Assembly: GCF_018069705.1 (NCBI RefSeq)
Contig: NZ_CP072943.1
Span: forward strand, 744,001-808,000
From: Aminithiophilus ramosus
GTDB taxonomy: Bacteria; Synergistota; Synergistia; Synergistales; Aminithiophilaceae
Length of the DNA: 64,000 nt
Direction of reading: 5' to 3'
A program made the position numbers and the translations under genes. Numbering within the stretch: the first letter of the stretch is position 1; each line of letters starts with the position of its first letter. A model generated the notes under the pieces. It saw nothing but the letters and a program-made list of their open reading frames with translations. It searched no databases and was not told the DNA's origin. Shown here piece by piece: positions 1 through 64,000 of this stretch.

Positions 1-909
1 GCCGATCTGGGGACCGCCGAGAAGCTTGTCGCCCGAGAAGGTAACGATATCGACACCGTCCATGAGGCAACGGCGAACGGTGGGCTCTCCCTCCAAGCCC
101 CCGGCGGAGAGGTCGGCCAAGACGCCGCTGCCTAAATCCTCGTAGAGGATCAGTTCTTTCTCTCGGGCCAGGGCAGCCAGCTCCTCCCTGGAGGTCTCGG
201 CGTGAAAACCGACGAGACGATAGTTGGAGGGATGAACCTTGAGAAGAAGAGCCGTCTCGGCCGTGAGCGCCCTTTCGTAATCGGACAGGCCTGTCCGATT
301 CGTCGTCCCCACCTCGACCATTTTCGTCCCCGAAAAGGCCATGATATCCGGAATGCGGAACGAACCGCCTATTTCAACAAGCTCCCCGCGAGAGACAAGG
401 CTCTCTTTCCCTGCGGCCAGTGCCGAAAGGACGAGGAGAACGGCGCCGGCGTTGTTGTTGACGACCAACGCCGCATCGGCGCCCGTGACCTGACAGAGAA
501 GCCATTCAACATGGTCGCTGCGGTGGCCTCGCTCCCCCTCCTCAAGGCGGTATTCCAGGTTGCAGTAACGCTCTCCCGTCGCGACAACGGCCTCCAGGGC
601 CTCCCGGGGGAGAACCGAGCGCCCCAGGTTGGTGTGGACGACGACGCCCGTGGCGTTGACGACGGGGCGAAGACTGGAATAGGCCTTCGCACGAAGACGA
701 CGGCAGGTCTCTTGCTCGATCCCTTCGACGTCGATCCCCTCTTCGTCGCCCATTCTCAGACGTCTGCGGACTTCGCCGATGACATCGGCGAAGACGGACT
801 TGATAGCCTCTCGCCCGAGAAGGGCTTCCATCTCTCCGACCCAGGAACGGGACAGAAGTTCGTCCATGGAGGGAATCTGCCTCAGGAGGTTGCGGATTTC
901 GTCACGCAC
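1..909 (-). CDS. selA: L-seryl-tRNA(Sec) selenium transferase, C-terminal part beyond the window
   Basis: PLP enzyme that turns seryl-tRNA(Sec) into selenocysteinyl-tRNA(Sec) with selenophosphate. The frame is open to the left edge, so only the first 303 codons are seen. The family motif VNATGVVVHTNLGRSVL is in the N-terminal third, and the PLP-lysine motif FSGDKLLGG is at the edge. With the GTG start at 909 the lysine is residue 295, the E. coli SelA number. This GTG follows GAGAGGGTGAG and gives an N-terminus (RQIPSMDELL near residue 10) of family length. An in-frame ATG at 981 lacks a ribosome site. Divergent from pncA; yedF nearby fits selenium use. Confidence 0.93.
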   Translation of the reverse strand, partial: MRDEIRNLLRQIPSMDELLSRSWVGEMEALLGREAIKSVFADVIGEVRRRLRMGDEEGIDVEGIEQETCRRLRAKAYSSLRPVVNATGVVVHTNLGRSVLPREALEAVVATGERYCNLEYRLEEGERGHRSDHVEWLLCQVTGADAALVVNNNAGAVLLVLSALAAGKESLVSRGELVEIGGSFRIPDIMAFSGTKMVEVGTTNRTGLSDYERALTAETALLLKVHPSNYRLVGFHAETSREELAALAREKELILYEDLGSGVLADLSAGGLEGEPTVRRCLMDGVDIVTFSGDKLLGGPQIG

Positions 910-1017
910 AATCTCACCCTCTCGATCATTTTTCGATTCGTTCCGACGGTACCTCTCTACATCCGGGAAAGATTTCGACATGCCCAGCCGCTATAATTCT
1001 TTATGGAGGTGATAGAC

Positions 1018-1599
1018 ATGAACGCCATCTGCGCCAGAGACGCCCTTCTCGTCGTCGACATCCAGAACGACTTCTGCTCCGGAGGGTCGCTTGCCGTCGG
1101 CGAAGGGGAATCCATCATTCCCGTCGTCAACGGACTCATCGAGCGTTTTCAGGCCGTCGGCGCTCCCGTCGTCTACAGCCGCGACTGGCACCCCGTCGAT
1201 CACGGCAGCTTCGCCGCCCAAGGCGGTCCCTGGCCGCCCCACTGCGTCGCGGGAACGCGGGGAGCCGCCTTCCACAACGCCCTTCGCGTCGATCTCCACC
1301 CTTGGATCATCGACAAGGCGACGGGGCACGACGAGGCACTGTCCAATTTCGACGGCACCGATCTGGCCGATAAGCTCCGAGCCCGAAATATCGGGCGCGT
1401 CTTCGTCGTCGGACTCGCCACGGATTATTGCGTTCGGGCCACGGCCCTCGATGCCCTCGCCCTGGGCTTCGAAACCGTTGTCGTCACCGACGCGGTCCGA
1501 GCCGTCGAGGTCAGAGGGGGAGACGGCAGAAGAGCTCTTGACGAGATCGCCGCCGCAGGAGGAAACCTCATCGACTCGGCGGCCCTTCCTCTTTCCTGA
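1018..1599 (+). CDS. pncA: Nicotinamidase (isochorismatase-like hydrolase)
   Basis: Hydrolyses nicotinamide to nicotinate in NAD salvage; cytosolic, 193 aa. Visible triad candidates are Asp14 (LLVVDIQNDFC), Lys100 and Cys138 in GLATDYCVRATALDA, which also carries the cis-peptide region. The metal-site-like RDWHPVDH follows near residues 55-62. The start is the ATG at 1018 because GGAGGTGATAG (1005-1015) sits ahead of it; the ATG at 1003 would include this ribosome site. A TATAAT at 992-997 may be the -10, without a good -35, which would leave a very short leader. Followed after 28 bases by yedF. Confidence 0.9.
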   Translation: MNAICARDALLVVDIQNDFCSGGSLAVGEGESIIPVVNGLIERFQAVGAPVVYSRDWHPVDHGSFAAQGGPWPPHCVAGTRGAAFHNALRVDLHPWIIDKATGHDEALSNFDGTDLADKLRARNIGRVFVVGLATDYCVRATALDALALGFETVVVTDAVRAVEVRGGDGRRALDEIAAAGGNLIDSAALPLS

Positions 1600-1627
1600 A
1601 AAGCCGCCTCACGAAAGGAGCCGATCC

Positions 1628-2212
1628 GTGGTGAAAAACATCGATGCCCGGGGGCAGGCCTGCCCCAAGCCAGTCATGATGGCCAAGGCCGCAATCGACG
1701 AAGGGGCCCGGGCCCTGACGATCTCCGTCGACAACTCCGTTTCTGCGGCCAACGTGACCCGTTTCCTGACCAAACAGGGATGGACGACGGAAGAGAGCGG
1801 CCAGGCGCCCGAAATCGTCCTCAAAAGCCGAAAAGGAGAAGGCGCCGAAGAGAGGATTCGGGAAGGGACCCTCGACGACCAATCCCTTCTCATCGCCAAA
1901 GCGACTCTGGGCGGCGACGACCAGGTCCTCGGAGAAGCGCTCATGAAGGCCTTCCTGGGTACGGTGGCCCAAAGGGAGCGGCCACCGAAGACGATCGCCC
2001 TCATGAACAAAGGCGTGCTGCTCTCCCTGAAAAGCCATTCGGCCCACGAAAGCCTCGAGGCCCTTCGGGACCGAGGAACGGCGGTCCTCGTCTGCGGCAC
2101 CTGCGCCAACCATTTCGGCATCGCCGACGCCGTCGCCGTCGGTATCCTCTCCAACATGTTCGAAATCACCGAGGCCCTCATGGCGGCCTCGCGCCAGCTC
2201 TGTCTCGGCTGA
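1628..2212 (+). CDS. yedF: Selenium metabolism protein YedF (TusA-like plus DsrE-like domains)
   Basis: 194-aa two-domain protein. Residues 1-75 are a TusA/SirA-like fold with the sulfur or selenium carrier cysteine in DARGQACPKPV (Cys12). The C-terminal half resembles DsrE-type domains and has VLVCGTCANHF near residues 155-165. The family is known from genomes that use selenium, as a supposed selenium carrier; its exact role is not settled. Starts at GTG 1628 with AAAGGAG at 1614-1620; the next codon is also GTG. It lies 28 bases behind pncA and converges on the 191-aa gene with a 14-base gap. Confidence 0.85.
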   Translation: MVKNIDARGQACPKPVMMAKAAIDEGARALTISVDNSVSAANVTRFLTKQGWTTEESGQAPEIVLKSRKGEGAEERIREGTLDDQSLLIAKATLGGDDQVLGEALMKAFLGTVAQRERPPKTIALMNKGVLLSLKSHSAHESLEALRDRGTAVLVCGTCANHFGIADAVAVGILSNMFEITEALMAASRQLCLG

Positions 2213-2226
2213 AACAGACAAGGGAG

Positions 2227-2802
2227 TCAGTCGACGTCAACCAAAGGCCCTTCCTCCCGGCGATGAGGCAGGGAGCGGAGGACCATCGCAAACAGACGAA
2301 ACCAGGCCTCCTCCGTCGGCAGAAAAGGGTCGATCAGAGCGGAGTCCTCTACGACCGGAAGGTACACGACGGAGAGCCCCCCGTCGAAGACATCCTGGCA
2401 GGCCACCTCGACGTCTTCGGAGAAAAGGATCACCCAGCCGGGAAGGACAAGGCCGATGATGCCCCAACGTCGCTCCGACGGATCGAGGAGCCGCTCTCGA
2501 AGGGAAGGGGACGCCTCTCCTCTCTCTCGCAGCGAGGCCAAAGCCCCCTCCACCTCCTCGCCGCAGAGAAGGGCCAGAGGGGAACTCTCGCCCAAAGAGG
2601 CGTAAAGGCGAAGCGGCCCCCGCAGCGGAGAACCGACGGCAGCATCCAGGAAGCGGAGGGCCGGAAGGAGATCGTCACCGACGGTCCGGGCGTAGCCCGG
2701 GCCGTCGGGAAGGGCCTCTCGAAAGGGTTCAGCGAGAGAGAGAAGGAGCCACTGAAAAAACGCCTCCGAATCTCCGTCAACGTCGAAAATTTTCCACTTC
2801 AC
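2227..2802 (-). CDS. Unknown 191-aa protein coupled to hemW
   Basis: No family recognised. Soluble, acidic, leucine-rich, with no signal peptide and no cysteine cluster; the middle contains a hydrophobic strand pattern (WGIIGLVLPGWVILF, around residues 112-126). It starts at GTG 2802, eight bases after TAGGAGG, and the TAG of that site is the hemW stop, so translation is almost surely coupled to hemW. Codon usage is like its neighbours. It is the last gene of lepA-hemW-orf. Function not assigned. Confidence 0.75.
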   Translation of the reverse strand: MKWKIFDVDGDSEAFFQWLLLSLAEPFREALPDGPGYARTVGDDLLPALRFLDAAVGSPLRGPLRLYASLGESSPLALLCGEEVEGALASLRERGEASPSLRERLLDPSERRWGIIGLVLPGWVILFSEDVEVACQDVFDGGLSVVYLPVVEDSALIDPFLPTEEAWFRLFAMVLRSLPHRREEGPLVDVD

Positions 2803-2813
2803 CGCGACGCCTC

Positions 2814-3983
2814 CTACAGAAAACGTTCCCAGATCGCGTTGGCCACCCGCATTCCCTTCGCGGAGAGGGCCAGGCTCTCGTCGGTGACGGCGAAAAGGCC
2901 ATCGGGCAACCCTTTGAGAGCGTCCAGGACCGTCTCCAGAGCTGCCTTTCCGTAACGTCGGGCGAAAAGGCGAAAGGGGATTCCCCAAGCCGTCCTCAGG
3001 GCGAGAAGGGCTGCCTCCCGGAAAGCTCTTTCGGGCAAAAGACATTCGCCCGCGGAAAGAGGCAGCCGCCCTTCGGCCACTTCGCCGAGATAGCCCCCCA
3101 GATCATCGACGTTGCCGTAGCGCCTCTCGCGACAGAAACCCCAGGCTCCGGGACCGATGGCAAGAAGGGGCGAGCGGATCCAGTAGGCCAGGTTGTGGCG
3201 GCTCCAACGGCGATTGCGGGCGAAGCTGGCGATTTCGTACTGGAAAAAGCCTCGCGAGGCCAAATACCATTGGGCCCAGCGGTAGAAGGGGTAGCCCGAG
3301 GTCCTCCCTCCCGGCGGCGAATCGGCCCAGGCCGATCCCTCCTCGAGGGTCAGGTCGTAAAGGGAGAGATGGTCCATCCCGAAGGCCAGAACCTCCCTCA
3401 GAGTCCGGTGCCACCCCTTCAGGGTCTGACCGGGCAGGTTGAACATGAGATCGGCGCTGAAGGCCAACCCCGAGGCAGCCAGGGCCGCCAGAGACTCTCG
3501 GGCCCCCCTCCCGTCGTGAAGGCGGCCCAGAAGACGCAGCTCGTCGTCGTCGAGGCTCTGGACCCCCAGACTGACGCGCGTCACCCGCCATTCTCCCCAA
3601 AGGCGAAGATGGAAGGCACGCAGCGACTCGGGATTGGCCTCGACAGTCACCTCCGCCGTCCGATCGAAGGAGAAGGCCCCCTCCAGCAGCGAGATGAGGA
3701 GCTCCCACTGCCTCCGATCAAGAAGCGTCGGCGTGCCGCCTCCGATGTAGAGAGAACGCAGAGGCGGCAAGAAGCCGGAACGATCCTTCCAGAGAACGAT
3801 CTCGTTCCTGAGGCCTTCCAGGCAGGCATCGATCTCTCCCCTTCGGGGAACGACGCTGTAGAAGGCACAGTAGGGACACTTGCGGCGGCAAAAAGGAAGA
3901 TGGACGTAGAGGGAAAGCGTCGATAGCCCGCTGAAAGAGAGGGCCTCGGACGCCGCGTCCTCACTCGCCATCGCTGCTGACAT
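2814..3983 (-). CDS. hemW: Radical SAM protein HemW (heme chaperone / HemN-like)
   Basis: 389-aa radical SAM protein. The cluster motif CRRKCPYC gives Cys32, Cys36 and Cys39; the glycine motif YIGGGTPT follows. HNLAYW near residue 260 is the heme-binding signature that separates HemW from true coproporphyrinogen dehydrogenase HemN. The known role is heme binding and transfer, not decarboxylation. Its N-terminus overlaps the lepA 3' end by 23 bases. The start is uncertain: ATG 3983 and ATG 3971 both lack a clear ribosome site. The pairing lepA-hemW is common in bacteria. No classical heme-branch gene is in the window, so its partner here is unclear. Confidence 0.9.
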
Positions 3984-5769
3984 CCAGAAAGGCCAGGAAG
4001 GCCTCCTGAGGGACGGAGACGCGGCCGATCTGCTTCATCCGCTTCTTGCCCTCCTTCTGCTTCTCCAGGAGCTTGCGCTTGCGGGTGATGTCACCGCCGT
4101 AACACTTGGCCAGGACATCCTTGCGAAGCGGCTTGACGTTTTGGCGAACGATGACGCGTTTGCCGACGGCGGCCTGAATGGGAATCTCGAAGAGCTGTCT
4201 CGGGATAAGCTCCTTCAGTTTGCGGACGACGGTCTGACCCCGATGGTAGGAGGCATCGCGGTGGCAGATGAAGGAAAAGGCGTCGACGGGCTCCTCGTTG
4301 AGAAGGACGTCGACTTTGACGAGATCGGCGGCCTGAAAGCCTCGCTGTTCGTAATCGAGAGAGGCATAGCCTCTCGTGACCGACTTGAGGCGATCGTGGA
4401 AATCGATGATAAACTCCGCCAAAGGGAGATCGTAAACGAGGCGAACCCGCTCCGGCGTGATGTAATCCATGGAGACGAAGGCACCGCGACGATCCTGACA
4501 GAGCTGCATCGTCTTGCCCACGTAATCGGTGGGGACGAAGGTCGTGATGCGGATCAGAGGTTCGCGGATCTCCTCGACGCGGGAGATCTCGGGCAGATCG
4601 GCAGGGTTGTGAATCTCCTGGATTTCGCCGTCGGTTCTGAGGATGTGGTAGACGACGTTGGGCGCCGTCGCGACCAGCTCGACGTCGAACTCCCTCTGGA
4701 GACGCTCCTTGGCGATGTCCATGTGGAGAAGGCCCAGGAAGCCGCAGCGGAAGCCGAAACCCAGAGCCGTCGACGTCTCGGGCTCGAAGAAAAGGGAGGA
4801 ATCGTTGAGCTGAAGTTTTTCGAGGGCCTCGCGGAGCTGGGGATAATCTTCGCGCTCGATGGGGTAGAAACCGCAGAAGACGACGGGCTTGATCTTCCTG
4901 TAGCCCGGCAGAGGCGACTGGGCCGGAGCGCGGCTGTCGGTGACGGTATCGCCCACATGGGCTTCGGTGAGGCTCTTGATGTTGGCGACGACGTAGCCGA
5001 CCTCGCCCGCTCCCAGCTCCTCGACAGGCTCCATCTGAGGACGGAAGACGCCGATCTCCTCGATCTGGTAGTTCAGTCCCGTCGCCATGAAGGTCACGGC
5101 CTGCCCCGTCCTCACGACGCCGTTGAAGACGCGAACGTAACAGATGACGCCTTTATAATTGTCGTATACGGAATCGAAAATCAGGGCCTGTAGGGGGGAC
5201 TCCCTCCTTCCCGAGGGCGCGGGCACCAGGGAGACGATGGCCTCAAGGATCTCGCCGATGCCCTTCCCCTCCTTGGCGCTGGCCAGGATGGCTTCGGAGG
5301 CGTCGATGCCGACGACCTCTTCGATTTCCCCCCTGACGACGTCGGGCTGAGCCGAGGGAAGATCGATCTTGTTGATGACGGGAATGATCGCCAGCCCCTG
5401 ATCGACGGCAAGGTAGGCGTTGGCCACCGTCTGGGCCTCGACGCCCTGGGCGGCATCGACGACGAGCACGGCCCCATCGGAGGCGGCCAGAGATCTCGAG
5501 ACTTCGTAAGAAAAGTCCACATGGCCCGGCGTATCGATCAGGTTCAGGACGTAATCGACACCCTCCCTGCTTCTGTAATTCATGCGAACGGGGACGAGCT
5601 TGATCGTGATGCCCCGCTCCCGCTCCAGTTCGAGATTATCCAGAAGCTGCTGGCGCATCTTCCGGTCCTCGACGGTATGTGTCACCTCGAGAAGGCGATC
5701 GGCGAGGGTGGACTTGCCGTGATCGACGTGGGCGATGATGCTGAAATTGCGGATCCGTCTGGTCTCCAT
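3961..5769 (-). CDS. lepA: Elongation factor 4 (ribosome back-translocation GTPase)
   Basis: 602-aa translational GTPase, full family length. G1 [14 protein letters not shown] is near residue 14, G3 DTPGHVDF near 80 and G4 NKIDLP near 133, followed by EF-G-like domains and the LepA C-terminal domain with [20 protein letters not shown]. It acts on stalled or mis-translocated ribosomes. ATG 5769 follows AAAGGAG. First gene of lepA-hemW-orf, behind a well-formed promoter at 5807-5835. Confidence 0.98.
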
Positions 5770-5806
5770 GGAAAACTCCTTTGTCGTGTCGTAGGACAGT
5801 GAACCT

Positions 5807-5835
5807 ATTTTAGCCGACAGCTCCGACGCTGTCAG
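5807..5835 (-). promoter_or_regulatory. lepA promoter, with inverted repeat over the -35
   Basis: On the minus strand CTGACA (5835-5830), a 17-base spacer and TAAAAT (5812-5807) lie about 40 bases before the lepA ATG. The spacer and -35 contain the inverted repeat GACAGC-6-GCTGTC (plus-strand 5815-5832), which could be an operator; this is inference. Confidence 0.6.
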
Positions 5836-6011
5836 TTCCCTTCTGGGGATTGCCCTTCAGGCAGACCGACGAAGAAGGAGGAGAAAGCGCCCTCAAGGAA
5901 GACGTCTCCGGCGATTCCAAGGGCTGTCGCCCGAAGGAGGAGGAAGGCCGGGAGAGGCGAGACCGATCCTCAAAATCGGACAGAGTCACGGCCCCGATCC
6001 GCCATAAGACT

Positions 6012-6040
6012 TGACATTTTCTATATGCAGACACACAATG
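6012..6040 (+). promoter_or_regulatory. purC operon promoter
   Basis: TTGACA (6012-6017), 17-base spacer, CACAAT (6035-6040), with purC starting 37 bases later. The rest of the 307-base lepA-purC gap is purine-rich and holds no gene. I see no purine-riboswitch core and no obvious PurR-box pair, so control of the operon cannot be read from the sequence. Confidence 0.6.
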
Positions 6041-6076
6041 TAAGTATCTTTTCCGATCAACGGGAGGCGCTTGAAG

Positions 6077-6799
6077 ATGACTTGGGAGAAAGGCGACTTT
6101 CTTTATGAAGGCAAGGCCAAAAAAGTCTGGAAGACCGGCGATCCGAAGGTCTACATCATTGAATACAAAGATCACCTGACGGCTTTCAACGCCGAAAAGA
6201 AGGCCACGCTGGAGGGAAAGGGAAGGCTCAACAACGAGATCAGCGCCTACCTGCTCGCTCACTTGGCCGCTCGGGGCGTGCCCACGCACTTCGTCGAACG
6301 CATCGACGAACGGCACCAGGCCGTCAGGGCCGTGACGATCATCCCTCTCGAGGTCGTCGTCCGCAACGTGACGACGGGCTCCCTCTGCAAACGCCTCGGC
6401 GTCGAGGAGGGGATGGAGCTTCCACGCCCGCTTCTCGAACTCTACCTCAAAGACGACGCCCTTGGCGATCCTCTCGTCACAGACGACCACGCGCTCCTCT
6501 TCGGCTGGGCGACGGAAGAGGAGCTGGCGACCCTCAAGGCCATCACCCTCGAAGTCAACGATCTTCTCCGCGCTCTTTTCCGCGACCTCTCCATCGTGCT
6601 CGTCGATTTCAAACTCGAGTTCGGCCGCACCGCCGAGGGAGATCTCGTTCTCGCCGACGAGATTTCGCCCGACACCTGCCGCTTCTGGGACCTCGCCACA
6701 GGCGATCGTCTCGACAAGGACCGCTTCCGCAAGGACCTGGGCGATGTCCTCGGCGCTTACCGGGAGATCTGGCGCCGACTCTCCACGAGGGAGGCCTAA
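6077..6799 (+). CDS. purC: SAICAR synthetase (phosphoribosylaminoimidazole-succinocarboxamide synthase)
   Basis: Joins CAIR and aspartate with ATP to SAICAR. 240 aa, normal length. The N-terminal LYEGKAKKV and the signature LEFGRTAEGDLVLADEISPD near residue 182 are clear. Start is ATG 6077, nine bases after GGAGG; a TTG at 6071 is too close to that site. First gene of the ten-gene purine operon. Confidence 0.97.
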   Translation: MTWEKGDFLYEGKAKKVWKTGDPKVYIIEYKDHLTAFNAEKKATLEGKGRLNNEISAYLLAHLAARGVPTHFVERIDERHQAVRAVTIIPLEVVVRNVTTGSLCKRLGVEEGMELPRPLLELYLKDDALGDPLVTDDHALLFGWATEEELATLKAITLEVNDLLRALFRDLSIVLVDFKLEFGRTAEGDLVLADEISPDTCRFWDLATGDRLDKDRFRKDLGDVLGAYREIWRRLSTREA

Positions 6800-6801
6800 C
6801 G

Positions 6802-7053
6802 ATGCTTTTCGACGTGGCGATCACCATCTCTCTCAAAAAGGGAGTCCTCGACACTCAGGGCAAGGCCGTAGCCGCCTCTCTCCACGGGATGGGTTACGAG
6901 ACCCTTAAGGAGATCCGCGTGGGACGCTTCGTCGAAGCCGTCGTGGAAGCTCCCGATTCCGTTCAGGCCCGCTCCCTGGCCGCAGGACTCTGCGACGACC
7001 TTCTCGTCAACGATCTCATCGAAGAGAGCCGTATCGAGGTCAAGAGCCGATGA
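6802..7053 (+). CDS. purS: Phosphoribosylformylglycinamidine synthase, PurS subunit
   Basis: 83-aa small subunit of the three-part FGAM synthase found outside the purL-fusion type. It carries the typical [12 protein letters not shown] near the N-terminus and the central [12 protein letters not shown] strand. PurS bridges PurL and PurQ for ammonia channelling. Two bases behind purC, and its stop overlaps the purQ start (ATGA). Confidence 0.96.
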
Positions 7054-7742
7054 AGGCCACTGTCGTCGCCTTTCCCGGCAGCAACTGCGACGACGACGTC
7101 GTCCACGCCATAAAAACCGTACTGGCCGTTCCGGTCGTCAAGGTCTGGCACCTCGACCCTCTCCCCGAAGCCGATCTCGTCATCCTTCCCGGAGGATTTT
7201 CCTACGGAGACTACCTGCGCAGCGGCGCCATGGCGGCCCGTTCGCCCATCATGGGGGAAGTCGCCCGCCATGTCGAAAGGGGCGGACTCCTGCTGGGCAT
7301 CTGCAACGGCTTTCAGGTCCTCACCGAGGCCGGCCTCCTCCCCGGCGTTCTCCTGACCAACCGCCAACCGGGATTCATCTGCCGCCCCTGCACGGTCCGC
7401 GTCGAAAGAAACGATACGCCTTTCACGTGTCTTCTCACGAAAGGACAGGTCGTCAATTTCCCCATCGCCCACAACGAGGGACGCTACTATCTGCCGGAAG
7501 AGGATCTCCGCCGTGTCGAAGAAAACGGCCAGGTCCTTTTCCGCTACTGCAGCGCCGCGGGAGAGACGGGCGAGCCCTTCAACCCCAACGGAGCGGCCCA
7601 TCACATCGCCGGACTCCTCTCGAAAAGGGGGAACGTTCTGGGGCTCATGCCCCATCCGGAGCGGACCTCCGAGGCCGTCCTGGGCGGCGACGATGGCGTT
7701 CTCTTCTGGAAATCCGTCGAGACCTGGATCGGGAGGCGCTAG
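7050..7742 (+). CDS. purQ: Phosphoribosylformylglycinamidine synthase, glutaminase subunit PurQ
   Basis: 230-aa class I glutamine amidotransferase giving ammonia to PurL. Starts with FPGSNCDDD. The nucleophile cysteine lies in [11 protein letters not shown] near residue 87, and the His-Glu part is in [10 protein letters not shown] near the C-terminus. Its start overlaps the purS stop by four bases, and purL follows two bases after its stop. Confidence 0.97.
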
Positions 7743-7744
7743 AG

Positions 7745-9889
7745 ATGGATTACCGCAAGGCCGGCCTCCGCAAGGAGGAGTACGAAAAAATCCGTTCCGC
7801 CCTGGGTCGAGAGCCCAGCGACTGCGAACTTCTCGTCATGGGCGTCATGTGGTCGGAACACTGCTGTTACAAGTCCTCCAAGCCCCTTCTGCGCCGTTTC
7901 CCCACGAAGGGCGAGGCCGTCGTCCAGGGACCGGGAGAGAACGCCGGCGTCGTCGACATCGGCGACGGATGGGGAGCGGCCTTCAAGGTCGAAAGCCACA
8001 ACCACCCCTCGGCTGTCGCGCCCTACCAGGGGGCGGCCACGGGCGTGGGCGGCATCATCCGCGACATTCTCGCCATGGGGGCCCGCCCCGTTGCCGCCAT
8101 GGACGGCCTCTGCTTCGGCGACGCCGACGATGCCAGGACAACGCGTCTGGCCCGGGGCATCGTCGCCGGCGTGGGCGGCTACGGCAACGCCGTGGGCGTG
8201 CCCACGGTGGGGGGGAAGACCCTCTTCGACAGGGTCTACAACGGCAACCCTCTCGTCAACGCCTTCTGCCTGGGAGTCGTCCGCCTCGACGGAATGGCCG
8301 TGGCCTCGACGGCCCGCCCGGGGCAGAAGGTCCTCCTCCTGGGGTCGGCAACGGGACGGGACGGCATCGCCGGAGCGGCCTTCGCCTCGACGGAGCTGGC
8401 CGATGACGGGAAAGCGAGCCGCCCCCAGATCCAGATCGGCGATCCCTTCGAGGAGAAACTGCTCATCGAGGCCTGTCTGGACCTTCACGAGGCGGGGCTC
8501 ATCGTGAGCATGCAGGACATGGGGGCCGCCGGCATCACCTCTTCGTCGAGCGAAATCGCCGCCCGAAGCGGCGTCGCCATCGACCTCGATCTCGACGCCG
8601 TTCCGCTGCGGGAGGCCGATATGGAGGCCTGGGAAATCCTCCTCTCCGAGTCTCAGGAGCGGATGCTCCTCATCGTTCTTCCCGAAAAGGTCGACGAGGT
8701 CCTCTTCAGGGCCAGGCGGTGGGGGCTGAGCTGTGCCGTCATCGGCGACGTGACGGCAGGTGACCGCTGGAGCGCCCGAAAAGACGGAAGCGTCGTCGCC
8801 TCCCTCCCCGCCTCCCTCATCGGGGAGGGAGCTCCCGAGATCCTCTGGCCCTCCGAAGAGCCCGCCGACCTGGAGGCCCGCTGGGCTTTCGGCCCCGAGG
8901 AGATGGATCTGCCCTCCGACTGGGCCGCCGAGACGAAACGACTCATGGCTTCGCCCAACCTGGCCGACAAGAGATGGATCTACGAAAGCTACGACTCCAT
9001 GGTCCGCCTGGGCACCGTGGCCGGTCCCGGCGGCCCCGTGAGCCTCCTCCGCATCAAGGAGAACGGGAACCTTCTCGCCCTGGCGATGGAGACCGACCCC
9101 TGGAAAACGGGCCTCGATCCCTACAGGGGGGGAGCCGAGACGGTGGCCCGCGCCCTCCGAGCCCTTGCCGTCGTCGGCGCCCGCCCCCTCGGTCTGACGG
9201 ATTGTCTCAATTACGCCTCGCCGGAAAAGCCGGAGCAGTTCTGGGAACTGGAGCAGTCCGTCCAGGGAATGGCCGATGCCTGTCGCGCCCTGAACTGCCC
9301 CGTCGTCTCGGGAAACGTGAGCCTCTACAACGAGACCTCGCAGAGCCGGATTCTCCCGACGCCTCTCGTGACGGCCGTCGGCCTCGTCGAGGGGACGCCC
9401 CTACGCTGGGGGCAATGGAAGAGGGGGGACCGCCTCTTCCTCGTCGGAACGATCGCCTCCTCCCTTGCCGGGAGCCAGTATCAGCTTCTCCGCCACGGCG
9501 CCTCTCGGGGGCGGCCTCTGCCTCTCTCTTTCGAGGCCGAAGCGTCCTTCGTATCCAAGGCCAGGGAGACGGCCCGTTCGGGACTGGCCCGTTCGGGACG
9601 GGCGCTCGCGGGAGGCGGCCTGGCTCTGGCCCTCGTCCGAGAAGCCGCCGCATCGGGAGAAGGGGCCATCGTCACCTTGTCCGTCCCCACACGCCCCGAT
9701 GTTCTCCTTTACGGAGAGGGAGGACCGAGAGCTCTTTACAGCGTGACGGCCGAAAAAGTCGAGGCCTTCGTCGATCTCTGGAGAGGCTTCCCCCTGCTGG
9801 AGATCGGCCTCGTCGGCGGCTCCGCCCTGCATGTTCGGGGGCTTTTCAGCCTCTCCTCCGCCGAAATCGGCCGCCGGGAGGGCCGTTAG
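7745..9889 (+). CDS. purL: Phosphoribosylformylglycinamidine synthase, large subunit PurL
   Basis: 714-aa short-type PurL that makes FGAM from FGAR with ammonia from Pur[13 protein letters not shown] near residue 35 and [11 protein letters not shown] (residues ~82-92, general acid/base His) are visible, then two AIRS-like halves. Its length and the presence of purS and purQ show the three-subunit form. ATG 7745 begins just after the purQ stop. Confidence 0.97.
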
Positions 9890-9891
9890 CC

Positions 9892-11268
9892 ATGTGCGGC
9901 GTTTTCGGCGCCTACTCCCCCCGCCCGGAGCCCCTTCTGGAGGATGTCTACCTGGGACTCTACGCACTGCAGCACCGAGGCCAGGAATCGGCCGGCGTCG
10001 CCTGGATCAACGGGGACGGAATGGCCAAGACCGTCAAGGGCATGGGACTCGTCCACGACGCCCTGAACCAGCACGAACTGTCCCAGCAGGAGACGCGCGT
10101 GGCCATCGGCCACGTCCGCTACTCCACGGCCGGAGGCTCCCTGGCCGCCAACGCCCAGCCCCTGGTGGCCACCTATGCCCGGGGGCCCGTCGGGATCGCC
10201 CACAACGGCAACCTGACCAACGGCAAGGCCATCGCTCAGTATCTCGAAAGCCGGGGCGCCATTTTCCAGTCGACGACGGACACGGAGGTCATCATCCACC
10301 TCATGGCGCACCAGGCTCATAAGCCGCCCCTCGAGGCCCTCATCGGCGCCCTCCGCCGCCTCGTGGGCGCCTACAGCCTGGCCGTCCTTCTCGAGGACCG
10401 TCTCGTCGCCGCCCGCGACCCCTGGGGGTTCCGCCCCCTCGTGTTGGGGAAGCGGGGAGACGTGACCTACATCGCCTCCGAAAGCTGCGCTCTCGACATC
10501 GTCGGCGCCGAGCTGATCCGCGACGTCGAGCCCGGAGAGATCGTCGTCGTCGACGAGAAGGGAATCCGCTCTCTTCGCATCCCCGTCGAGCCCAAACGGC
10601 ACTTCGGCTGCGCCTTCGAATACGTCTATTTCGCCCGCCCCGACAGCATCATCGACGGCCGCTCCGTCTACGCCGTCCGCAAGGAGCTGGGAAGGCTTCT
10701 TGCCAAGGGATCTCCCTGTCCGGGGGCGAATCTGGTGACGGGCATGCCCGACAGCGGGACTCTGGCCGCCATGGGCTACGCCGAGGAGTCGTCCATCGCC
10801 TACGAGAAGGCCATCGTCCGCAACCGCTACGTGGGGCGGACCTTCATTCAGCCCACGCAGCGCGTCCGCGATTTGGGCGTGCGGATCAAACTCAATCCCG
10901 TCCCCCACCTCATGGAGGGCAAGGATGTCGTCGTCGTCGACGACTCCATCGTCAGGGGAACGACGGCTCAGCGCATCGTCACTCTCATGAGAGGCTGCGG
11001 CGCCCGCAACGTCCATCTTCGCATAGCCTCCCCCCCCGTCCGTTTTCCCTGCTACTACGGCATCGACACGCCCGTCAGCGAGGAGCTGGCGGCGGCCCGC
11101 ATGGATATCGAGGGGCTGGAGCGTCAGGTCGGCGCCTGTTCGCTGGCCTATCTCAGAGAGGAAGACCTTTTCGAGGCCATAGGGCGGGGACGGAATGATG
11201 TCTGCACGGCCTGTTTCTCGGGGCATTACCTCGAGGGGAAGGAGATCGACCATGACCTGGACTTATGA
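9892..11268 (+). CDS. purF: Amidophosphoribosyltransferase
   Basis: First committed purine step: PRPP plus glutamine to phosphoribosylamine. 458 aa. The protein begins MCGVFGAY, so the nucleophile is Cys2 with no propeptide. The PRPP loop DDSIVRGTT is near residue 350. FPCYYGID, GACSLAYL and CTACFSGHY near the C-terminus match the positions that bind a [4Fe-4S] cluster in the Bacillus-type enzyme. The 3' end overlaps purM by 17 bases. Confidence 0.97.
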   Translation: MCGVFGAYSPRPEPLLEDVYLGLYALQHRGQESAGVAWINGDGMAKTVKGMGLVHDALNQHELSQQETRVAIGHVRYSTAGGSLAANAQPLVATYARGPVGIAHNGNLTNGKAIAQYLESRGAIFQSTTDTEVIIHLMAHQAHKPPLEALIGALRRLVGAYSLAVLLEDRLVAARDPWGFRPLVLGKRGDVTYIASESCALDIVGAELIRDVEPGEIVVVDEKGIRSLRIPVEPKRHFGCAFEYVYFARPDSIIDGRSVYAVRKELGRLLAKGSPCPGANLVTGMPDSGTLAAMGYAEESSIAYEKAIVRNRYVGRTFIQPTQRVRDLGVRIKLNPVPHLMEGKDVVVVDDSIVRGTTAQRIVTLMRGCGARNVHLRIASPPVRFPCYYGIDTPVSEELAAARMDIEGLERQVGACSLAYLREEDLFEAIGRGRNDVCTACFSGHYLEGKEIDHDLDL

Positions 11269-12229
11269 ACAGTCAGGCGTCAGCATCGACGGCGGCAACG
11301 CCTGGGTCGAGGCCATAAAGGGTCTCGTCGGCTCCGAGCGGGGAGGCTCCGTCGTCTCCGGCATCGGCGGCTTCACCGGCCTCTACCGTCTCCCCGGGGG
11401 AGGTCTACTGGCCGCCTGCTGCGACGGCGTCGGCACCAAGCTCGAGATCGCCCGAGCCGCGGGCAAGCTCCGAGGCCTCGGCCAGGACCTGGTGGCCATG
11501 AACGTCAACGACCTCGTCACCTGCGGCGCCCGGCCTCTTTTCTTTCTCGATTATCTGGCCTGCGGCAGACTAGAGGCCCCCCGACTCAGCCCCGTCCTGG
11601 CCGGCATCGTCGAGGCCTGTCGGTCCGTCGGAGCCGTCCTTCTCGGCGGGGAGACGGCCGAGATGCCCGGCGTCTACCCGCCCGAAGGCTTCGACCTGGC
11701 CGGCTTCGCCGTCGGTCTCGTCGAGGAGAAAGATCTCATCGACGGCTCCTGCGTCGCCGAGGGGGACCTTCTCCTGGGGTTGGCCAGCTCGGGGCTTCAC
11801 AGCAACGGCTTCAGCCTCGTCCGCAAGGCCCTCCTCGAAGGGGGAAACCGCCGGCTCGACGAGATCGTCGACGGCCGGGGACTGGACGATCTGCTCCTGG
11901 AGCCGACACGGCTTTATGTCCGCCAGGCCCTGGCCGCAGCGGCGACGGGCAAGGTCAAGGCCATGGCCCACATCACCGGCGGCGGACTCGAAGAGAACGT
12001 CTCCCGAGTCCTCGGCGGCCTGCGCCCCGCCGTCGACTGGGGCGGCTGGAGCCGCCCGTCCGTCTACAGCCTTCTCGCTCCCTCCGTCGACGAGACCGAG
12101 ATGCGCCGCGTCTTCAACGTCGGCGTCGGTTTCGTTTTCGTCGTCGCCCCCCGAGACCGCCAGGCCGTCGAAGAGGCCCTGACCGCCGAGGGCGAAAAGC
12201 CCTTCCTCGTCGGCGAGATCCGCCGATGA
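11252..12229 (+). CDS. purM: Phosphoribosylformylglycinamidine cyclo-ligase (AIR synthetase)
   Basis: Closes FGAM to AIR with ATP. 325 aa. SGVSIDGGNAWV near the N-terminus, GVGTKLEIA, the LLGGETAEMPG loop near residue 135 and the C-terminal AHITGGGLEENV are all typical. ATG 11252 lies inside the end of purF, behind AAGGAGATC. The stop overlaps purN by ATGA. Confidence 0.97.
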   Translation: MTWTYEQSGVSIDGGNAWVEAIKGLVGSERGGSVVSGIGGFTGLYRLPGGGLLAACCDGVGTKLEIARAAGKLRGLGQDLVAMNVNDLVTCGARPLFFLDYLACGRLEAPRLSPVLAGIVEACRSVGAVLLGGETAEMPGVYPPEGFDLAGFAVGLVEEKDLIDGSCVAEGDLLLGLASSGLHSNGFSLVRKALLEGGNRRLDEIVDGRGLDDLLLEPTRLYVRQALAAAATGKVKAMAHITGGGLEENVSRVLGGLRPAVDWGGWSRPSVYSLLAPSVDETEMRRVFNVGVGFVFVVAPRDRQAVEEALTAEGEKPFLVGEIRR

Positions 12230-12817
12230 CCCCCATCGCCATCCTTCTCTCCGGCCGAGGCACCAACATGGTCGCCCTGGCCGATCGTGTCGCCTCCGGC
12301 GATATCGATGCCGACATCGCCTTCGTCGCCTCCGACAGGGCCGACGCTCCCGGCCTGGATCGGGCAAAGGAGCGAGGACTCCGGACGGTCCTCCTTCCCT
12401 ACGGCGAAAGGGGAAAGGAGGGGGCCGAAGCTTTCTTGACCCGTCTCGTCGAGGACGAGGGCGTCGACTGGATCGTTCTGGCCGGCTTCATGCGCCTTCT
12501 CTCCTCTAGCTTTGTAAGCCGTCAATGCGGTAAAATCGTCAACATCCACCCCTCCCTTCTCCCCTCTTTCCCCGGCGTCGACGCCATCGGCCAGGCCTGG
12601 AACTATGGCGTCGCCGTCACGGGAGTCACCGTCCATCTCGTCGACGAAAAAATGGACCATGGCCCCATTCTGGCCCAGGAGGCGTTGTCCCTCAAAGGCG
12701 GAGAGAGTCTCCATGACCTTGAGGAACGCATTCATCACGTGGAACATCGCCTCTACGGCGATACGCTGAAGCGGCTTCTATCGAGCCGCCTGATCTTCGA
12801 AGGGAGGCGCGTTACCT

Positions 12818-12825
<8 letters not shown>
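12226..12825 (+). CDS. purN: Phosphoribosylglycinamide formyltransferase, folate-dependent
   Basis: Transfers formyl from 10-formyl-THF to GAR. 199 aa. LLSGRGTNM near residue 7 (phosphate loop), AGFMRLLSS, then NIHPSLLPSFPG around residue 105 with the catalytic Asn-His, and the Asp in GVTVHLVDEKMDHGPIL. Starts in the purM stop (ATGA); ends eight bases inside purH. Confidence 0.96.
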
Positions 12826-14341
<1,516 letters not shown>

Positions 14342-14353
14342 GAGGGCTTGTCC

Positions 14354-15625
14354 ATGAGAGTGCTCCTCTTGGGCCGAGGGGGCCGGGAACATGCCCTTGC
14401 CTGGGCATTGGCCCGTTCCCCCCTCGTCAAAGCCCTTCACGCCGCGCCGGGCAATCCCGGCATCGCCGATTACGCCACCTGCCACGACATTGATCCCTGC
14501 GACGCCCCGGCCGTCGTCGAACTGGCCCGCAGGCTTTCCGTCGATTTCGTCGTCCCCGGTCCCGAATCCCCCCTCGTCGCCGGCGTCGGCGACGCCCTGG
14601 AGGAGACGGGCATCCCCGTCTTCGGCCCGGGACGCTCCGGCGCCCGCCTGGAAGGGAGCAAGGCCTTCTCGAAGGAGTTCATGGCCCGTCACGCCATCGC
14701 CACGGCTCCCTTCGACCTCTGCCGCACGCTTCCCGAGGCCGAGGAGGCTCTCAGAAAGCGTCGCCCCCCCTATGTCGTCAAGGCCGACGGCCTGGCAGCC
14801 GGCAAGGGGGCCTTCATCGTCGACACCTTCGACGAGGCCCTGATCGTCTGCAGCGACCTTCTCGTCAGGAAAACCCTGGGGGACGCAGGAAAGGTCGTCA
14901 TCGTCGAAGATCACATCGCGGGAACGGAGCTGACACTCCTTGCCGTCACCGACGGCAAGACGGTCCGCCTTCTTCCCGCCAGCCAGGACCACAAGCGGGC
15001 CTTCGACGAAGACCGAGGCCCCAACACGGGAGGGATGGGAGCCTACGCTCCCGTCCCCTGGGCCGACGAGGCCCTGCTCGACCGCATCGGAAGGGAGATC
15101 CTCGTCCCCACCATCGAAGGTCTTCGCCGTGACGCCATCCCCTTCAGAGGCGTTCTCTATCTGGGCGTCATGCTCGACGAGGCGGGGAAGCCCTGGGTCC
15201 TGGAGTACAACGTCCGCCTCGGCGATCCCGAGGCACAGGTCGTCCTCCCCGTCTTCGGCGGAGACTGGGCCACCATCGTCTCGGCCTGCTGCCAGGGAAG
15301 GCTTGAGGCGATGGCGTGGCCTCAGGCCCAGGGGGCCGCCGTCGGCATCGTCCTCGCCTCCGCCGGTTACCCCGGGGCCTACGAACAGGGTTTCCCCATA
15401 GAAAAGATGGATGCCCTGTCCGGAGGTGACATCCTCGTCTTTCACGCGGGGACGGCCCGTAACACCTCCGGGCAGATCGTCACCGCCGGAGGCCGCGTTC
15501 TCACCGTCGTCGGCCTCGGAGAGGACCTCTTTTCGGCCCGGGAGCGTGCCTACGAGGCCACACGTTTCGTCTCCTTCGAGGGCGTCCACTTCCGTCGCGA
15601 CATCGCCCGCAAGGCCTTTATCTGA
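14354..15625 (+). CDS. purD: Phosphoribosylamine-glycine ligase (GAR synthetase)
   Basis: ATP-grasp ligase of PRA and glycine. 423 aa. LLLGRGGREHALAWAL at the start, VKADGLAAGKG near residue 143, EDRGPNTGGMGAY near 225, and metal ligands in EYNVRLGDPEAQVVLP. Start is ATG 14354, seven bases after AGGAGGG; an in-frame TTG six bases upstream is too near that site. Confidence 0.97.
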   Translation: MRVLLLGRGGREHALAWALARSPLVKALHAAPGNPGIADYATCHDIDPCDAPAVVELARRLSVDFVVPGPESPLVAGVGDALEETGIPVFGPGRSGARLEGSKAFSKEFMARHAIATAPFDLCRTLPEAEEALRKRRPPYVVKADGLAAGKGAFIVDTFDEALIVCSDLLVRKTLGDAGKVVIVEDHIAGTELTLLAVTDGKTVRLLPASQDHKRAFDEDRGPNTGGMGAYAPVPWADEALLDRIGREILVPTIEGLRRDAIPFRGVLYLGVMLDEAGKPWVLEYNVRLGDPEAQVVLPVFGGDWATIVSACCQGRLEAMAWPQAQGAAVGIVLASAGYPGAYEQGFPIEKMDALSGGDILVFHAGTARNTSGQIVTAGGRVLTVVGLGEDLFSARERAYEATRFVSFEGVHFRRDIARKAFI

Positions 15626-15642
15626 CAGAAGGGAGCCTCTCC

Positions 15643-16167
15643 ATGGAAACAGGAAAAGCCCTCGTCGGCGTCGTTTTGGGTTCCAAATCGGATCTCGCCC
15701 TGGCCGTCAAGATCGCCGAAACCTTCGACAGCCTGGCCATACCCTTCGAGGTCACCGTGGCCTCGGCGCACCGAACGCCGGAAGACGTGACCGCCTACGC
15801 CCGCAGGGCCCGTTCGCGGGGGCTGAAGGTGCTCATCGGCGTCGCCGGCCTGGCGGCCGCCCTCCCGGGCTGCCTCGCCGCCGAAACGACCCTTCCCGTC
15901 ATCGGACTGCCCGTCGGAGGAGGCGCCCTGGGAGGCATGGACGCTCTCCTGGCCATTGCCCAGATGCCTCCGGGCATACCGACGGCCACCGTCGGAATCG
16001 GGTCGGGCCAGAACGCCGCCCTTATGGCGGCGCGCATTCTGGCCTTGGACAACGACCGCATTCAGGAGGCCCTCTGGACCTTCCACTCCCAGGCGGCCGA
16101 TAAAGTGCGGGCCTCGCGAAAGGAGCTGGAGCTCCTCCCCCTGGCCCCCGATGAGGCCTTCCGCTGA
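15643..16167 (+). CDS. purE: 5-(carboxyamino)imidazole ribonucleotide mutase / AIR carboxylase
   Basis: Gives CAIR for PurC. 174 aa. GSKSDLALAV near residue 11, the SAHRTPE motif with the catalytic histidine near 45, and GGALGGMDALLAIAQMPPG near 90 are visible. No purK lies in the operon, so either purK is elsewhere or this is a class II PurE that uses CO2 directly; the sequence alone does not let me decide. Last gene of the purine operon. Confidence 0.94.
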   Translation: METGKALVGVVLGSKSDLALAVKIAETFDSLAIPFEVTVASAHRTPEDVTAYARRARSRGLKVLIGVAGLAAALPGCLAAETTLPVIGLPVGGGALGGMDALLAIAQMPPGIPTATVGIGSGQNAALMAARILALDNDRIQEALWTFHSQAADKVRASRKELELLPLAPDEAFR

Positions 16168-16212
16168 CCGACGTCTTTCCTCATTCGAGCCTCCGTCAGG
16201 ACAACGGAGTAG

Positions 16213-16248
16213 AATGGAGCGGGAGGGTGAAAACCCTCCCGCTCCATT
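16213..16248. terminator. Perfect 16-bp hairpin with GAAA loop after purE
   Basis: AATGGAGCGGGAGGGT, loop GAAA, and its exact complement. The following bases are ATTCGCG-like with no T-tract, so it is not a canonical intrinsic terminator in either direction. It ends 16 bases before the radical SAM start codon and may end purine transcripts or protect the RNA. Confidence 0.55.
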
Positions 16249-16264
16249 CGCGAGGTGATCTCCC

Positions 16265-17644
16265 ATGACGGAACGACGCCCCTCCTGGGCGGAACAGCTG
16301 AAGGCCCGCCATGGCGGACCGGTGAGAAAGATCGCTCTCGACGCGGGTTCCGGATGTCCCAACAGAGAGGGCCTTCTCCGAGGCGGCTGTCTTTTCTGCG
16401 ACGAAAGGGGGGGCGGCAGCGGCGCCTTTCTCCGGGGCCTCTCCCTGGCCGATCAGATCCGATCGGGCCTTCATGTGGCGCGTCGACGCTTCGGGACCGA
16501 CCGCGTCATCCTCTACTTTCAGAGTTACTCGGCCACCAACGTCCCCCTCGAGACCTTCCGCGCCACCTTGGGAGAGGCCCTGATCCTGGCCGAGGAGGAG
16601 GGAGCCTCCGTCGTCGGCCTCTCCGTCGGGACTCGCCCCGATCTCGTGCCCGACGCCGTGCTCGACCTGCTCTCCTTCTGGACCCAAAAGGGACTGGAGG
16701 TCTGGCTGGAACTCGGCGTCCAGACTCTCGACGAAAAGGGACTCCTTTTCCTGAGGCGGGGCCACGACGGCGCCTCCTCTCTCGACGCCTGCCGCCGGGC
16801 CCGACACCGGAACCTCAAGGTCTGTGCCCACCTCATCGCCGGACTTCCCGGCGAGAAGCCTCACCAGCTCGCCCTTTCGGCGGAGCGCCTCTTCCGGGAG
16901 GGCGTTGCGGGCTTCAAGTTCCACCCCCTTCACGTCCTGAAAGGGACGGCCTTGGAGCTCCTCTACAAGGGAGGGACCTTCCAGCCCCTGACTCTGGAAG
17001 TCTACGTCGATAGGGTGGTTCTGGCTCTCGAGGCCCTCCCCGACGAGATCGAGATCCAGCGTCTCACCGCCGACGCCAGGGAGCCTCACCTCGTCGCACC
17101 CGGCTGGATCGCCGAAAAACCCCGGTTTCTTCGAGCTCTGGCCGATCGCCTCGACGCTCCCCTCTCCCCTCTGATCCGCCCCCTCAATCCTGAGGAAATC
17201 GCCGACGCGGCGGCTCTCGTCCGAGAGACCTTTCTCGCCGAAGTGGCCCCTCTTTTTCCCGAAGAGGGCATCGAAACGTTTCTCTCCTTTGTCGACGAGG
17301 AGGCCCTCGCCGGACGCCTCGCCTCGGGACACCTTCTCTTCGCCGCCGTAAGGAAGGGGCGGCGGACGGGCGTAGCCGAGCTGACGCCCTCGGGCCATCT
17401 GGCCCTTCTTTTCGTCGACCTTTCGGATAGTCGCCGGGGGACGGGAAGGGCCCTCGTCGAGGCCGTCCGGGAGTCTGCCCTCTCTCTCGAGGCCAGACCT
17501 GAGACGATAACCGTCAACGCCTCGCCCAACGCCGCAGCCTTTTATCGCCGTCAGGGCTTCGTCGCCTGTGGAGAGGAGCGGGAACGACAGGGCATCCGCT
17601 ATCGCCCGATGGCCCTTTCCCTGACGGGCCCTCCCCTTTGCTGA
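16265..17644 (+). CDS. Radical SAM protein of the YhcC/YtqA type fused to a GNAT acetyltransferase domain
   Basis: 459 aa. Residues 1-300 are a radical SAM domain of the Elp3-like YhcC (TIGR01212) kind: CPNREG followed by GGCLFC gives Cys31, Cys42 and Cys45, and the YFQSYSATN and GLSVGTRPD strands follow. Residues ~305-455 are a GNAT fold with LIRPLNPEEIADA, the acetyl-CoA loop region RRGTGRALVEA and AAAFYRRQGFV. The order (radical SAM, then GNAT) recalls Elp3, which modifies tRNA wobble uridine, but the radical SAM half is of the YhcC family, whose substrate is unknown to me. ATG 16265 follows GAGGTGATC. Confidence 0.85.
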   Translation: MTERRPSWAEQLKARHGGPVRKIALDAGSGCPNREGLLRGGCLFCDERGGGSGAFLRGLSLADQIRSGLHVARRRFGTDRVILYFQSYSATNVPLETFRATLGEALILAEEEGASVVGLSVGTRPDLVPDAVLDLLSFWTQKGLEVWLELGVQTLDEKGLLFLRRGHDGASSLDACRRARHRNLKVCAHLIAGLPGEKPHQLALSAERLFREGVAGFKFHPLHVLKGTALELLYKGGTFQPLTLEVYVDRVVLALEALPDEIEIQRLTADAREPHLVAPGWIAEKPRFLRALADRLDAPLSPLIRPLNPEEIADAAALVRETFLAEVAPLFPEEGIETFLSFVDEEALAGRLASGHLLFAAVRKGRRTGVAELTPSGHLALLFVDLSDSRRGTGRALVEAVRESALSLEARPETITVNASPNAAAFYRRQGFVACGEERERQGIRYRPMALSLTGPPLC

Positions 17645-17661
17645 AAAAGGCTGCCGAAAGC

Positions 17662-17706
17662 AGAAGGGCGGAAGCGGGGACCTAAAGGCCCCGCTTCCGC
17701 CCTTCT
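17662..17706. terminator. Long GC-rich hairpin between convergent genes
   Basis: AGAAGGGCGGAAGCGGGG pairs exactly with CCCCGCTTCCGCCCTTCT around a short loop. It lies between the radical SAM gene and livF, which converge, so it may serve both. No T-tract on either side. Confidence 0.6.
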
Positions 17707-17716
17707 GACGGGCCGA

Positions 17717-18433
17717 TCAGAGCCCCATATAGGCTTTGCGCACCTCGGGAGAGTCGAGCAGATCGCGGGCCGTTCCCTGTTGGACGATTGTCCCCGTCTG
17801 GATCACATACCCCCGATGGGCGATCTCTAGGGCCTCCTGAACCATCTGTTCCACGAGGAGAACGGTGACGCCCGATCGGTTGATGGCCACGACGGTCTCC
17901 ATGACCTTCTCCACCAGGGAGGGCATCAGCCCCAGGGAGAGCTCGTCGAGGAGGAGCAGCTTGGGGTCGGACATGAGCCCTCTGGCGATGGCCACCATCT
18001 GCTGCTCGCCGCCGCTCATCGTCTCCGCCACCTGCCTGCGGCGATCGTAGAGCTTGGGGAAGAGCTCGAAGACCCGTTTCAGCCCCTCGTCGATGACCTT
18101 TCGATCCTTTCTTATGAAGGCGCCGAGCTCGAGATTCTCCTGAATCGTCAGCTTGGAGAAGAGCCTCCTCCCCTCGGGAACGTAGCTGATGCCTCGTCTG
18201 ATCGTCTCATGGGCCTCCAGCCTGGAGATGACCTCTCCCTCGAAGACGATCTCCCCCCGGTAGGGGTGCATCAGCCCCGCGATGGTCCGCATCGTCGTCG
18301 TCTTGCCGGCGCCGTTGGCGCCCACGATGGCCACAAGCTCGCCCCGGGCGATCTCGAGAGAGAGGCCGTGGATGACGGGAACGCCGTCGTAACCGCACTG
18401 AATATCGCGGACTTCCAGAATCCTTTCAGTCAC
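17717..18433 (-). CDS. livF: Branched-chain amino acid ABC transporter, ATPase LivF
   Basis: 238-aa ATPase of the LIV-type importer. Walker A GANGAGKTT, signature TMSGGEQQMVAIAR, Walker B LLLLDELSLGL. I start at GTG 18433, nine bases after AAGGAGG; another GTG at 18442 touches this site. The stop of livG and this start overlap by eight bases. Last gene of livJHMGF. Confidence 0.95.
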   Translation of the reverse strand: MTERILEVRDIQCGYDGVPVIHGLSLEIARGELVAIVGANGAGKTTTMRTIAGLMHPYRGEIVFEGEVISRLEAHETIRRGISYVPEGRRLFSKLTIQENLELGAFIRKDRKVIDEGLKRVFELFPKLYDRRRQVAETMSGGEQQMVAIARGLMSDPKLLLLDELSLGLMPSLVEKVMETVVAINRSGVTVLLVEQMVQEALEIAHRGYVIQTGTIVQQGTARDLLDSPEVRKAYMGL

Positions 18434-19184
18434 GAGGGGCACCCTCCTTCGACGCCTTCAGTCTCTGGCTGAATTTGGCCCCCAGGTAGGCCGTGATGAC
18501 CCGTTCGTCCTCGACGACCTCCCGGGGAGGTCCTTCGGCGATCTTGACGCCTCCGTCGAGGACGACGATCTTGTCGGCCACGGACATGACGGCCTCCATG
18601 ATGTGCTCGACGACGAGGAGCGTGATGCCCCGCGCCTTCAGCCCCCGGATGATTTCGACGGCGGCCTTGATCTCCGTCGACGTCAGCCCCGCCATGGATT
18701 CGTCGAGCATGAGCAGGCTCGGCTCCGTGGCCAGGGCACGGGCCATCTCGAGCCGCTTTTTGTAGCCGATGGGCAGTCCTCCGGCCAAACGGTCTCGCAT
18801 GTCGTCGAGATGACAGAGGGCGAGACACTCGAGGGCAACCTTCCGAGCCCGCTCCTCGTCGGTGCCGCGCAGGAAGGCGCCGACGAGGACGTTGTCGAGA
18901 ACGGTCATCTCCTTGAGGGGACGGACGACCTGGAAGGTCCGAACGGCACCGCGGCGGGCCATCGCATGGGCCGGAAGATTCGTCACGTCCTCGCCCTTGA
19001 AGACGAGACGTCCCGACGTGGGCCGGTAGAAACCGGAGATGCAGTTGAAGAGCGTCGTCTTGCCCGCCCCGTTGGGACCGATGAGACCGACGACGCTCCC
19101 TTCCTCGACGTCGAAGGAGACGTCGTCGTTGGCCACGAGGGAACCGAAGGTCATCGTCACGTTGCGCGCTTCGAGAAGGGCCAT
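18426..19184 (-). CDS. livG: Branched-chain amino acid ABC transporter, ATPase LivG
   Basis: 252-aa ATPase. Walker A GPNGAGKTTLFN near residue 36, the LivG-type insert VRTFQVVRPLKEMTVLDNVLVG, and Walker B LLMLDESMAGL. The signature loop reads AGGLPIGYKKRLEMAR rather than LSGGQ, which is common in LivG. ATG 19184 begins two bases after the livM stop. Confidence 0.95.
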   Translation of the reverse strand: MALLEARNVTMTFGSLVANDDVSFDVEEGSVVGLIGPNGAGKTTLFNCISGFYRPTSGRLVFKGEDVTNLPAHAMARRGAVRTFQVVRPLKEMTVLDNVLVGAFLRGTDEERARKVALECLALCHLDDMRDRLAGGLPIGYKKRLEMARALATEPSLLMLDESMAGLTSTEIKAAVEIIRGLKARGITLLVVEHIMEAVMSVADKIVVLDGGVKIAEGPPREVVEDERVITAYLGAKFSQRLKASKEGAPRD

Positions 19185-19186
19185 GT

Positions 19187-20188
19187 CTAGTCGCCCCTTT
19201 CCTCTGACCGTTGCCGCCTCGAAAGGATTCCGTCGATGATGCCCATGATGCCCCGAGGCTGATAGACGACGACGACGACGATGAGAAGGCCGAAGAGGAT
19301 CAGGTCGACGCCGCCGCCGATGCCGCCGAGGAGAGCCCTGCTGTACTCCTGGAGGGGAATGAGCAGGGCCGCGCCGAGAAGGGGGCCGTAGAAGGTTCCC
19401 ACACCGCCGAGGATGGTGATGAGGACGAATTTCATCGACATGTCGAGGGACATGACCATGGGGGGATCGACGCGGTAGTTGTACTGGGCGAAAAAGGCGC
19501 CGCAGAGGGCGGCCAGAAAGGCCGAGAGGGCCATGGCCGTGAGCTTGACCCGGGAACTGTCGACGCCGAGCGATTCGGCCGTCTCCTGTCCCTCCCGGAC
19601 GGCGCGGAGATAGTAGCCCAGACGGTGCCTCTCGATCCATCGGACGACGCCGAAAATGAGGGCGAAAAGGAGCAGGACTCCGTAGAAGTAGCCCCGTTTG
19701 GACTCGTACCAGACAAAATGGATCCATCCGGGCTCACTGAAGCTGTAATCGAGCCCCAGGGCTCCACCGACCCAGTACCAGACCATGAAGAGGCGGTTGA
19801 AAATCTCGACGATGGCAAAGGTGGCTATGGCGAAATAGTGCCCTTTCAATTTGAAGCAGGGGTAGCTGATGGCAACGGCAACGACAGCCGCCGTCAGGGC
19901 ACCGGCGAGGGCTCCGGCCCAGGGGGGGAGCCCGTAGGTGACGACGGCCATGCCCGCCCCGTAGGCGCCTATGCCGAAGAAGACGGAATGACCGAAGGAG
20001 ACCTGGCCGCAGTAGCCGCCCAGAATATTCCAGGACTGGGCCATGCCCGCGTAGAGAAGAACCTGTATCAGGACGTGCTCCGTGAAGGAACTTCTCAGCA
20101 GCCCCGGGATGAGGGGAGCGGCGGCGAGAAGGGCCAGAAGGCCGAACCAGAGAAGATCCTGACGGGCTCGAGGACTCGATCTCTTCAT
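19187..20188 (-). CDS. livM: Branched-chain amino acid ABC transporter permease LivM
   Basis: 333-aa polytopic inner-membrane permease. It has the family loop WNILGGYCGQVSFGH near residue 50, then about nine membrane segments, and the EAA-like region RAVREGQETAESLGVD. Start is ATG 20188 after GGTGAGG; an in-frame upstream extension reads across the livH end and is not credible. Four bases behind livH. Confidence 0.95.
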   Translation of the reverse strand: MKRSSPRARQDLLWFGLLALLAAAPLIPGLLRSSFTEHVLIQVLLYAGMAQSWNILGGYCGQVSFGHSVFFGIGAYGAGMAVVTYGLPPWAGALAGALTAAVVAVAISYPCFKLKGHYFAIATFAIVEIFNRLFMVWYWVGGALGLDYSFSEPGWIHFVWYESKRGYFYGVLLLFALIFGVVRWIERHRLGYYLRAVREGQETAESLGVDSSRVKLTAMALSAFLAALCGAFFAQYNYRVDPPMVMSLDMSMKFVLITILGGVGTFYGPLLGAALLIPLQEYSRALLGGIGGGVDLILFGLLIVVVVVYQPRGIMGIIDGILSRRQRSEERGD

Positions 20189-20192
20189 GACC

Positions 20193-21053
20193 TCACCACC
20201 CGAAGAGGCCCCGAGGCCGGACCATGACGACGACGAGATAGAGACCGAAGACAGCGACATACTTGAAGACGGGGGCGATGTAGAAACCGGCGAAGGCCTC
20301 GACGAGGCCGATGAGGAGCGACGCCAGAAGGGCCCCGGGAATGCTGCCGAAACCGCCCATGGCGACGCAGACGAAGGCGATGAGGCTGAAAAGGCCTCCG
20401 ACCTCGGGATGAACGGCCAGATAGGAGGGCAGGAGGGCCCCGGCGATGCCGACGCAGGCCCCTCCGAGACCGAAGACAAGAAGGTAGATCTTCTCCGTGT
20501 CGATGCCCATCAGCTCGGCGGCCTCCTTGTCCATGGCCGTGGCCTGGATGGCCCAGCCGAGACGGGTCTTCTTGACGAGGCCGTAGAGGAGAAAGAGGAG
20601 GACGAGAGCGACGAGGCCGATGAAAAGCTGGGGGAGAGGGACGATGATCCCGCCGACGCTGAAGGTCTTTCCGCCCAGCAAGGTTCCCTGAAGGAGACGG
20701 AAATTGGGGGAAAAGCGGTTGAGGCAGATGTTTTTCAGGAGCATGGAGAGACCGAAAGTGGCCAGAAGGGCCGACATGGCCGACTTGCCGATGGTGTGAC
20801 TGATGATGAGTCTGTAGGTCAGAGCTCCTACGAGGAAGACAAAAAGCCCGCCTGCCAGGGAGGAGAGAATGGGGTCGACATTCAGGAGGAAACCCAGCCA
20901 ATAGCTCAAGTACATGGCGATCATGAGAAACTCACCGTGGGCGAAATTGATGACGTCCATCACGCCCCAGATCAGGCTCAGCCCAGCGGCGACGACGGCG
21001 TAGAGAAGCCCGTTGAAGAGACCGTCCAGGGCCACTTGCAGGAAGGTTCCCAT
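20193..21053 (-). CDS. livH: Branched-chain amino acid ABC transporter permease LivH
   Basis: 286-aa permease with eight or so membrane segments. The N-terminal DGLFNGLLYAVVAAGLSLIW and INFAHGEFLMIAMYLSYW are LivH hallmarks; the EAA-like loop is QATAMDKEAAELMGID. Start is ATG 21053 after AGGAGGTG. Separated from livJ by a 157-base gap with a hairpin. Confidence 0.95.
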   Translation of the reverse strand: MGTFLQVALDGLFNGLLYAVVAAGLSLIWGVMDVINFAHGEFLMIAMYLSYWLGFLLNVDPILSSLAGGLFVFLVGALTYRLIISHTIGKSAMSALLATFGLSMLLKNICLNRFSPNFRLLQGTLLGGKTFSVGGIIVPLPQLFIGLVALVLLFLLYGLVKKTRLGWAIQATAMDKEAAELMGIDTEKIYLLVFGLGGACVGIAGALLPSYLAVHPEVGGLFSLIAFVCVAMGGFGSIPGALLASLLIGLVEAFAGFYIAPVFKYVAVFGLYLVVVMVRPRGLFGW

Positions 21054-21101
21054 TGCTTGCACCTCCTGGCGTTTTCCGACGAAAAGGAGATCGGGCCACC
21101 G

Positions 21102-21139
21102 AAGAGAGAGGCAGCGAATCCCTTCGCTGCCTCTCTCTT
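21102..21139. terminator. 17-bp perfect hairpin between livJ and livH
   Basis: AAGAGAGAGGCAGCGAA, loop TCCC, perfect complement. Such stems between a binding-protein gene and its permease genes usually lower downstream expression or protect the 3' end of the abundant binding-protein mRNA; that reading is inference. No T-tract on the minus strand. Confidence 0.55.
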
Positions 21140-21210
21140 GCCGCCGACGGACAAAGGTCACGCGCGAGAGGAAGGCCGTCGACGCCGGGAAAGAATCTCC
21201 CCCGATCCGA

Positions 21211-22482
21211 TCAGCGTTTCTCCCAGGGAACCATGGGAACGACGGCTTCCGTGTCGGCCAAATCGGCGGGGTAGATGCGCTTGTACTGACCGCCCTGAAG
21301 CTGGGTGAGCATGCTCATGGCCCTGATGTTCTGTCCGCCGGGAGCGAAGGCGACCTTGCCGCCCATGGAGAGGGGCGACTCCCACTCGTTGGCGTAGAGG
21401 GTCTCGGCGACCTTGGTCGGATCGAGTGCGCCGGCCTTCTCGATGGCCTGGGCCAGGACGAAGAGGGCGACAGCCTCCTGGATCGAGTCGCTGTCGAAAG
21501 GAACGCTGGGATCGGTCTTGCCCTTGTAGATCTCCTCGACGGCGGCGACGGCCGGCATGAGGCCGGCGAACTCGGGAGCGTAGCCCGTGCCGCCCATGAA
21601 GTAGTTGGCATCGTCGCCGAGCTGACCGGCGATGATGGGATCCTGGTAGCCGGTGCAGTAGTTGAGGGCCACCTTGGGGAGCCAGCTCATCTGCTTCATC
21701 GTCCGGACCCAGAGGGTGTAGTCGCCGCCCAGGCAGGCGCCGAAGACGGCGTCGGGATTGGCGGCCTTCAGCGTCTGCACTTCGCTGTTGAGGTTGGTGG
21801 CACCGGGGTTGAAGGGCACGTCGGCGACGACCTTGAAGCCCTTGGCCTCGGCGGCCATCCGTCCCTCTTCGGCGGCGTGCTTGCCGAACTCGGTGTTCTC
21901 GTAGATGAGCCCCACCGTCTTGAGACCCGTCTCTCTCGTCTCGTTGAGCCACTCCATAAACTCGACGAACTCCAGCGATTCCGTCTTGTCCGTCGGAGCC
22001 ATGCGGAAGAAGTACTTGAAGTTCCGCTCCGTAAGGGCACCCGAACTGGAACAGCCGCACATGAAGATCTGTTTCTTCAGCTCGGCGACGAAGCTGGCCG
22101 GTTTGGTGGCGGAGCTGTTGTAACTGCCGATGATGGCCCAGACCTTCTCCTGGTCGAAAAGACGCTCGGCCTCCGACTTGGCCACGTCGGGTTTGCCCTG
22201 GTGATCGGCATGGATGAGGACAATCTTGTAGCCGTCCAGAATCCCCTCCTGGGCAGCCAGAGGAACCTGCAGTTCGGGATGGGCGTTGTTGATGACTTCC
22301 GCTGCCGTCTCGACGGCGGCGCGACAGCGCTGGCCAGCCAGGGCGACAGGCCCCGTCAGGGGAAAGAGCGTTCCGATCTTGATCACCTTTTCGTCGGCTG
22401 ACGACACTCCCGCAAGAACAGCCACCATCAGCAAAGACAGGAGAACCAGGAACAGGCTTTTTCCGCAAAGCTGCCGTTTCAT
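21211..22482 (-). CDS. livJ: Branched-chain amino acid-type substrate-binding protein
   Basis: 423 aa, exported. A Sec signal peptide covers about residues 1-29 (KSLFLVLLSLLMVAVLAGVSSA). The mature part starts EKVIKIGTLFPLTGPVALAGQ, the classic type-I periplasmic-binding fold of LivJ-like proteins, with GSYNSSAT in the ligand region. ATG 22482 follows GAGGAGGAAG. First gene of the liv operon with its own promoter. The specific amino acid is not readable from sequence. Confidence 0.93.
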   Translation of the reverse strand: MKRQLCGKSLFLVLLSLLMVAVLAGVSSADEKVIKIGTLFPLTGPVALAGQRCRAAVETAAEVINNAHPELQVPLAAQEGILDGYKIVLIHADHQGKPDVAKSEAERLFDQEKVWAIIGSYNSSATKPASFVAELKKQIFMCGCSSSGALTERNFKYFFRMAPTDKTESLEFVEFMEWLNETRETGLKTVGLIYENTEFGKHAAEEGRMAAEAKGFKVVADVPFNPGATNLNSEVQTLKAANPDAVFGACLGGDYTLWVRTMKQMSWLPKVALNYCTGYQDPIIAGQLGDDANYFMGGTGYAPEFAGLMPAVAAVEEIYKGKTDPSVPFDSDSIQEAVALFVLAQAIEKAGALDPTKVAETLYANEWESPLSMGGKVAFAPGGQNIRAMSMLTQLQGGQYKRIYPADLADTEAVVPMVPWEKR

Positions 22483-22560
22483 GCCTTCTTCCTCCTCTCA
22501 AGACCAACCCTCGCATCGTTGAATGAAAAGGCAACGACGCACCACAGAGCGACGGCTAAT

Positions 22561-22589
22561 ATATTAGACAGGAGGCGGTAATGCGTCAA
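22561..22589 (-). promoter_or_regulatory. livJ promoter with palindrome at the -10
   Basis: Minus strand TTGACG (22589-22584), 17-base spacer, TAATAT (22566-22561). The -10 lies inside the perfect 12-base palindrome CTAATATATTAG (22556-22567), which could also bind a regulator. Confidence 0.7.
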
Positions 22590-22654
22590 GTTCAGAAAAG
22601 GTCAACGTCTTGCCGTCGCTTCGGATGACATCTTCCACGATTCGTGATAAAATT

Positions 22655-22667
22655 ACTTTAATAAAGT
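22655..22667. other. Palindrome ACTTTAATAAAGT between livJ and the stress-protein gene
   Basis: A 13-base near-symmetric dyad in an AT-rich pocket of the divergent 249-base gap; CACGATTCGTG at 22636-22646 is a second small dyad. These may be operators for either neighbour. A weak plus-strand promoter TTGCAA (22684) with TAATAC (22705) may serve the downstream gene. No other feature is seen in the gap. Confidence 0.35.
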
Positions 22668-22731
22668 GCCTTTTCACCGGCCGTTGCAAGCTGCATTTCT
22701 TCAATAATACTCATGTAGGGAGGGAGTTCTC

Positions 22732-23172
22732 TTGACCTCAAAGATCCTCGTCGCCGTCGACTCGAGCAAGCTCGCCCAGGAATTGGTCCTTTTCAGCCTC
22801 GCCCTCTCACGCCGCCTCGGCTGTCCCTGCGATTTCATCCACGTCCTCCCTCCCATCGATCCCTGGCTGGGCTACAAGGCCTGGCTGCCGCAGGAGGCCA
22901 TCAAGAGCGCCGAAGAGGAGGCCCGGGGGAAATTGACGCGCCTCATCGCCCGAGCCGAACCGGCTAGCCTCCCCTCCATCCACATCGCCCAGGGAAGCGC
23001 CTCGGAGAAAATCATCGAGAAGGTCAAGGAAGGCGGCTACGATCTTCTCGTCGTCGGCCACAAGGGGGACAACCCCCTTGTGGAGATCGTCGTCGGCAGC
23101 ACGGCCGCCTCCGTGGCCCGCTATGCCCCCTGCTCCGTCCTCATCTACCGACCGGGTCTGGACATCCTCTGA
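22732..23172 (+). CDS. Universal stress protein, UspA family
   Basis: 146 aa, single Usp domain. The ATP-binding signature G-2x-G-9x-G-S/T is intact in VGHKGDNPLVEIVVGST near residues 106-122, so the nucleotide-binding subtype is likely. It starts at TTG 22732 after GGGAGGG; the only nearby ATG runs into a stop. Stand-alone gene with a terminator behind it. Role in stress or dormancy is known for the family only. Confidence 0.88.
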   Translation: MTSKILVAVDSSKLAQELVLFSLALSRRLGCPCDFIHVLPPIDPWLGYKAWLPQEAIKSAEEEARGKLTRLIARAEPASLPSIHIAQGSASEKIIEKVKEGGYDLLVVGHKGDNPLVEIVVGSTAASVARYAPCSVLIYRPGLDIL

Positions 23173-23287
23173 GAGAAAACCACGAGGCCCGTTGGAGCTC
23201 CTCCGGGCTCGGTAAGAACTTCGCAGTCAACATCGCTTAAGAGAAAACCGAAAGGACCTTGTCCGGTTCACCGAGACATGCCACCTC

Positions 23288-23340
23288 GCCCGATCGTCGG
23301 GGGCCGTCGGACGGCCCCCGACGATCGGGCTGTCCTTTCC
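23288..23340 (+). terminator. Terminator-like hairpin before typA
   Basis: GCCCGATCGTCGGGGGCCGT, three-base loop, perfect complement to 23330, then the T-rich TGTCCTTTCC. It probably ends the stress-protein transcript. The rest of the 312-base gap has only a TATAAT at 23426-23431, likely the typA -10 without a good -35. Confidence 0.65.
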
Positions 23341-23484
23341 CCTTCAGAAAGAGCCCGCCGAAAGAAGGCCTCGACACTGTGAGAAGAGGGGGCGATTCAA
23401 GCTACCCAATTTGCAGCCTTTGTTGTATAATTCTTTGTTGCGGCTCCACCGTCGCGATTCCGGAACCAGGGAAGGATCAGTGAC

Positions 23485-25362
23485 ATGACAACGGCAGAAA
23501 AGATCCGCAATGTGGCCATTATCGCCCACATCGATCACGGCAAGACAACCCTCATCGACGCCATTCTCCGCAGCGGCAAGGTTTTCAGGGAAAACGCCGC
23601 CATGGAAGAGCGGGTCATGGACAGCAACGTTCTCGAAAGGGAGCGGGGCATCACCATTAAAGCGAAACACTGCAGCGTCGCCTGGAAGGACTACCGCATC
23701 AACATCGTCGACACGCCGGGCCATGCCGATTTCTCCGGAGAGGTCGAGCGCGTCCTTTCCATGGTCGACTCCGTCCTGCTCCTCGTCGATGCCGCCGAGG
23801 GGCCCATGCCTCAGACGCGCTACGTCCTCATGCGGGCTCTCCGCCTGGGGCTGAAGCCCATCGTCATCATCAACAAAGCCGACCGCAAGGGAGCTGACCC
23901 CGATCGGGCACTCGATCAGACGTTCGATCTCTTCCTCGAGTTGGGCGCATCCGATGTCCAGGCCGATTTTCCCGTCCTCTACGGATCGGGACTCGAGGGA
24001 TGGATGGCCCGCGATCTCGACGGTCCCAGGCCCGAGGGAATGGAGGAACTTTTCGAGACGATCGTCGACTATGTCCCCGCTCCGAACGCCATCGACGGCG
24101 CCCCTTTCCTGATGCAGGTCTCGACTCTGGCCTGGAGCGACTATCTGGGCCGCATCGGATGCGGTCGCGTCCTGCAGGGGCAGCTCCGCAAAGGGGAGAC
24201 CTTCCGGCGTATCCGGACGGCCTGGGCTCCCGAAAGCCGCAGCGACGGCGATTTCATCGTCGTCGAAGAGTCTCAGGAACAGGCCGTACGCCTCTGGGTC
24301 ACCGAGGGCATGGAGCGACGCGACGTCGATAACGTGACCGCCGGTGACATCATCTGGCTCAGCGGTCCCCAGGAGATCACCATCGGAGACACCTTTGCCG
24401 CCGCCGAGCTGGAGAACCCCGCCCTGCCTCCTCTCGAGATCGAGGAGCCGACGGTCTCCATGTTCTTCCTCGTCAACAGCGGCCCCTTCGCCGGCCAAGA
24501 GGGACGGGCCGTGACGATCCGCCAGCTCCGGGAACGTCTGGACAAGGAGCTTCGAACCGACGTGGCCCTTCGCATGGAGGAGCTGGACCGGGCCGACGGG
24601 GTCAAGGTCTCGGGACGGGGCGACTTCCACCTGGCCATCCTCATCGAGGAGATGCGCCGCGAGGGCATGGAGTTCTGCGTCTCCCGCCCCGAGGTCATCA
24701 CCCGCCGCGACGGGGCGGGACACCTGCAGGAACCGCTCGAACAGGTCCTCGTCGACGTCCCCGTCGACTTCCAGGGACCGGTCATCGAAAAACTTTCGCG
24801 CCGCAAGGCCGAGCTGGTCTCCATGGAGCCCACGGGCATCAACATCGTTCGCCTCCATTTCGAGATCCCCTCGCGAGGTCTCATCGGCTACCGCAACGAA
24901 TTCCTCACCGATACGCGGGGGCTGGGCATTCTCAATTCCCGCTTCATCGGCTACACACCCTGGAAGGGCGACATCTCATCCCGGACGAGAGGCTCCCTGG
25001 TCAGCATGGACCGGGGCGAGTGCACCAGCTACCAGCTGGAGAATCTCCAGGTCCGGGGCACCCTCTTCGTCCGTCCTCTCGATCGGGTCTACGAGGGGAT
25101 GATCATCGGCGAACACTGTCGTCCCAACGATCTTCCCTGCAATCCGACGAAACAGAAGGCCATGACGAACCACCGTTCGGCGACGAAGGACAGCACCGTC
25201 GTCCTCAACGTCCCCCGAACCCTCACCCTCGAGGCGGCCCTGGAGTGGATCGACGAGGACGAGCTTGTCGAGGTGACGCCCCAGTCGACGCGGGTCCGCA
25301 AGACGATCCTCGACGCCGAGTTGCGCCGCAAGTCGGCGCGGAAACTCTCCCAGGCCTCCTGA
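23485..25362 (+). CDS. typA: Ribosome-associated GTPase TypA/BipA
   Basis: 625-aa translational GTPase. G1 [14 protein letters not shown] near residue 12, [16 protein letters not shown] near 75, [10 protein letters not shown] near 130, then EF-G-like domains and the BipA C-terminal domain containing [20 protein letters not shown]. Family role: ribosome binding and subunit assembly under stress or cold. ATG 23485 follows GGAAGGATC. Followed by its own T-tailed terminator. Confidence 0.97.
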
Positions 25363-25378
25363 GGAATCTCTTCGACGC

Positions 25379-25416
25379 AGGCGCCTCTCCTTTTCGGAGC
25401 GGCGCCTCTTCTTTTT
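25379..25416 (+). terminator. Intrinsic terminator of typA
   Basis: AGGCGCC-T-CTCC, loop TTTTC, GGAG-C-GGCGCCT (one internal mismatch), then CTTCTTTTTC. A canonical stem followed by T-tract 17 bases after the stop. Confidence 0.75.
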
Positions 25417-25506
25417 CCCCCTTTCGCCTCTGGACCGGAGGGGAGCCTTGTGCAAGAATAGCCCCGAAGCTTTTCGGGAACCCGAAAACAAAATAGCGAT
25501 GACCGA

Positions 25507-25645
25507 CCACGGCGAGGGAAAGGGGTGAAAAGCCCCTGCGGCCCCGCCACTGTGACCGTGACGAATCCGCAACAAGGCCACTGAGGGACGTTCCCCTCGG
25601 GAAGGCGCGGAGGAGGATGACCGGGAGCCAGGAAACCTGTCGTGG
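25507..25645 (+). promoter_or_regulatory. Cobalamin riboswitch aptamer
   Basis: The B12-box parts occur in order: AGGGAAAGGGGTGAAAAGCC, GCCCCGCCACTGTGA (about 25540-25554), GGCCACTGAGGG, GGGAAGGCGCGGAGG, GATGACCGGGAGCCAGGA (about 25617-25632) and AAACCTG. P1 is CCACG (25507-25511) with CGTGG (25641-25645). The first Shine-Dalgarno-like GGAGGTG starts at 25644 within the P1 end. Downstream, a 10-bp stem (25696-25705 with 25719-25728) and a T6 run at 25748-25753 are present, but the run is 20 bases from the stem, so the off-switch mechanism is not clear. It controls the corrin operon. Confidence 0.95.
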
Positions 25646-25789
25646 AGGTGATAGGAGGTGATGTCTGCGTGGGCGGACGCCACAGGTTGCCCTCTAGGGG
25701 GGCCGTGGCCAGGCGCTGCGGTCCCCCTGTGTTGTCCTGACGGTGTCTTTTTTCTCTTCCCTGCGTTTTTGCCCAAAGGAGGTCTTCCC

Positions 25790-26674
25790 TTGAAAAAGCT
25801 GCTGCTCCTTCTCCCCGTGGCCGCCCTCTTCGCCCTGAGCGGCGTCGCCTTCGCCGGCCAGGGCGAGGTCTCCGAAAAAGAGATCCGACGGGCCGTTCTG
25901 GTCGTCTCCTTCGGCACATCCATGCCCGAGGCCCGTCACGCCATCGACAGCCTCGTCGACGAGGCCCGCAGGGCCTTTCCCGAAGCGGAAGTCCGTCTGG
26001 CCTACACGTCCAACATCATCCGCCGAAAAATACTGAAGGAAGAAAACCTCTTCATCCCCACCCCTCTCGAGGCCCTGGCCAAACTGCAGGACGACGGGTT
26101 CACCCACGTTTACGTCCAGCCGACGCACATCATCCCCGGGGAGGAATACGAAGATCTGGGTCGCGTCGTCACCGCCCTGGCCTCGATTCCCGGCAAGTTC
26201 GGCTTCGAAAAGATCGTCCTCGGAGCCCCGCTCCTGGCCGACGAAGGGGATTGCGCCGACCTTGCGGCCATTCTCCACCGCACCTACGGAGATCGTCTCG
26301 GCAAAGACCGGGCCGTCGTCTTCATGGGCCACGGCTCTCCTCACAGCGCCAACGCCTTTTACAGCCAGATGGCCCTCTGCCTGGAAAAAGTCTCCGATCG
26401 CTTCTTCCTCGGCACCGTCGAGGGATTCCCCTCCTTCGACGACATGGTCCGCCATCTTGAGAAGAGCGGCGTCCGCCGCGTCACCCTCGTTCCCCTCATG
26501 ATCGTCGCCGGTGACCACGCCCGCAACGACATGGCCGACGGAGACGACCCGGAATCGTGGCTCTCTCAGCTCAAGGAGAAGGGCTACCGCGTCGACGCCG
26601 TCATTTCGGGCCTCGGCGAAAACAGCGAGGTCCGGGCCCTCTTCCTCAAACACCTGAAGGCCCTCATCGACTAG
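25790..26674 (+). CDS. cbiK: Exported anaerobic cobaltochelatase CbiK
   Basis: Inserts Co2+ into sirohydrochlorin in the anaerobic corrin route. 294 aa. Residues 1-22 (KKLLLLLPVAALFALSGVAFA) look like a cleavable Sec signal, as in the periplasmic CbiK of Desulfovibrio. Family motifs are LVVSFGTSMPEARHAID, YVQPTHIIPGEEYEDL, MGHGSPHSANAFY and GDHARNDMADGDD, which hold the metal-binding histidines. Start is TTG 25790, nine bases after AAAGGAGG. The frame stays open upstream to GTG 25658 next to the riboswitch. First gene after the riboswitch, followed by transporter genes. Confidence 0.92.
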   Translation: MKKLLLLLPVAALFALSGVAFAGQGEVSEKEIRRAVLVVSFGTSMPEARHAIDSLVDEARRAFPEAEVRLAYTSNIIRRKILKEENLFIPTPLEALAKLQDDGFTHVYVQPTHIIPGEEYEDLGRVVTALASIPGKFGFEKIVLGAPLLADEGDCADLAAILHRTYGDRLGKDRAVVFMGHGSPHSANAFYSQMALCLEKVSDRFFLGTVEGFPSFDDMVRHLEKSGVRRVTLVPLMIVAGDHARNDMADGDDPESWLSQLKEKGYRVDAVISGLGENSEVRALFLKHLKALID

Positions 26675-26699
26675 CGCGGACGAGGAAGGAGAAGGCCCC

Positions 26700-27704
26700 G
26701 TGGATAGAGAACACCTGACGGAGCACCGTCGCCGGAAAGGCCGGCACCTTGTCTGGCTCCTGTCGACTCTGACGGCCCTTCTCCTTCTCGTCTCCTTTTT
26801 TCGCATCACCTTCGGCGACTGGGAGATCGCCCCTCTCCGGGCCCTCTCCCTCCTCGTCGGCCCCGTCGAGAAGGGCTCTCCTGAAGGACTCGTCGTCAGA
26901 ACGCTGCGTCTCCCCCGGCTCCTTGCCGCCGTCGGCGCCGGAGGGACATTGAGCGTCTCCGGCGTCGTCCTTCAGGGGCTTCTCTCCAACCCCCTGGCCG
27001 AGCCCTACACGCTGGGCATCGCATCGGGAGCGGCTTTCGGCGCCGCCTTCGCCTTCTCCTTCGGCGTCCCCCTGACGGCGACCTCTTTCATCGGCGCCTT
27101 CGGCGCCCTCTGCCTTTCCTGGTTTCTGGCCCGCCGCGCGGGAGGGGCAACGACGGCCTACCTCGTCCTCGCGGGGATCATCGTCAACGCCTTCCTCTCG
27201 GCCGGCGTGACCCTCCTCAAGGCTCTGGCCGACGATCGTCTCGCGGCGATCGTCCTCTGGCTCATGGGAGGTTTTTCGGGGGCGACGATGGAGGGCGCGA
27301 TGGCCGTCTGGCTCGGGGGAGCCCTCGTTTTCATCCCGGCCTTCATAAAGGGACGCGAGATGGATGCCCTCTCCCTCGGCGAGGGAAGAGGAGCCCTGCT
27401 GGGTATCGAAGAGGGGCGGCTCCGCCTCCTCCTGCTGGCCTCGGCGACCCTGGCCACGGCACTGACCGTTTCACGCTTCGGCATCATCGGCTTCGTCGGC
27501 CTCGTGGCCCCCCATCTGCTGCGTCTTCTTCTCGGCCCCGAACATCGGCCCCTCCTTCTGGCCTCCTTTCTGGGTGGCGGCGCCCTTCTGGCCGCCTCCG
27601 ACGGTCTGGCCCAGAAACTGGGCGAACTTCCCGTGGGCGTCATCACGGCTCTTCTGGGCGGCCCCGTCTTCTGCTGGATTCTTCTTAGGGGAAGCCGTCG
27701 GTGA
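26700..27704 (+). CDS. btuC: Corrinoid/metal-chelate ABC transporter permease (FecCD/BtuC family)
   Basis: 334-aa permease with about ten membrane segments; LRLPRLLAAVGAGGTLSVSGVVLQGLLSNPLAEP around residues 64-96 is the family signature, and GLVAPHLLRLLLGPEHR is near 265. FecCD proteins import B12, heme or siderophores; the riboswitch and corrin genes argue for corrinoid or cobalt-chelate. Start GTG 26700 after GAAGGAG. The stop overlaps the ATPase start (GTGA). Confidence 0.88.
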   Translation: MDREHLTEHRRRKGRHLVWLLSTLTALLLLVSFFRITFGDWEIAPLRALSLLVGPVEKGSPEGLVVRTLRLPRLLAAVGAGGTLSVSGVVLQGLLSNPLAEPYTLGIASGAAFGAAFAFSFGVPLTATSFIGAFGALCLSWFLARRAGGATTAYLVLAGIIVNAFLSAGVTLLKALADDRLAAIVLWLMGGFSGATMEGAMAVWLGGALVFIPAFIKGREMDALSLGEGRGALLGIEEGRLRLLLLASATLATALTVSRFGIIGFVGLVAPHLLRLLLGPEHRPLLLASFLGGGALLAASDGLAQKLGELPVGVITALLGGPVFCWILLRGSRR

Positions 27705-28477
27705 CGGCCTTCCTGACGATGAAGGAGCTCTCCGTCGCCTATGAGGGCAAAACGGCCCTGCAGGGCCTATCGACGTCTCTCCCGTCGAAAGGCCTCACGG
27801 CCCTCATCGGTCCCAACGGCAGCGGCAAAAGCACCTTCCTGAAGACCTTGGCGGGGCTTCTCCCCTACTCGGGCAACCTGATCCTCCAGGGAAGGGAACT
27901 GCGTCTTTGGCGTCGTCCCGACCTGGGACTCAAGGTGGGACTTCAGACGCAACAGGCGACCTTCACCTTTCCTTTCTCCGTCTGCGACGTCATCGCGATG
28001 GGACGCCTTCCCCACAGCCGGAGTTTCGCGAGGCCTCACGGCGACGATGTTTTCGTCCTCGAAGCCGCCAGGGCCGTCGATGTCGAGGACCTCCTCCTTC
28101 GCCCCGTCACGGCGCTGTCGGGCGGAGAGGGGCAGCGGGTCATGACGGCCCTCCTTCTGGCCCAGGACCCCGATCTCTTCCTTCTCGACGAGCCCACGTC
28201 GGCTCTCGATCCCCGCCAGGCCCTGGCCATTCTCGCCCTCCTCCGTCGCCTGGCCGGGAGGGGAAAATCCGTCATCGCCGCCGTCCACGACGTCAACCAC
28301 GCCCTGACCTGGGCCGATTCCGTCATGGCCCTCAAAAGAGGCCGCCTCCTTTTTCACGGAGAGGCCTCAGCCGTTGCCGGCCCCCTCCTCGAAGAGGTTT
28401 ACGACACCCCTTTCGAGGCTTACCATTCGAAAGGAGGACAAACGCTTTGGCGCGCCTCGTCGCTCTCGTCACCCTGA
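27701..28477 (+). CDS. btuD: Corrinoid/metal-chelate ABC transporter ATPase
   Basis: 258-aa ATPase of the FecE/BtuD type. Walker A IGPNGSGKSTFLK near residue 37, signature ALSGGEGQRVMTALLLAQ, Walker B LFLLDEPTSALD, His switch AAVHDVNHAL. GTG 27701 overlaps the permease stop. Its last 31 bases carry the ribosome site and start of the binding-protein gene. Confidence 0.9.
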   Translation: MTAFLTMKELSVAYEGKTALQGLSTSLPSKGLTALIGPNGSGKSTFLKTLAGLLPYSGNLILQGRELRLWRRPDLGLKVGLQTQQATFTFPFSVCDVIAMGRLPHSRSFARPHGDDVFVLEAARAVDVEDLLLRPVTALSGGEGQRVMTALLLAQDPDLFLLDEPTSALDPRQALAILALLRRLAGRGKSVIAAVHDVNHALTWADSVMALKRGRLLFHGEASAVAGPLLEEVYDTPFEAYHSKGGQTLWRASSLSSP

Positions 28478-29310
28478 TTCTGACCCTGGCCGCCCCCGTC
28501 GAGGCGGAAGGGCCGCAACGCATCGTCTCCCTCTACCCCGGCCACAGCGAGAACATCGTCGCCCTGGGCGCGGGAGACCGTCTCGTCGCCCTCTCGCGGA
28601 GCGACGACGACGGACTCCTGCCCGACCTTCCTCGTCTGAGCCCCAAAGTGGGAGGAGAGGCCCTCCTGGCCCTGGCCCCCGATCTCGTCATCGCCAGGAG
28701 TCTTGTGCTTCGTCTCAACCCCGCCCTGGAGCCGACCCTCGCCGAGGCGGGCATTGCCCTTCTCTGCCTCGACCCTCCTCTCTGGGAGGACTTCGACACC
28801 TACCTGCGCGCCTTGTCCACAGCCCTGTCCGCCGACGCCGACGAAGCGGTAGGGAGAGCCGCCTCGCTCCGTCGCGCCCTGGCCGACGAAGCCGAGAGCC
28901 GTCGCGGAGGAAGGCCTAGGCCCCGCGTCTTCATCGAGGCCACGGAAAAAGGCCTTCATACCTGCGCTCCCCATTCCTGGGCCGCCCGTCTCGTGACCCT
29001 GGTCGGAGGGGAAAACATCGCCGCGACGGAGGGAGAAGAGGAGGAGGCGAAACCCCTCATGGCCTGGGGGATCGAACGCTTTCTCAAAGAGGCCCGTCTG
29101 GGCCTGGATATTTACATCGTCCAACAGGGGACGATGAACGGAGCCACCGTCGACGACGTCCGCCGGCGCCCCTGGATGGAACCTTTCGGTGGCGTGAAGG
29201 TCGTAGCCGTCGAAGAAGGCCTTCTGAGCCGCCCCTCTCTTCTCGGCCTCGAAAGAGGAGGACGGGAACTGATCGATATCTTCTACCCCAGGGAGGAATC
29301 TCTGCCATGA
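28447..29310 (+). CDS. btuF: Corrinoid/metal-chelate ABC substrate-binding protein
   Basis: 287-aa exported protein, with a signal peptide in residues 1-20 (ARLVALVTLILTLAAPVEA). The mature sequence starts PQRIVSLYPGHSENIVALGAGD, the class III periplasmic-binding fold of BtuF/FecB. LALAPDLVIA and the C-terminal R-PWMEPFGGVKVVAVEEGLL fit. Start is TTG 28447, nine bases after AAGGAGG and inside the ATPase gene. Ligand is inferred from the operon, not from residues. Confidence 0.86.
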   Translation: MARLVALVTLILTLAAPVEAEGPQRIVSLYPGHSENIVALGAGDRLVALSRSDDDGLLPDLPRLSPKVGGEALLALAPDLVIARSLVLRLNPALEPTLAEAGIALLCLDPPLWEDFDTYLRALSTALSADADEAVGRAASLRRALADEAESRRGGRPRPRVFIEATEKGLHTCAPHSWAARLVTLVGGENIAATEGEEEEAKPLMAWGIERFLKEARLGLDIYIVQQGTMNGATVDDVRRRPWMEPFGGVKVVAVEEGLLSRPSLLGLERGGRELIDIFYPREESLP

Positions 29311-29933
29311 GCGACACCTACGCCGACAGCCCGGAGCGGATCGAGACGAAAAGCCTCGATCTCATCGACTCCCTCCTCCCCTCCTACGGAATCGCCGACG
29401 ACCTTTTCCCCCTGGTCCGCCGCGTCGTCCACGCCTCGGCCGATTTTTCCCTGGCCAACCTCGTCGCCGCCACCTGCCCTCTGGCCGATCTGGCCCACAC
29501 GCTGGCCCAGGGCGGCCCTCTCTTCTGCGACGTATCCATGGTGGCCTCCGGCATCTCTCCTGCCCTGCTGGACCGGACGGAGCTGAAACCCCTTTCCCTC
29601 ATCCACGACGAGAGGGTGGCCCGCCTTTCCGCCCGATCGGGGAAGACTCGGGCCATGGCCGCCGTCGACCTCGCCGTCGATGAGGGCGTGAGCCTCTTCG
29701 CCTTCGGCAACGCCCCGACGGCCCTTTTCCGCCTTCTCGAACGGGCCGCCCAGGGAGCGCCGGTCCGCGTCGTCGTGGCCATGCCCGTCGGCTTCGTCGG
29801 TGCCGCGGAGAGCAAGGAGCGTCTCCTGGCGTCGGGACTTCCCTCCGTCGTCCTCAGAGGGCCTCGAGGCGGCTCCAATCTCTGCGCCGCAGCCGTCAAC
29901 GCCCTGATCCGCCTGGCTTTGGACCTGCGATGA
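29307..29933 (+). CDS. cbiC: Cobalt-precorrin-8 methylmutase
   Basis: Moves the C11 methyl group to C12, giving cobyrinic acid. 208 aa, normal length. The catalytic His lies in RRVVHASADFSLANLV near residue 38. GNAPTALFRLLE near 135 and PVGFVGAAESKERL near 165 are family motifs. Starts in the btuF stop and ends in the cbiD start, both ATGA. Confidence 0.95.
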   Translation: MSDTYADSPERIETKSLDLIDSLLPSYGIADDLFPLVRRVVHASADFSLANLVAATCPLADLAHTLAQGGPLFCDVSMVASGISPALLDRTELKPLSLIHDERVARLSARSGKTRAMAAVDLAVDEGVSLFAFGNAPTALFRLLERAAQGAPVRVVVAMPVGFVGAAESKERLLASGLPSVVLRGPRGGSNLCAAAVNALIRLALDLR

Positions 29934-31021
29934 CGACGCCTCTCCGCTACGGTTTCACGACGGGAACGGCGGCGACGGCGGCGGCCCTCGGCGCCCTTCT
30001 CTGGCTCCGAGGCGAGGGAAGAGGTGCCGTCGACGTTCTCCTCCCTGACGGCACCTCTCTCCGCCTGCCTCTGGCCGGCGTCCGCCGGACCGAAGAAGGA
30101 GCCGAAGCCTGGGTCGTCAAAGACGGCGGAGACGATCCGGACGTCACTTCGGGACTCCCTGTCGTCGCCTCCGTGCGCTATGCCGACGAGGGCCTGACCC
30201 TCGTCGCCGGAGAGGGCGTGGGAAAGGCGACACGCCCGGGCCTTCCCGTCGCCGTAGGCGAGGCGGCCATCAACCCCGGACCTCGGGAACTGCTCCGTCG
30301 TCATCTCCTCCCCCTTCTCCCTGCAGGACGGGGTCTCGAAGTAACCCTCTCCATCCCCGGAGGCAACGAGGCGGCCAAAAGGACCTTCAACCCCCGTCTG
30401 GGCATCGAGGGAGGACTTTCCATCCTAGGAACCCGGGGTCTCGTCGTCCCCATGAGCGACGAGGCCCTGGTGGCGACGATCCACAGCGAACTCTCCGTTC
30501 GGGCCGCAGAAGGTCTCCGAAGCCTCTGCCTCGTTCCCGGCAACTACGGCCGCAGCCTCGCCAGGGGGCTGTCCATCGCCGACGAGAGGATCGTCACGGT
30601 GAGCAACTACGTGGGCTTCGCCCTGGAAAAGGTGCGAGATCTCCCCCTCGAAGAACTCCTCGTCGTCGGCCAGGTGGGCAAGCTCATGAAGGTGGCCGGA
30701 GGTTCTCTCCACACCCACAGCCGTTACAGCGACGGAAGGAGGGAGACCTTCGCGGCTCTGGCCGCCGCCGAGGGAGCGACAGCGACGGAGGTGCGGGACA
30801 TCCTCGAGGCCAACACCCTGGACGAGGCCGTGACGACGACTCGGGATCGCCCCTGGTCCGAGGCCACCCTGATGCGAGGAGCCACCAAGGCCGCAAAAGT
30901 CATGAGCCTCGTCGCTCCCGCCGTCCGGACGGTGGCCGTCGTCCTTTTCACCCTGCCCGATACCGTCGTCGCCTCGACGGCGACGGAGGATTTGATTCGG
31001 AGAATGGGGGATCGACCGTGA
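29930..31021 (+). CDS. cbiD: Cobalt-precorrin-5B C1-methyltransferase
   Basis: 363 aa. The N-terminal LRYGFTTGTAATAAALGAL is the CbiD hallmark, followed by INPGPRELLRRHL and the FNPRLGIEGGLSILGTRG stretch near residue 150. Known to act with SAM at C1 of cobalt-precorrin-5B. ATGA overlap with cbiC and GTGA overlap with cbiE. Confidence 0.96.
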   Translation: MTTPLRYGFTTGTAATAAALGALLWLRGEGRGAVDVLLPDGTSLRLPLAGVRRTEEGAEAWVVKDGGDDPDVTSGLPVVASVRYADEGLTLVAGEGVGKATRPGLPVAVGEAAINPGPRELLRRHLLPLLPAGRGLEVTLSIPGGNEAAKRTFNPRLGIEGGLSILGTRGLVVPMSDEALVATIHSELSVRAAEGLRSLCLVPGNYGRSLARGLSIADERIVTVSNYVGFALEKVRDLPLEELLVVGQVGKLMKVAGGSLHTHSRYSDGRRETFAALAAAEGATATEVRDILEANTLDEAVTTTRDRPWSEATLMRGATKAAKVMSLVAPAVRTVAVVLFTLPDTVVASTATEDLIRRMGDRP

Positions 31022-31632
31022 GGGAAACGAAGGGTACCGTCTGGTGCATCGCCCTGGGGCCGGGTTCGGAGGAGTACGTGACGCCTCAGGCCCGGAAGGC
31101 GATGGAACGCTTCGATCGCTTCATCGGCGACGGACGCTTCTCCTCCCTCCTCCCTCCGGGAGCCCATCTCGAGCCCCTTCCTCCTTTGGCCGAACTCTAC
31201 GCCCGCATCGAGGACCTGGCCGAAGGAGAAGAACTGGCCCTCGTCGTCAGCGGCGATACGGGCTTCTACAGCCTCGCCTCTTCTCTGGCCCGACGTTTCG
31301 GCGACAAGGTGATCTGGATCCCCGGCATCTCGAGCCTTCAGATTCTCGCCTGCCGCATGAGACGGAGCTGGGCCTCCCTGCCGGCTTTCTCCCTTCACGG
31401 CCGGCCCTTCGAGGGGAACCTCCCCGAAGGAGAGTTCGTCCTCCTCCTCGGCGAATCCCTTTCCGTTCCGGACCAGATCGCCGACGTGGCCCTCCGACTG
31501 GCAGAAACGCGACGAGCCGTCCTCGCCTGGGACCTGGGCCTCCCCTCGGAGAAGCTCACGGAAGGCCCCCTTGGCGATCTGGCCCGACGGGAACCCGAAG
31601 GACGGCTGGCCCTGCTTTGGGTGATGCCATGA
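31018..31632 (+). CDS. cbiE: Cobalt-precorrin-7 C5-methyltransferase
   Basis: 204-aa tetrapyrrole methylase. It has the N-terminal ALGPGSEEYVTPQA in place of GxGPG-D-xLT, the SGDTGFYSLASSLARRF loop near residue 77 and the PGISSLQILA motif near 102. GTG 31018 overlaps the cbiD stop. CbiT is separate and follows at once, not fused as in CobL. Confidence 0.92.
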   Translation: MRETKGTVWCIALGPGSEEYVTPQARKAMERFDRFIGDGRFSSLLPPGAHLEPLPPLAELYARIEDLAEGEELALVVSGDTGFYSLASSLARRFGDKVIWIPGISSLQILACRMRRSWASLPAFSLHGRPFEGNLPEGEFVLLLGESLSVPDQIADVALRLAETRRAVLAWDLGLPSEKLTEGPLGDLARREPEGRLALLWVMP

Positions 31633-32228
31633 CCTTCGCCCTTCGCGAGGACCGTCTCTTCCGTCGCCTCGACGCCGTCCCCTTCACCAAGGGGCCGATA
31701 CGGGCCCTCATCGTAGGCCTTCTGGCGCCTCTCGAAGGCCGGAGGCTCATCGAGGTGGGCAGCGGATCGGGAGGCGTCACCGTCACTCTGGCCGAGGCCC
31801 TCGGTCCCCGAGGGGAGCTCTGGGCTCTGGAGCCGTCGCCGGAGGCCTTCGGACTGACGAAAGAGAATCTCCGCCGTTTCGGCCTTGCCGACAGGGTCCA
31901 TCTCGTCGCCGAGGCCGCTCCGTCGGGACTGACCTCCCTTCCGGCCGTCGACGGCGCCTTCATAGGAGGCCACGGCCCCCACCTGGAATCCATCGTCGAG
32001 ACTCTCTGGGAGAAACTCCTCCCCGGCGGTCGTCTCGTCCTCTCGGCCCTTCTCCTCGATACGGCTCTGGCGGCCCTGAAGCTTTTCGAGGAACGGGGAC
32101 CGACGGAGGCCTGGAACGTCTTCCCGGCACGAGGCAGAAAGCTCGGACCCTCCTGGGCCTTTCTGGGAGAGAATCCCATTTGCCTCGTCTGGTGCGACAA
32201 GAAACCCCAAAAGGAGGAACAGCCATGA
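31629..32228 (+). CDS. cbiT: Cobalt-precorrin-6B C15-methyltransferase (decarboxylating)
   Basis: 199-aa class I SAM methyltransferase with motif I LIEVGSGSGGVTVTLAEA near residue 40 and acidic WALEPSPEAFGL. The N-terminal DRLFRRLDAVPFTKGPIRAL (GIPG-like region changed to FTKGP) is the CbiT entry segment. It partners with CbiE at C5 and C15. ATGA overlaps at both ends. Confidence 0.94.
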   Translation: MTFALREDRLFRRLDAVPFTKGPIRALIVGLLAPLEGRRLIEVGSGSGGVTVTLAEALGPRGELWALEPSPEAFGLTKENLRRFGLADRVHLVAEAAPSGLTSLPAVDGAFIGGHGPHLESIVETLWEKLLPGGRLVLSALLLDTALAALKLFEERGPTEAWNVFPARGRKLGPSWAFLGENPICLVWCDKKPQKEEQP

Positions 32229-32995
32229 CGCGATCCGTTCTCTTCGTCGGCGCCGGCCCCGGCGACCGCCGTCTCATTACCGTCAGGGGCCGTGAGGTTC
32301 TGGAGGCGGCCGATCTCGTTCTCTACGCCGGGAGCCTCGTCTCTTCCGACCTGCTCGACTGGTGCCGCGACGATTGCCGCCGCGTCGACTCGGCCTCTCT
32401 TGATCTGGAGGCCCAGGTGAACCTCATGGCCGAGGCCGTCGAGGCGGGGGAAAAGGTCGTCCGCCTTCATACGGGAGACCCAAGCCTCTACGGTGCCATC
32501 GCCGAACAGATCGCCCTCCTCCGCGAAAGAGCGATCGACGTCGCTCTCATTCCCGGCGTGAGCAGCTTTCAGGCTGCCGCGGCGCGGCTGGGCATCGAGT
32601 ACACGATTCCAGGCGGCACGCAGACCGTCATCTGCAGCCGCAGAAAGGGACGGACGTCCGTCCCCGACGGAGAATCGCTGGACCGCTTGGCCTCCATCGG
32701 GTCGACCCTGGTCCTCTTTCTCAGTTCCGGCCAGGTCAGGGCCGTCGTCGACGACCTGCTGGCGGGGGGAAGGGACGGAACCACGCCGGCCGCCTGCGTC
32801 TATCGGGCAACCTGGCCCGACGAGCGCATCGTCCGCACCTCTCTCTCCGACCTGCCCCGGGCCATGGAGGAGGCCTCCATCGTCAACCACGCCCTCATCA
32901 TCGTCGGCGACTGCCTCATAGCCCCCGGGGGGCGGAGCCGCCTCTACGACGGAGCCTTCTCCCACGGTTTCCGCCGAGGAGGATCCCCCTCATGA
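32225..32995 (+). CDS. cbiF: Cobalt-precorrin-4 C11-methyltransferase
   Basis: 256-aa tetrapyrrole methylase. VGAGPGDRRLITVRG at the N-terminus, DLVLYAGSLV, LHTGDPSLYGAI near residue 82, PGVSSFQAAAARLGIEYT near 110 and the CbiF-specific VYRATWPDERIVR are clear. ATGA overlaps with cbiT and the cbiG-cbiH gene. Confidence 0.96.
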   Translation: MTRSVLFVGAGPGDRRLITVRGREVLEAADLVLYAGSLVSSDLLDWCRDDCRRVDSASLDLEAQVNLMAEAVEAGEKVVRLHTGDPSLYGAIAEQIALLRERAIDVALIPGVSSFQAAAARLGIEYTIPGGTQTVICSRRKGRTSVPDGESLDRLASIGSTLVLFLSSGQVRAVVDDLLAGGRDGTTPAACVYRATWPDERIVRTSLSDLPRAMEEASIVNHALIIVGDCLIAPGGRSRLYDGAFSHGFRRGGSPS

Positions 32996-34698
32996 CGACA
33001 AAACCCCTCTACGTCCTTTTTTTCAGCGACAGAGGGGAAGAGAGGGCCTCTCTCCTATCCCGGAAATTGGGGGCCCTTCTCCTCCGCCCGAAGGGGCACC
33101 TCACGGAGACGCTCTCCCGACATTGGTCCGGCGCCGGAGCCTTCATCGCCGTCGGAGCGGCGGCCATCCTCATCCGAGGCGCCGCCCCTCTTCTGAGCGA
33201 TAAGGCGGCCGATCCGGCCCTCATCGTCGTCCCCGAAGACGGGGCCTTCGTCCTTCCCCTCCTGGGGAGTCACCTCGCAGGGGGACTCGATCTGGCCCGA
33301 CGGTGCGCCCAGATCCTCGACGCGCCCTGTCTCCCGACGACGGCCACGGACCGCAGAAACGTCACGGCTCCCGATCTTTTCGCCTCCCGCCTCGGCTGGC
33401 CTCTCCTGGGGAAAAGGGCCCTGACGGAGCTCAACGGTCGGTTGGCCGACGGCGGGAAGCTCTCCTGTTTCGTCGACCCCGACCTGGACGGTCTTCCGCC
33501 TCTCCCCTGGGGATACAGCCTCGTCGAGACCGCCGATAAGGCTCAGCTTCTCATCTCCTGGAAAAAGATCTCCCTCTCGGCCGCCCAATGCCAGATCGTC
33601 CCCCCTCTGATAACGGCGGGAATGGGCTGCCGTCCCGGAACGACGGGAGAAGCCCTTCTGGAGGCCCTCGAAAAGGGGCTGGAGACTCTTGGCCTCCGCA
33701 GGGAAGCTCTCTGCCGGGTGGCGACGATCGACAGAAGAGCGTCCGACTCCTCCTTCGCCGCCGGCACCGCCTCCTGGGGGCTATCCCTCGTCACCCTCAC
33801 GGGAGAGGAGATCGGAGCCGTCGAGGGCGTCTTCTCGCCGAGCGCCGCCAGACGCCATCTCGGCCTTCCCGGCGTGGCCGAACCCTGCGCCGCCCGCTTC
33901 GGCCGCCTTCTGGCGCCCCGTTCGACCTTCGGAGGCATCACCGTCGCCTTCGCCGCGGCGCGTCCCGTCTTTCAGGGAAAACTCGCCGTCGTCGGGACAG
34001 GGCCGGGCAACGGCCGATTCCTGACCGCCGAGGCCCGGGACGTTCTCGAAGGGGCCCAGGTCCTCGTCGGCTACGGGCCCTACCTCGACCGTCTCCCCCA
34101 GGCCCTCAAAGAGAGGAAAGAGATCCGTCGTTTCACCATGGGAGAGGAGGAGGAACGGGTCCGCCTCGCCCTCGATCTGAGCCGAAAGGGCTACGACACG
34201 GCCCTCGTCTCGGGAGGCGATCCCGTCCTCTTCGGCATGGCCGGTCTGGTCCTCAACCTCGCCGGAGACAAAGAAATCCGTATCGTTCCGGGCATCTCCG
34301 CCGTCCAGGCCGCAGCCGCCCTTCTCGGCGCTCCCTACACGAACGGCCTGAGCTGCATCTCCCTGTCGGACTACCTCCAGCCCTGGCCCGACGTGATCCG
34401 TGCCCTGGAAGGGGCCGCCGCGGGAGGATTGGCCGTGGCCCTCTACAACCCCGTACGGCGAGGCCTGGAGGAAAAATTGGCCGAAGTGGCGCGCATTTTC
34501 GCCGACAGGGTCTTTCTCGTCGCCGTCCGCAACGTCGGCCGCGACGACGAATCGCTCCGCTCCATCCCCTTGGAAGAGCTCCATGCCGATGTCATCGACA
34601 TGACGACCCTCCTCTTCCTCCCGCCTCGGGGCGCCCAATGGAGAGGGAATCGCCTCATCGACAGCCGAGGCTACGGCGCCGAAGGAGAAAAAAAATGA
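32992..34698 (+). CDS. cbiGH: CbiG-CbiH fusion: cobalt-precorrin-5A hydrolase and cobalt-precorrin-3 C17-methyltransferase
   Basis: 568 aa. Residues 1-325 are CbiG, which opens the delta-lactone: AFIAVGAAAILIRGAAPLLSDKAADPAL in the core and the C-terminal GMGCRPGTTGEALLEALEKGL. Residues ~328-568 are CbiH, a methylase that contracts the ring: VVGTGPGNGRFLTAEA, VGYGPYLDRL, SGGDPVLFGMAG, PGISAVQAAAALLGAP, ALYNPVRRG. The two domains are joined in frame without a stop or slip site, so this is a true fusion. ATGA overlap at each end. Confidence 0.94.
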   Translation: MTTKPLYVLFFSDRGEERASLLSRKLGALLLRPKGHLTETLSRHWSGAGAFIAVGAAAILIRGAAPLLSDKAADPALIVVPEDGAFVLPLLGSHLAGGLDLARRCAQILDAPCLPTTATDRRNVTAPDLFASRLGWPLLGKRALTELNGRLADGGKLSCFVDPDLDGLPPLPWGYSLVETADKAQLLISWKKISLSAAQCQIVPPLITAGMGCRPGTTGEALLEALEKGLETLGLRREALCRVATIDRRASDSSFAAGTASWGLSLVTLTGEEIGAVEGVFSPSAARRHLGLPGVAEPCAARFGRLLAPRSTFGGITVAFAAARPVFQGKLAVVGTGPGNGRFLTAEARDVLEGAQVLVGYGPYLDRLPQALKERKEIRRFTMGEEEERVRLALDLSRKGYDTALVSGGDPVLFGMAGLVLNLAGDKEIRIVPGISAVQAAAALLGAPYTNGLSCISLSDYLQPWPDVIRALEGAAAGGLAVALYNPVRRGLEEKLAEVARIFADRVFLVAVRNVGRDDESLRSIPLEELHADVIDMTTLLFLPPRGAQWRGNRLIDSRGYGAEGEKK

Positions 34699-35480
34699 AG
34701 ATCCTCCTCTTGGGCGGGAATGCCTCGGCCCGGGTCCTGGCCGAGAAGCTTCTCGCCGAGGGATTCGACGTCACACTCTCCGTGGCCTCTCAAGAGGGAC
34801 TGGCCACGGTACCGCCAGGCGCTCAGGTCCTCGTCGGCCGTCGAGACGGACCGCTCTGGAGCCGGACGCTGAAGGAGGAACGCTTCGACGTGGCCGTCGA
34901 CGGCGCCCATCCCTTCGCCGTCGACGCCCGAAAGACCTTTCGCGAGGCCGCCTCCTCCCATGGCCTGCCCTGGTTCGCCCTGGAAAGATCGAGCCTGATC
35001 CCGCCGAGAGCCCATCTCGCCGCCGACGTCGACGGAGCTCTCGAAGCAGCGCTTTCTTTGACCGAACCGGGCCATGTCGTTTTTCTTGCCCTGGGCGTCA
35101 AGATCCTCCATCGGGCCGTGCCGGTCCTCAAAAAAGCGGGGCGATCCGTGGCGGCCCGCATCCTGCCGACGAGGGAAAGCCTCGCCAAGGCCCTCGATTC
35201 GGGCCTTGAGCCGACGGAAATCGTCGCCCTCTGGGGAGCGCCTGAGGCCGATCTCGAGAGAGCCCTTCTCGTCCGATGGAAAGCGGCCTGCCTCCTCTGC
35301 AAGGATTCGGGGGTCGAGGGCGGAATAAGGGCCAAAGCGGAGGCGACGGAGGCCCTCTCCATCCCTCTCGTCGTCATCGGCCGTGAGGAGAAGGGGAACG
35401 GTCTCGACGAAGAGACTCTGTTGCTGGAATTGAAACGGATGAAGGCGGAGGGGCAAGAGCTCCGCGAAAGGGAGGAATGA
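34695..35480 (+). CDS. cbiJ: Cobalt-precorrin-6A reductase
   Basis: 261-aa NAD(P)H-dependent reductase of the CobK/CbiJ family. The N-terminus KILLLGGNASARVLAEKLL is the dinucleotide-site strand-turn-helix, and VDGAHPFAVDARKTFREAA near residue 75 is the family signature. ATG 34695 overlaps the previous stop, and its stop overlaps cbiL. Confidence 0.92.
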   Translation: MKILLLGGNASARVLAEKLLAEGFDVTLSVASQEGLATVPPGAQVLVGRRDGPLWSRTLKEERFDVAVDGAHPFAVDARKTFREAASSHGLPWFALERSSLIPPRAHLAADVDGALEAALSLTEPGHVVFLALGVKILHRAVPVLKKAGRSVAARILPTRESLAKALDSGLEPTEIVALWGAPEADLERALLVRWKAACLLCKDSGVEGGIRAKAEATEALSIPLVVIGREEKGNGLDEETLLLELKRMKAEGQELREREE

Positions 35481-36169
35481 CCGTGAAACTCATCGCCGTC
35501 GGCGTCGGCCCCGGAGACCCCGAGCTGATAACCCTCAAAGCCCTGAGGCGTCTCCGAGAGGCCGAGCTCGTCCTCGTCCCCCTCTCCCGCAAGGGACGAT
35601 CCAGCGTGGCCCAGGAGATCGTCTCGGCCCATCTCGACATCGACATGCTGCCTTTCGTCTTCCCCATGGACGGAGACGACCAGGTCCGGACGAAAGCCAT
35701 AGCCGATCAGATCGAGACGCTGCGCCCTCTCTGGCAGGGCAGAGAAACGATCGCCCTCCCCGTCATCGGCGACGCAGCCCTCTACGCGACGGCAGCCTAT
35801 CTCTACGACGTCTGGAAAGGGATCGAGCCGGACCTCTCTCTCGAACTGATCCCCGGCGTCTCGGCCCACTCCCTGGCAGCCTCCAGGGTCGGAGCCTTCC
35901 TGGCCCTGGGAGAGGACCGCCTGGCCCTTCTGCCGGGCACGGGCGACCTGGAAGGGCTGACGGCGGCTCTGGCCGCCTGCGACGTGGCGGCCCTCTACAA
36001 GGCATCGGCCCTGAAGGAACACCTTCCCTCTCTCGTCGAGAGGACGGGCCCCTGGAAAAGGATGGTCCGCGTCGAGAGGGCCGGGTTGGCCGACGAACGC
36101 ATCCTTGAAGGCCCTGCCGCAGCAGAGGCCACGGGGGAATATCTTTCGACGCTCCTTCTTTGGCGATGA
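35477..36169 (+). CDS. cbiL: Cobalt-factor II C20-methyltransferase
   Basis: 230-aa tetrapyrrole methylase acting right after cobalt insertion. VGVGPGDPELITLKAL at the N-terminus, PVIGDAALYATAAYL near residue 96 (GDP-type loop), PGVSAHSLAASRVG near 127. ATG 35477 overlaps the cbiJ stop. Eight bases to the next gene. Confidence 0.94.
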   Translation: MTVKLIAVGVGPGDPELITLKALRRLREAELVLVPLSRKGRSSVAQEIVSAHLDIDMLPFVFPMDGDDQVRTKAIADQIETLRPLWQGRETIALPVIGDAALYATAAYLYDVWKGIEPDLSLELIPGVSAHSLAASRVGAFLALGEDRLALLPGTGDLEGLTAALAACDVAALYKASALKEHLPSLVERTGPWKRMVRVERAGLADERILEGPAAAEATGEYLSTLLLWR

Positions 36170-36176
36170 GGCAACG

Positions 36177-37073
36177 ATGAGCGGCTGGCAGGCCCTCCTC
36201 AAGGGAGAGCTTATCCTGACGGGCAACGTCCTCTTCGGGCTCCTCCTCGGAGAGATCCTCCTTCGCCTCCGACCGGCCGAACGACTCCTGAGGCGTTTCC
36301 TGCCGGCGATGAAGAGACGGGGCATCAGCCCCGTCGTGGCAACGGCCCTGGCCACGAGCCTGGGCTCCTCCCGGGCCGGAGCCTCCCTTCTCGCCGTGGC
36401 TCACCGCGAGGGGCGCCTCAGTGACGAGAAGGCTCTCTGGGGCACCCTCTCTCTTGCCTTCCCCGGCTATCTCAGGAGGTGGATCACGACGGCCACCCTC
36501 TCGGCCAGCCTGGCCGGAATGACGGGAGCCCTCTTCGCCTCCGTCATTCTCCTCCGCAGCTTTCTGCGCTTCGCCCTCGTCCTTCTTCTCATGGGACGAA
36601 ACGGAGAAGAGGAGATCGACGAGACCGGCGAGATCAGCGGCCCCCGAGTCACCGGCCTCTACCGCCGCGTCCTCGTCACCCTGCCCTGGGCCTGGACCTT
36701 CTACGCCTTGGCCTTCACCTGCGTCCCCCACCTGGAACGGTTCCTGAAGGGGCTCATGGGCGGCGACCTCCTTCTCCCTCCGGCGGGGTGGGCCGTAACC
36801 GCAGCCGGTTTCGGCCATCTCTCGGCTTCTCTGGCCGCGGCGGGAGCCAGCCTCTCCCTGGGCGACCTGACGCGGAGCGAGGCTCTCTTCGCCCTCCTCC
36901 TGGGCAACGCCCTGGGGCTCTTCACCCGAGCCCTGCGTCAGAACGCCGCCTTCTGGTTCGGACTCTTCCCTCGCGACCTGGCCCAGAGAATCCTTCTCTG
37001 CCATTTCGCGACGACGACACCCCTCTCCCTTCTGACTCTCGTCGCCGCCGCCCTACCCCTGATCGGAAGGTGA
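36177..37073 (+). CDS. Polytopic membrane protein inside the corrin operon, function unknown
   Basis: 298 aa with about seven hydrophobic segments (roughly residues 10-32, 50-70, 95-130, 165-185, 205-230, 240-258, 270-295). Segments such as VVATALATSLGSSRAGASLL and a repeat-like ALFALLLGNALGLFTRAL recall the Gate/nucleoside-recognition (SpmA-like) membrane families, but I do not recognise it with certainty. Between cbiL and hemA, and under the riboswitch, a role in cobalt or corrinoid transport is the simplest guess. Start ATG 36177 has only a weak GATGAGG site. Confidence 0.7.
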   Translation: MSGWQALLKGELILTGNVLFGLLLGEILLRLRPAERLLRRFLPAMKRRGISPVVATALATSLGSSRAGASLLAVAHREGRLSDEKALWGTLSLAFPGYLRRWITTATLSASLAGMTGALFASVILLRSFLRFALVLLLMGRNGEEEIDETGEISGPRVTGLYRRVLVTLPWAWTFYALAFTCVPHLERFLKGLMGGDLLLPPAGWAVTAAGFGHLSASLAAAGASLSLGDLTRSEALFALLLGNALGLFTRALRQNAAFWFGLFPRDLAQRILLCHFATTTPLSLLTLVAAALPLIGR

Positions 37074-37077
37074 TTGC

Positions 37078-38196
37078 ATGCGTCTTCTCTGTCTCTCCTT
37101 CGACCACCGAAGCTCTTCTGCGGCCCTGCGGGCCGATCAGGCCCAATTCTGGGCCGGGACGGAACCGGACGGCGGACTTTTTTTCGAATGCCTCACCCTT
37201 TTCACCTGCAACCGCTTCGAACTCTTCGCCGTCCCCGGCCCCCTCTGGGAGAGCGACGCCCCTTCTCTTCCCCCCGAGGGGCACCTCCTTCAGGGAGGCG
37301 ACGTGGTCCGCCATCTTCTTCGCCTCCTTCTGGGCCTGGAGAGCCTGGCTCTGGGGGAGGAGCAGATCGTCGGCCAGTTCCGCCGAGCCTACGACGAGGG
37401 GAAAAAAGGCTGCGGCCCCGTCCTCCACCATCTCTGCCAGCACGGCCTGTCCCTGGCCTCGACGCTTCGAAGCCGCTACCATCCGGGGAGAGCTCCCTCG
37501 ACGGCCTCTCTCATGGTGGACCGATTCGAGGAAAAAGAGGGGAAATCCCGTCGCGTTCTCGTCATTGGCTGCGGCCGGATCGGTATTGAGACGGCCCGCA
37601 TACTCAAAGGACGGGGTCACGACGTAACGCTCGTCAACAGGACCGAATCGAAAGGCCTCGAGGCCTCGGTCTCCCTGGGACTTCCCCTGCTCCCCTGGTC
37701 CAGGCTTCACGAAAAGGCCGCCACGGCGGAGGCCCTCTTCGTCTGCACCTCTTCGCCCCAACCTCTGCCCGACATCCCCCCTCGGGGTTTTCGGGGAAGC
37801 CTCTTTGATCTCGGAGCCACGCCACAGGTCTCCCCCTCGGCAGGAAGAGATCTCGTCAATCTCGACGACATGGCCTCCGAGAGGGACCGCCTGCTTGGCG
37901 ATTACGGTCGTCTCTTGCTCCGACTCGAAGGGGAGGCCCAGGAGGCGGCCGAGAAACTCTGGCGCGAAATGGAGGATAGACGAGGCGACGTCTATCGCCG
38001 TCTCGCCCTGGCCCGCGCCCGCGACGTGGCCCTTTCGAGGGCGGCGAAGACGGCCCGCCGTCAGGGCTGGGACGAGAAAGTCCTGGAGGAGCTGGCCTGG
38101 AGCGTCGTCAAAGGCGTCCTCCATCCCCTGTTGGAGGACAAGGGAGCTCACGCCGGAAGGGCCTGGAAACTTCTGGCACGGGAGGAGAGAGAATGA
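37078..38196 (+). CDS. hemA: Glutamyl-tRNA reductase
   Basis: Makes glutamate-1-semialdehyde from Glu-tRNA with NADPH. 372 aa, somewhat short for the family. The nucleophile is Cys44 in LFTCNRFELF. GLESLALGEEQIVGQFRRAY near residue 90 and the NADP fold LVIGCGRIGIETARIL near 162 follow. ATG 37078 lies four bases after the membrane gene, with GGAAGGTG upstream. Its stop overlaps the next gene. The ring-forming steps thus sit under the B12 riboswitch. Confidence 0.95.
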   Translation: MRLLCLSFDHRSSSAALRADQAQFWAGTEPDGGLFFECLTLFTCNRFELFAVPGPLWESDAPSLPPEGHLLQGGDVVRHLLRLLLGLESLALGEEQIVGQFRRAYDEGKKGCGPVLHHLCQHGLSLASTLRSRYHPGRAPSTASLMVDRFEEKEGKSRRVLVIGCGRIGIETARILKGRGHDVTLVNRTESKGLEASVSLGLPLLPWSRLHEKAATAEALFVCTSSPQPLPDIPPRGFRGSLFDLGATPQVSPSAGRDLVNLDDMASERDRLLGDYGRLLLRLEGEAQEAAEKLWREMEDRRGDVYRRLALARARDVALSRAAKTARRQGWDEKVLEELAWSVVKGVLHPLLEDKGAHAGRAWKLLAREERE

Positions 38197-38660
38197 AGGG
38201 CCCCTACGGACTTCTTGTCGCCCTGCGAAACGACGAGCCCCTCCTCGTCGTCGGAGGCGGTCCCCTGGCGGAACGGAAGATGGCGACCCTTCTCGGGGCG
38301 GGCTGTCGCCCTCATCTCGTCGCCCCCGTCCTGACCGAATCGCTCCTTGCCGATCATGACCGGGGCGCCTTCGACTGGGAGCCCCGGGAGGCGACGCGAG
38401 AGGACTTCCGGGCCTTCCGCCTCGTCCTTCTGGCCCTGCCGCCAGGGGAGACGGAGAAACTTCTTCCCTGGGCCAGGGAGGCCCGATGCCTCGTCAACTG
38501 CGCCTCCTCCGCCGAGAAGGGCGACTGGGCCCTTCTGGCCCAGTTCGACAGCGGCTCCTGCCGCGTCGGAGTGGGCTCGGGAGGATACGATCCGGCCCTG
38601 GCGGCCGGGAAGAAAGAGCTAATCTGCCGTTTTCTGACGGACCGAGAGGTGAAACCATGA
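38193..38660 (+). CDS. Precorrin-2 dehydrogenase (Met8/CysG N-terminal type)
   Basis: 155 aa, only the Rossmann part of CysG/Met8. LLVVGGGPLAERKMATLLGAG near residue 24 binds NAD; VNCASSAEKGDW resembles the VNVVDD-type segment. It oxidises precorrin-2 to sirohydrochlorin, the CbiK substrate. With no chelatase half, metal insertion must be done by CbiK or another enzyme. ATGA overlaps with hemA and hemC. Confidence 0.86.
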   Translation: MKGPYGLLVALRNDEPLLVVGGGPLAERKMATLLGAGCRPHLVAPVLTESLLADHDRGAFDWEPREATREDFRAFRLVLLALPPGETEKLLPWAREARCLVNCASSAEKGDWALLAQFDSGSCRVGVGSGGYDPALAAGKKELICRFLTDREVKP

Positions 38661-39598
38661 AGGCTCATCCCACTCTTCTGACCCGGGGAAGTCCCCTGGC
38701 GCGACGCCAGACCGAGCTCGTCCTAGAGGCCCTCTGTGGCTTCGGCCACGACGGCTGCTGCCGCGTCGTCCACAGCTGCGGCGATCGGGACAGGATGACC
38801 CCCCTGAGCGCCTTCGGAGGCTTCGGCGTCTTCGTCAAAGCCCTTGAAGAGGCCCTCCTTGCCGGCGAAGGAGACGGTGCCGTTCATAGCCTGAAAGACG
38901 TTCCCTGCGACCTCGCGCCGGGACTCGAGCTGGCCTGTCATCTTCCCCGAGGATCGGCCCGGGATCTTCTCGTCACGGCCGACGGCCTCTCCCTGGCCGA
39001 TCTGCCTCCCGGGGCCCGAGTCGGCTCGTCCAGCCTCCGTCGCAGGGCCCAGCTCCTGAGAGCCCGTCCCGACCTGGAGATTTCCAGCCTAAGAGGCAAC
39101 GTCGAGACCCGTCTCCGCCGCGTCGACGAGGGCGATCTCGACGCCATCGTCCTGGCCGAGGCCGGCCTTCAGCGTCTCGGCCTCGACCGCGACGGCGCCC
39201 GTCCCTTACCCTTCATCACCGCTCCCGGCCAGGGCATCGTCGTCGTCGAGGCCTCCCCCTCGTCGGCCTGGTTCGAGGCCTTCCGCAGCCTCGACGACAG
39301 ATCGACGCGCCTTCAGGCCCTGGCCGAACGTTCCTTCCTCGCCCAGGTCGGACTGGGCTGCCACCTCCCTCTGGCCTCGGAGGCCCGATGGGAGGGGGAC
39401 CGTCTCGTCCTGACGGCCGAGATCCTCTCCCTCGACGGGGTCTGGACGGAGCGGGAGAGCCTAAGCTCTGCCGTCGTCGACGACGAGGGAGCCGTCGGGC
39501 TGGGACGGGAGCTCTGGACTCGTCTGGCCTCCCGCCCTCAGATGGAGACTCTCCTCGCGGCCTGCCGTCTTCCGATGGAAGCCGGTGTCCGCCCATGA
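38657..39598 (+). CDS. hemC: Porphobilinogen deaminase (hydroxymethylbilane synthase)
   Basis: 313 aa. LTRGSPLARRQTELV at the N-terminus, catalytic Asp81 in VHSLKDVPCDL, RRRAQLLRARPDL and RGNVETRL near residues 128-152, and the dipyrromethane cofactor Cys235 in GLGCHLPLA. Starts in the previous stop and overlaps the cobA-hemD start by ATGA. Confidence 0.96.
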   Translation: MKAHPTLLTRGSPLARRQTELVLEALCGFGHDGCCRVVHSCGDRDRMTPLSAFGGFGVFVKALEEALLAGEGDGAVHSLKDVPCDLAPGLELACHLPRGSARDLLVTADGLSLADLPPGARVGSSSLRRRAQLLRARPDLEISSLRGNVETRLRRVDEGDLDAIVLAEAGLQRLGLDRDGARPLPFITAPGQGIVVVEASPSSAWFEAFRSLDDRSTRLQALAERSFLAQVGLGCHLPLASEARWEGDRLVLTAEILSLDGVWTERESLSSAVVDDEGAVGLGRELWTRLASRPQMETLLAACRLPMEAGVRP

Positions 39599-41055
39599 CG
39601 GTCCATCTCGTCGGAGCCGGCTGCGGCACGCCGGCCCTTCTCACTCTGGCGGCGAAGGAGATCCTGAGCCGGGCCGACCACGTCGTCTACGACCGGCTCA
39701 TCCATCCCGACCTCCTTCAGCTCTGCTCCGCCTCGTGCCGATTCCACCCCGTGGGGAAGCGCCGCGACGACCACTTTCTCTCTCAGGAAGGCATCAACGG
39801 GCTCCTTCTCTCCCTCGGACAGGGGGAGGGGACGGTCGTCCGCCTCAAGGGAGGCGATCCCTTCCTCTTCGGCCGCGGCGGCGAGGAGGCCCTGGCCCTC
39901 CAGGAGGGAGCCGTCTTTTGGCAGGCCATCCCCGGCCTCTCGGCGGCCCTGGCCGGAGGCATGGTCGGCCTGGGACCGACTCAGAGAGGGCTGGCACGAA
40001 GCCTCACCGTCGCCACAGGCCAGACGGAGGAAGAGGCCCTCGACGGCGCCTTCTGGTCCGCTCTGGCCGCATCTCCGGGGACGTTGGCCCTTTACATGGC
40101 CGTCTCCCTCTTTCCCGATATCGCCCGTTCCCTCCAGGAAGGAGGCCTCTCCCCTCAGACGGCCGCCGCGGCCGTCACGTGGGCCGGGTGGGGGCGGGCC
40201 AAAGTCTGGCGGGGGACCCTCTCCGGCCTGGCCGAGGCGGCGAGAAGAGGCGAGGTCAGAAGTCCTTCCATCCTCTACGTGGGCGCCGTGACCGAACTTC
40301 CCCTGAGACCTTCGAGAGGGCCACTCCAGGGACTTCAGATCGCCTGCTGCCGTCCGGCCCCTCAGTCCTGGGAGACGGCCCGATTCCTGGAGACCTTCGG
40401 AGCCGACGCCTACAGCCTGCCTCTCCTGAGACAGGAGGGGCTCGATGTCTCCGTCTTCCGTCGCTCTCTGCCCCGGGCCGACTGGATCGTTCTCACCAGC
40501 CCCAGGGGGGTCCCCCTCCTCAAGGACGCGGCCGAGGACCTGCGCCGCATCCGAGGACGTCTGGCCGCCATCGGGAAGGGGACGGCCGAGGCCCTGAGGC
40601 GCCAGGGGCTCGTCGCCGACGCCGTGGCCGCGCCCGAGACCTCGCAGGGGCTGGCGCGACTCCTCTCTGAAGTCGTCGTCGAGGGCGATCGGGTCCTCTT
40701 CCTCCGCAACGAGCGGGGTTCGGACCTCGCCGTCGAGGCGGCCCGATCGCAAGGGGCCGTCGTCGAAGAGTGCGCGGCCTATCGCATGGTTCCCGCCGCC
40801 GTCCCCGCCGAGGAGCTCTATCGGGAACACTGGAGCGACTCGCCCCTCGACGCCGTCCTTTTCGGCAGCGCCGCCCTGGCCGAAGCCTGGAGGGATCGTT
40901 TCGGCCCCCTCGCCGAGGGCTGCAGGGCCGTCGCCTGGGGAAGGAACTGCGGCGAGGCCGTCCGCGATCTTTTCGGCCTCGAACCCTGCGTCATGGAGAC
41001 CCCCCATCTTCATTCCCTTGTGGAGACTTTGAGAGGAGCTTTCGACCGTGGCTAA
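39595..41055 (+). CDS. cobA-hemD: CobA-HemD fusion: uroporphyrinogen-III C-methyltransferase and uroporphyrinogen-III synthase
   Basis: 486 aa. Residues 1-245 are SUMT: VHLVGAGCGTPALLTLAAKEIL, HVVYDRLIHPDLL, RLKGGDPFLFGRGGEE near residue 82, PGLSAALAGG. Residues ~250-486 are HemD-like: RGVPLLKDAAEDLR, AAIGKGTAEALRRQG and FGSAALAEAWRDRFG. It closes hydroxymethylbilane and methylates it to precorrin-2. The fusion is known from clostridia and relatives. Overlaps hemC and cbiP. Confidence 0.93.
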   Translation: MTVHLVGAGCGTPALLTLAAKEILSRADHVVYDRLIHPDLLQLCSASCRFHPVGKRRDDHFLSQEGINGLLLSLGQGEGTVVRLKGGDPFLFGRGGEEALALQEGAVFWQAIPGLSAALAGGMVGLGPTQRGLARSLTVATGQTEEEALDGAFWSALAASPGTLALYMAVSLFPDIARSLQEGGLSPQTAAAAVTWAGWGRAKVWRGTLSGLAEAARRGEVRSPSILYVGAVTELPLRPSRGPLQGLQIACCRPAPQSWETARFLETFGADAYSLPLLRQEGLDVSVFRRSLPRADWIVLTSPRGVPLLKDAAEDLRRIRGRLAAIGKGTAEALRRQGLVADAVAAPETSQGLARLLSEVVVEGDRVLFLRNERGSDLAVEAARSQGAVVEECAAYRMVPAAVPAEELYREHWSDSPLDAVLFGSAALAEAWRDRFGPLAEGCRAVAWGRNCGEAVRDLFGLEPCVMETPHLHSLVETLRGAFDRG

Positions 41056-42550
41056 GGCCCTCATGATCTGCGGCACCACCAGCGATGCGGGAAAGAGCCT
41101 ACTCGTGACGGGCCTTTGTCGCCTCTTCTCCCGGAGAGGCCTTCATGTCGCCCCCTTCAAGTCGCAGAACATGGCCCTCAACGCCTACACCACCCGCGGC
41201 GGAGGCGAAATCGGCCTGGCTCAGGCCCTCCAGGCCGAGGCCTGCGACCTCGATCCCGACCTGCGCTTCAACCCCGTTCTCCTCAAGCCCCAGGGCGACA
41301 GCAGGAGCCAGGTCATCGTCATGGGCCGTCCCGTCGCCTTTCTCGGAGCCCGGGACTACCATCTCGACTTCTGCGAAACGGCATGGAAGGCCGCCGACGA
41401 AGCGCTCCAGAGCCTCCGCAGGGAGTACGATCTGATCCTCCTCGAAGGAGCCGGCAGCCCGGCCGAAATGAACATCTACCATCGCGACATCGCCAACCTG
41501 AGGGCCGCCAGAGCCGCTTCGGCGCCCGTCCTTCTCCTGGGCGACATCGAAAGAGGCGGCGTCATCGCCTCTCTCGTGGGCACGCTGGAAGTCCTGCCCC
41601 GAGAGGACCGAGGCCTCATCCGAGCTCTGGCCGTCAACAAATTCCGCGGCGATGTCTCCCTCTTCGACGACGGGCGCAGCTACCTCGAGGAGAGGACCGG
41701 CCTTCCCTTTCTGGGCGTCATTCCCTACGCCGCCGGTCTTTCCATCCCGGCAGAAGATTCCCTGGGCATCCGCGACTTCGGGTCGGGACCGCTCCGCATC
41801 GCCGTCATCGCCCTCCCTCATATGGCCAATTTCAGCGACTTCGACGCCTTCGCCGACGAGGGATGCCGCATCCGCTTCGCCAAAGACCCCTCGGATCTGG
41901 AAGGGGCCGACTGCATCGTCCTTCCCGGAACGAAAACGACTTTGGCCGATCTGCGCTTCCTGCGGGCCAAGGGCTTCGATCGGGCCATCGAGGAGGCCGC
42001 CGGAAGGGGAGTCCCCCTCTGGGGGATCTGCGGCGGCTATCAGATGCTGGGCCGTCGCCTCGTCGACGGCGTCGAAGAAGAGGGAGAGGCCCAGGGACTG
42101 GGCCTCCTCGAGGCGACGACCTTCTTTTCCCCTCAGAAGGCCGCCTTTCCCGCCGAGGCCCGCGTCGCCGACGACGCCCCCGGCCCCTTCTCCGCCATCA
42201 GGGGACAGACGATTCGAGGCTATGAAATCCACTCGGGCCTCACCTCCGCCGATTCGCCGCCGCCTCTGCGTCTTCGTCGGCGCGGCGAAGAGACCACCGA
42301 CGTCGCCGACGGAGCGACGGCACGGGAAGGCCAGATCTTCGGCACCTACCTCCACGGCCTGGCCGACGATCCCCTCTTCCGGCGAGCCCTGGTCAACTGG
42401 CTTCGAGAGAGGAAGGGGCTGACGCCTCTGACAGGCCGGGCCCGATCGGGGCACGAGATGCGCCTCGAGGCCTACGACAGGCTGGCCGATCACCTGGAAA
42501 GGAACCTCGATGTGGAACGTCTGGAACGCATCATCGAAAAAGGCCTCTGA
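41048..42550 (+). CDS. cbiP: Cobyric acid synthase
   Basis: Amidates four side chains of adenosylcobyrinate a,c-diamide. 500 aa. N-terminal MICGTTSDAGKSLLVTGLCR (ATP loop), PFKSQNMALNAY near residue 35, HRDIANLRAARAA, and the C-terminal GATase cysteine in LWGICGGYQMLG near 330 with HGLADDP. Start is GTG 41048, eight bases inside the previous gene. Confidence 0.96.
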   Translation: MAKALMICGTTSDAGKSLLVTGLCRLFSRRGLHVAPFKSQNMALNAYTTRGGGEIGLAQALQAEACDLDPDLRFNPVLLKPQGDSRSQVIVMGRPVAFLGARDYHLDFCETAWKAADEALQSLRREYDLILLEGAGSPAEMNIYHRDIANLRAARAASAPVLLLGDIERGGVIASLVGTLEVLPREDRGLIRALAVNKFRGDVSLFDDGRSYLEERTGLPFLGVIPYAAGLSIPAEDSLGIRDFGSGPLRIAVIALPHMANFSDFDAFADEGCRIRFAKDPSDLEGADCIVLPGTKTTLADLRFLRAKGFDRAIEEAAGRGVPLWGICGGYQMLGRRLVDGVEEEGEAQGLGLLEATTFFSPQKAAFPAEARVADDAPGPFSAIRGQTIRGYEIHSGLTSADSPPPLRLRRRGEETTDVADGATAREGQIFGTYLHGLADDPLFRRALVNWLRERKGLTPLTGRARSGHEMRLEAYDRLADHLERNLDVERLERIIEKGL

Positions 42551-42569
42551 AAAACTTTCCCCTGCAGCC

Positions 42570-42597
42570 TTGACGGGACTCGAAAAAATCATAAAAG
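42570..42597 (+). promoter_or_regulatory. Possible internal promoter for hemL-hemB
   Basis: TTGACG (42570-42575), 16-base spacer, TAAAAG (42592-42597) in the 65-base cbiP-hemL gap, the only sizeable gap since cbiF-L. It would let the ALA-forming genes be made independently of the riboswitch. Matches are partial. Confidence 0.4.
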
Positions 42598-42615
42598 ACA
42601 AGAAGGAGATCGATC

Positions 42616-43905
42616 ATGAACAACATCGAAGCGTTTGAGCGGGCCGCGTCGGTCCTCGTCGGCGGCGTCGACAGCCCCGTAAGGGCCTGGAAGGGCGTCG
42701 GCGGCACGCCTCTTTCCTTCGTCGGAGGCCGGGGCGCCTACCTGGAAGACGTCGAGGGGAAAGGCTACGTCGATTACGTCGGCAGCTGGGGGCCCCTCAT
42801 CGTCGGTCACAGCCATCCTCAGGTGGTCCGGGCCATCTGCGAAAGGGCACAGAGAGGGATCTCTTTCGGCGCTCCGTCGCCTCTCGAGACGAAGCTGGCC
42901 GAGACGATTCGTCGCACCTTCCCCTCCATGGAGAAGATACGTTTCGTCACCTCCGGAACGGAGGCGACGATGACGGCCCTTCGTCTGGCCCGAGGCGCCA
43001 CGGGCCGTTCCCTCGTCGTCAAATTCGCCGGCTGCTACCACGGCCACCACGACGGCATGCTCGTCTCCTCCGGAAGCGGCTCTCTCACCCTCGGCCAGCC
43101 TGACAGCGCCGGCGTCCTCCAGGAGGTGGCCCGCTGCACCGCCGTCGTTCCCTACAACGACAGGGAGGCCGTCAAGGCCCTCTTCAACGCGAGAGGCCAG
43201 GACATCGCCGCCGTCATCGTCGAGCCCTGGGCGGGCAACATGGGTCTCGTTCCGCCCCTTCCCGGCTTCCTCGAGGAACTTCGGAACCTCACGGCCGGGC
43301 ATGGAGCGCTTCTCATCTTCGACGAAGTCATCACGGGCTTCCGTACCTCCGAGGGCGGCGTCCAGCAGAAAAAGGGCATCAGGCCCGATCTGACCTGTCT
43401 GGGCAAGATCATCGGAGGCGGCCTTCCCGTCGGCGCCGTCGGAGGCCGGGCAGAGGTCATGGATCATCTGGCCCCCCTCGGGCCCGTCTATCAGGCCGGA
43501 ACTCTGGCCGGCAACCCTCTGGCCATGGCCGCCGGACTGGCCACGCTCGAGGTCCTCGCCTCCCCCGGAGTCCGGGAAAAACTGGAGGACCAGTCTGCCT
43601 TCTTCGCCGAAGGCCTCGCCGAGGCGGCCCGCTCCTGCAACCTGCCCCTTTCCGTGACGCGTCTCGGCTCCGTCCTGGGACTTTTCTTCTCCTCCTCGGT
43701 GCCCCGCAACCTCGACGAGGTCCGCGCCACCGAGGGCAACCTCTATCCCCTCTTCTTCCACGCCATGGTCCGGAGGGGACATCTTTTCGCCCCGTCGCCC
43801 TTCGAGGCCACCTTCGTCTCCCTCGCCCACGACCGATCCGTTCTCGAAAGCACTCTCGGCGCAGCCCTGGAGGTCTTCTCCGAACTCGCCGAAAGGAGAC
43901 AATGA
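42616..43905 (+). CDS. hemL: Glutamate-1-semialdehyde 2,1-aminomutase
   Basis: PLP enzyme giving 5-aminolevulinate from the HemA product. 429 aa. GGVDSPVRAWKGVGGTP at the N-terminus, SGTEATMTALRLAR near residue 117, FDEVITGFRTSEGG near 236 and the PLP lysine in LGKIIGGGLPVGAVGG near 265. ATG 42616 follows AGAAGGAG. Stop overlaps or abuts hemB. Confidence 0.97.
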   Translation: MNNIEAFERAASVLVGGVDSPVRAWKGVGGTPLSFVGGRGAYLEDVEGKGYVDYVGSWGPLIVGHSHPQVVRAICERAQRGISFGAPSPLETKLAETIRRTFPSMEKIRFVTSGTEATMTALRLARGATGRSLVVKFAGCYHGHHDGMLVSSGSGSLTLGQPDSAGVLQEVARCTAVVPYNDREAVKALFNARGQDIAAVIVEPWAGNMGLVPPLPGFLEELRNLTAGHGALLIFDEVITGFRTSEGGVQQKKGIRPDLTCLGKIIGGGLPVGAVGGRAEVMDHLAPLGPVYQAGTLAGNPLAMAAGLATLEVLASPGVREKLEDQSAFFAEGLAEAARSCNLPLSVTRLGSVLGLFFSSSVPRNLDEVRATEGNLYPLFFHAMVRRGHLFAPSPFEATFVSLAHDRSVLESTLGAALEVFSELAERRQ

Positions 43906-43907
43906 TC

Positions 43908-44885
43908 ATGGCCGCCCAATTCCCCCGCATGAGACTGCGCCGCCTCAGGAGCCACGACCGCCTTCGGACGATGATGGCCGAAGTCTCCCTCGAGAGACGC
44001 CATCTCATCCTCCCCCTTTTCGCCGTCCCGGGCAGCGGGATCGAGAGCCCTATCGCCTCCCTTGAAGGAGTGAGCCACTTCAGCGTCGACCGCCTCCTTC
44101 CCTTCGTCGAAAGGGCCCTGGAGAAAGGCATCGGCGCCTTTCTCCTCTTCGGCCTCCCCGAGCGGAAAGATGCCCGCGGCGACTCGGCCTCCGACCCCCA
44201 GGGGCCGGTCCAGCAGGCGCTCCGTGAACTTTCGGAACGCTTCCCCGAGGCTCTTCTCGTCACCGACGTCTGCCTCTGCCAGTACACCGACCACGGCCAC
44301 TGCGGCCTCATCGACGGCGACGTCATCGACAACGACGGGACACTGAAACAGCTCGCCGCCGTCGCTCTCAGCCATGCCGAGGCGGGAGCCCACATGGTGG
44401 CCCCGTCGGACATGATGGACGGCCGGGTGGGCGCCATCAGAACCGCCCTCGACGCAGGCGGGTTCGCCTCCATTTCCATCATGAGCTATGCCGCCAAGAT
44501 GGCCTCGTCCTTCTACGGTCCCTTCCGCGACGCCGCCGACAGCGCCCCCGGCTTCGGAGACCGGCGCACCTACCAGATGGCCGCCACCAACGGCAGGGAG
44601 GCCCTCCGCGAGGCCCTGGCCGACGAGGAGGAGGGGGCCGACATCCTCATGGTCAAACCGGCCCTGACCTGCCTCGACATCCTGGCCCGCCTTCGGGAGA
44701 AGACCCTCCTCCCCCTGGCGACCTACCTCGTCAGCGGCGAGCGGATGATGCTCCGATCGGCGGCCGCGGCGGGCCTTCTCGACCTGCGCCGCGCCACCCT
44801 GGAGGCCCACCTGGCCTGCCGTCGGGCCGGGGCGGATCTGATCATCACCTACGACGCCCTCGACCTGGCCGACTGGCTCGATTGA
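43908..44885 (+). CDS. hemB: Delta-aminolevulinic acid dehydratase (porphobilinogen synthase)
   Basis: 325 aa. FPRMRLRRLR at the N-terminus, zinc-type cysteines in DVCLCQYTDHGHC near residue 121, Schiff-base lysines in SYAAKMASSFYGPFRDA near 195 and MVKPALTCLDI near 248. ATG 43908 is nine bases from AGGAG; ATG 43902 (ATGA overlap with hemL) is possible but only three bases from it. Last gene of the tetrapyrrole run. Confidence 0.95.
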   Translation: MAAQFPRMRLRRLRSHDRLRTMMAEVSLERRHLILPLFAVPGSGIESPIASLEGVSHFSVDRLLPFVERALEKGIGAFLLFGLPERKDARGDSASDPQGPVQQALRELSERFPEALLVTDVCLCQYTDHGHCGLIDGDVIDNDGTLKQLAAVALSHAEAGAHMVAPSDMMDGRVGAIRTALDAGGFASISIMSYAAKMASSFYGPFRDAADSAPGFGDRRTYQMAATNGREALREALADEEEGADILMVKPALTCLDILARLREKTLLPLATYLVSGERMMLRSAAAAGLLDLRRATLEAHLACRRAGADLIITYDALDLADWLD

Positions 44886-44960
44886 GGAAGGGCCTGGACG
44901 AAAAGGACGATTTGGGGCACAATACCTCTCGCACCCCACACCGAAAGGAGCCTGACATCG

Positions 44961-45584
44961 ATGAAACGAACCCCCCGGACAACCTTTCTCTCCCTTCTGG
45001 CTCTCGTCACGGCTCTGGCTCTCGCCGTCACGGGAACATCTCCCGCGGCGGCCCAGGGAGAGACCGGCAAGGGACAAGGAGGCAAAATCATGGTCAAACT
45101 GGAGACGAACAAGGGCGATATCCTTCTGGAACTCGACGGAGAGAAGGCTCCCAAGACGACGGAGAACTTCCTCGCCTACGTCCGAGAGGGTTTCTACGAC
45201 GGCACGATCTTTCACCGCGTCATCGACAATTTCATGATCCAGGGCGGTGGCTTCGACGAGGCCATGAGCCAGAAGGAGACGCACGACCCCATCGAAAACG
45301 AGGCCGACAACGGCCTGAAGAACGAGGCCTACACCGTCGCCATGGCCCGCACCCAGGACCCCCATTCGGCGACGGCTCAGTTCTTCATCAACGTCAAGGA
45401 CAACGTCTTTCTCGACCACACCTCCCCCACGACGCGGGGATGGGGCTATGCCGTCTTCGGCAAGGTCGTCGAGGGCCGGGACGTCGTCGACGCCATCAAG
45501 GCCGTCGCCACGGGCAACACCGGCTTCCATCAGGACGTTCCCGTCGAGCCGGTCCTTCTCGTCAAGGCGACCGTCGTCGAATAG
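44961..45584 (+). CDS. Exported peptidyl-prolyl cis-trans isomerase (cyclophilin)
   Basis: 207 aa. Signal peptide in residues 1-32 ([24 protein letters not shown]). The PpiA/PpiB-type cyclophilin domain starts near residue 44 ([21 protein letters not shown]), with [28 protein letters not shown] and [10 protein letters not shown]. Folding catalyst of the periplasm. Start ATG 44961 has GGAG ten bases upstream; TGGACG-17-CACAAT at 44895-44923 may be its promoter. Confidence 0.92.
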
Positions 45585-45590
45585 ACGACA

Positions 45591-45638
45591 AGGCGACAAG
45601 AGAGGGGGCCCTTTCCGGGGCCCCCTCTCTTGTCGCCT
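45591..45638. terminator. 21-bp perfect hairpin after the cyclophilin gene
   Basis: AGGCGACAAGAGAGGGGGCCC, loop TTTCCG, perfect complement, starting seven bases after the stop. No T-tract follows. Probably a terminator or 3'-end stabiliser. Confidence 0.6.
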
Positions 45639-45681
45639 AAGGGGAGGGAAAATCGCCGGTGGCTTTTCTCACGGATTTTGA

Positions 45682-45708
45682 GGCTCCTCGCTATTTTTTG
45701 TGCGGGTA
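45682..45708 (+). repeat. Left terminal inverted repeat of the IS
   Basis: GGCTCCTCGCTATTT then TTTGTGCGGGTA. Its first 15 bases match the right end exactly; the inner part matches with gaps. Confidence 0.85.
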
Positions 45709-45784
45709 GGGGGGCCAGCTGAGATCAGAGCCACCTGCTAGGATAGGGGACGAAGTTCATTCTTCTCCATCAGGAGGTCCCGCC

Positions 45785-47030
45785 GTGAATGACCTGAAGC
45801 CCTTTCTCGAAACGATTCTGGAACTGGCAGATCCTTGGTTCATCGATGAGATCACCTTCGATCAGGAACAGGTCAGAATCGATATCTATCTCGACTTCAG
45901 GAAGGGCGGGACCTTCTCCTGTCCCCTCTGCGGTACCGGCGGCTGCAAGGTCCACGATTCGACGATGAAAAGCTGGAGACACATGAATCTCTTCCAGTAC
46001 AAGGCCTATCTCCACGCCCGCCTTCCCCGTGTCGACTGCCCTTCCCATGGGATCCATACGGCCAAGGTGCCCTGGGCTCGGGAGGGTAGCGGCTTTACCC
46101 TGCTTTTTGAGGCCTTCGCCATGTCCTTGATCCGTTTTATGCCCGTGGCCTCGGCGGCCCGGATTCTCGACGAGTGGGACACACGGATCTGGCGCATCGC
46201 TCACCATTACGTCGACAAGGCTGTCGAGAAGCAGGATCTTTCGCATGTCACCGCCGTCGGCGTCGATGAAACGGCCAGAAAACGGGGCCACAACTACATC
46301 TCGGCCTTTGTCGATCTCGAGCGTAAAGGCGCCGTCTTTGTGACGGAAGGCAAAGGCAAGGACGTCCTTCAAGCCTTCAAAAGCTTCCTCGAAGGGCACG
46401 GAGGTAGCCCGGATCAGGTCAGCGACTTTACCATCGACATGTCGCCGGCCTTCATCACCGGCATCGAGGAGCACTTCCCCGAGGCCCGGATCACCTTTGA
46501 CAAGTTGCTTGTCTGCAAACTCATGAACGAAGCTCTCGACGAGGTTCGTCGCATGGAGCAGATAGAGAACAGAGGTCTGAAGAAAACGCGTTTCATCTGG
46601 CTCCGTAACCCGGAGAACCTGACGAAAGCTCAGAAGGAGACGCTCGACAGCCTGACCGGATCGAGGGCGAATCGCAAGGTTGCTCGTGCAGAGTCGAATC
46701 AAACTGGCCTTGCAGCAGGTCTACTGTCGCAACAGCCGTTGGGCCGGCTACTTCCTGGACAGAGAGTACGGGTGGGCCAGTCACAGTCGCCTCGCTCCGA
46801 TAACGAAGTTCGCGAAAACGGTCAAAAGGCATAAGGAGGGCATCTTGAACTACGTCAAAACCAGGAGCACCAATGGCATACTTGAGGGTCTGAACAGTCT
46901 CTTCAAGGCAGCGGCAGCCAAGGCGAGAGGCTTTAGAACCGTACGCAACGCCATCACGGCTTATTACCTCGTAGCCGGAAGATTTGAACTGGGGTTACCT
47001 GAGATTGGTAACGTTACCCACACTAAATAG
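45785..47030 (+). pseudogene. ISL3-family transposase, frameshifted
   Basis: Frame one (GTG 45785, after AGGAGG, to about 46690) has the N-terminal zinc-binding CPLCGTGGC, HGIHTAKVPWA, then the DDE core with GVDETARKRGHNYISAFVDL (first Asp), TIDMSPAFITGIEEHFP (second Asp). Homology continues one frame over from about 46690 with SRIKLALQQVYC, LAPITKFAKTVKRH and RSTNGILEGLNSLFKAAAAKARGF, which has the catalytic Glu. The break is at CGTGCAGAGTCG near 46683-46694, equal to one extra base. Joined, the protein would be about 414 aa. It may be dead, or there may be a sequencing error; programmed shifting is not usual in ISL3. Confidence 0.88.
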
Positions 47031-47039
47031 CGAGGAGCC
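47015..47039 (-). repeat. Right terminal inverted repeat of the IS
   Basis: Reading inward on the minus strand: GGCTCCTCGCTATTT then AGTGTGGGTA. It pairs with the left end at 45682. Confidence 0.85.
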
Positions 47040-47068
47040 AGAAACCTCTTTGCCTATTGAGTTCAACG

Positions 47069-47137
47069 CAGGGGCTTCCGCCGACAAGGGGAAGCCCCTG
47101 TTCTGTTGGCATGAAGAGGGGGCCCGAAGGCCCCCTC
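47069..47137. terminator. Two tandem hairpins after the IS
   Basis: First CAGGGGCTTCC with GGAAGCCCCTG (47069-47100), followed by TTCTGTT; second GAGGGGGCC-CGAA-GGCCCCCTC (47116-47137). They lie 29-98 bases past the 130-aa minus gene's stop and may end its transcript; the first could end a plus-strand transcript. Confidence 0.55.
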
Positions 47138-47165
47138 AAGGTCGTGCTGTCCGCTGTCGGTCGGG

Positions 47166-47558
47166 TCACTCGTCGGGCCAGAACCACCAGTGACTTCGAG
47201 GGATCGGGCGGCCCAGAACCTCTTCGGTCTCCTTGCGGTAGGCGGGCCAGGAGAGACGGCCTCCGAGAACCTCCTTGACCCGTCGGTGGAACGTGCCGTC
47301 CTCGCGAAGAGTCTGCCAGACGGCCGTCCATGCCTCAAGATAGCCGATCTGGCGGGCTGTCAGTTCGGGGCGCAGGAATTCGAGGGCGCTGCGGATCTCG
47401 AGCTCGTCGAAATCCATCTCCCGCATCCAGGGGGGCAGCTCGTCGCCGAGCCAGAACGTGCCCGACTCGGAACATTCCTTGATGAACGCGTCCAGGCCCT
47501 TCACGGCAGGCCAACACCTCATCTGGTCCTCGATCACCCGGAGAATCTTCGCGTCCAT
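47166..47558 (-). CDS. Unknown 130-aa protein
   Basis: No family recognised. Soluble, charged and rich in Trp/Glu/Arg; C-terminus ends SHWWFWPDE. It starts at ATG 47558 behind ATGAGGGGGATAG. Codon usage is like the host, unlike the IS. Single gene between the IS and the protease gene; the 163-base gap to the latter holds only a weak hairpin (47686-47710). Confidence 0.65.
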   Translation of the reverse strand: MDAKILRVIEDQMRCWPAVKGLDAFIKECSESGTFWLGDELPPWMREMDFDELEIRSALEFLRPELTARQIGYLEAWTAVWQTLREDGTFHRRVKEVLGGRLSWPAYRKETEEVLGRPIPRSHWWFWPDE

Positions 47559-47721
47559 TTGGCTATCCCCCTCATGGGCAACTCCAAGGCGACTTCGGCC
47601 CTGGCCAGGCGTTTGACACCGGCCCTCCCACGGAAGAGAGGGAGGTGAGAACACTCTCTTTCACGATCTTTCTCTTTTCCCCTCCCCCGTCGGAGGCCAG
47701 GCCCGACGGGAAGGCCAGACG

Positions 47722-49872
47722 TCAGGGCTTCCGCAGAAGGGCCAGAGCCGGCAGGAGGAGCAGGGCGGCCGACGGGACAGGAAGGGACCGGCAGCCGCCG
47801 GAGCCGGAGGAGCGGGCCTGGACGACAAAAAGGGCCCCCGCCAGACCGTCCGGAGAGAGGCCGTCGCCGTCGCAAAAGGTCAGCTCCAGGTAGCGGTCTC
47901 TCCCGTCGAAGACGAAAGAGGCCAGCCCCTCTTCCACGAGATCGCGTCCGTCGAGCAGAACCGTGGCCGACCGATCGGCGTGGAAACGCACCGTCAAGGA
48001 ACCGCTCCCGAGATCTTCTATCTGGGACCTCGGCAGGGAGAGATGAAAGGCGTTCCCCTCCTCTCCGCCGATCTGGGCCACAAGGGGCGTCAGGCTCGCC
48101 GTCCCCTCATCATGAAGGCTCAGAGCCGAGACGACGGTCCCCTCGATGGACAGGGTCAGGTCCCGCGCCGTCCCGCCGAAATCGACGGCCGCAAGACGAA
48201 GGACGCACCCCGCGTCAAGAAAAGTCAGCACGTCGGCGTTCTGCCGGGCCCGACGGGCCGTGGCCTCGGCCGAAAGGAGTTCGGCGCCCGATTCGGAGCG
48301 GACCTCGTCTCCGTCGGGAAGGAGAGGGACCACGGAAGCCACGGGAAGGGAGGCCGCCTTCGTGAAGGCCTTGAGACAGACGTTGCTGTCGGCCTTGGCG
48401 ACGGAAAGATCCCGCCAGGCCGCGCCGTCTGAACTGACATAACTCTCCCCCCTGCCGGCCCTGGCCTTGCCGCTGTAGCCATCGAGAGGGCTTTCGACGG
48501 CGACGGGGAAGGCATAGCCCGGCGTCGTCATCCGAGCCACGACGGCAAAAGATCTTCCGGGAACCAGATAGGGAGACTCGTCGAGACGGATCATCCGGTA
48601 ACCGGGGAGATCCAGAAGGCCCTCCTGAATCGCGATAAGCTCGCCGCTTCGGGGGACGTCGACGTCTCCCCCCGTCCAGACCTCGACGCGATAGGAGGTC
48701 CCTGCGGCCAGAGCGTAGAGAGAGAGGGCCTCGAGGCTCTCGACGACGACGTCATCGCTCTCGACGATTCCCCGGGCCCCGAAGACGTTGGACATCCAGG
48801 CCGTCTCGCTTTCGAAGCCCCAGCTCTCGATCCAGCCCAGAGGATCGTACTGGTAGAGGGCATCGAAGGACTCTGCGGAACCGCCGACGAAAAGGGCCGG
48901 GTTCCTCAACGTCCCGTCGGCATAGGATATCCAGAAATACCCCTCGTCGCCGAAGGATTCGGCCCCCCAGCTGTTCTTCACCAGCCAGGCTCCGTCCCTG
49001 CCGGGATCGGCCCTGAAGTTCGCCGCCGGATAGGCATCGTCCCAGCCGGCGAGGACGACGCTGTGGCCGCTGTGGTAAAGCCTTTCGGGACAGTAGTAGG
49101 AGTCCGTCTCACCGTCGTAGGCGTCGTTGGCCCACTCCATGCTGAAGACGAGGGCACCGTATTCCGTAAGGGCCGCCTTGACGGCCGCCTCCTCGAAGGC
49201 CTCTCCGAGAAGGTAGACCTCCTCCAGACGCCCCGCGACCGCATCCGAGGGAAGAGGGGTCGTCTGCCTGTCCCAGGGAATCACGTTCTGGTAGGGACGG
49301 GCCGACTCGGCGACGGCTCCCGTCCAACGGGCCAGGAGGGCCGTCGACTTCCATGCGTTGCCGCCCTGATCGAAGATGGGATCGCCTCCGAAAGAGGGAT
49401 CGTCGTTGGTGTCGAAGGCGGGGAGGCTTTCGCTCTCGTCGACGGAACGGAAGTAGGCCAGATGCCATTCGGAAAAGTCCAACGTCTCTCCTCTCCCCTT
49501 GAGGAAGGTCGATTCCAGCGACCCGATGGCCCCGAAAGCCCAGCAGGTGCCGTAAGGGCTCTGGTCGCGGACGGCCGTCATCTCCCCTCTTTCCCGGAGA
49601 TCATAGGCCGAAGGAAAGGCCGACGCCGAAGAGAAGGCGGGGAGAAGATCGCTCCCTTTCAGGTGGGAGATATCGACGGGAGAGGGGCTTTCGCCGAGGG
49701 GATGGCTCTCTTCCGAAGCATAACGGCCCTGACGGAGGAAACGGTCCACGTACTGGAGGAACTCCCCGTTGGCGGGGGCAGAAGAACCCGTCGCGGCCAC
49801 GGCCGCGACGGGCGAGAAAAAGAGAAGCAGCGACAGGAAAACGGTGATCTGCAGTTTCTTCCCGCCCGTCAC
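47722..49872 (-). CDS. Secreted papain-family (C1) cysteine protease with Synerg-CTERM-like tail
   Basis: 716 aa. Signal peptide about 1-27. Catalytic residues fit Cys110 (DQSPYGTCWAFG, with oxyanion Gln104), His270 (GHSVVLAGWDD) and Asn300 (VKNSWG). Residues ~330-530 resemble the lectin-like domain that follows C1 domains in bacterial enzymes. The last residues are GSGGCRSLPVPSAALLLLP followed by ALALLRKP: small residues, Cys, hydrophobic helix, basic end, as in the Synerg-CTERM sorting tail of Synergistota. Start is GTG 49872 after GAGGGGGG. Lies next to a chagasin-like inhibitor gene on the same strand. Confidence 0.88.
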   Translation of the reverse strand: MTGGKKLQITVFLSLLLFFSPVAAVAATGSSAPANGEFLQYVDRFLRQGRYASEESHPLGESPSPVDISHLKGSDLLPAFSSASAFPSAYDLRERGEMTAVRDQSPYGTCWAFGAIGSLESTFLKGRGETLDFSEWHLAYFRSVDESESLPAFDTNDDPSFGGDPIFDQGGNAWKSTALLARWTGAVAESARPYQNVIPWDRQTTPLPSDAVAGRLEEVYLLGEAFEEAAVKAALTEYGALVFSMEWANDAYDGETDSYYCPERLYHSGHSVVLAGWDDAYPAANFRADPGRDGAWLVKNSWGAESFGDEGYFWISYADGTLRNPALFVGGSAESFDALYQYDPLGWIESWGFESETAWMSNVFGARGIVESDDVVVESLEALSLYALAAGTSYRVEVWTGGDVDVPRSGELIAIQEGLLDLPGYRMIRLDESPYLVPGRSFAVVARMTTPGYAFPVAVESPLDGYSGKARAGRGESYVSSDGAAWRDLSVAKADSNVCLKAFTKAASLPVASVVPLLPDGDEVRSESGAELLSAEATARRARQNADVLTFLDAGCVLRLAAVDFGGTARDLTLSIEGTVVSALSLHDEGTASLTPLVAQIGGEEGNAFHLSLPRSQIEDLGSGSLTVRFHADRSATVLLDGRDLVEEGLASFVFDGRDRYLELTFCDGDGLSPDGLAGALFVVQARSSGSGGCRSLPVPSAALLLLPALALLRKP

Positions 49873-49959
49873 GAGGACACCCCCCTCATGCGAAATCGAA
49901 TCGGTCGGAGAAAACCGCCCCGACACAAGGGCTCCAAAACGCTATTTCGGCTTGCCCCC

Positions 49960-50568
49960 TCATCGCACCGTCAGAACCGCCACGTGAATCCGGGCCGGAG
50001 GGAGGGATTCCCAGGGACGGCGATAGACGAAAGAGAGCGTCGCCGTTCCCTTCGTCAAGGCCCGGAAGAGCCAGAGCTGATGAGCCCCGGCACCGCCCCG
50101 GCCGCGAGGGGAGCGCTCCGGTTCGGGCTCTTCCATGACGACACCCGCGGTCCTGACCACGGCCCCGTCGCCGGCTCCGTCGAGTGACCAGGAATAGCCC
50201 GTCGAAGGGTTCGTCGGAATCCGCACGACGAACGTGCCGCCTGAAGGCATTTCACCATATTCGAGACTCACGAAGAGAGCCCCCGCCGAGGGGAGACGAA
50301 CCGAATCGAGGCGCGCCGAAGGGTGACCGTCCCTGTCCCAGCGTAGGGCCACGGAAGTTCCCTCGAGACCGGCCAGGACGAACTCCCCTCTGCCGTCGGA
50401 GAGGGCCGAGACCGCCCTCTTGCCGTCCCAGCCGCGAATGCGGATCCCTGCCAGGGGCTCGCCGCAGCCGTCCCGGACCAGTCCCTGAATGTGGGGACCT
50501 TCGGCGGCGGAGCAAGAAGCGAACAGCAGGACCGACAGAAGGATCGAAGAGAAAACCTTCCAGTTCAT
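49960..50568 (-). CDS. Chagasin-type (I42) cysteine-protease inhibitor lipoprotein
   Basis: 202 aa. Lipobox LFASC with Cys19. Residues ~25-85 look like a carboxypeptidase-regulatory beta-sandwich (IQGLVRDGCGEPLAGIRI). Residues ~110-202 carry the three chagasin loops: NPSTGYSW (120-127), GGAGAHQLW (158-166) and RRPWE (183-187). Chagasins block papain-like proteases, and such a protease follows 87 bases downstream on the same strand, so a protease-guard pair is likely. Start ATG 50568 follows GGAGGCG. Known families; the pairing is inference. Confidence 0.86.
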   Translation of the reverse strand: MNWKVFSSILLSVLLFASCSAAEGPHIQGLVRDGCGEPLAGIRIRGWDGKRAVSALSDGRGEFVLAGLEGTSVALRWDRDGHPSARLDSVRLPSAGALFVSLEYGEMPSGGTFVVRIPTNPSTGYSWSLDGAGDGAVVRTAGVVMEEPEPERSPRGRGGAGAHQLWLFRALTKGTATLSFVYRRPWESLPPARIHVAVLTVR

Positions 50569-50632
50569 GGAGATCGCCTCCTTCAGATTTTTCCGAGACG
50601 GCACCGTGTAAATTCGGTTTCATCTTCAGCCG

Positions 50633-50661
50633 AGTATACCAGGACGAAAGAACGACGCCAA
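50633..50661 (-). promoter_or_regulatory. Promoter of the inhibitor-protease genes
   Basis: Minus strand TTGGCG (50661-50656), 17-base spacer, TATACT (50638-50633), 65 bases before the inhibitor ATG. A plus-strand TATAAT at 50664-50669 without a good -35 may serve the small protein downstream. The rest of the 367-base gap shows no gene. Confidence 0.55.
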
Positions 50662-50935
50662 CGTATAATGGGGAGAAAGAACTCCGCCCCTCACCTTGCG
50701 GGAAAACGCGAGGGAAAGGGCCGCGAAGACAGGCATCCCTCCTCCGAAATTTTCGTGCGCCCTCGCCGCCTCGAACCGGCAGACGGAAAAAGGCGGAACT
50801 CTCCATCGGCCCGGCAGGGAGCCGACCGGAGGCCCGAGAACTTTCCCTCGAATAAGCGGATCTGGCGGAGTCTGTCCCGGCAAGCCTGCGGATCGGGATG
50901 GCCCGTCAAAGCTCGATCTTTTCCCGGAGGTCCCC

Positions 50936-51127
50936 ATGAAGGCTTCGCTGAAATCCTTTCTGTTTTCCTGGGCCGGCTATTTCGGCCTTTTCGTCAGCAC
51001 CTCCCGCTGCCCCTGTTGCGGCCAGCCTCTTTGCCCGAAAGGCACGCCCGTCATGATCCTCTTGGCGGCCCTCGCCGCCGCGGCGGGACGATGGCTGAGA
51101 GGCGTTCGATCCAGGGCCGGGAACTGA
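50936..51127 (+). CDS. Small membrane-anchored CPCC-motif protein
   Basis: 63 aa. The middle has SRCPCCGQPLCPKGTP, four closely spaced cysteines as in zinc or iron-sulfur knuckles, followed by a hydrophobic helix (VMILLAALAAAAG). ATG 50936 has GGAGGTCCCC just upstream, which supports translation. It converges with the ferredoxin gene five bases away. No function known to me. Confidence 0.6.
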   Translation: MKASLKSFLFSWAGYFGLFVSTSRCPCCGQPLCPKGTPVMILLAALAAAAGRWLRGVRSRAGN

Positions 51128-51132
51128 GGACC

Positions 51133-51912
51133 TCACTCCCGGCACCATCGACGGTAGCGGTCCAAAGAGACGGCCGGATGGTTGTAGCGGTTTCGCCCGG
51201 CCGAGGAGCTTCTGTTGTACTGGAGGGCTTTCTGGGGACACCAGTGGAAACAGGCGAAGCAGCCCACACAGCGGTGCAGCCACCGAGGCCGTTTTCCTTC
51301 GAGGACGATGTTGCCGACGGGGCAGAGTTCGGCGCAGAGGCCACAGCCGACGCAGTTTTCGTCGGCGAAGAAGCGGCGATCCTCGCCGGAGACCCGCTCG
51401 AAGGCCTTGCCGTTGATGAACTCCGAAAGGGCACGGAGCGCTCTCCCCGGAGGAGAGACCTCGCGCCCCTCCCTGACGGCCTCGGCGACGGCGTCGAGGG
51501 CCCTTTCTCCTCTGTCGGCCAGGTTCTGCCTCTTCCGCCCCGAAGGGGGATTGGAGAGGGGCGGGTAATTTCCGGCCATGGTCACGTGAAAGGCGGCCCG
51601 GACGGAGAGGCCCCGTCGACGGAGCACCGTTTCCGCCAGGGCCGAGGCGCCGAGAGGCATGCCGGCGCTGTTCGGAAGCAGGTAGACGGAGGCTCCGTCC
51701 GTCGATAGCCGCTCCATGAAACGGCGCACGACGGACGGGAGGCCGAAAGCGTGGACGGGAAAGACGAGTCCCACCGTCTCGCCCGAGACCCGTTCCTCCT
51801 TTTCCGGATGGCGGGCCATGTTGATCAGCTCGCAGGCGCCGAGCCGCCGGCCCAGGCCTTCGGCCAGGGCCAGGCTGTTGCCCGTCGAGGAGTAGACGTA
51901 CAGACGATGCAT
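51133..51912 (-). CDS. Flavodoxin-ferredoxin fusion (EFR1-type electron carrier)
   Basis: 259 aa. Residues 1-~165 are a flavodoxin-like FMN domain (YVYSSTGNSLALAEGLGRRL at the start, VFPVHAFGLPSVVRRFME). The C-terminal part has two [4Fe-4S] motifs, CVGCGLCAELCPVGN and CVGCFACFHWCPQKA. Start ATG 51912 follows GAAGGAGG. It is the last gene of cbiA-cbiB-cobD, 34 bases behind cobD, which suggests it gives low-potential electrons to corrinoid adenosylation or reduction; this is inference. Confidence 0.9.
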   Translation of the reverse strand: MHRLYVYSSTGNSLALAEGLGRRLGACELINMARHPEKEERVSGETVGLVFPVHAFGLPSVVRRFMERLSTDGASVYLLPNSAGMPLGASALAETVLRRRGLSVRAAFHVTMAGNYPPLSNPPSGRKRQNLADRGERALDAVAEAVREGREVSPPGRALRALSEFINGKAFERVSGEDRRFFADENCVGCGLCAELCPVGNIVLEGKRPRWLHRCVGCFACFHWCPQKALQYNRSSSAGRNRYNHPAVSLDRYRRWCRE

Positions 51913-51946
51913 GGCGATTCCTCCTTCTTCATCTCCCCGGGAGAGA

Positions 51947-52990
51947 TCAGAACAGAGCGTCGAGGGCTTCGATAAAACGGCCGTTTTCCTCTTCCGATCG
52001 GACGGCGAGGCGGACAAAGCCATCGTCGAGACCGGGGAAGGTATGACAGCGTCGGACGAGAATCTTCGACGGGACAAGGCGCTCCTGAAGGGTCTTCCCG
52101 TCGAGAGGAGAGCGGCAGAGAAGGTAATTGGCCGCGCCGGGAAAGACCGCGAAGCCCCGGGCGGCGAGCCCTTCGGAGAAGGCCTGTCGTGCCGAGGCAA
52201 GCCGCTTCCGGCAGCGAGAGAGGAAGGGCCCTCCCTCTTCGAGGCAGGCCCTCGCCGCCGCCTCGCCGACACAGTTGAGAGGCCAGGGCTGAAGAAAGGC
52301 CCGCACCCTCCCGACCGCCTCCTCCGAGGCCAGAAGGTAGCCGACGCGAAGTCCGGGCAGGGCGAAATCCTTCGTGAAGGCCCGGAGGAGGAAAAGCCCC
52401 TTCGGCCAGGGATGACGGAAGAGGGTGGCCGCCGCGGGAACGGTCAGGTTGAGGAAACACTCGTCGACGACGAGAAGGGCTCCCCTCGCCTCCGCCGCCT
52501 TCAGGAGACACTCCAGTTCTCCTTCCGTCCAGGCCCGGCCCGTGGGATTGTTGGGCTGACAGGCCAGGAGGAGATCCCCCTCATCGAGAACGTCGCAGAG
52601 GGCCTCGACGGGAAAGGCGAAACCCTCTGCTGCGTCGAGAGGAAAGGCACGAACGGGGATCGCGAGGGAGCGCGCCACGTCGCCGTATTCGGCAAAGGTG
52701 GGTTCGACGGTGAGAAAGCGCCGGGGACGGAGCGAGGCGAAGAGGGCTCTGATGAGATCGCCGGCACCGTTGCCGACGACGATCCCTCGACGATCCCTCC
52801 CCGTGGCCCGCTCCAGGGCCTCGCGCAGGGAACGGCTCTCCCCGTCGGGATAGCGGTCGATCCACGCCAGAGCCCGCCGGGCCGCCTTCACGGCGAAGAG
52901 GGGGGGCCCCCAGGGATTGATGTTCGCCGAAAAATCGACCCAGGACCGGGGATCGTCGCGCTCCCAGATTCGACCGCCATGGAGACTCAC
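51947..52990 (-). CDS. cobD: Threonine-phosphate decarboxylase (CobD-type aminotransferase)
   Basis: 347-aa class I/II PLP enzyme that makes (R)-1-amino-2-propanol phosphate for the corrinoid side chain. N-terminal SLHGGRIWE, WVDFSANINPWGPP near residue 20, ACQPNNPTGRAW near 155, PLP lysine in LRAFTKDFALPGLRVGYLL near 218. GTG 52990 overlaps the cbiB stop (GTGA). A histidinol-phosphate aminotransferase is the closest alternative, but the operon favours CobD. Confidence 0.9.
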   Translation of the reverse strand: MSLHGGRIWERDDPRSWVDFSANINPWGPPLFAVKAARRALAWIDRYPDGESRSLREALERATGRDRRGIVVGNGAGDLIRALFASLRPRRFLTVEPTFAEYGDVARSLAIPVRAFPLDAAEGFAFPVEALCDVLDEGDLLLACQPNNPTGRAWTEGELECLLKAAEARGALLVVDECFLNLTVPAAATLFRHPWPKGLFLLRAFTKDFALPGLRVGYLLASEEAVGRVRAFLQPWPLNCVGEAAARACLEEGGPFLSRCRKRLASARQAFSEGLAARGFAVFPGAANYLLCRSPLDGKTLQERLVPSKILVRRCHTFPGLDDGFVRLAVRSEEENGRFIEALDALF

Positions 52991-53919
52991 GAGAGAAGAG
53001 CCCCGGCCAGAACGACGAAGAGGGCCAGCAGAAGAGAGGCGGCCCAGTAAAGAGAGAGCCCCCGTTCGAGGTCGAGGCCGTCGGGCCCGGGCCCGCTGCC
53101 GACGAAGGGCTTCTCCTCGACGGAGCCGAAATAGGAGACGGGCCCGCAGAGCCGACGTCTCAGCGCCCCGGCGAAAGCCGCCATGGGGAAGCCCGAGTTG
53201 GGACTCTCCAGCAGAGGACCGTCTCGGAACGCCGTCGTCCAGGCCTCCTTGACCTCGCCTCCGACGAGGGGGGAGGCGAGGGAGATGACCGCCGCAGAAA
53301 GGCGGGCCGGCCCCCACCCCAGAATGTCGTCGAAACGGGCCGAGGCCCACCCGAAGTCCCGATAGCGTTCCGTCTTGTAACCCACCATGGCATCGAGAGT
53401 GTTGGCCGTCCTGTGTGCCCAGGCCAGAAGAGGACCTCCCAGAAGGGCGTAAAGAAGAGGCGCCGCGAAGGCATCGCTGAAATTTTCCGACAGGGTCTCC
53501 AGTCCCGACGAGGCGACGGCCTCCTCCCCCATGGCCTCCGTGTCGCGGCTCACCAGAAAGGAGAGAACCTTTCTGGCCTCGTCGAGACGCCCTCGCCGGA
53601 AGGCCTCGGCGATGCGGCGCACCTCCCGCCCCAGGGCGCTTCCTCCCAGGGCGAAATAGAGGACGATGCCCTCGAAAACCCAGGGAAGAGGGAAAAAGGC
53701 GTTGACCAGAAGGGCCCCGGCAAGGGGAAGAAGCGCCGTCGCTTCGACGGCGACGAGGAAGATCGTGCCCTGAAGGCGACCGCCCAGAGGCAGGCGCCGA
53801 CAGGCTCCTTCGAGGGAGGTCGCCACCCGGCCGACGAGGCGCACGGGATGGAGGGGCCATTGAGGGTCTCCCAGGAGGAAATCGAGGGTCAGGGCAAGAA
53901 GAAGGGCCTCAACGGACAT
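52987..53919 (-). CDS. cbiB: Adenosylcobinamide-phosphate synthase
   Basis: 310-aa membrane protein. LDFLLGDPQWPLHPVRLVGR near residue 12, SRDTEAMGEEAVASSGLETLSENFSDAF near 125-150 and NTLDAMVGYKTERYRDFGWASAR near 175 are CbiB signatures; about five membrane helices. Attaches aminopropanol phosphate to adenosylcobyric acid. ATG 53919 follows GGAGGAG and overlaps the cbiA end by 11 bases. Confidence 0.95.
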   Translation of the reverse strand: MSVEALLLALTLDFLLGDPQWPLHPVRLVGRVATSLEGACRRLPLGGRLQGTIFLVAVEATALLPLAGALLVNAFFPLPWVFEGIVLYFALGGSALGREVRRIAEAFRRGRLDEARKVLSFLVSRDTEAMGEEAVASSGLETLSENFSDAFAAPLLYALLGGPLLAWAHRTANTLDAMVGYKTERYRDFGWASARFDDILGWGPARLSAAVISLASPLVGGEVKEAWTTAFRDGPLLESPNSGFPMAAFAGALRRRLCGPVSYFGSVEEKPFVGSGPGPDGLDLERGLSLYWAASLLLALFVVLAGALLS

Positions 53920-55291
53920 GGGTACTCCTCCTCCCGAGGGCCTGGCCCAGGAAGCGCCGGGGCAGAGTCGAGTCGCTCCAGAAGTGGAGATGGACGTAGC
54001 CGGCCAGGAGGGAACCGGAGCGATAGCCCTCGGGCCAGGAGAGGATCTCCCTGCGGGCCCGGCTGACCCTGTAGGCATCGGGAGCGACGCCGGAGGCGAC
54101 GGAGTAGTGAAACTCATGACCGGGCAGACGCTGCCCCTTTTCCTGCAGAACCGTATCCTCCAGAACGTCGACGTGGACATAGCCGAAGCGCTGAAGGCGA
54201 TCCGTCATGGTCGTCTCGATATCGAGAAGACCCGCCAGCTCCCGTCGATGTCCCCTTCCGTCGGTGAGCCCCCGGCCGAAATACATCATGGCCCCGCACT
54301 CGCCGTAAATGGGCAGTCCCGCGGCGTGGGCCGACCGGAGCGAGGTCAGGTAGGGGATATTGTCGGCCAGCTCGTCGAGAAAGACTTCGGGATAGCCCCC
54401 TCCCATGAAAAGGGCCTCCGTTCCCTCGGGCAGGGCCTCGTCGGCGAGAGGGCTGGTGGGAACCAGCTCGGCACCGAAAGATTCGAGCAGATCGAGGGCG
54501 TCGCGGTAGTAGAAATGGAAGGCCCGATCCCAGCCGTAGGCGACGCGCAGAGGATGGTCCGAGAGGGGAACGATTTCCTCCAAAGGCGCCGGGGGCAAGT
54601 CCCTGCGACGGGAGGCCAGGGCCAGAAGCCTTTCGAGATCGACGCGCGCCAGCACCTCCCGGCCCAGCCGATCAAGTTGAAGGGCCAGCTCGGCCCGTTC
54701 CAGGGCGGGAACGAGCCCCAGATGACGCGAGGGGAAGATGACATCGTCCATTTTGGGCAACCAGCCCAGAACGGGAAGTTTCGTGAGGTTTTCGACGGCC
54801 TCCGTCACCGTCTCGGCGTGGGCCTCTCCGCCCACGCGATTGAGGACGACGGCCACGAGAGAGGGAGCCAGATTCGGCAAGGTGGCGAAGCCGTGGACGA
54901 CGGCGGCGACGCTCGTCGCCCCGGCGGCGGCGTCGACGACGAGCAGGACGGGCAGATCGAGGCGACGGGCCGTCCATGCCGTCGAGTAGAGGCCTTCGGG
55001 ACCCAGGCCGTCGTAAAGGCCCATGACGCCTTCGACGACGGCGACATCGGCCTCGGCCTGTCGCCTGAAGAGAGCCTCGAGCCTCGGCCCGGGAAGAAGG
55101 TGGCCGTCGAGGTTGCGACAGGGGCGTCCCGCAGCCGCCGCCAGATAAGAGGGGTCGATGAAGTCGGGACCGACCTTGAAGGGCTGAACGCGGAGTCCCT
55201 TGAGCGTCAGGGCGCGGATCAGGCCCGATGTGAACGTCGTCTTGCCCGAACCGCTCGAGGCGGCGGCGACGACAAAAGCCGGATGGGTCAT
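53909..55291 (-). CDS. cbiA: Cobyrinic acid a,c-diamide synthase
   Basis: 460 aa. N-terminal VVAAASSGSGKTTFTSGLI (ATP loop) and VQPFKVGPDFIDPSYLAAAAG; C-terminal GATase with nucleophile in IYGECGAMMYFGRGL near residue 330 and GHEFHYS. First gene of this corrin cluster, ATG 55291 after GAAAGGAG. The 301-base gap upstream has TAAAAT (55359-55354) as a possible -10, but no B12 riboswitch that I can see. Confidence 0.95.
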   Translation of the reverse strand: MTHPAFVVAAASSGSGKTTFTSGLIRALTLKGLRVQPFKVGPDFIDPSYLAAAAGRPCRNLDGHLLPGPRLEALFRRQAEADVAVVEGVMGLYDGLGPEGLYSTAWTARRLDLPVLLVVDAAAGATSVAAVVHGFATLPNLAPSLVAVVLNRVGGEAHAETVTEAVENLTKLPVLGWLPKMDDVIFPSRHLGLVPALERAELALQLDRLGREVLARVDLERLLALASRRRDLPPAPLEEIVPLSDHPLRVAYGWDRAFHFYYRDALDLLESFGAELVPTSPLADEALPEGTEALFMGGGYPEVFLDELADNIPYLTSLRSAHAAGLPIYGECGAMMYFGRGLTDGRGHRRELAGLLDIETTMTDRLQRFGYVHVDVLEDTVLQEKGQRLPGHEFHYSVASGVAPDAYRVSRARREILSWPEGYRSGSLLAGYVHLHFWSDSTLPRRFLGQALGRRSTHVR

Positions 55292-55592
55292 CGTGGGAAC
55301 TCCTTTCTTCGATTCGTTGCGATCCTTACGCGGAAGGTTCGGACGACAGCTCCATTTTAGCGTCTGAAGGGAAAAAGGAGCAGAGGAACGGAAGCGACTT
55401 CAGGACACCGAAGGAGCGTTCCTCCGAAGGGGGCGGCCTCCTCGCAAGAGAGGACGGGGAGAAGAGGGAAACAGGACCGCCCCGACCGGGAGCTCGTCGA
55501 CGGCGTTCCCTCCTCGCGAGCGCCTCTCGCGGCGCAGAGATCCCTCGTGTAGAATAGGAAAGGAGATACACGACCGACGAGGAGGAATTTGC

Positions 55593-56144
55593 ATGCTGAT
55601 CTGGATCGCCGCCCCGGCCGCCGTCACACTTGTCATTCTCTGGGCCGTCTCGGTCTACAACCGACTCATCCGCCTTCAGAACATGAGGGAAGAGGGGTGG
55701 AGCGGCATCGACGTCCAGCTGAAACGGCGCTTCGACCTCGTGCCCAACCTCGTCGAAACCGTCAAGGCTTACGCCGCCCACGAGAGCGACGTCTTTCAGA
55801 AGGTGACGGAGGCCCGTGCCAGTGTGGCCCGGGCCCAGTCCGTAGGGGACCGGGCCCAGTCGGAGAACATGCTCTCCGGCGCCCTCAAGTCCCTCTTCGC
55901 CGTGGCAGAGAACTACCCCGAACTGAAGGCCAACACGAACTTCCTCCAGCTCCAGGAACAGCTCGGTTCCCTGGAAAACGACATCCAGATGTCGCGCCGC
56001 TACTACAACGGAACGGCCAGGGACTACAACGTCGCCATCGCCACCTTCCCCGCCGTCCTCATCGCCCGTCACTTCGGCCATGTCAAGGCCGACTATTTTG
56101 AGGCCGACGAGGGGGAACGGGCAGCGCCGGAAGTCGCCTTCTAG
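55593..56144 (+). CDS. lemA: LemA family protein
   Basis: 183 aa. One N-terminal membrane helix (WIAAPAAVTLVILWAVSVY), then the coiled LemA helical domain: EEGWSGIDVQLKRRFDLVPNLVETVKAY near residue 33 and the YYNGTARDYNVAIATFPA motif near 140. Family role is unclear. ATG 55593 has GGAGGAATT upstream. A TAGAAT at 55550-55555 may be its -10. Stand-alone gene ended by a strong hairpin. Confidence 0.92.
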   Translation: MLIWIAAPAAVTLVILWAVSVYNRLIRLQNMREEGWSGIDVQLKRRFDLVPNLVETVKAYAAHESDVFQKVTEARASVARAQSVGDRAQSENMLSGALKSLFAVAENYPELKANTNFLQLQEQLGSLENDIQMSRRYYNGTARDYNVAIATFPAVLIARHFGHVKADYFEADEGERAAPEVAF

Positions 56145-56227
56145 TCCTTCTGGGACCAACGCTTCCGTCTCCTCGCGAAGAGGCCACGGGAACGGAGGCT
56201 CCCTGCCGGGACAAGACAAAGACCCTC

Positions 56228-56268
56228 CAGCAGGAGAGGGACCCTCGACGAGGGTCCCTCTCCTGCTG
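56228..56268. terminator. 18-bp hairpin between lemA and the aldehyde oxidoreductase gene
   Basis: CAGCAGGAGAGGGACCCT, five-base loop, perfect complement. It lies between convergent genes, so it can serve both. No T-tract. Confidence 0.6.
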
Positions 56269-56321
56269 TGCCCGAAAAATCCCGAGAAAGATCCGAGAGA
56301 CTTCCCGGCGACGGGCTCTCC

Positions 56322-58136
56322 TTACGCCTCCGGCTGGAGGCCGTAGGCGGAAAGGCCCAGATCGGCCAGCTTGGCCTTTCCGGGAACGCCCTCTTCGTCC
56401 CACCCCCGGATCTCGTAGTAGGCCGGGAGCATCTCGCCCAGACGGCAGACCTGCCCCTTGGCAGGACCGGCAGGGACGGGATCGTTGAGAAGGCGCGGCG
56501 GCAACCGATCCTCTTCGGGACCAACGCCGGCCTTGAGGTTGAAGAGACGCTCCAGGTTCCAGATCCGCTCGCCGCAGCGGACGACTTCTTCGGCCGTATA
56601 GCCCGCCGCCGTGGCCGTCTCGAGCTGGGCCGCCACGTCGTCGGCTCCCAGAGCGAAGGTGACGAAAAGGCAGAGCCCCGCCGAATCGACGGCGGCCGTC
56701 AGGTCCTGGAAGGCCTTGGCCCAGAAGGGCTTCTCCTCGACGCTGGCCGGGTCGAGCTTCTGCGGCAGGCCCAGAATCTCCGGCGACGTCAGGTAGCCCC
56801 GGACGTGACAGCCGCCCCTGTTGGACGTGGCATATTCGAGCCCCATCCCCTGGAGAGTCCGGGGATCATAGGCGGGCATCTCCTGTTTCTTGACCGACAT
56901 GGAGAGTTCGGGATGTCCGTAGCGCTGGGCCATGCGGTAAGACCCCTCGGCGAGGACGTCGCCGAAGCCTTTCCGGTAGGCCGTGGCCTCCGTGAGAGCC
57001 ACGATGGCCTCGCCGTTGCCGAAGCTCAGATCCATGGCCGTCTCGTCTTTCGTGACGTAGCCCTTCTCGAAGAGCTCCATGGCGCAGCCGATGGTGCTCC
57101 CCATGGTGATCGTGTCCAGGCCCAGGTCGTTGCAGAGGAAATTGGCCCTCAAGACGACCTTCATGTCCGAGACGCCGCAGTGGGCGCCAAAAGACCAGGC
57201 CGTCTCGTATTCGGGGCCCTCTCCCTTTTTGCCGTCGACGTGGGTGACGCGGCCGCAGCGGGCCGTGCAGCTCATGCAACCCTTGGCGCGGATGAGGTAG
57301 TCGGCCGAAAGAGTCTCGCCGCTGATTCCCTCGGCCCCCTCGAACCAGGATTCCTGGAAGTTGCGCGTCGGCAGACCGCCGACGGAGTTGAGGATGTTGA
57401 CGAGGACATTCGTCCCGTAGGCGGGCAGGCCGCCGGAGGTGACGGGATTGGCGGCCAGCTTGTCACGGCACTGCCTGACGGCGTCCATGAAGGCCTTCCC
57501 GTCGGCCACCTTGACGCCCTTCGTCCCTCTGACGACGACGGCCTTGAGGTTTTTGCTTCCCATGACGGCGCCGACGCCGGTCCGTCCCGCAGCCCGATGC
57601 TTGTCGTTCATGATGCAGGCGAACTTGACGAGATTTTCTCCGGCAGGCCCGATGCAGGCCACCTTGGCCTCGGGATCGGTGGCCTCGACGAGGAAATCCG
57701 TCGTCTCGTCGACGTTCCGGCCCCAGAGGGACCCGGCGTCGCGCAACTCGACCTTATCGTTGTAGATGTAGAGATAGACGGGCTTCGGAGCCTTGCCCTC
57801 GAAGATGATCATGTCGTAGCCGGCGTATTTGAGCTCGCCGCCCCAGTAGCCTCCCGAATTGGAGGCGGCGATGGTCCCCGTGAGGGGCCCCTTGGTGACC
57901 ACCTCGTAGCGTCCGCCCGACGTGGCCAAAGTCCCCGTAAGAGGCCCCGTCACGAAGAAAAGCTTGTTCTCCGGCGAAAGGGCATCGACGGTGGGATCGA
58001 CTTCGTCGACGAAGTATTTCGTCCCCAGGCCGCGGGCCCCGATGAAGTCCCGGGCGTCGTCCTTGCGCAACGCCTCGACGGAGAAAGTCCCCAGAGAGAG
58101 GTTCACGCGGAGGACCTTATTCATCCATCCGTACAT
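56322..58136 (-). CDS. aor: Tungsten-type aldehyde:ferredoxin oxidoreductase
   Basis: 604 aa, full AOR length. [10 protein letters not shown] near residue 33, [19 protein letters not shown] near 71, [20 protein letters not shown] near 185. The [4Fe-4S] ligands fit Cys287, Cys290, Cys294 (CMSCTARC) and Cys489 (SAGLCLF), nearly the same numbers as Pyrococcus AOR. It oxidises aldehydes to acids, or reduces acids, at a pterin-tungsten (or molybdenum) site. ATG 58136 shares a base with the ferredoxin stop (TGATG), so the two are coupled. The substrate is not readable. Confidence 0.95.
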
Positions 58137-58612
58137 CAGTCCGTCACCTCCTGGGCGATCTGGGCGAACTTGCGTGAGAACATCTTCTTCCTCTCGAGGG
58201 CCACCGTGTCGGCGGGAAGGAATTCCAGGGCCTTGGTGGGGCAGAAGGCCACACACTGAGGATCGCCACCGCACTGATCGCACTTGATGGCCATTTTCTT
58301 CTCGCGGTGGTAGGCCATGTTGCCGAAGGGGCAGGCGTGGACGCACATCCGGCAGCCGATGCACTTTTCCCCGTCGACGACGACGACGTTGTCCTCGTCT
58401 CGCGAAAGGGCACCCACCTTGCAGACGGCGACGCAGGGCGCGTCGTCACACTGCTGACAGGCCATGGGAACGTTGACGCCTCCCTCGAAGCGATAGACCG
58501 ACATCCGAGCCAGGGCGGGACGGAACTCGCCCTCTTTGGCCATGGAACAGGCCAGCTCGCAGCTGCCGCATCCGATACACTTCTCGGGTGAAAGAAGCAG
58601 CACCTTTTCCAT
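58136..58612 (-). CDS. Four-cluster ferredoxin-like electron-transfer subunit
   Basis: 158 aa of the DmsB/HycB-like type. Cysteine clusters [38 protein letters not shown] and [14 protein letters not shown] suggest up to four [4Fe-4S] centres. It lies directly before, and is translationally coupled to, the AOR gene, so it very likely passes AOR electrons on to the NuoEFG-like proteins upstream. Confidence 0.93.
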
Positions 58613-58714
58613 CAGACCCGATTCCCCCTTTTCTTCACCGGCACGGGACCGGCTCCAGACATTCCGAAACGTTTCCCCGCCCCCTGTCGGCTGCCTCCGA
58701 TCAGGGAACGTCCG

Positions 58715-59449
58715 TCAGCGAAGGCCTCCCGTGAAAGAAGCCGCGAAAACCCGCTTCCGGCAGCGCTCGCAGATTCTCTCCTTCTCGTCCTCCTCTCCCA
58801 GAAACTCGAGCTGTTCTTCCGTGGCGAAGGGCTCGCCGCAGAGGGAACAGCGCAGCAGCTCGAAGGTCCGCCCCCAGATGAGGCGCCGATCCTCCGATTC
58901 CTCCATGACGATATGTCCCGTCGGACAGACCTTGGCGCAGGCGCCGCAGCCGATGCAGGCCGAGGGAGGCTCCTCGTAGGGACCGCCCACCTTGCGCTCC
59001 CAGCCGCGGAAGCCGAAGGACAGACAGCCCGTGGCCTCCTCCTCGCAGGCCCGAACGCAGCGTCCACAGTAGATGCAGCTATCGCGCTCGCCCTCGGGCA
59101 GACGGCCGAAGCCGACGGCACCGTAACGGCGGGCCACGTCGACGATCTCCTCCGCGTGAGGAGATCGGTCCAGGAGAAGGCCCAGGACGAAACGGCGGGC
59201 CCGGGCCACCGGCTCCGTCTCCGTCTCGACGATGAGGCCCTCGGCGACGGGGAACATGCAGGAGGCGACGAGGCGCCGTCTCCCCCTCTGTTCCACTTCG
59301 ACCATGCAGAGGCGGCAGCTCCCCTCGGGAGACAGGCCCGCGTGGTGACAAAGAGTGGGGATTTCGACGCCGAGGCTTCGGGCCGCCTCGAGGACCGTCG
59401 TCCCCGGGGCGACGGTTAACTCCTTTCCGTTGATCGTGATGGTGACCAT
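58715..59449 (-). CDS. NuoG/HydA-N-terminal-like iron-sulfur adaptor, without catalytic domain
   Basis: 244 aa. Residues 1-~80 plant-type [2Fe-2S] (TLCHHAGLSPEGSCRLC, then ASCMFPV). Next come CIYCGRCVRAC and, near residue 160, CIGCGACAKVCPTG. The C-terminus has CSLCGEPF and CERCRKR, a further two-CxxC site. There is no molybdopterin or [FeFe]-hydrogenase H-cluster domain after it, so it is an adaptor. ATG 59449 follows GGAGGTGAG, five bases behind nuoF. 102 bases separate it from the ferredoxin gene; no feature seen there. Confidence 0.9.
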   Translation of the reverse strand: MVTITINGKELTVAPGTTVLEAARSLGVEIPTLCHHAGLSPEGSCRLCMVEVEQRGRRRLVASCMFPVAEGLIVETETEPVARARRFVLGLLLDRSPHAEEIVDVARRYGAVGFGRLPEGERDSCIYCGRCVRACEEEATGCLSFGFRGWERKVGGPYEEPPSACIGCGACAKVCPTGHIVMEESEDRRLIWGRTFELLRCSLCGEPFATEEQLEFLGEEDEKERICERCRKRVFAASFTGGLR

Positions 59450-59454
59450 GTCCC

Positions 59455-61305
59455 TCACCTCCCGACGCGAATGGCCTGGAAGGGACAGGCCTCGTGACAC
59501 TTGCCGCAGAGGATGCACGCCGTCGCGTCGATGACGTAGGGCTCTCCCTTTCGACCCGCCACGGCCCCGGCGGGGCAGACGGAGGCACAGAGACCGCAGC
59601 TTCTGCAGGACGTCTCGTCGACGACGAAGTGGAAAAGCCCCCGGCAGACACCGGACCGGCAGAAACCCTCCCTCTCGTGCTCGTCGTACTCCTCGGGGAA
59701 GTAGCGCAACGTCGAGAGGACGGGGTTAGCCGCCGACTGGCCCAGGCCGCAGAGAGCCGTGTCGCGCAGGTTTTCGGCCAGGAAGCGGAGAAGATCGACG
59801 TCTCCGGGGCGGCCCTTGCCCGACGTGAGGTCTTTCAGAATCGCCTCCATCTGCTTGAGCCCCTCGCGGCAAGGCGTGCACTTGCCGCAGGACTCCTCGA
59901 CGAGAAAGGAGACGAAGTAGCGGGCCACGTCGACCATGCAGGTCCTGTCGTCCATGACGATCATGCCGCCTGACCCCATGATGGAACCGGCGTCGTCGAG
60001 GCTGTCGAAATCGACGGGAAGATCGAGGCTCGCCTCGGGGAGACAGCCTCCGGAAGGGCCTCCCGTCTGGACGGCCTTGAAATGCCGCCCCCTGTCCATG
60101 CCTCCGCCGATGTCGAAGATGATCTCCCTCAGGGTCATCCCCATGGGGACTTCGACCAGCCCCGTGTTCCGGACCTTGCCGACGAGGGAGAAGACCTTCG
60201 TCCCCGGACTTCCCTCCGTCCCCAGCGAGAGGAAGGCCTCGACGCCGTCGGAGAGAAGGAGAGGGACGTTGGCCCAGGTCTCGACATTGTTGAGCACCGT
60301 CGGACAGTCCCAGATGCCCCTGTCGGTGGAACGGATGTATTTGACGCGAGGCGTTCCGGGCCGCCCCTCGATGGAGGCCATGAGAGCCGTCGACTCGCCG
60401 CAGACGAAAGCGCCCCCTCCGCGACAGATCTCGAGATCGAAGGAGAAACCCGACCCGAGGATGTCGGGCCCCAGAAGCCCCAGGCGACGGGCCTCGCCGA
60501 TAGCCCGACGGAGGGCCTTCACGGCCAGAGGATATTCGTTGCGGACGTAAATGAAGCCCTGTTCCGATCCGATGGCGTAGGCTCCGATGATCATTCCTTC
60601 GACGAGGCTGTGAGGGTCTCCCTCCATGAGACTCCTGTCCATGAAGGCTCCGGGATCTCCCTCGTCGCCGTTGGCGAGGATATACTTGGGGCTTCCCTGA
60701 GCCTTGCGGCAGGCCTCCCATTTCCGTCCCGCCGGAAAACCGCCGCCACCTCGTCCTCTCAGGCCCGATCGGACGACGGCGTCGACGACGGCCTGAGGCT
60801 CCATCGTCAGAGCACGGGCCAATCCCCCGTAGCCGCCCTGGACGATGTAATCCTCGATGCTGTCGGGATCGACGAAACCGCAGTTGGCCAGGACCTTCTT
60901 CCTCTGCCTCCGATAGAAGGGAAGGGTCTCGACATGGGGAAAGAGTTCTTTTCCCTCGCGGTAGAGAAGCCTCTCGACGACACCCCCCTCAAGGACGGTG
61001 ACGCGAAGAATCTCCTCGGCATCCTGCGGCTGGACGTGGCCGTAGAGAAGGCCCGAAGGATGAACGGTGACGAGAGGCCCCCTCTCGCAGAAGCCCTGAC
61101 AGCCGGTGCGGACCAGATCAAGAGAGACCTCCAGGTCCAGCCCCATCCGGTCGGCCGCCTCCTGCAGCGCCCTGTGGACATCGGCGCTGCCCGAGGCGAG
61201 ACAGCCCGGCCCCCCGCAGACACAGAGGCGATGAGGCGCCTTTCTCCTCTCGCGCAGAGAACGGCGCAACGCCTCAAGAGAGACAAAGTCGGCAAGGGCC
61301 GTCAT
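59455..61305 (-). CDS. nuoF: NuoF/HydB-like NAD(H)- and flavin-binding subunit
   Basis: 616 aa. N-terminal thioredoxin-like [2Fe-2S] with CVCGGPGC (~28-35) and TGCQGFC (~66-72). Core: FMN site [18 protein letters not shown] near 150, NAD site [19 protein letters not shown] near 270, GRPGTPR, and [4Fe-4S] [12 protein letters not shown] near 455. C-terminal 2x[4Fe-4S]: [14 protein letters not shown] and [14 protein letters not shown]. This is the domain order of HydB/HndC/Bfu-type flavin subunits used for electron bifurcation. ATG 61305 overlaps the nuoE stop. Confidence 0.95.
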
Positions 61306-61757
61306 GACCGTCGCTCCCTTTCGAGGATCTCGCCGAGGCGACCGGCCGACTTGCCGTAGACCTGATCCTCGACGGTGAAAACGGGGGCCAGGGCACAGGC
61401 CCCGAGACAGTTGACCGTCTCCAGCGTGAACTGGCCGTCGGCCGTCGTTCCGCCCACGGCCACCCCCAGCTCCTTTTCGAGCGCGTCCAGCAGAGCTCCG
61501 GCCCCGCGGAGATGGCAGGCCGTGCCGGTACAGACTTTGATCGATTTTCTTCCTTTTGGGGTGAGACTGAAGGCCTTGTAGAAGGTGGCGACGGCGTAGA
61601 CGCGGCTCTCGGAGACGGACAGATAGCGCGCCACCTCGGCCAGCGCGGGACGGGGAAGGTAACGGAAACGTTCCTGGAGATCCTGCAGAATGGGTAGGAG
61701 AAACCGTTCCTCGCGGCCATAGGCCTCGAGAATCCCTTTGACGGCATCGGTATCCAT
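61302..61757 (-). CDS. nuoE: NuoE/HydC-like thioredoxin-fold [2Fe-2S] subunit
   Basis: 151 aa, normal length. N-terminal helices ([39 protein letters not shown]), then [2Fe-2S] ligands in [12 protein letters not shown] and [13 protein letters not shown]. Partner of NuoF. Start ATG 61757, ten bases after GAGGGGG. First gene of the nuoE-nuoF-adaptor-ferredoxin-aor set. A TAGAAT at 61858-61853 (minus) could be a -10, without a well-placed -35. Confidence 0.93.
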
Positions 61758-61914
61758 ATCACACTGCCCCCTCGAAACAGGGTCCCCGGCCGGGACCGTC
61801 GGAAATATCCGTTCTTTTAACTGGCTGAAGAAAGGACCCTTTCCAATTCTCATTCTAGCACACTTTATACAGATCAAGCCCCTTTTTTCGCGAATTTTTC
61901 AGATCAAAAAAACG

Positions 61915-61933
61915 AAAAAAGACCCTAAGGGTC
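61915..61933 (-). terminator. Intrinsic terminator upstream of nuoE
   Basis: Minus strand GACCC-TTA-GGGTC followed by TTTTTTCGTTTTTTT. One of the few canonical stem plus T-tract sites in the window, but no gene is found on this strand just upstream; it may be an attenuator for nuoE or the end of a small RNA. Confidence 0.55.
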
Positions 61934-62106
61934 GGCTTTCACCTGACGTAGGCGGAATTTCCGTCGACGACGAGCCTTCTTTTCCATCCCAAGTCCCGCA
62001 AAGCCCCCGTCGCAAGTCGTCGTGAGGAGGCCGGACCGGTCCGCCCACCTCGCCGGGAGAGACCGCCGTCGACATGGAATTGAAAGGGCTTCTTGGCTTT
62101 ACCCTT
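61934..62106 (-). other. Gene-free leader or small-RNA candidate between the GGDEF gene and nuoE
   Basis: Part of the 455-base gap 61758-62212. On the minus strand TACAAT (62118-62113) is a good -10 (no clear -35), giving a transcript of about 190 nt ending at the T-tract terminator. It contains CGACGAC, which can pair with GTCGTCG 45 bases on, and AAGGGT near the start, which can pair with ACCCTT at the terminator. I recognise no known riboswitch core. An open frame ending YVR at 61944 has no upstream start codon, so I do not call it a gene. Confidence 0.25.
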
Positions 62107-62212
62107 CTTTTCATTGTACCATTGAGAAAATTTTTGTTTTTGTGGAGACGGAAAATGACCCTCCCCGTCCTGGAATCGATTCTCTTGAGTCTACCTCTGG
62201 AGGTGTGCCTGC

Positions 62213-64000
62213 GTGGCCGAACGGAGAAAAAGGCGCAACGGGAAAAACCCGGGACGCTCCTCTTACGGCTCTTCCCGAAAGGACACGGACAGTCTCTCCT
62301 TCATCGGAAGAAGGCTCTCCTCTCCGAGCGGTTCCAAAGGAGCTCTCTGCCTCGCCTTCCTTCTCTCCCTTCTCTCCCTTCTCGTCCTCAACGCCTCGCC
62401 TCTTTCGGCCTTGGAAAGGCTCATCCGCTACGGAATGATGGAGCTCCCACCCCTTTTTTTCAAAGGTGAGGGGGGACGTTACGAAGGGTATTTCCCCGAT
62501 CTCCTCGAGCTCCTCGCCGAGGGCGAGCCCTGGCGTATCTCCCTCGTCGAGGGACACGGCGATGAACTGCTGTCCATGCTCGAAAGGGGAGAACTCGATC
62601 TGTTGAGCATGGCCTCCACTCTGGCCCTGGAGAGGCGCGTCGATTTCGCCGACGTCCATCACTATGCCACCTGGTACACTTTCTTCACCCGTGACGACAG
62701 AGAGATCCTGGCCTTTCAGGACCTCGACGGGAAAAGGCTTTCCATCCAGGGCGGCTTCTATGCCCTCTACGAGCTGCGACGCATCCTCGACAGGCTCGCC
62801 GTCGCCTGCGAAATCGTCGAGACGAGGACGATGCACGAGGCCCTCGGCCTGCTTCGCCGCGGCGACGTCGACGTCTGCGCCGCCGAACAGATGACGACGG
62901 CCAACCTCGTCCGCCGTTACGGCCTAAGGAGAAGCCCCGTCATCTTCGCGCCGTCGCGCATCGTCTTCGCCACGACAAAGGGGAAAAACGGCGATCTTCT
63001 GGCAAGGCTCGACGAGAAGCTGGCCCTTCTCCAGTCCCATCCTCTCTCTCCTCTCAAAAACCTTCAGCGCCGCTGGTTCTACGACGAGGAGTTCGCCTTT
63101 TTCCCCTCCTGGGCCCTTTCGGCCTTCGTCATCGGTTTTCTGCTCCTCGGCCTCGCCCTCCTGTGCCTCATCGCCGTCTACAGGAAGGACAGGGTCATCG
63201 GCCAAAGGAACGAAGAGCTGGAAGAACACCTCGCCCTGGAGCGATTCCTCGCCGAGGCGGCGCAGCTCCTCCTCTCCAGCGGCGTCGGGGAGGAGGAGCT
63301 GCGCGAGGCCTTCGCCCGCGTCGGAGAGATGACACGAGCCCGCAGGCTTCTCCTCCTGCGAAGCTCCCTCTCGACAGAGCGTCGCCGCTTTCTGGAGATC
63401 CGCTACGCCTACGGCTCTCCCGAGCCCCCGCTCCCTTCGGAGGGCCTCGAAGAGGGAAAGGTCTTCGTCGACGACGTTCCGGTAGAATGGCTCACGGAAC
63501 TGAACCGCAAAAAGATCGTCGAGGACGGCCTTCCGGAGCCCTCGTCGGGTGAGACCTCGTTCCCCCGCGCCGACGAGGGACGATTCTCCTTCTGCGCCCT
63601 CTGCGCGGGGAACCACCTCTGGGGAGCCTTGGCCTTTCAGCCTCTATCGGGACGAGGCCGGGAGAGGACGGAGGCCCTGCTCAGGACCCTTTCGGAGATG
63701 ATCTCGGCCCATCTTCTCCGCCGCAAGGAGGCACGACGCCTTCTGCGGCGGGCGACGACGGACGATCTGACGGGATTGCCCAACAGGAAGGTCTTCTTCG
63801 AGTCCCTCGAACGAGAGACGGCCCGGGCCCTCCGTCACGGGCGCCCTCTTTCCGTCATCCTCTGCGACATCGACTTCTTCAAATCCGTCAACGACACCTA
63901 CGGCCACGACAGCGGCGACAAGGTCCTGCGCCAACTGGCCCGACGGCTGCGGAAATCCCTGCGGGCCGAAGATCTACCGGCCCGTCTTGGAGGCGAGGAG
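62213..64000 (+). CDS. Membrane GGDEF protein with periplasmic amino-acid-binding-like sensor (3' end cut)
   Basis: 596 codons to the edge. After a basic N-terminal stretch, a helix near 46-66 (LCLAFLLSLLSLLVLNASPL) leads to a type 3 solute-binding domain (~70-285: RYGMMELPPLFF, GYFPDLLELL, LLSMASTLALERRVDFADV). A second helix is near 302-325, then a GAF-like linker and the GGDEF domain (TTDDLTGLPNRKVFFESLE near 510; FKSVNDTYGHDSGDKVL). The window ends inside the signature, RLGGEE, so a GGEEF diguanylate cyclase is expected. Start GTG 62213 follows GGAGGTG. It likely turns a periplasmic ligand into c-di-GMP output. Confidence 0.9.
   Translation, partial: MAERRKRRNGKNPGRSSYGSSRKDTDSLSFIGRRLSSPSGSKGALCLAFLLSLLSLLVLNASPLSALERLIRYGMMELPPLFFKGEGGRYEGYFPDLLELLAEGEPWRISLVEGHGDELLSMLERGELDLLSMASTLALERRVDFADVHHYATWYTFFTRDDREILAFQDLDGKRLSIQGGFYALYELRRILDRLAVACEIVETRTMHEALGLLRRGDVDVCAAEQMTTANLVRRYGLRRSPVIFAPSRIVFATTKGKNGDLLARLDEKLALLQSHPLSPLKNLQRRWFYDEEFAFFPSWALSAFVIGFLLLGLALLCLIAVYRKDRVIGQRNEELEEHLALERFLAEAAQLLLSSGVGEEELREAFARVGEMTRARRLLLLRSSLSTERRRFLEIRYAYGSPEPPLPSEGLEEGKVFVDDVPVEWLTELNRKKIVEDGLPEPSSGETSFPRADEGRFSFCALCAGNHLWGALAFQPLSGRGRERTEALLRTLSEMISAHLLRRKEARRLLRRATTDDLTGLPNRKVFFESLERETARALRHGRPLSVILCDIDFFKSVNDTYGHDSGDKVLRQLARRLRKSLRAEDLPARLGGEE

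Follow-up and report, generated by a model that had tools for sequence, protein, structure and literature searches.

The gene at 16265-17644 of the window, the stretch of 64,000 nucleotides of Aminithiophilus ramosus that we analysed, joins a radical SAM protein of the TIGR01212 family to a GNAT acetyltransferase. It was shown to be one real gene, in which both domains lie above their family cut-offs. Both component families were already known, and their joining in one genus is the variant. We suggest that the product consists of two self-contained enzymes in one chain, a GNAT of the free-standing type having been appended to a TIGR01212 protein in one genus, and we give this reading about an even chance. 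The gene is a single open reading frame with an ATG start, and its genome is a single contig of 3,108,337 bases. The features of the locus are the following.

15643-16167, plus strand: purE-type gene directly upstream, the last of a run of pur-type genes (open reading frame)
16212-16249, plus strand: perfect 17-bp hairpin in the spacer that separates purE from the fusion gene; it stops immediately ahead of that gene's ribosome-binding site (predicted fold)
16265-17644, plus strand: fusion gene, TIGR01212 radical SAM protein and GNAT, 459 amino acids in one frame (open reading frame; TIGR01212, PF04055, PF16199 and PF13673 above their cut-offs)
16352-16876, plus strand: radical SAM core, residues 30-204, with Cys31, Cys42 and Cys45 (PF04055, 43.6 bits, cut-off 29.5)
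16907-17152, plus strand: Radical_SAM_C domain, residues 215-296, common to YhcC, YtqA and Elp3 (PF16199, 82.2 bits, 2.9e-23)
17159-17245, plus strand: inter-domain junction, residues 299-327, the least conserved part (identity between fusions)
17246-17623, plus strand: GNAT acetyltransferase domain of the PF13673 type, residues 328-453 (100.4 bits, cut-off 23.6, 9.7e-29; structural match to 2fiw)
17429-17446, plus strand: SRRGTG, residues 389-394, which we take to be the acetyl-CoA-binding loop of the GNAT, a probable role (sequence; both glycines invariant in alignments A1 and A3)

The first-pass annotation of this DNA had assigned the front half to the YhcC/YtqA type, and the TIGR01212 model agrees with it, covering residues 9-297 at 242.7 bits (cut-off 180, 4.6e-72). 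The same model gave 247.8 and 196.8 bits in the two other fusion species, and among the comparison proteins 472.9 bits for YhcC and 464.4 bits for one Anoxybacillus YtqA. The cysteines had been placed correctly at residues 31, 42 and 45, and all three were invariant in an alignment of 11 sequences (A2) that included E. coli YhcC and Firmicutes YtqA. The LxVGTRPD strand, which had also been claimed, was found in the window protein as GLSVGTRPD, and the back half is a GNAT as had been proposed. The family had been described as one of unknown function, and this has to be corrected. In NCBIfam release 20, TIGR01212 is named tRNA modification radical SAM protein MnmL/YtqA, and the table of a review lists MnmL beside MnmC for nm5s2U34 (PMC12548931).

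That the two halves lie in one frame, with no sign of assembly error, was confirmed in other genomes. A second complete genome, CP074691 (Synergistota bacterium strain L-13, 3,196,753 bases), encodes a protein for which the search printed 100% identity (1012.7 bits, against 1014.8 for the self-match), and its fusion coordinates agree with those of G066, a genome assigned to this species. The fusions of G002 and G001, both of which are MAGs, lie on contigs JAESII010000009 and JAHDQY010000009 respectively, and the window protein is 58% and 54% identical to those of the two other fusion species. The identical frame and junction in the second complete genome and in the two other species, together with a dN/dS of about 0.16-0.39 in the GNAT region (dS near saturation), argue against a frameshift or assembly artefact, and we reject this explanation as having a negligible probability. 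Between the window protein and that of G002, identity fell from 68.6% in the radical SAM core to 58.3% for PF16199, 47.6% for the GNAT and 27.6% for the junction. The junction was 17.2% and 27.6% identical to those of the other two fusions, compared to 46.8-68.6% in the domains.

The fusion is the addition of one genus, the relatives of which have the radical SAM half alone. Among 185 Synergistota genomes, 38 carried the radical SAM half (E up to 1e-30) and four of these carried the fusion (G000, G066, G001 and G002, all of one genus); in the other 34 the radical SAM half had no match beyond residue 309. It had been argued that relatives in which the halves are split into genes with independent contexts would speak against the fusion. 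This came half true, because the radical SAM half does occur alone, often in the same neighbourhood. All three sampled species of the genus had the fusion, and the layout was seen nowhere else among the genomes searched. As candidates for further Synergistota fusions, the long open frames of G042 (414) and G138 (543) were rejected because they are open upstream of the radical SAM half and have no GNAT behind it, and that of G184 (356) because it is too short for a GNAT.

Contigs and plasmid records were scanned for fusions beyond the genus, with other phyla covered indirectly; fusions whose GNAT is more diverged may have escaped these scans. A two-motif contig scan with GNAT alignment returned nine loci, three of which were the fusions of this genus (L049-L051); the remaining six had no radical SAM half in the frames at the match, L052 being cut by the contig end and the L056 frame resembling a chance match. 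The plasmid records, many of the matched ones being chromosomes filed as plasmids, gave 31 matches, of which 25 were to the radical SAM half (none past residue 285), five to the GNAT and one to Elp3. Viral contigs contained one YtqA-like locus and one weak GNAT locus. The former (L077:806-1762, on a contig classed as viral, IMGVR_UViG_2728369029_000001) is an intact gene of 318 amino acids and is perhaps host DNA.

In a tree of 28 rows, the 17 Synergistota rows were split from the 11 others (YhcC, YtqA, Bacteroidota and other) at 100/100, and the TIGR01212 proteins of this phylum form a deep branch of their own. The three fusion species formed a clade (96/97) within the standalone Synergistota radical SAM proteins, and the window protein fell outside the YtqA clade. 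It belongs to TIGR01212, and its presumptive identity as an MnmL is carried over from the family name. We compared 15 loci, namely the window locus and 14 from other bearers of the radical SAM half, with 12 of the 34 unfused loci among them. The radical SAM gene adjoined purD/purE-type genes in 10 of the 15 (three fused loci and seven of the 12 unfused ones); the pur gene names are presumptive ones, assigned from the sequences and not from a family search. The unfused gene had no GNAT of this type beside it among the open reading frames of at least 80 amino acids at the 12 standalone loci. The placement in the tree, the common purE-side locus and the lack of a GNAT beside the unfused genes indicate that a gene already in place most likely gained the GNAT at its end in the ancestor of the genus. 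Derivation from a standalone radical SAM gene at the same locus is supported by the tree and by gene order. The hairpin at 16212-16249 resembles a terminator of the purine operon or a site that controls the fusion gene. In G001 (L003), a hairpin of different sequence followed by a T run lies at the same position. In G002 the interval before the fusion gene is about 30 bases long and contained no hairpin.

Elp3 is an enzyme with radical SAM and GNAT parts that uses acetyl-radical chemistry, and the fusion had been described as mirroring it. The order of the domains and the radical SAM fold bear this out. Archaeal Elp3 consists of PF23613, PF04055, PF16199 and a GNAT, and the window protein repeats the last three in order. 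The likeness did not hold for the protein as a whole. On the Elp3 model (TIGR01211), the window protein reached 69.5 bits against a cut-off of 350, over residues 101-271 only, and thus stopped before the GNAT; archaeal Elp3 reached 794.9 bits, YhcC 67.6 and a YtqA 64.7, and some standalone relatives scored as high as or above the window protein. With E values up to 1 admitted, ELP3_N (PF23613), which archaeal Elp3 has, did not appear among the matches of the window protein. The fused GNAT had no significant sequence match to archaeal Elp3 (best E 0.96), and a profile of the fused GNATs found PDB 2fiw (7.9e-15). Membership in Elp3 was ruled out by the score, the lack of ELP3_N and the GNAT comparison. 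Elp3 was above its cut-off in none of the 61 relatives' genomes.

A structure was predicted from an alignment of four sequences, one of which was the YtqA-like sequence from the viral contig (pLDDT 85.1, pTM 0.87, residues 29-57 under 50). The top 11 Foldseek hits were all Elp3 chains, aligned over 488-524 columns (counting gaps) at an rmsd of 17.5-19.3 A for the whole alignment. In VIA-align, 10 of the 11 Elp3 rows ended by residue 300 and one (5l7l) at residue 364, with an rmsd of 2.6-3.3 A. Elp3 matched on the radical SAM fold at Z 18-22 (6ia8, Z 21.2, 2.7 A, 254 residues), and 2fiw matched on the GNAT (Z 21.2, 2.6 A, 155 residues). The predicted model matches Elp3 mainly on the radical SAM part and 2fiw on the GNAT, with no superposition of the whole protein. 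The packing of the domains in this model would differ from that of Elp3, their orientation being that of a shallow (4-row) prediction. We read the Elp3-like arrangement as a convergence, not as an Elp3.

The same type of GNAT was found in 17 of the 185 Synergistota genomes (E up to 1e-10). Thirteen of the 17 are not fusion bearers, and only one of the 13 (G024) also has the radical SAM half. Seven of the 13 have the GNAT fused in a different way, as the N-terminus of a protein that continues as an EFR1-type ferredoxin. These seven genomes belong to another Synergistota family (L101/L109 in G137, L103 in G136, L104 in G126, L105 in G130, L106 in G127, L107 in G124 and L108 in G135), and their GNAT heads frames of 436-474 amino acids in which a flavodoxin-like stretch and then two 4Fe-4S motifs follow. 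Two of the frames were scanned and matched EFR1 family ferrodoxin at 125.8 and 107.5 bits (cut-off 75). Here the GNAT is joined to an electron-transfer protein, in a fusion distinct from that of the window. The GNAT of our fusion retains most of the signature of its relatives from Bacteroides, Monoglobus and Synergistota, and most of the residues common to the fused GNATs and the aligned relatives belong to this family signature. The fused GNAT carries a net charge of -3, 0 and +1 in the respective species, and judged by this charge there is no sign of RNA binding. Free-standing PF13673 GNATs, such as PDB 2fiw of Rhodopseudomonas palustris, have the same GNAT type and signature residues but are not joined to a radical SAM protein.

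The two halves have not changed at the same pace in every species. In G001, a MAG in which sequence errors are not fully excluded, 11 of the 60 radical SAM columns that are invariant in 12 standalone rows were changed, compared to one in G002 and two in the window species (Fisher p 0.004 and 0.016 for the excess over the other fusions). With the 83 columns that are invariant in 14 rows, the changes were 18 in G001 and five in each of the other two fusions. Private changes in the GNAT were level (seven in G001, six in G002), and the neighbour genes purN, purH, purE and purD were without such an excess (1, 7, 3 and 6 in G001; 2, 4, 4 and 11 in G002; 1, 6, 4 and 5 in the window). Residues were lost from the radical SAM half of G001 by changes such as G41D, G51D, Y88H, G151D and G166D, with the GNAT intact (L003:1492-2856 / L051:2038-3399), and its PF04055 match was confined to residues 100-209. 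The three cysteines were kept, and dN against G002 was 0.245 with a dS of 1.16, the latter near saturation. This half appears to be changed or relaxed and not plainly dead. Hypermutation was considered and rejected as the source of the changes, since the excess of transitions relative to the neighbour genes was not significant (at the first two codon positions, 38:21 compared to 104:87, p 0.23). The changed radical SAM half beside an intact GNAT argues against a tight coupling of the two.

The setting in which an MnmL would work is present in the genome. MnmG was above its cut-off in 53 of 61 genomes, including that of the window (the other eight gave fragments or weak matches), and MnmA and MnmE were above theirs in the window genome. 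Because it encodes MnmG, MnmA and MnmE, the window species probably makes cmnm5(s2)U34, and by analogy with the family it may convert cmnm5(s2)U to nm5(s2)U. According to PMC9976899, MnmM converts nm5s2U to mnm5s2U, and MnmC is a fused oxidoreductase and methylase for U34 steps. The MnmM family (PF06962) was absent from all 61 genomes, that of the window included, with control matches in B. subtilis and L. lactis. The methylase family of MnmC was found in two of the 61, at 23 bits and in both cases without the radical SAM half, and the E. coli control was positive. The window species thus has no member of the known nm5U methylase families MnmM and MnmC to methylate nm5(s2)U. Among these 61 genomes were 28 of the 38 bearers of the radical SAM half, and both methylase families were absent in all 28, of which 25 are unfused.

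Known enzymes resemble the window protein in different parts. MnmC likewise performs two U34 steps in one chain, although with methylation rather than acetylation. MnmL/YtqA of Bacilli has the same radical SAM domain, PF16199 and three cysteines and is above the same curated cut-off, whereas the window radical SAM half lies on a separate deep branch at 33-35% identity to the three Bacilli rows, its genome lacks the MnmM family and its protein has the extra GNAT. E. coli YhcC is 38.5% identical to the radical SAM half and has the same domains, but it is without a GNAT and its genome has the MnmC methylase family. A methyltransferase gene directly follows ytqA in three Bacilli loci. No methyltransferase followed the radical SAM gene at the Anaerotruncus locus (Clostridia), and the open reading frame that was read behind the gene in Acetoanaerobium, judged by eye, was not one.

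If the window protein consists of two independent enzymes, the radical SAM half would hold a [4Fe-4S] cluster on Cys31, Cys42 and Cys45, use SAM and, as its family suggests, convert cmnm5(s2)U34 of tRNA to nm5(s2)U34. The GNAT half would N-acetylate an amine by ordinary direct transfer from acetyl-CoA, within its own active site, and would not take part in acetyl-radical chemistry of the Elp3 type; its acceptor would most likely be that of the wider GNAT family. We favour a job of its own for the GNAT. This is consistent with the domain scores, with the single clade of fusions within the standalone proteins, with purE beside both the fused gene and seven of the 12 unfused ones, and with the MnmG, MnmA and MnmE of the genome. 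The 13 of 17 GNAT-bearing genomes without this fusion, only G024 of them with the radical SAM half, and the seven in which the GNAT heads a ferredoxin-type protein point the same way, as do the uneven changes in G001 and the separate matches of the predicted model to Elp3 and 2fiw. However, the fusion was maintained across about 42-46% protein divergence, which a useless tether does not predict. The Synergistota radical SAM proteins also stand apart from YtqA on their deep branch, the MnmL reaction being carried over from the family name, and the half in G001, with its cysteines kept and its dN below a near-saturated dS, is not plainly dead.

Since the genome has MnmE, MnmG and MnmA but no known methylase, it is attractive to suppose that the fused GNAT acetylates the product, and an acetyl-CoA-linked modification of nucleic acid, as had been put forward from the first, is possible. 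In such a sequence, the radical SAM half would expose the amine of nm5(s2)U34 and the GNAT would acetylate it, so that the wobble uridine would end in an acetylaminomethyl form and would not be methylated by MnmM or MnmC, as is usual. GNATs typically accept primary amines, and the position of the methyltransferase after ytqA in the three Bacilli loci is taken here by the GNAT. We hold this sequence tentatively, as the weaker candidate, because 34 of the 38 Synergistota with the radical SAM half have no fused GNAT, and 25 of the 34, those that were tested, also lack both methylase families, so that an uncapped product seems to be tolerated. The two loci with no methyltransferase behind the gene, the GNAT that is not basic and keeps its general family signature, and its outlasting of a changing radical SAM half in G001 are also against it. 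A convergent enzyme with the chemistry of Elp3 itself, in which acetyl-CoA bound to the GNAT would feed an acetyl radical, started by the radical SAM half, onto C5 of the uridine, would fit the domain order and the 11 Elp3 chains at the head of the Foldseek hits. Yet the low and partial score on the Elp3 model, the missing ELP3_N, the GNAT unlike that of Elp3, the large rmsd over whole alignments compared to that of VIA-align, mostly in the radical SAM range, and the retention of this half by GNAT-less relatives make it the least credible of the enzymatic readings. Hardly more probable is a GNAT acceptor, be it a protein or a small molecule, that is linked to the purine pathway of the neighbouring genes. 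The fusion gene does come after pur-type genes, but the unfused gene is also there in seven of the 12 standalone loci, so the location belongs to the radical SAM half, and a hairpin parts the genes in two of the three fusion species. Two independent halves remain the reading that we prefer.

This fusion suggests that the Elp3 layout of radical SAM, its C-terminal domain and a GNAT evolved twice, the second time out of the related TIGR01212 family and with a different GNAT. It is unlikely, though it would be of consequence, that the fusion makes a new wobble-uridine mark; in that case the radical SAM half would strip cmnm5(s2)U34 to the amine, the GNAT would cap it with an acetyl group, and the supply of acetyl-CoA would feed decoding by a route apart from Elp3. 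A literature search returned no paper linking MnmL with radical SAM and tRNA and none linking YhcC with radical SAM, and the word acetylaminomethyl had no occurrence in one paper on radical SAM, GNAT and Elp3. The abstract of the MnmL paper by Jaroch et al. 2024 (J Bacteriol) is said to mention fusion proteins. About a fifth of the Synergistota searched (38 of 185) carry a TIGR01212 protein, and neither of the known nm5U methylase families was present in the 28 of these bearers that were tested.

Behind the fusion gene, between it and a convergent transporter gene, a long and nearly perfect inverted repeat occupies positions 17661-17707 of the window. The 86-base spacer that contains it folds at -54 kcal/mol, and the repeat is probably a terminator shared by the two genes.
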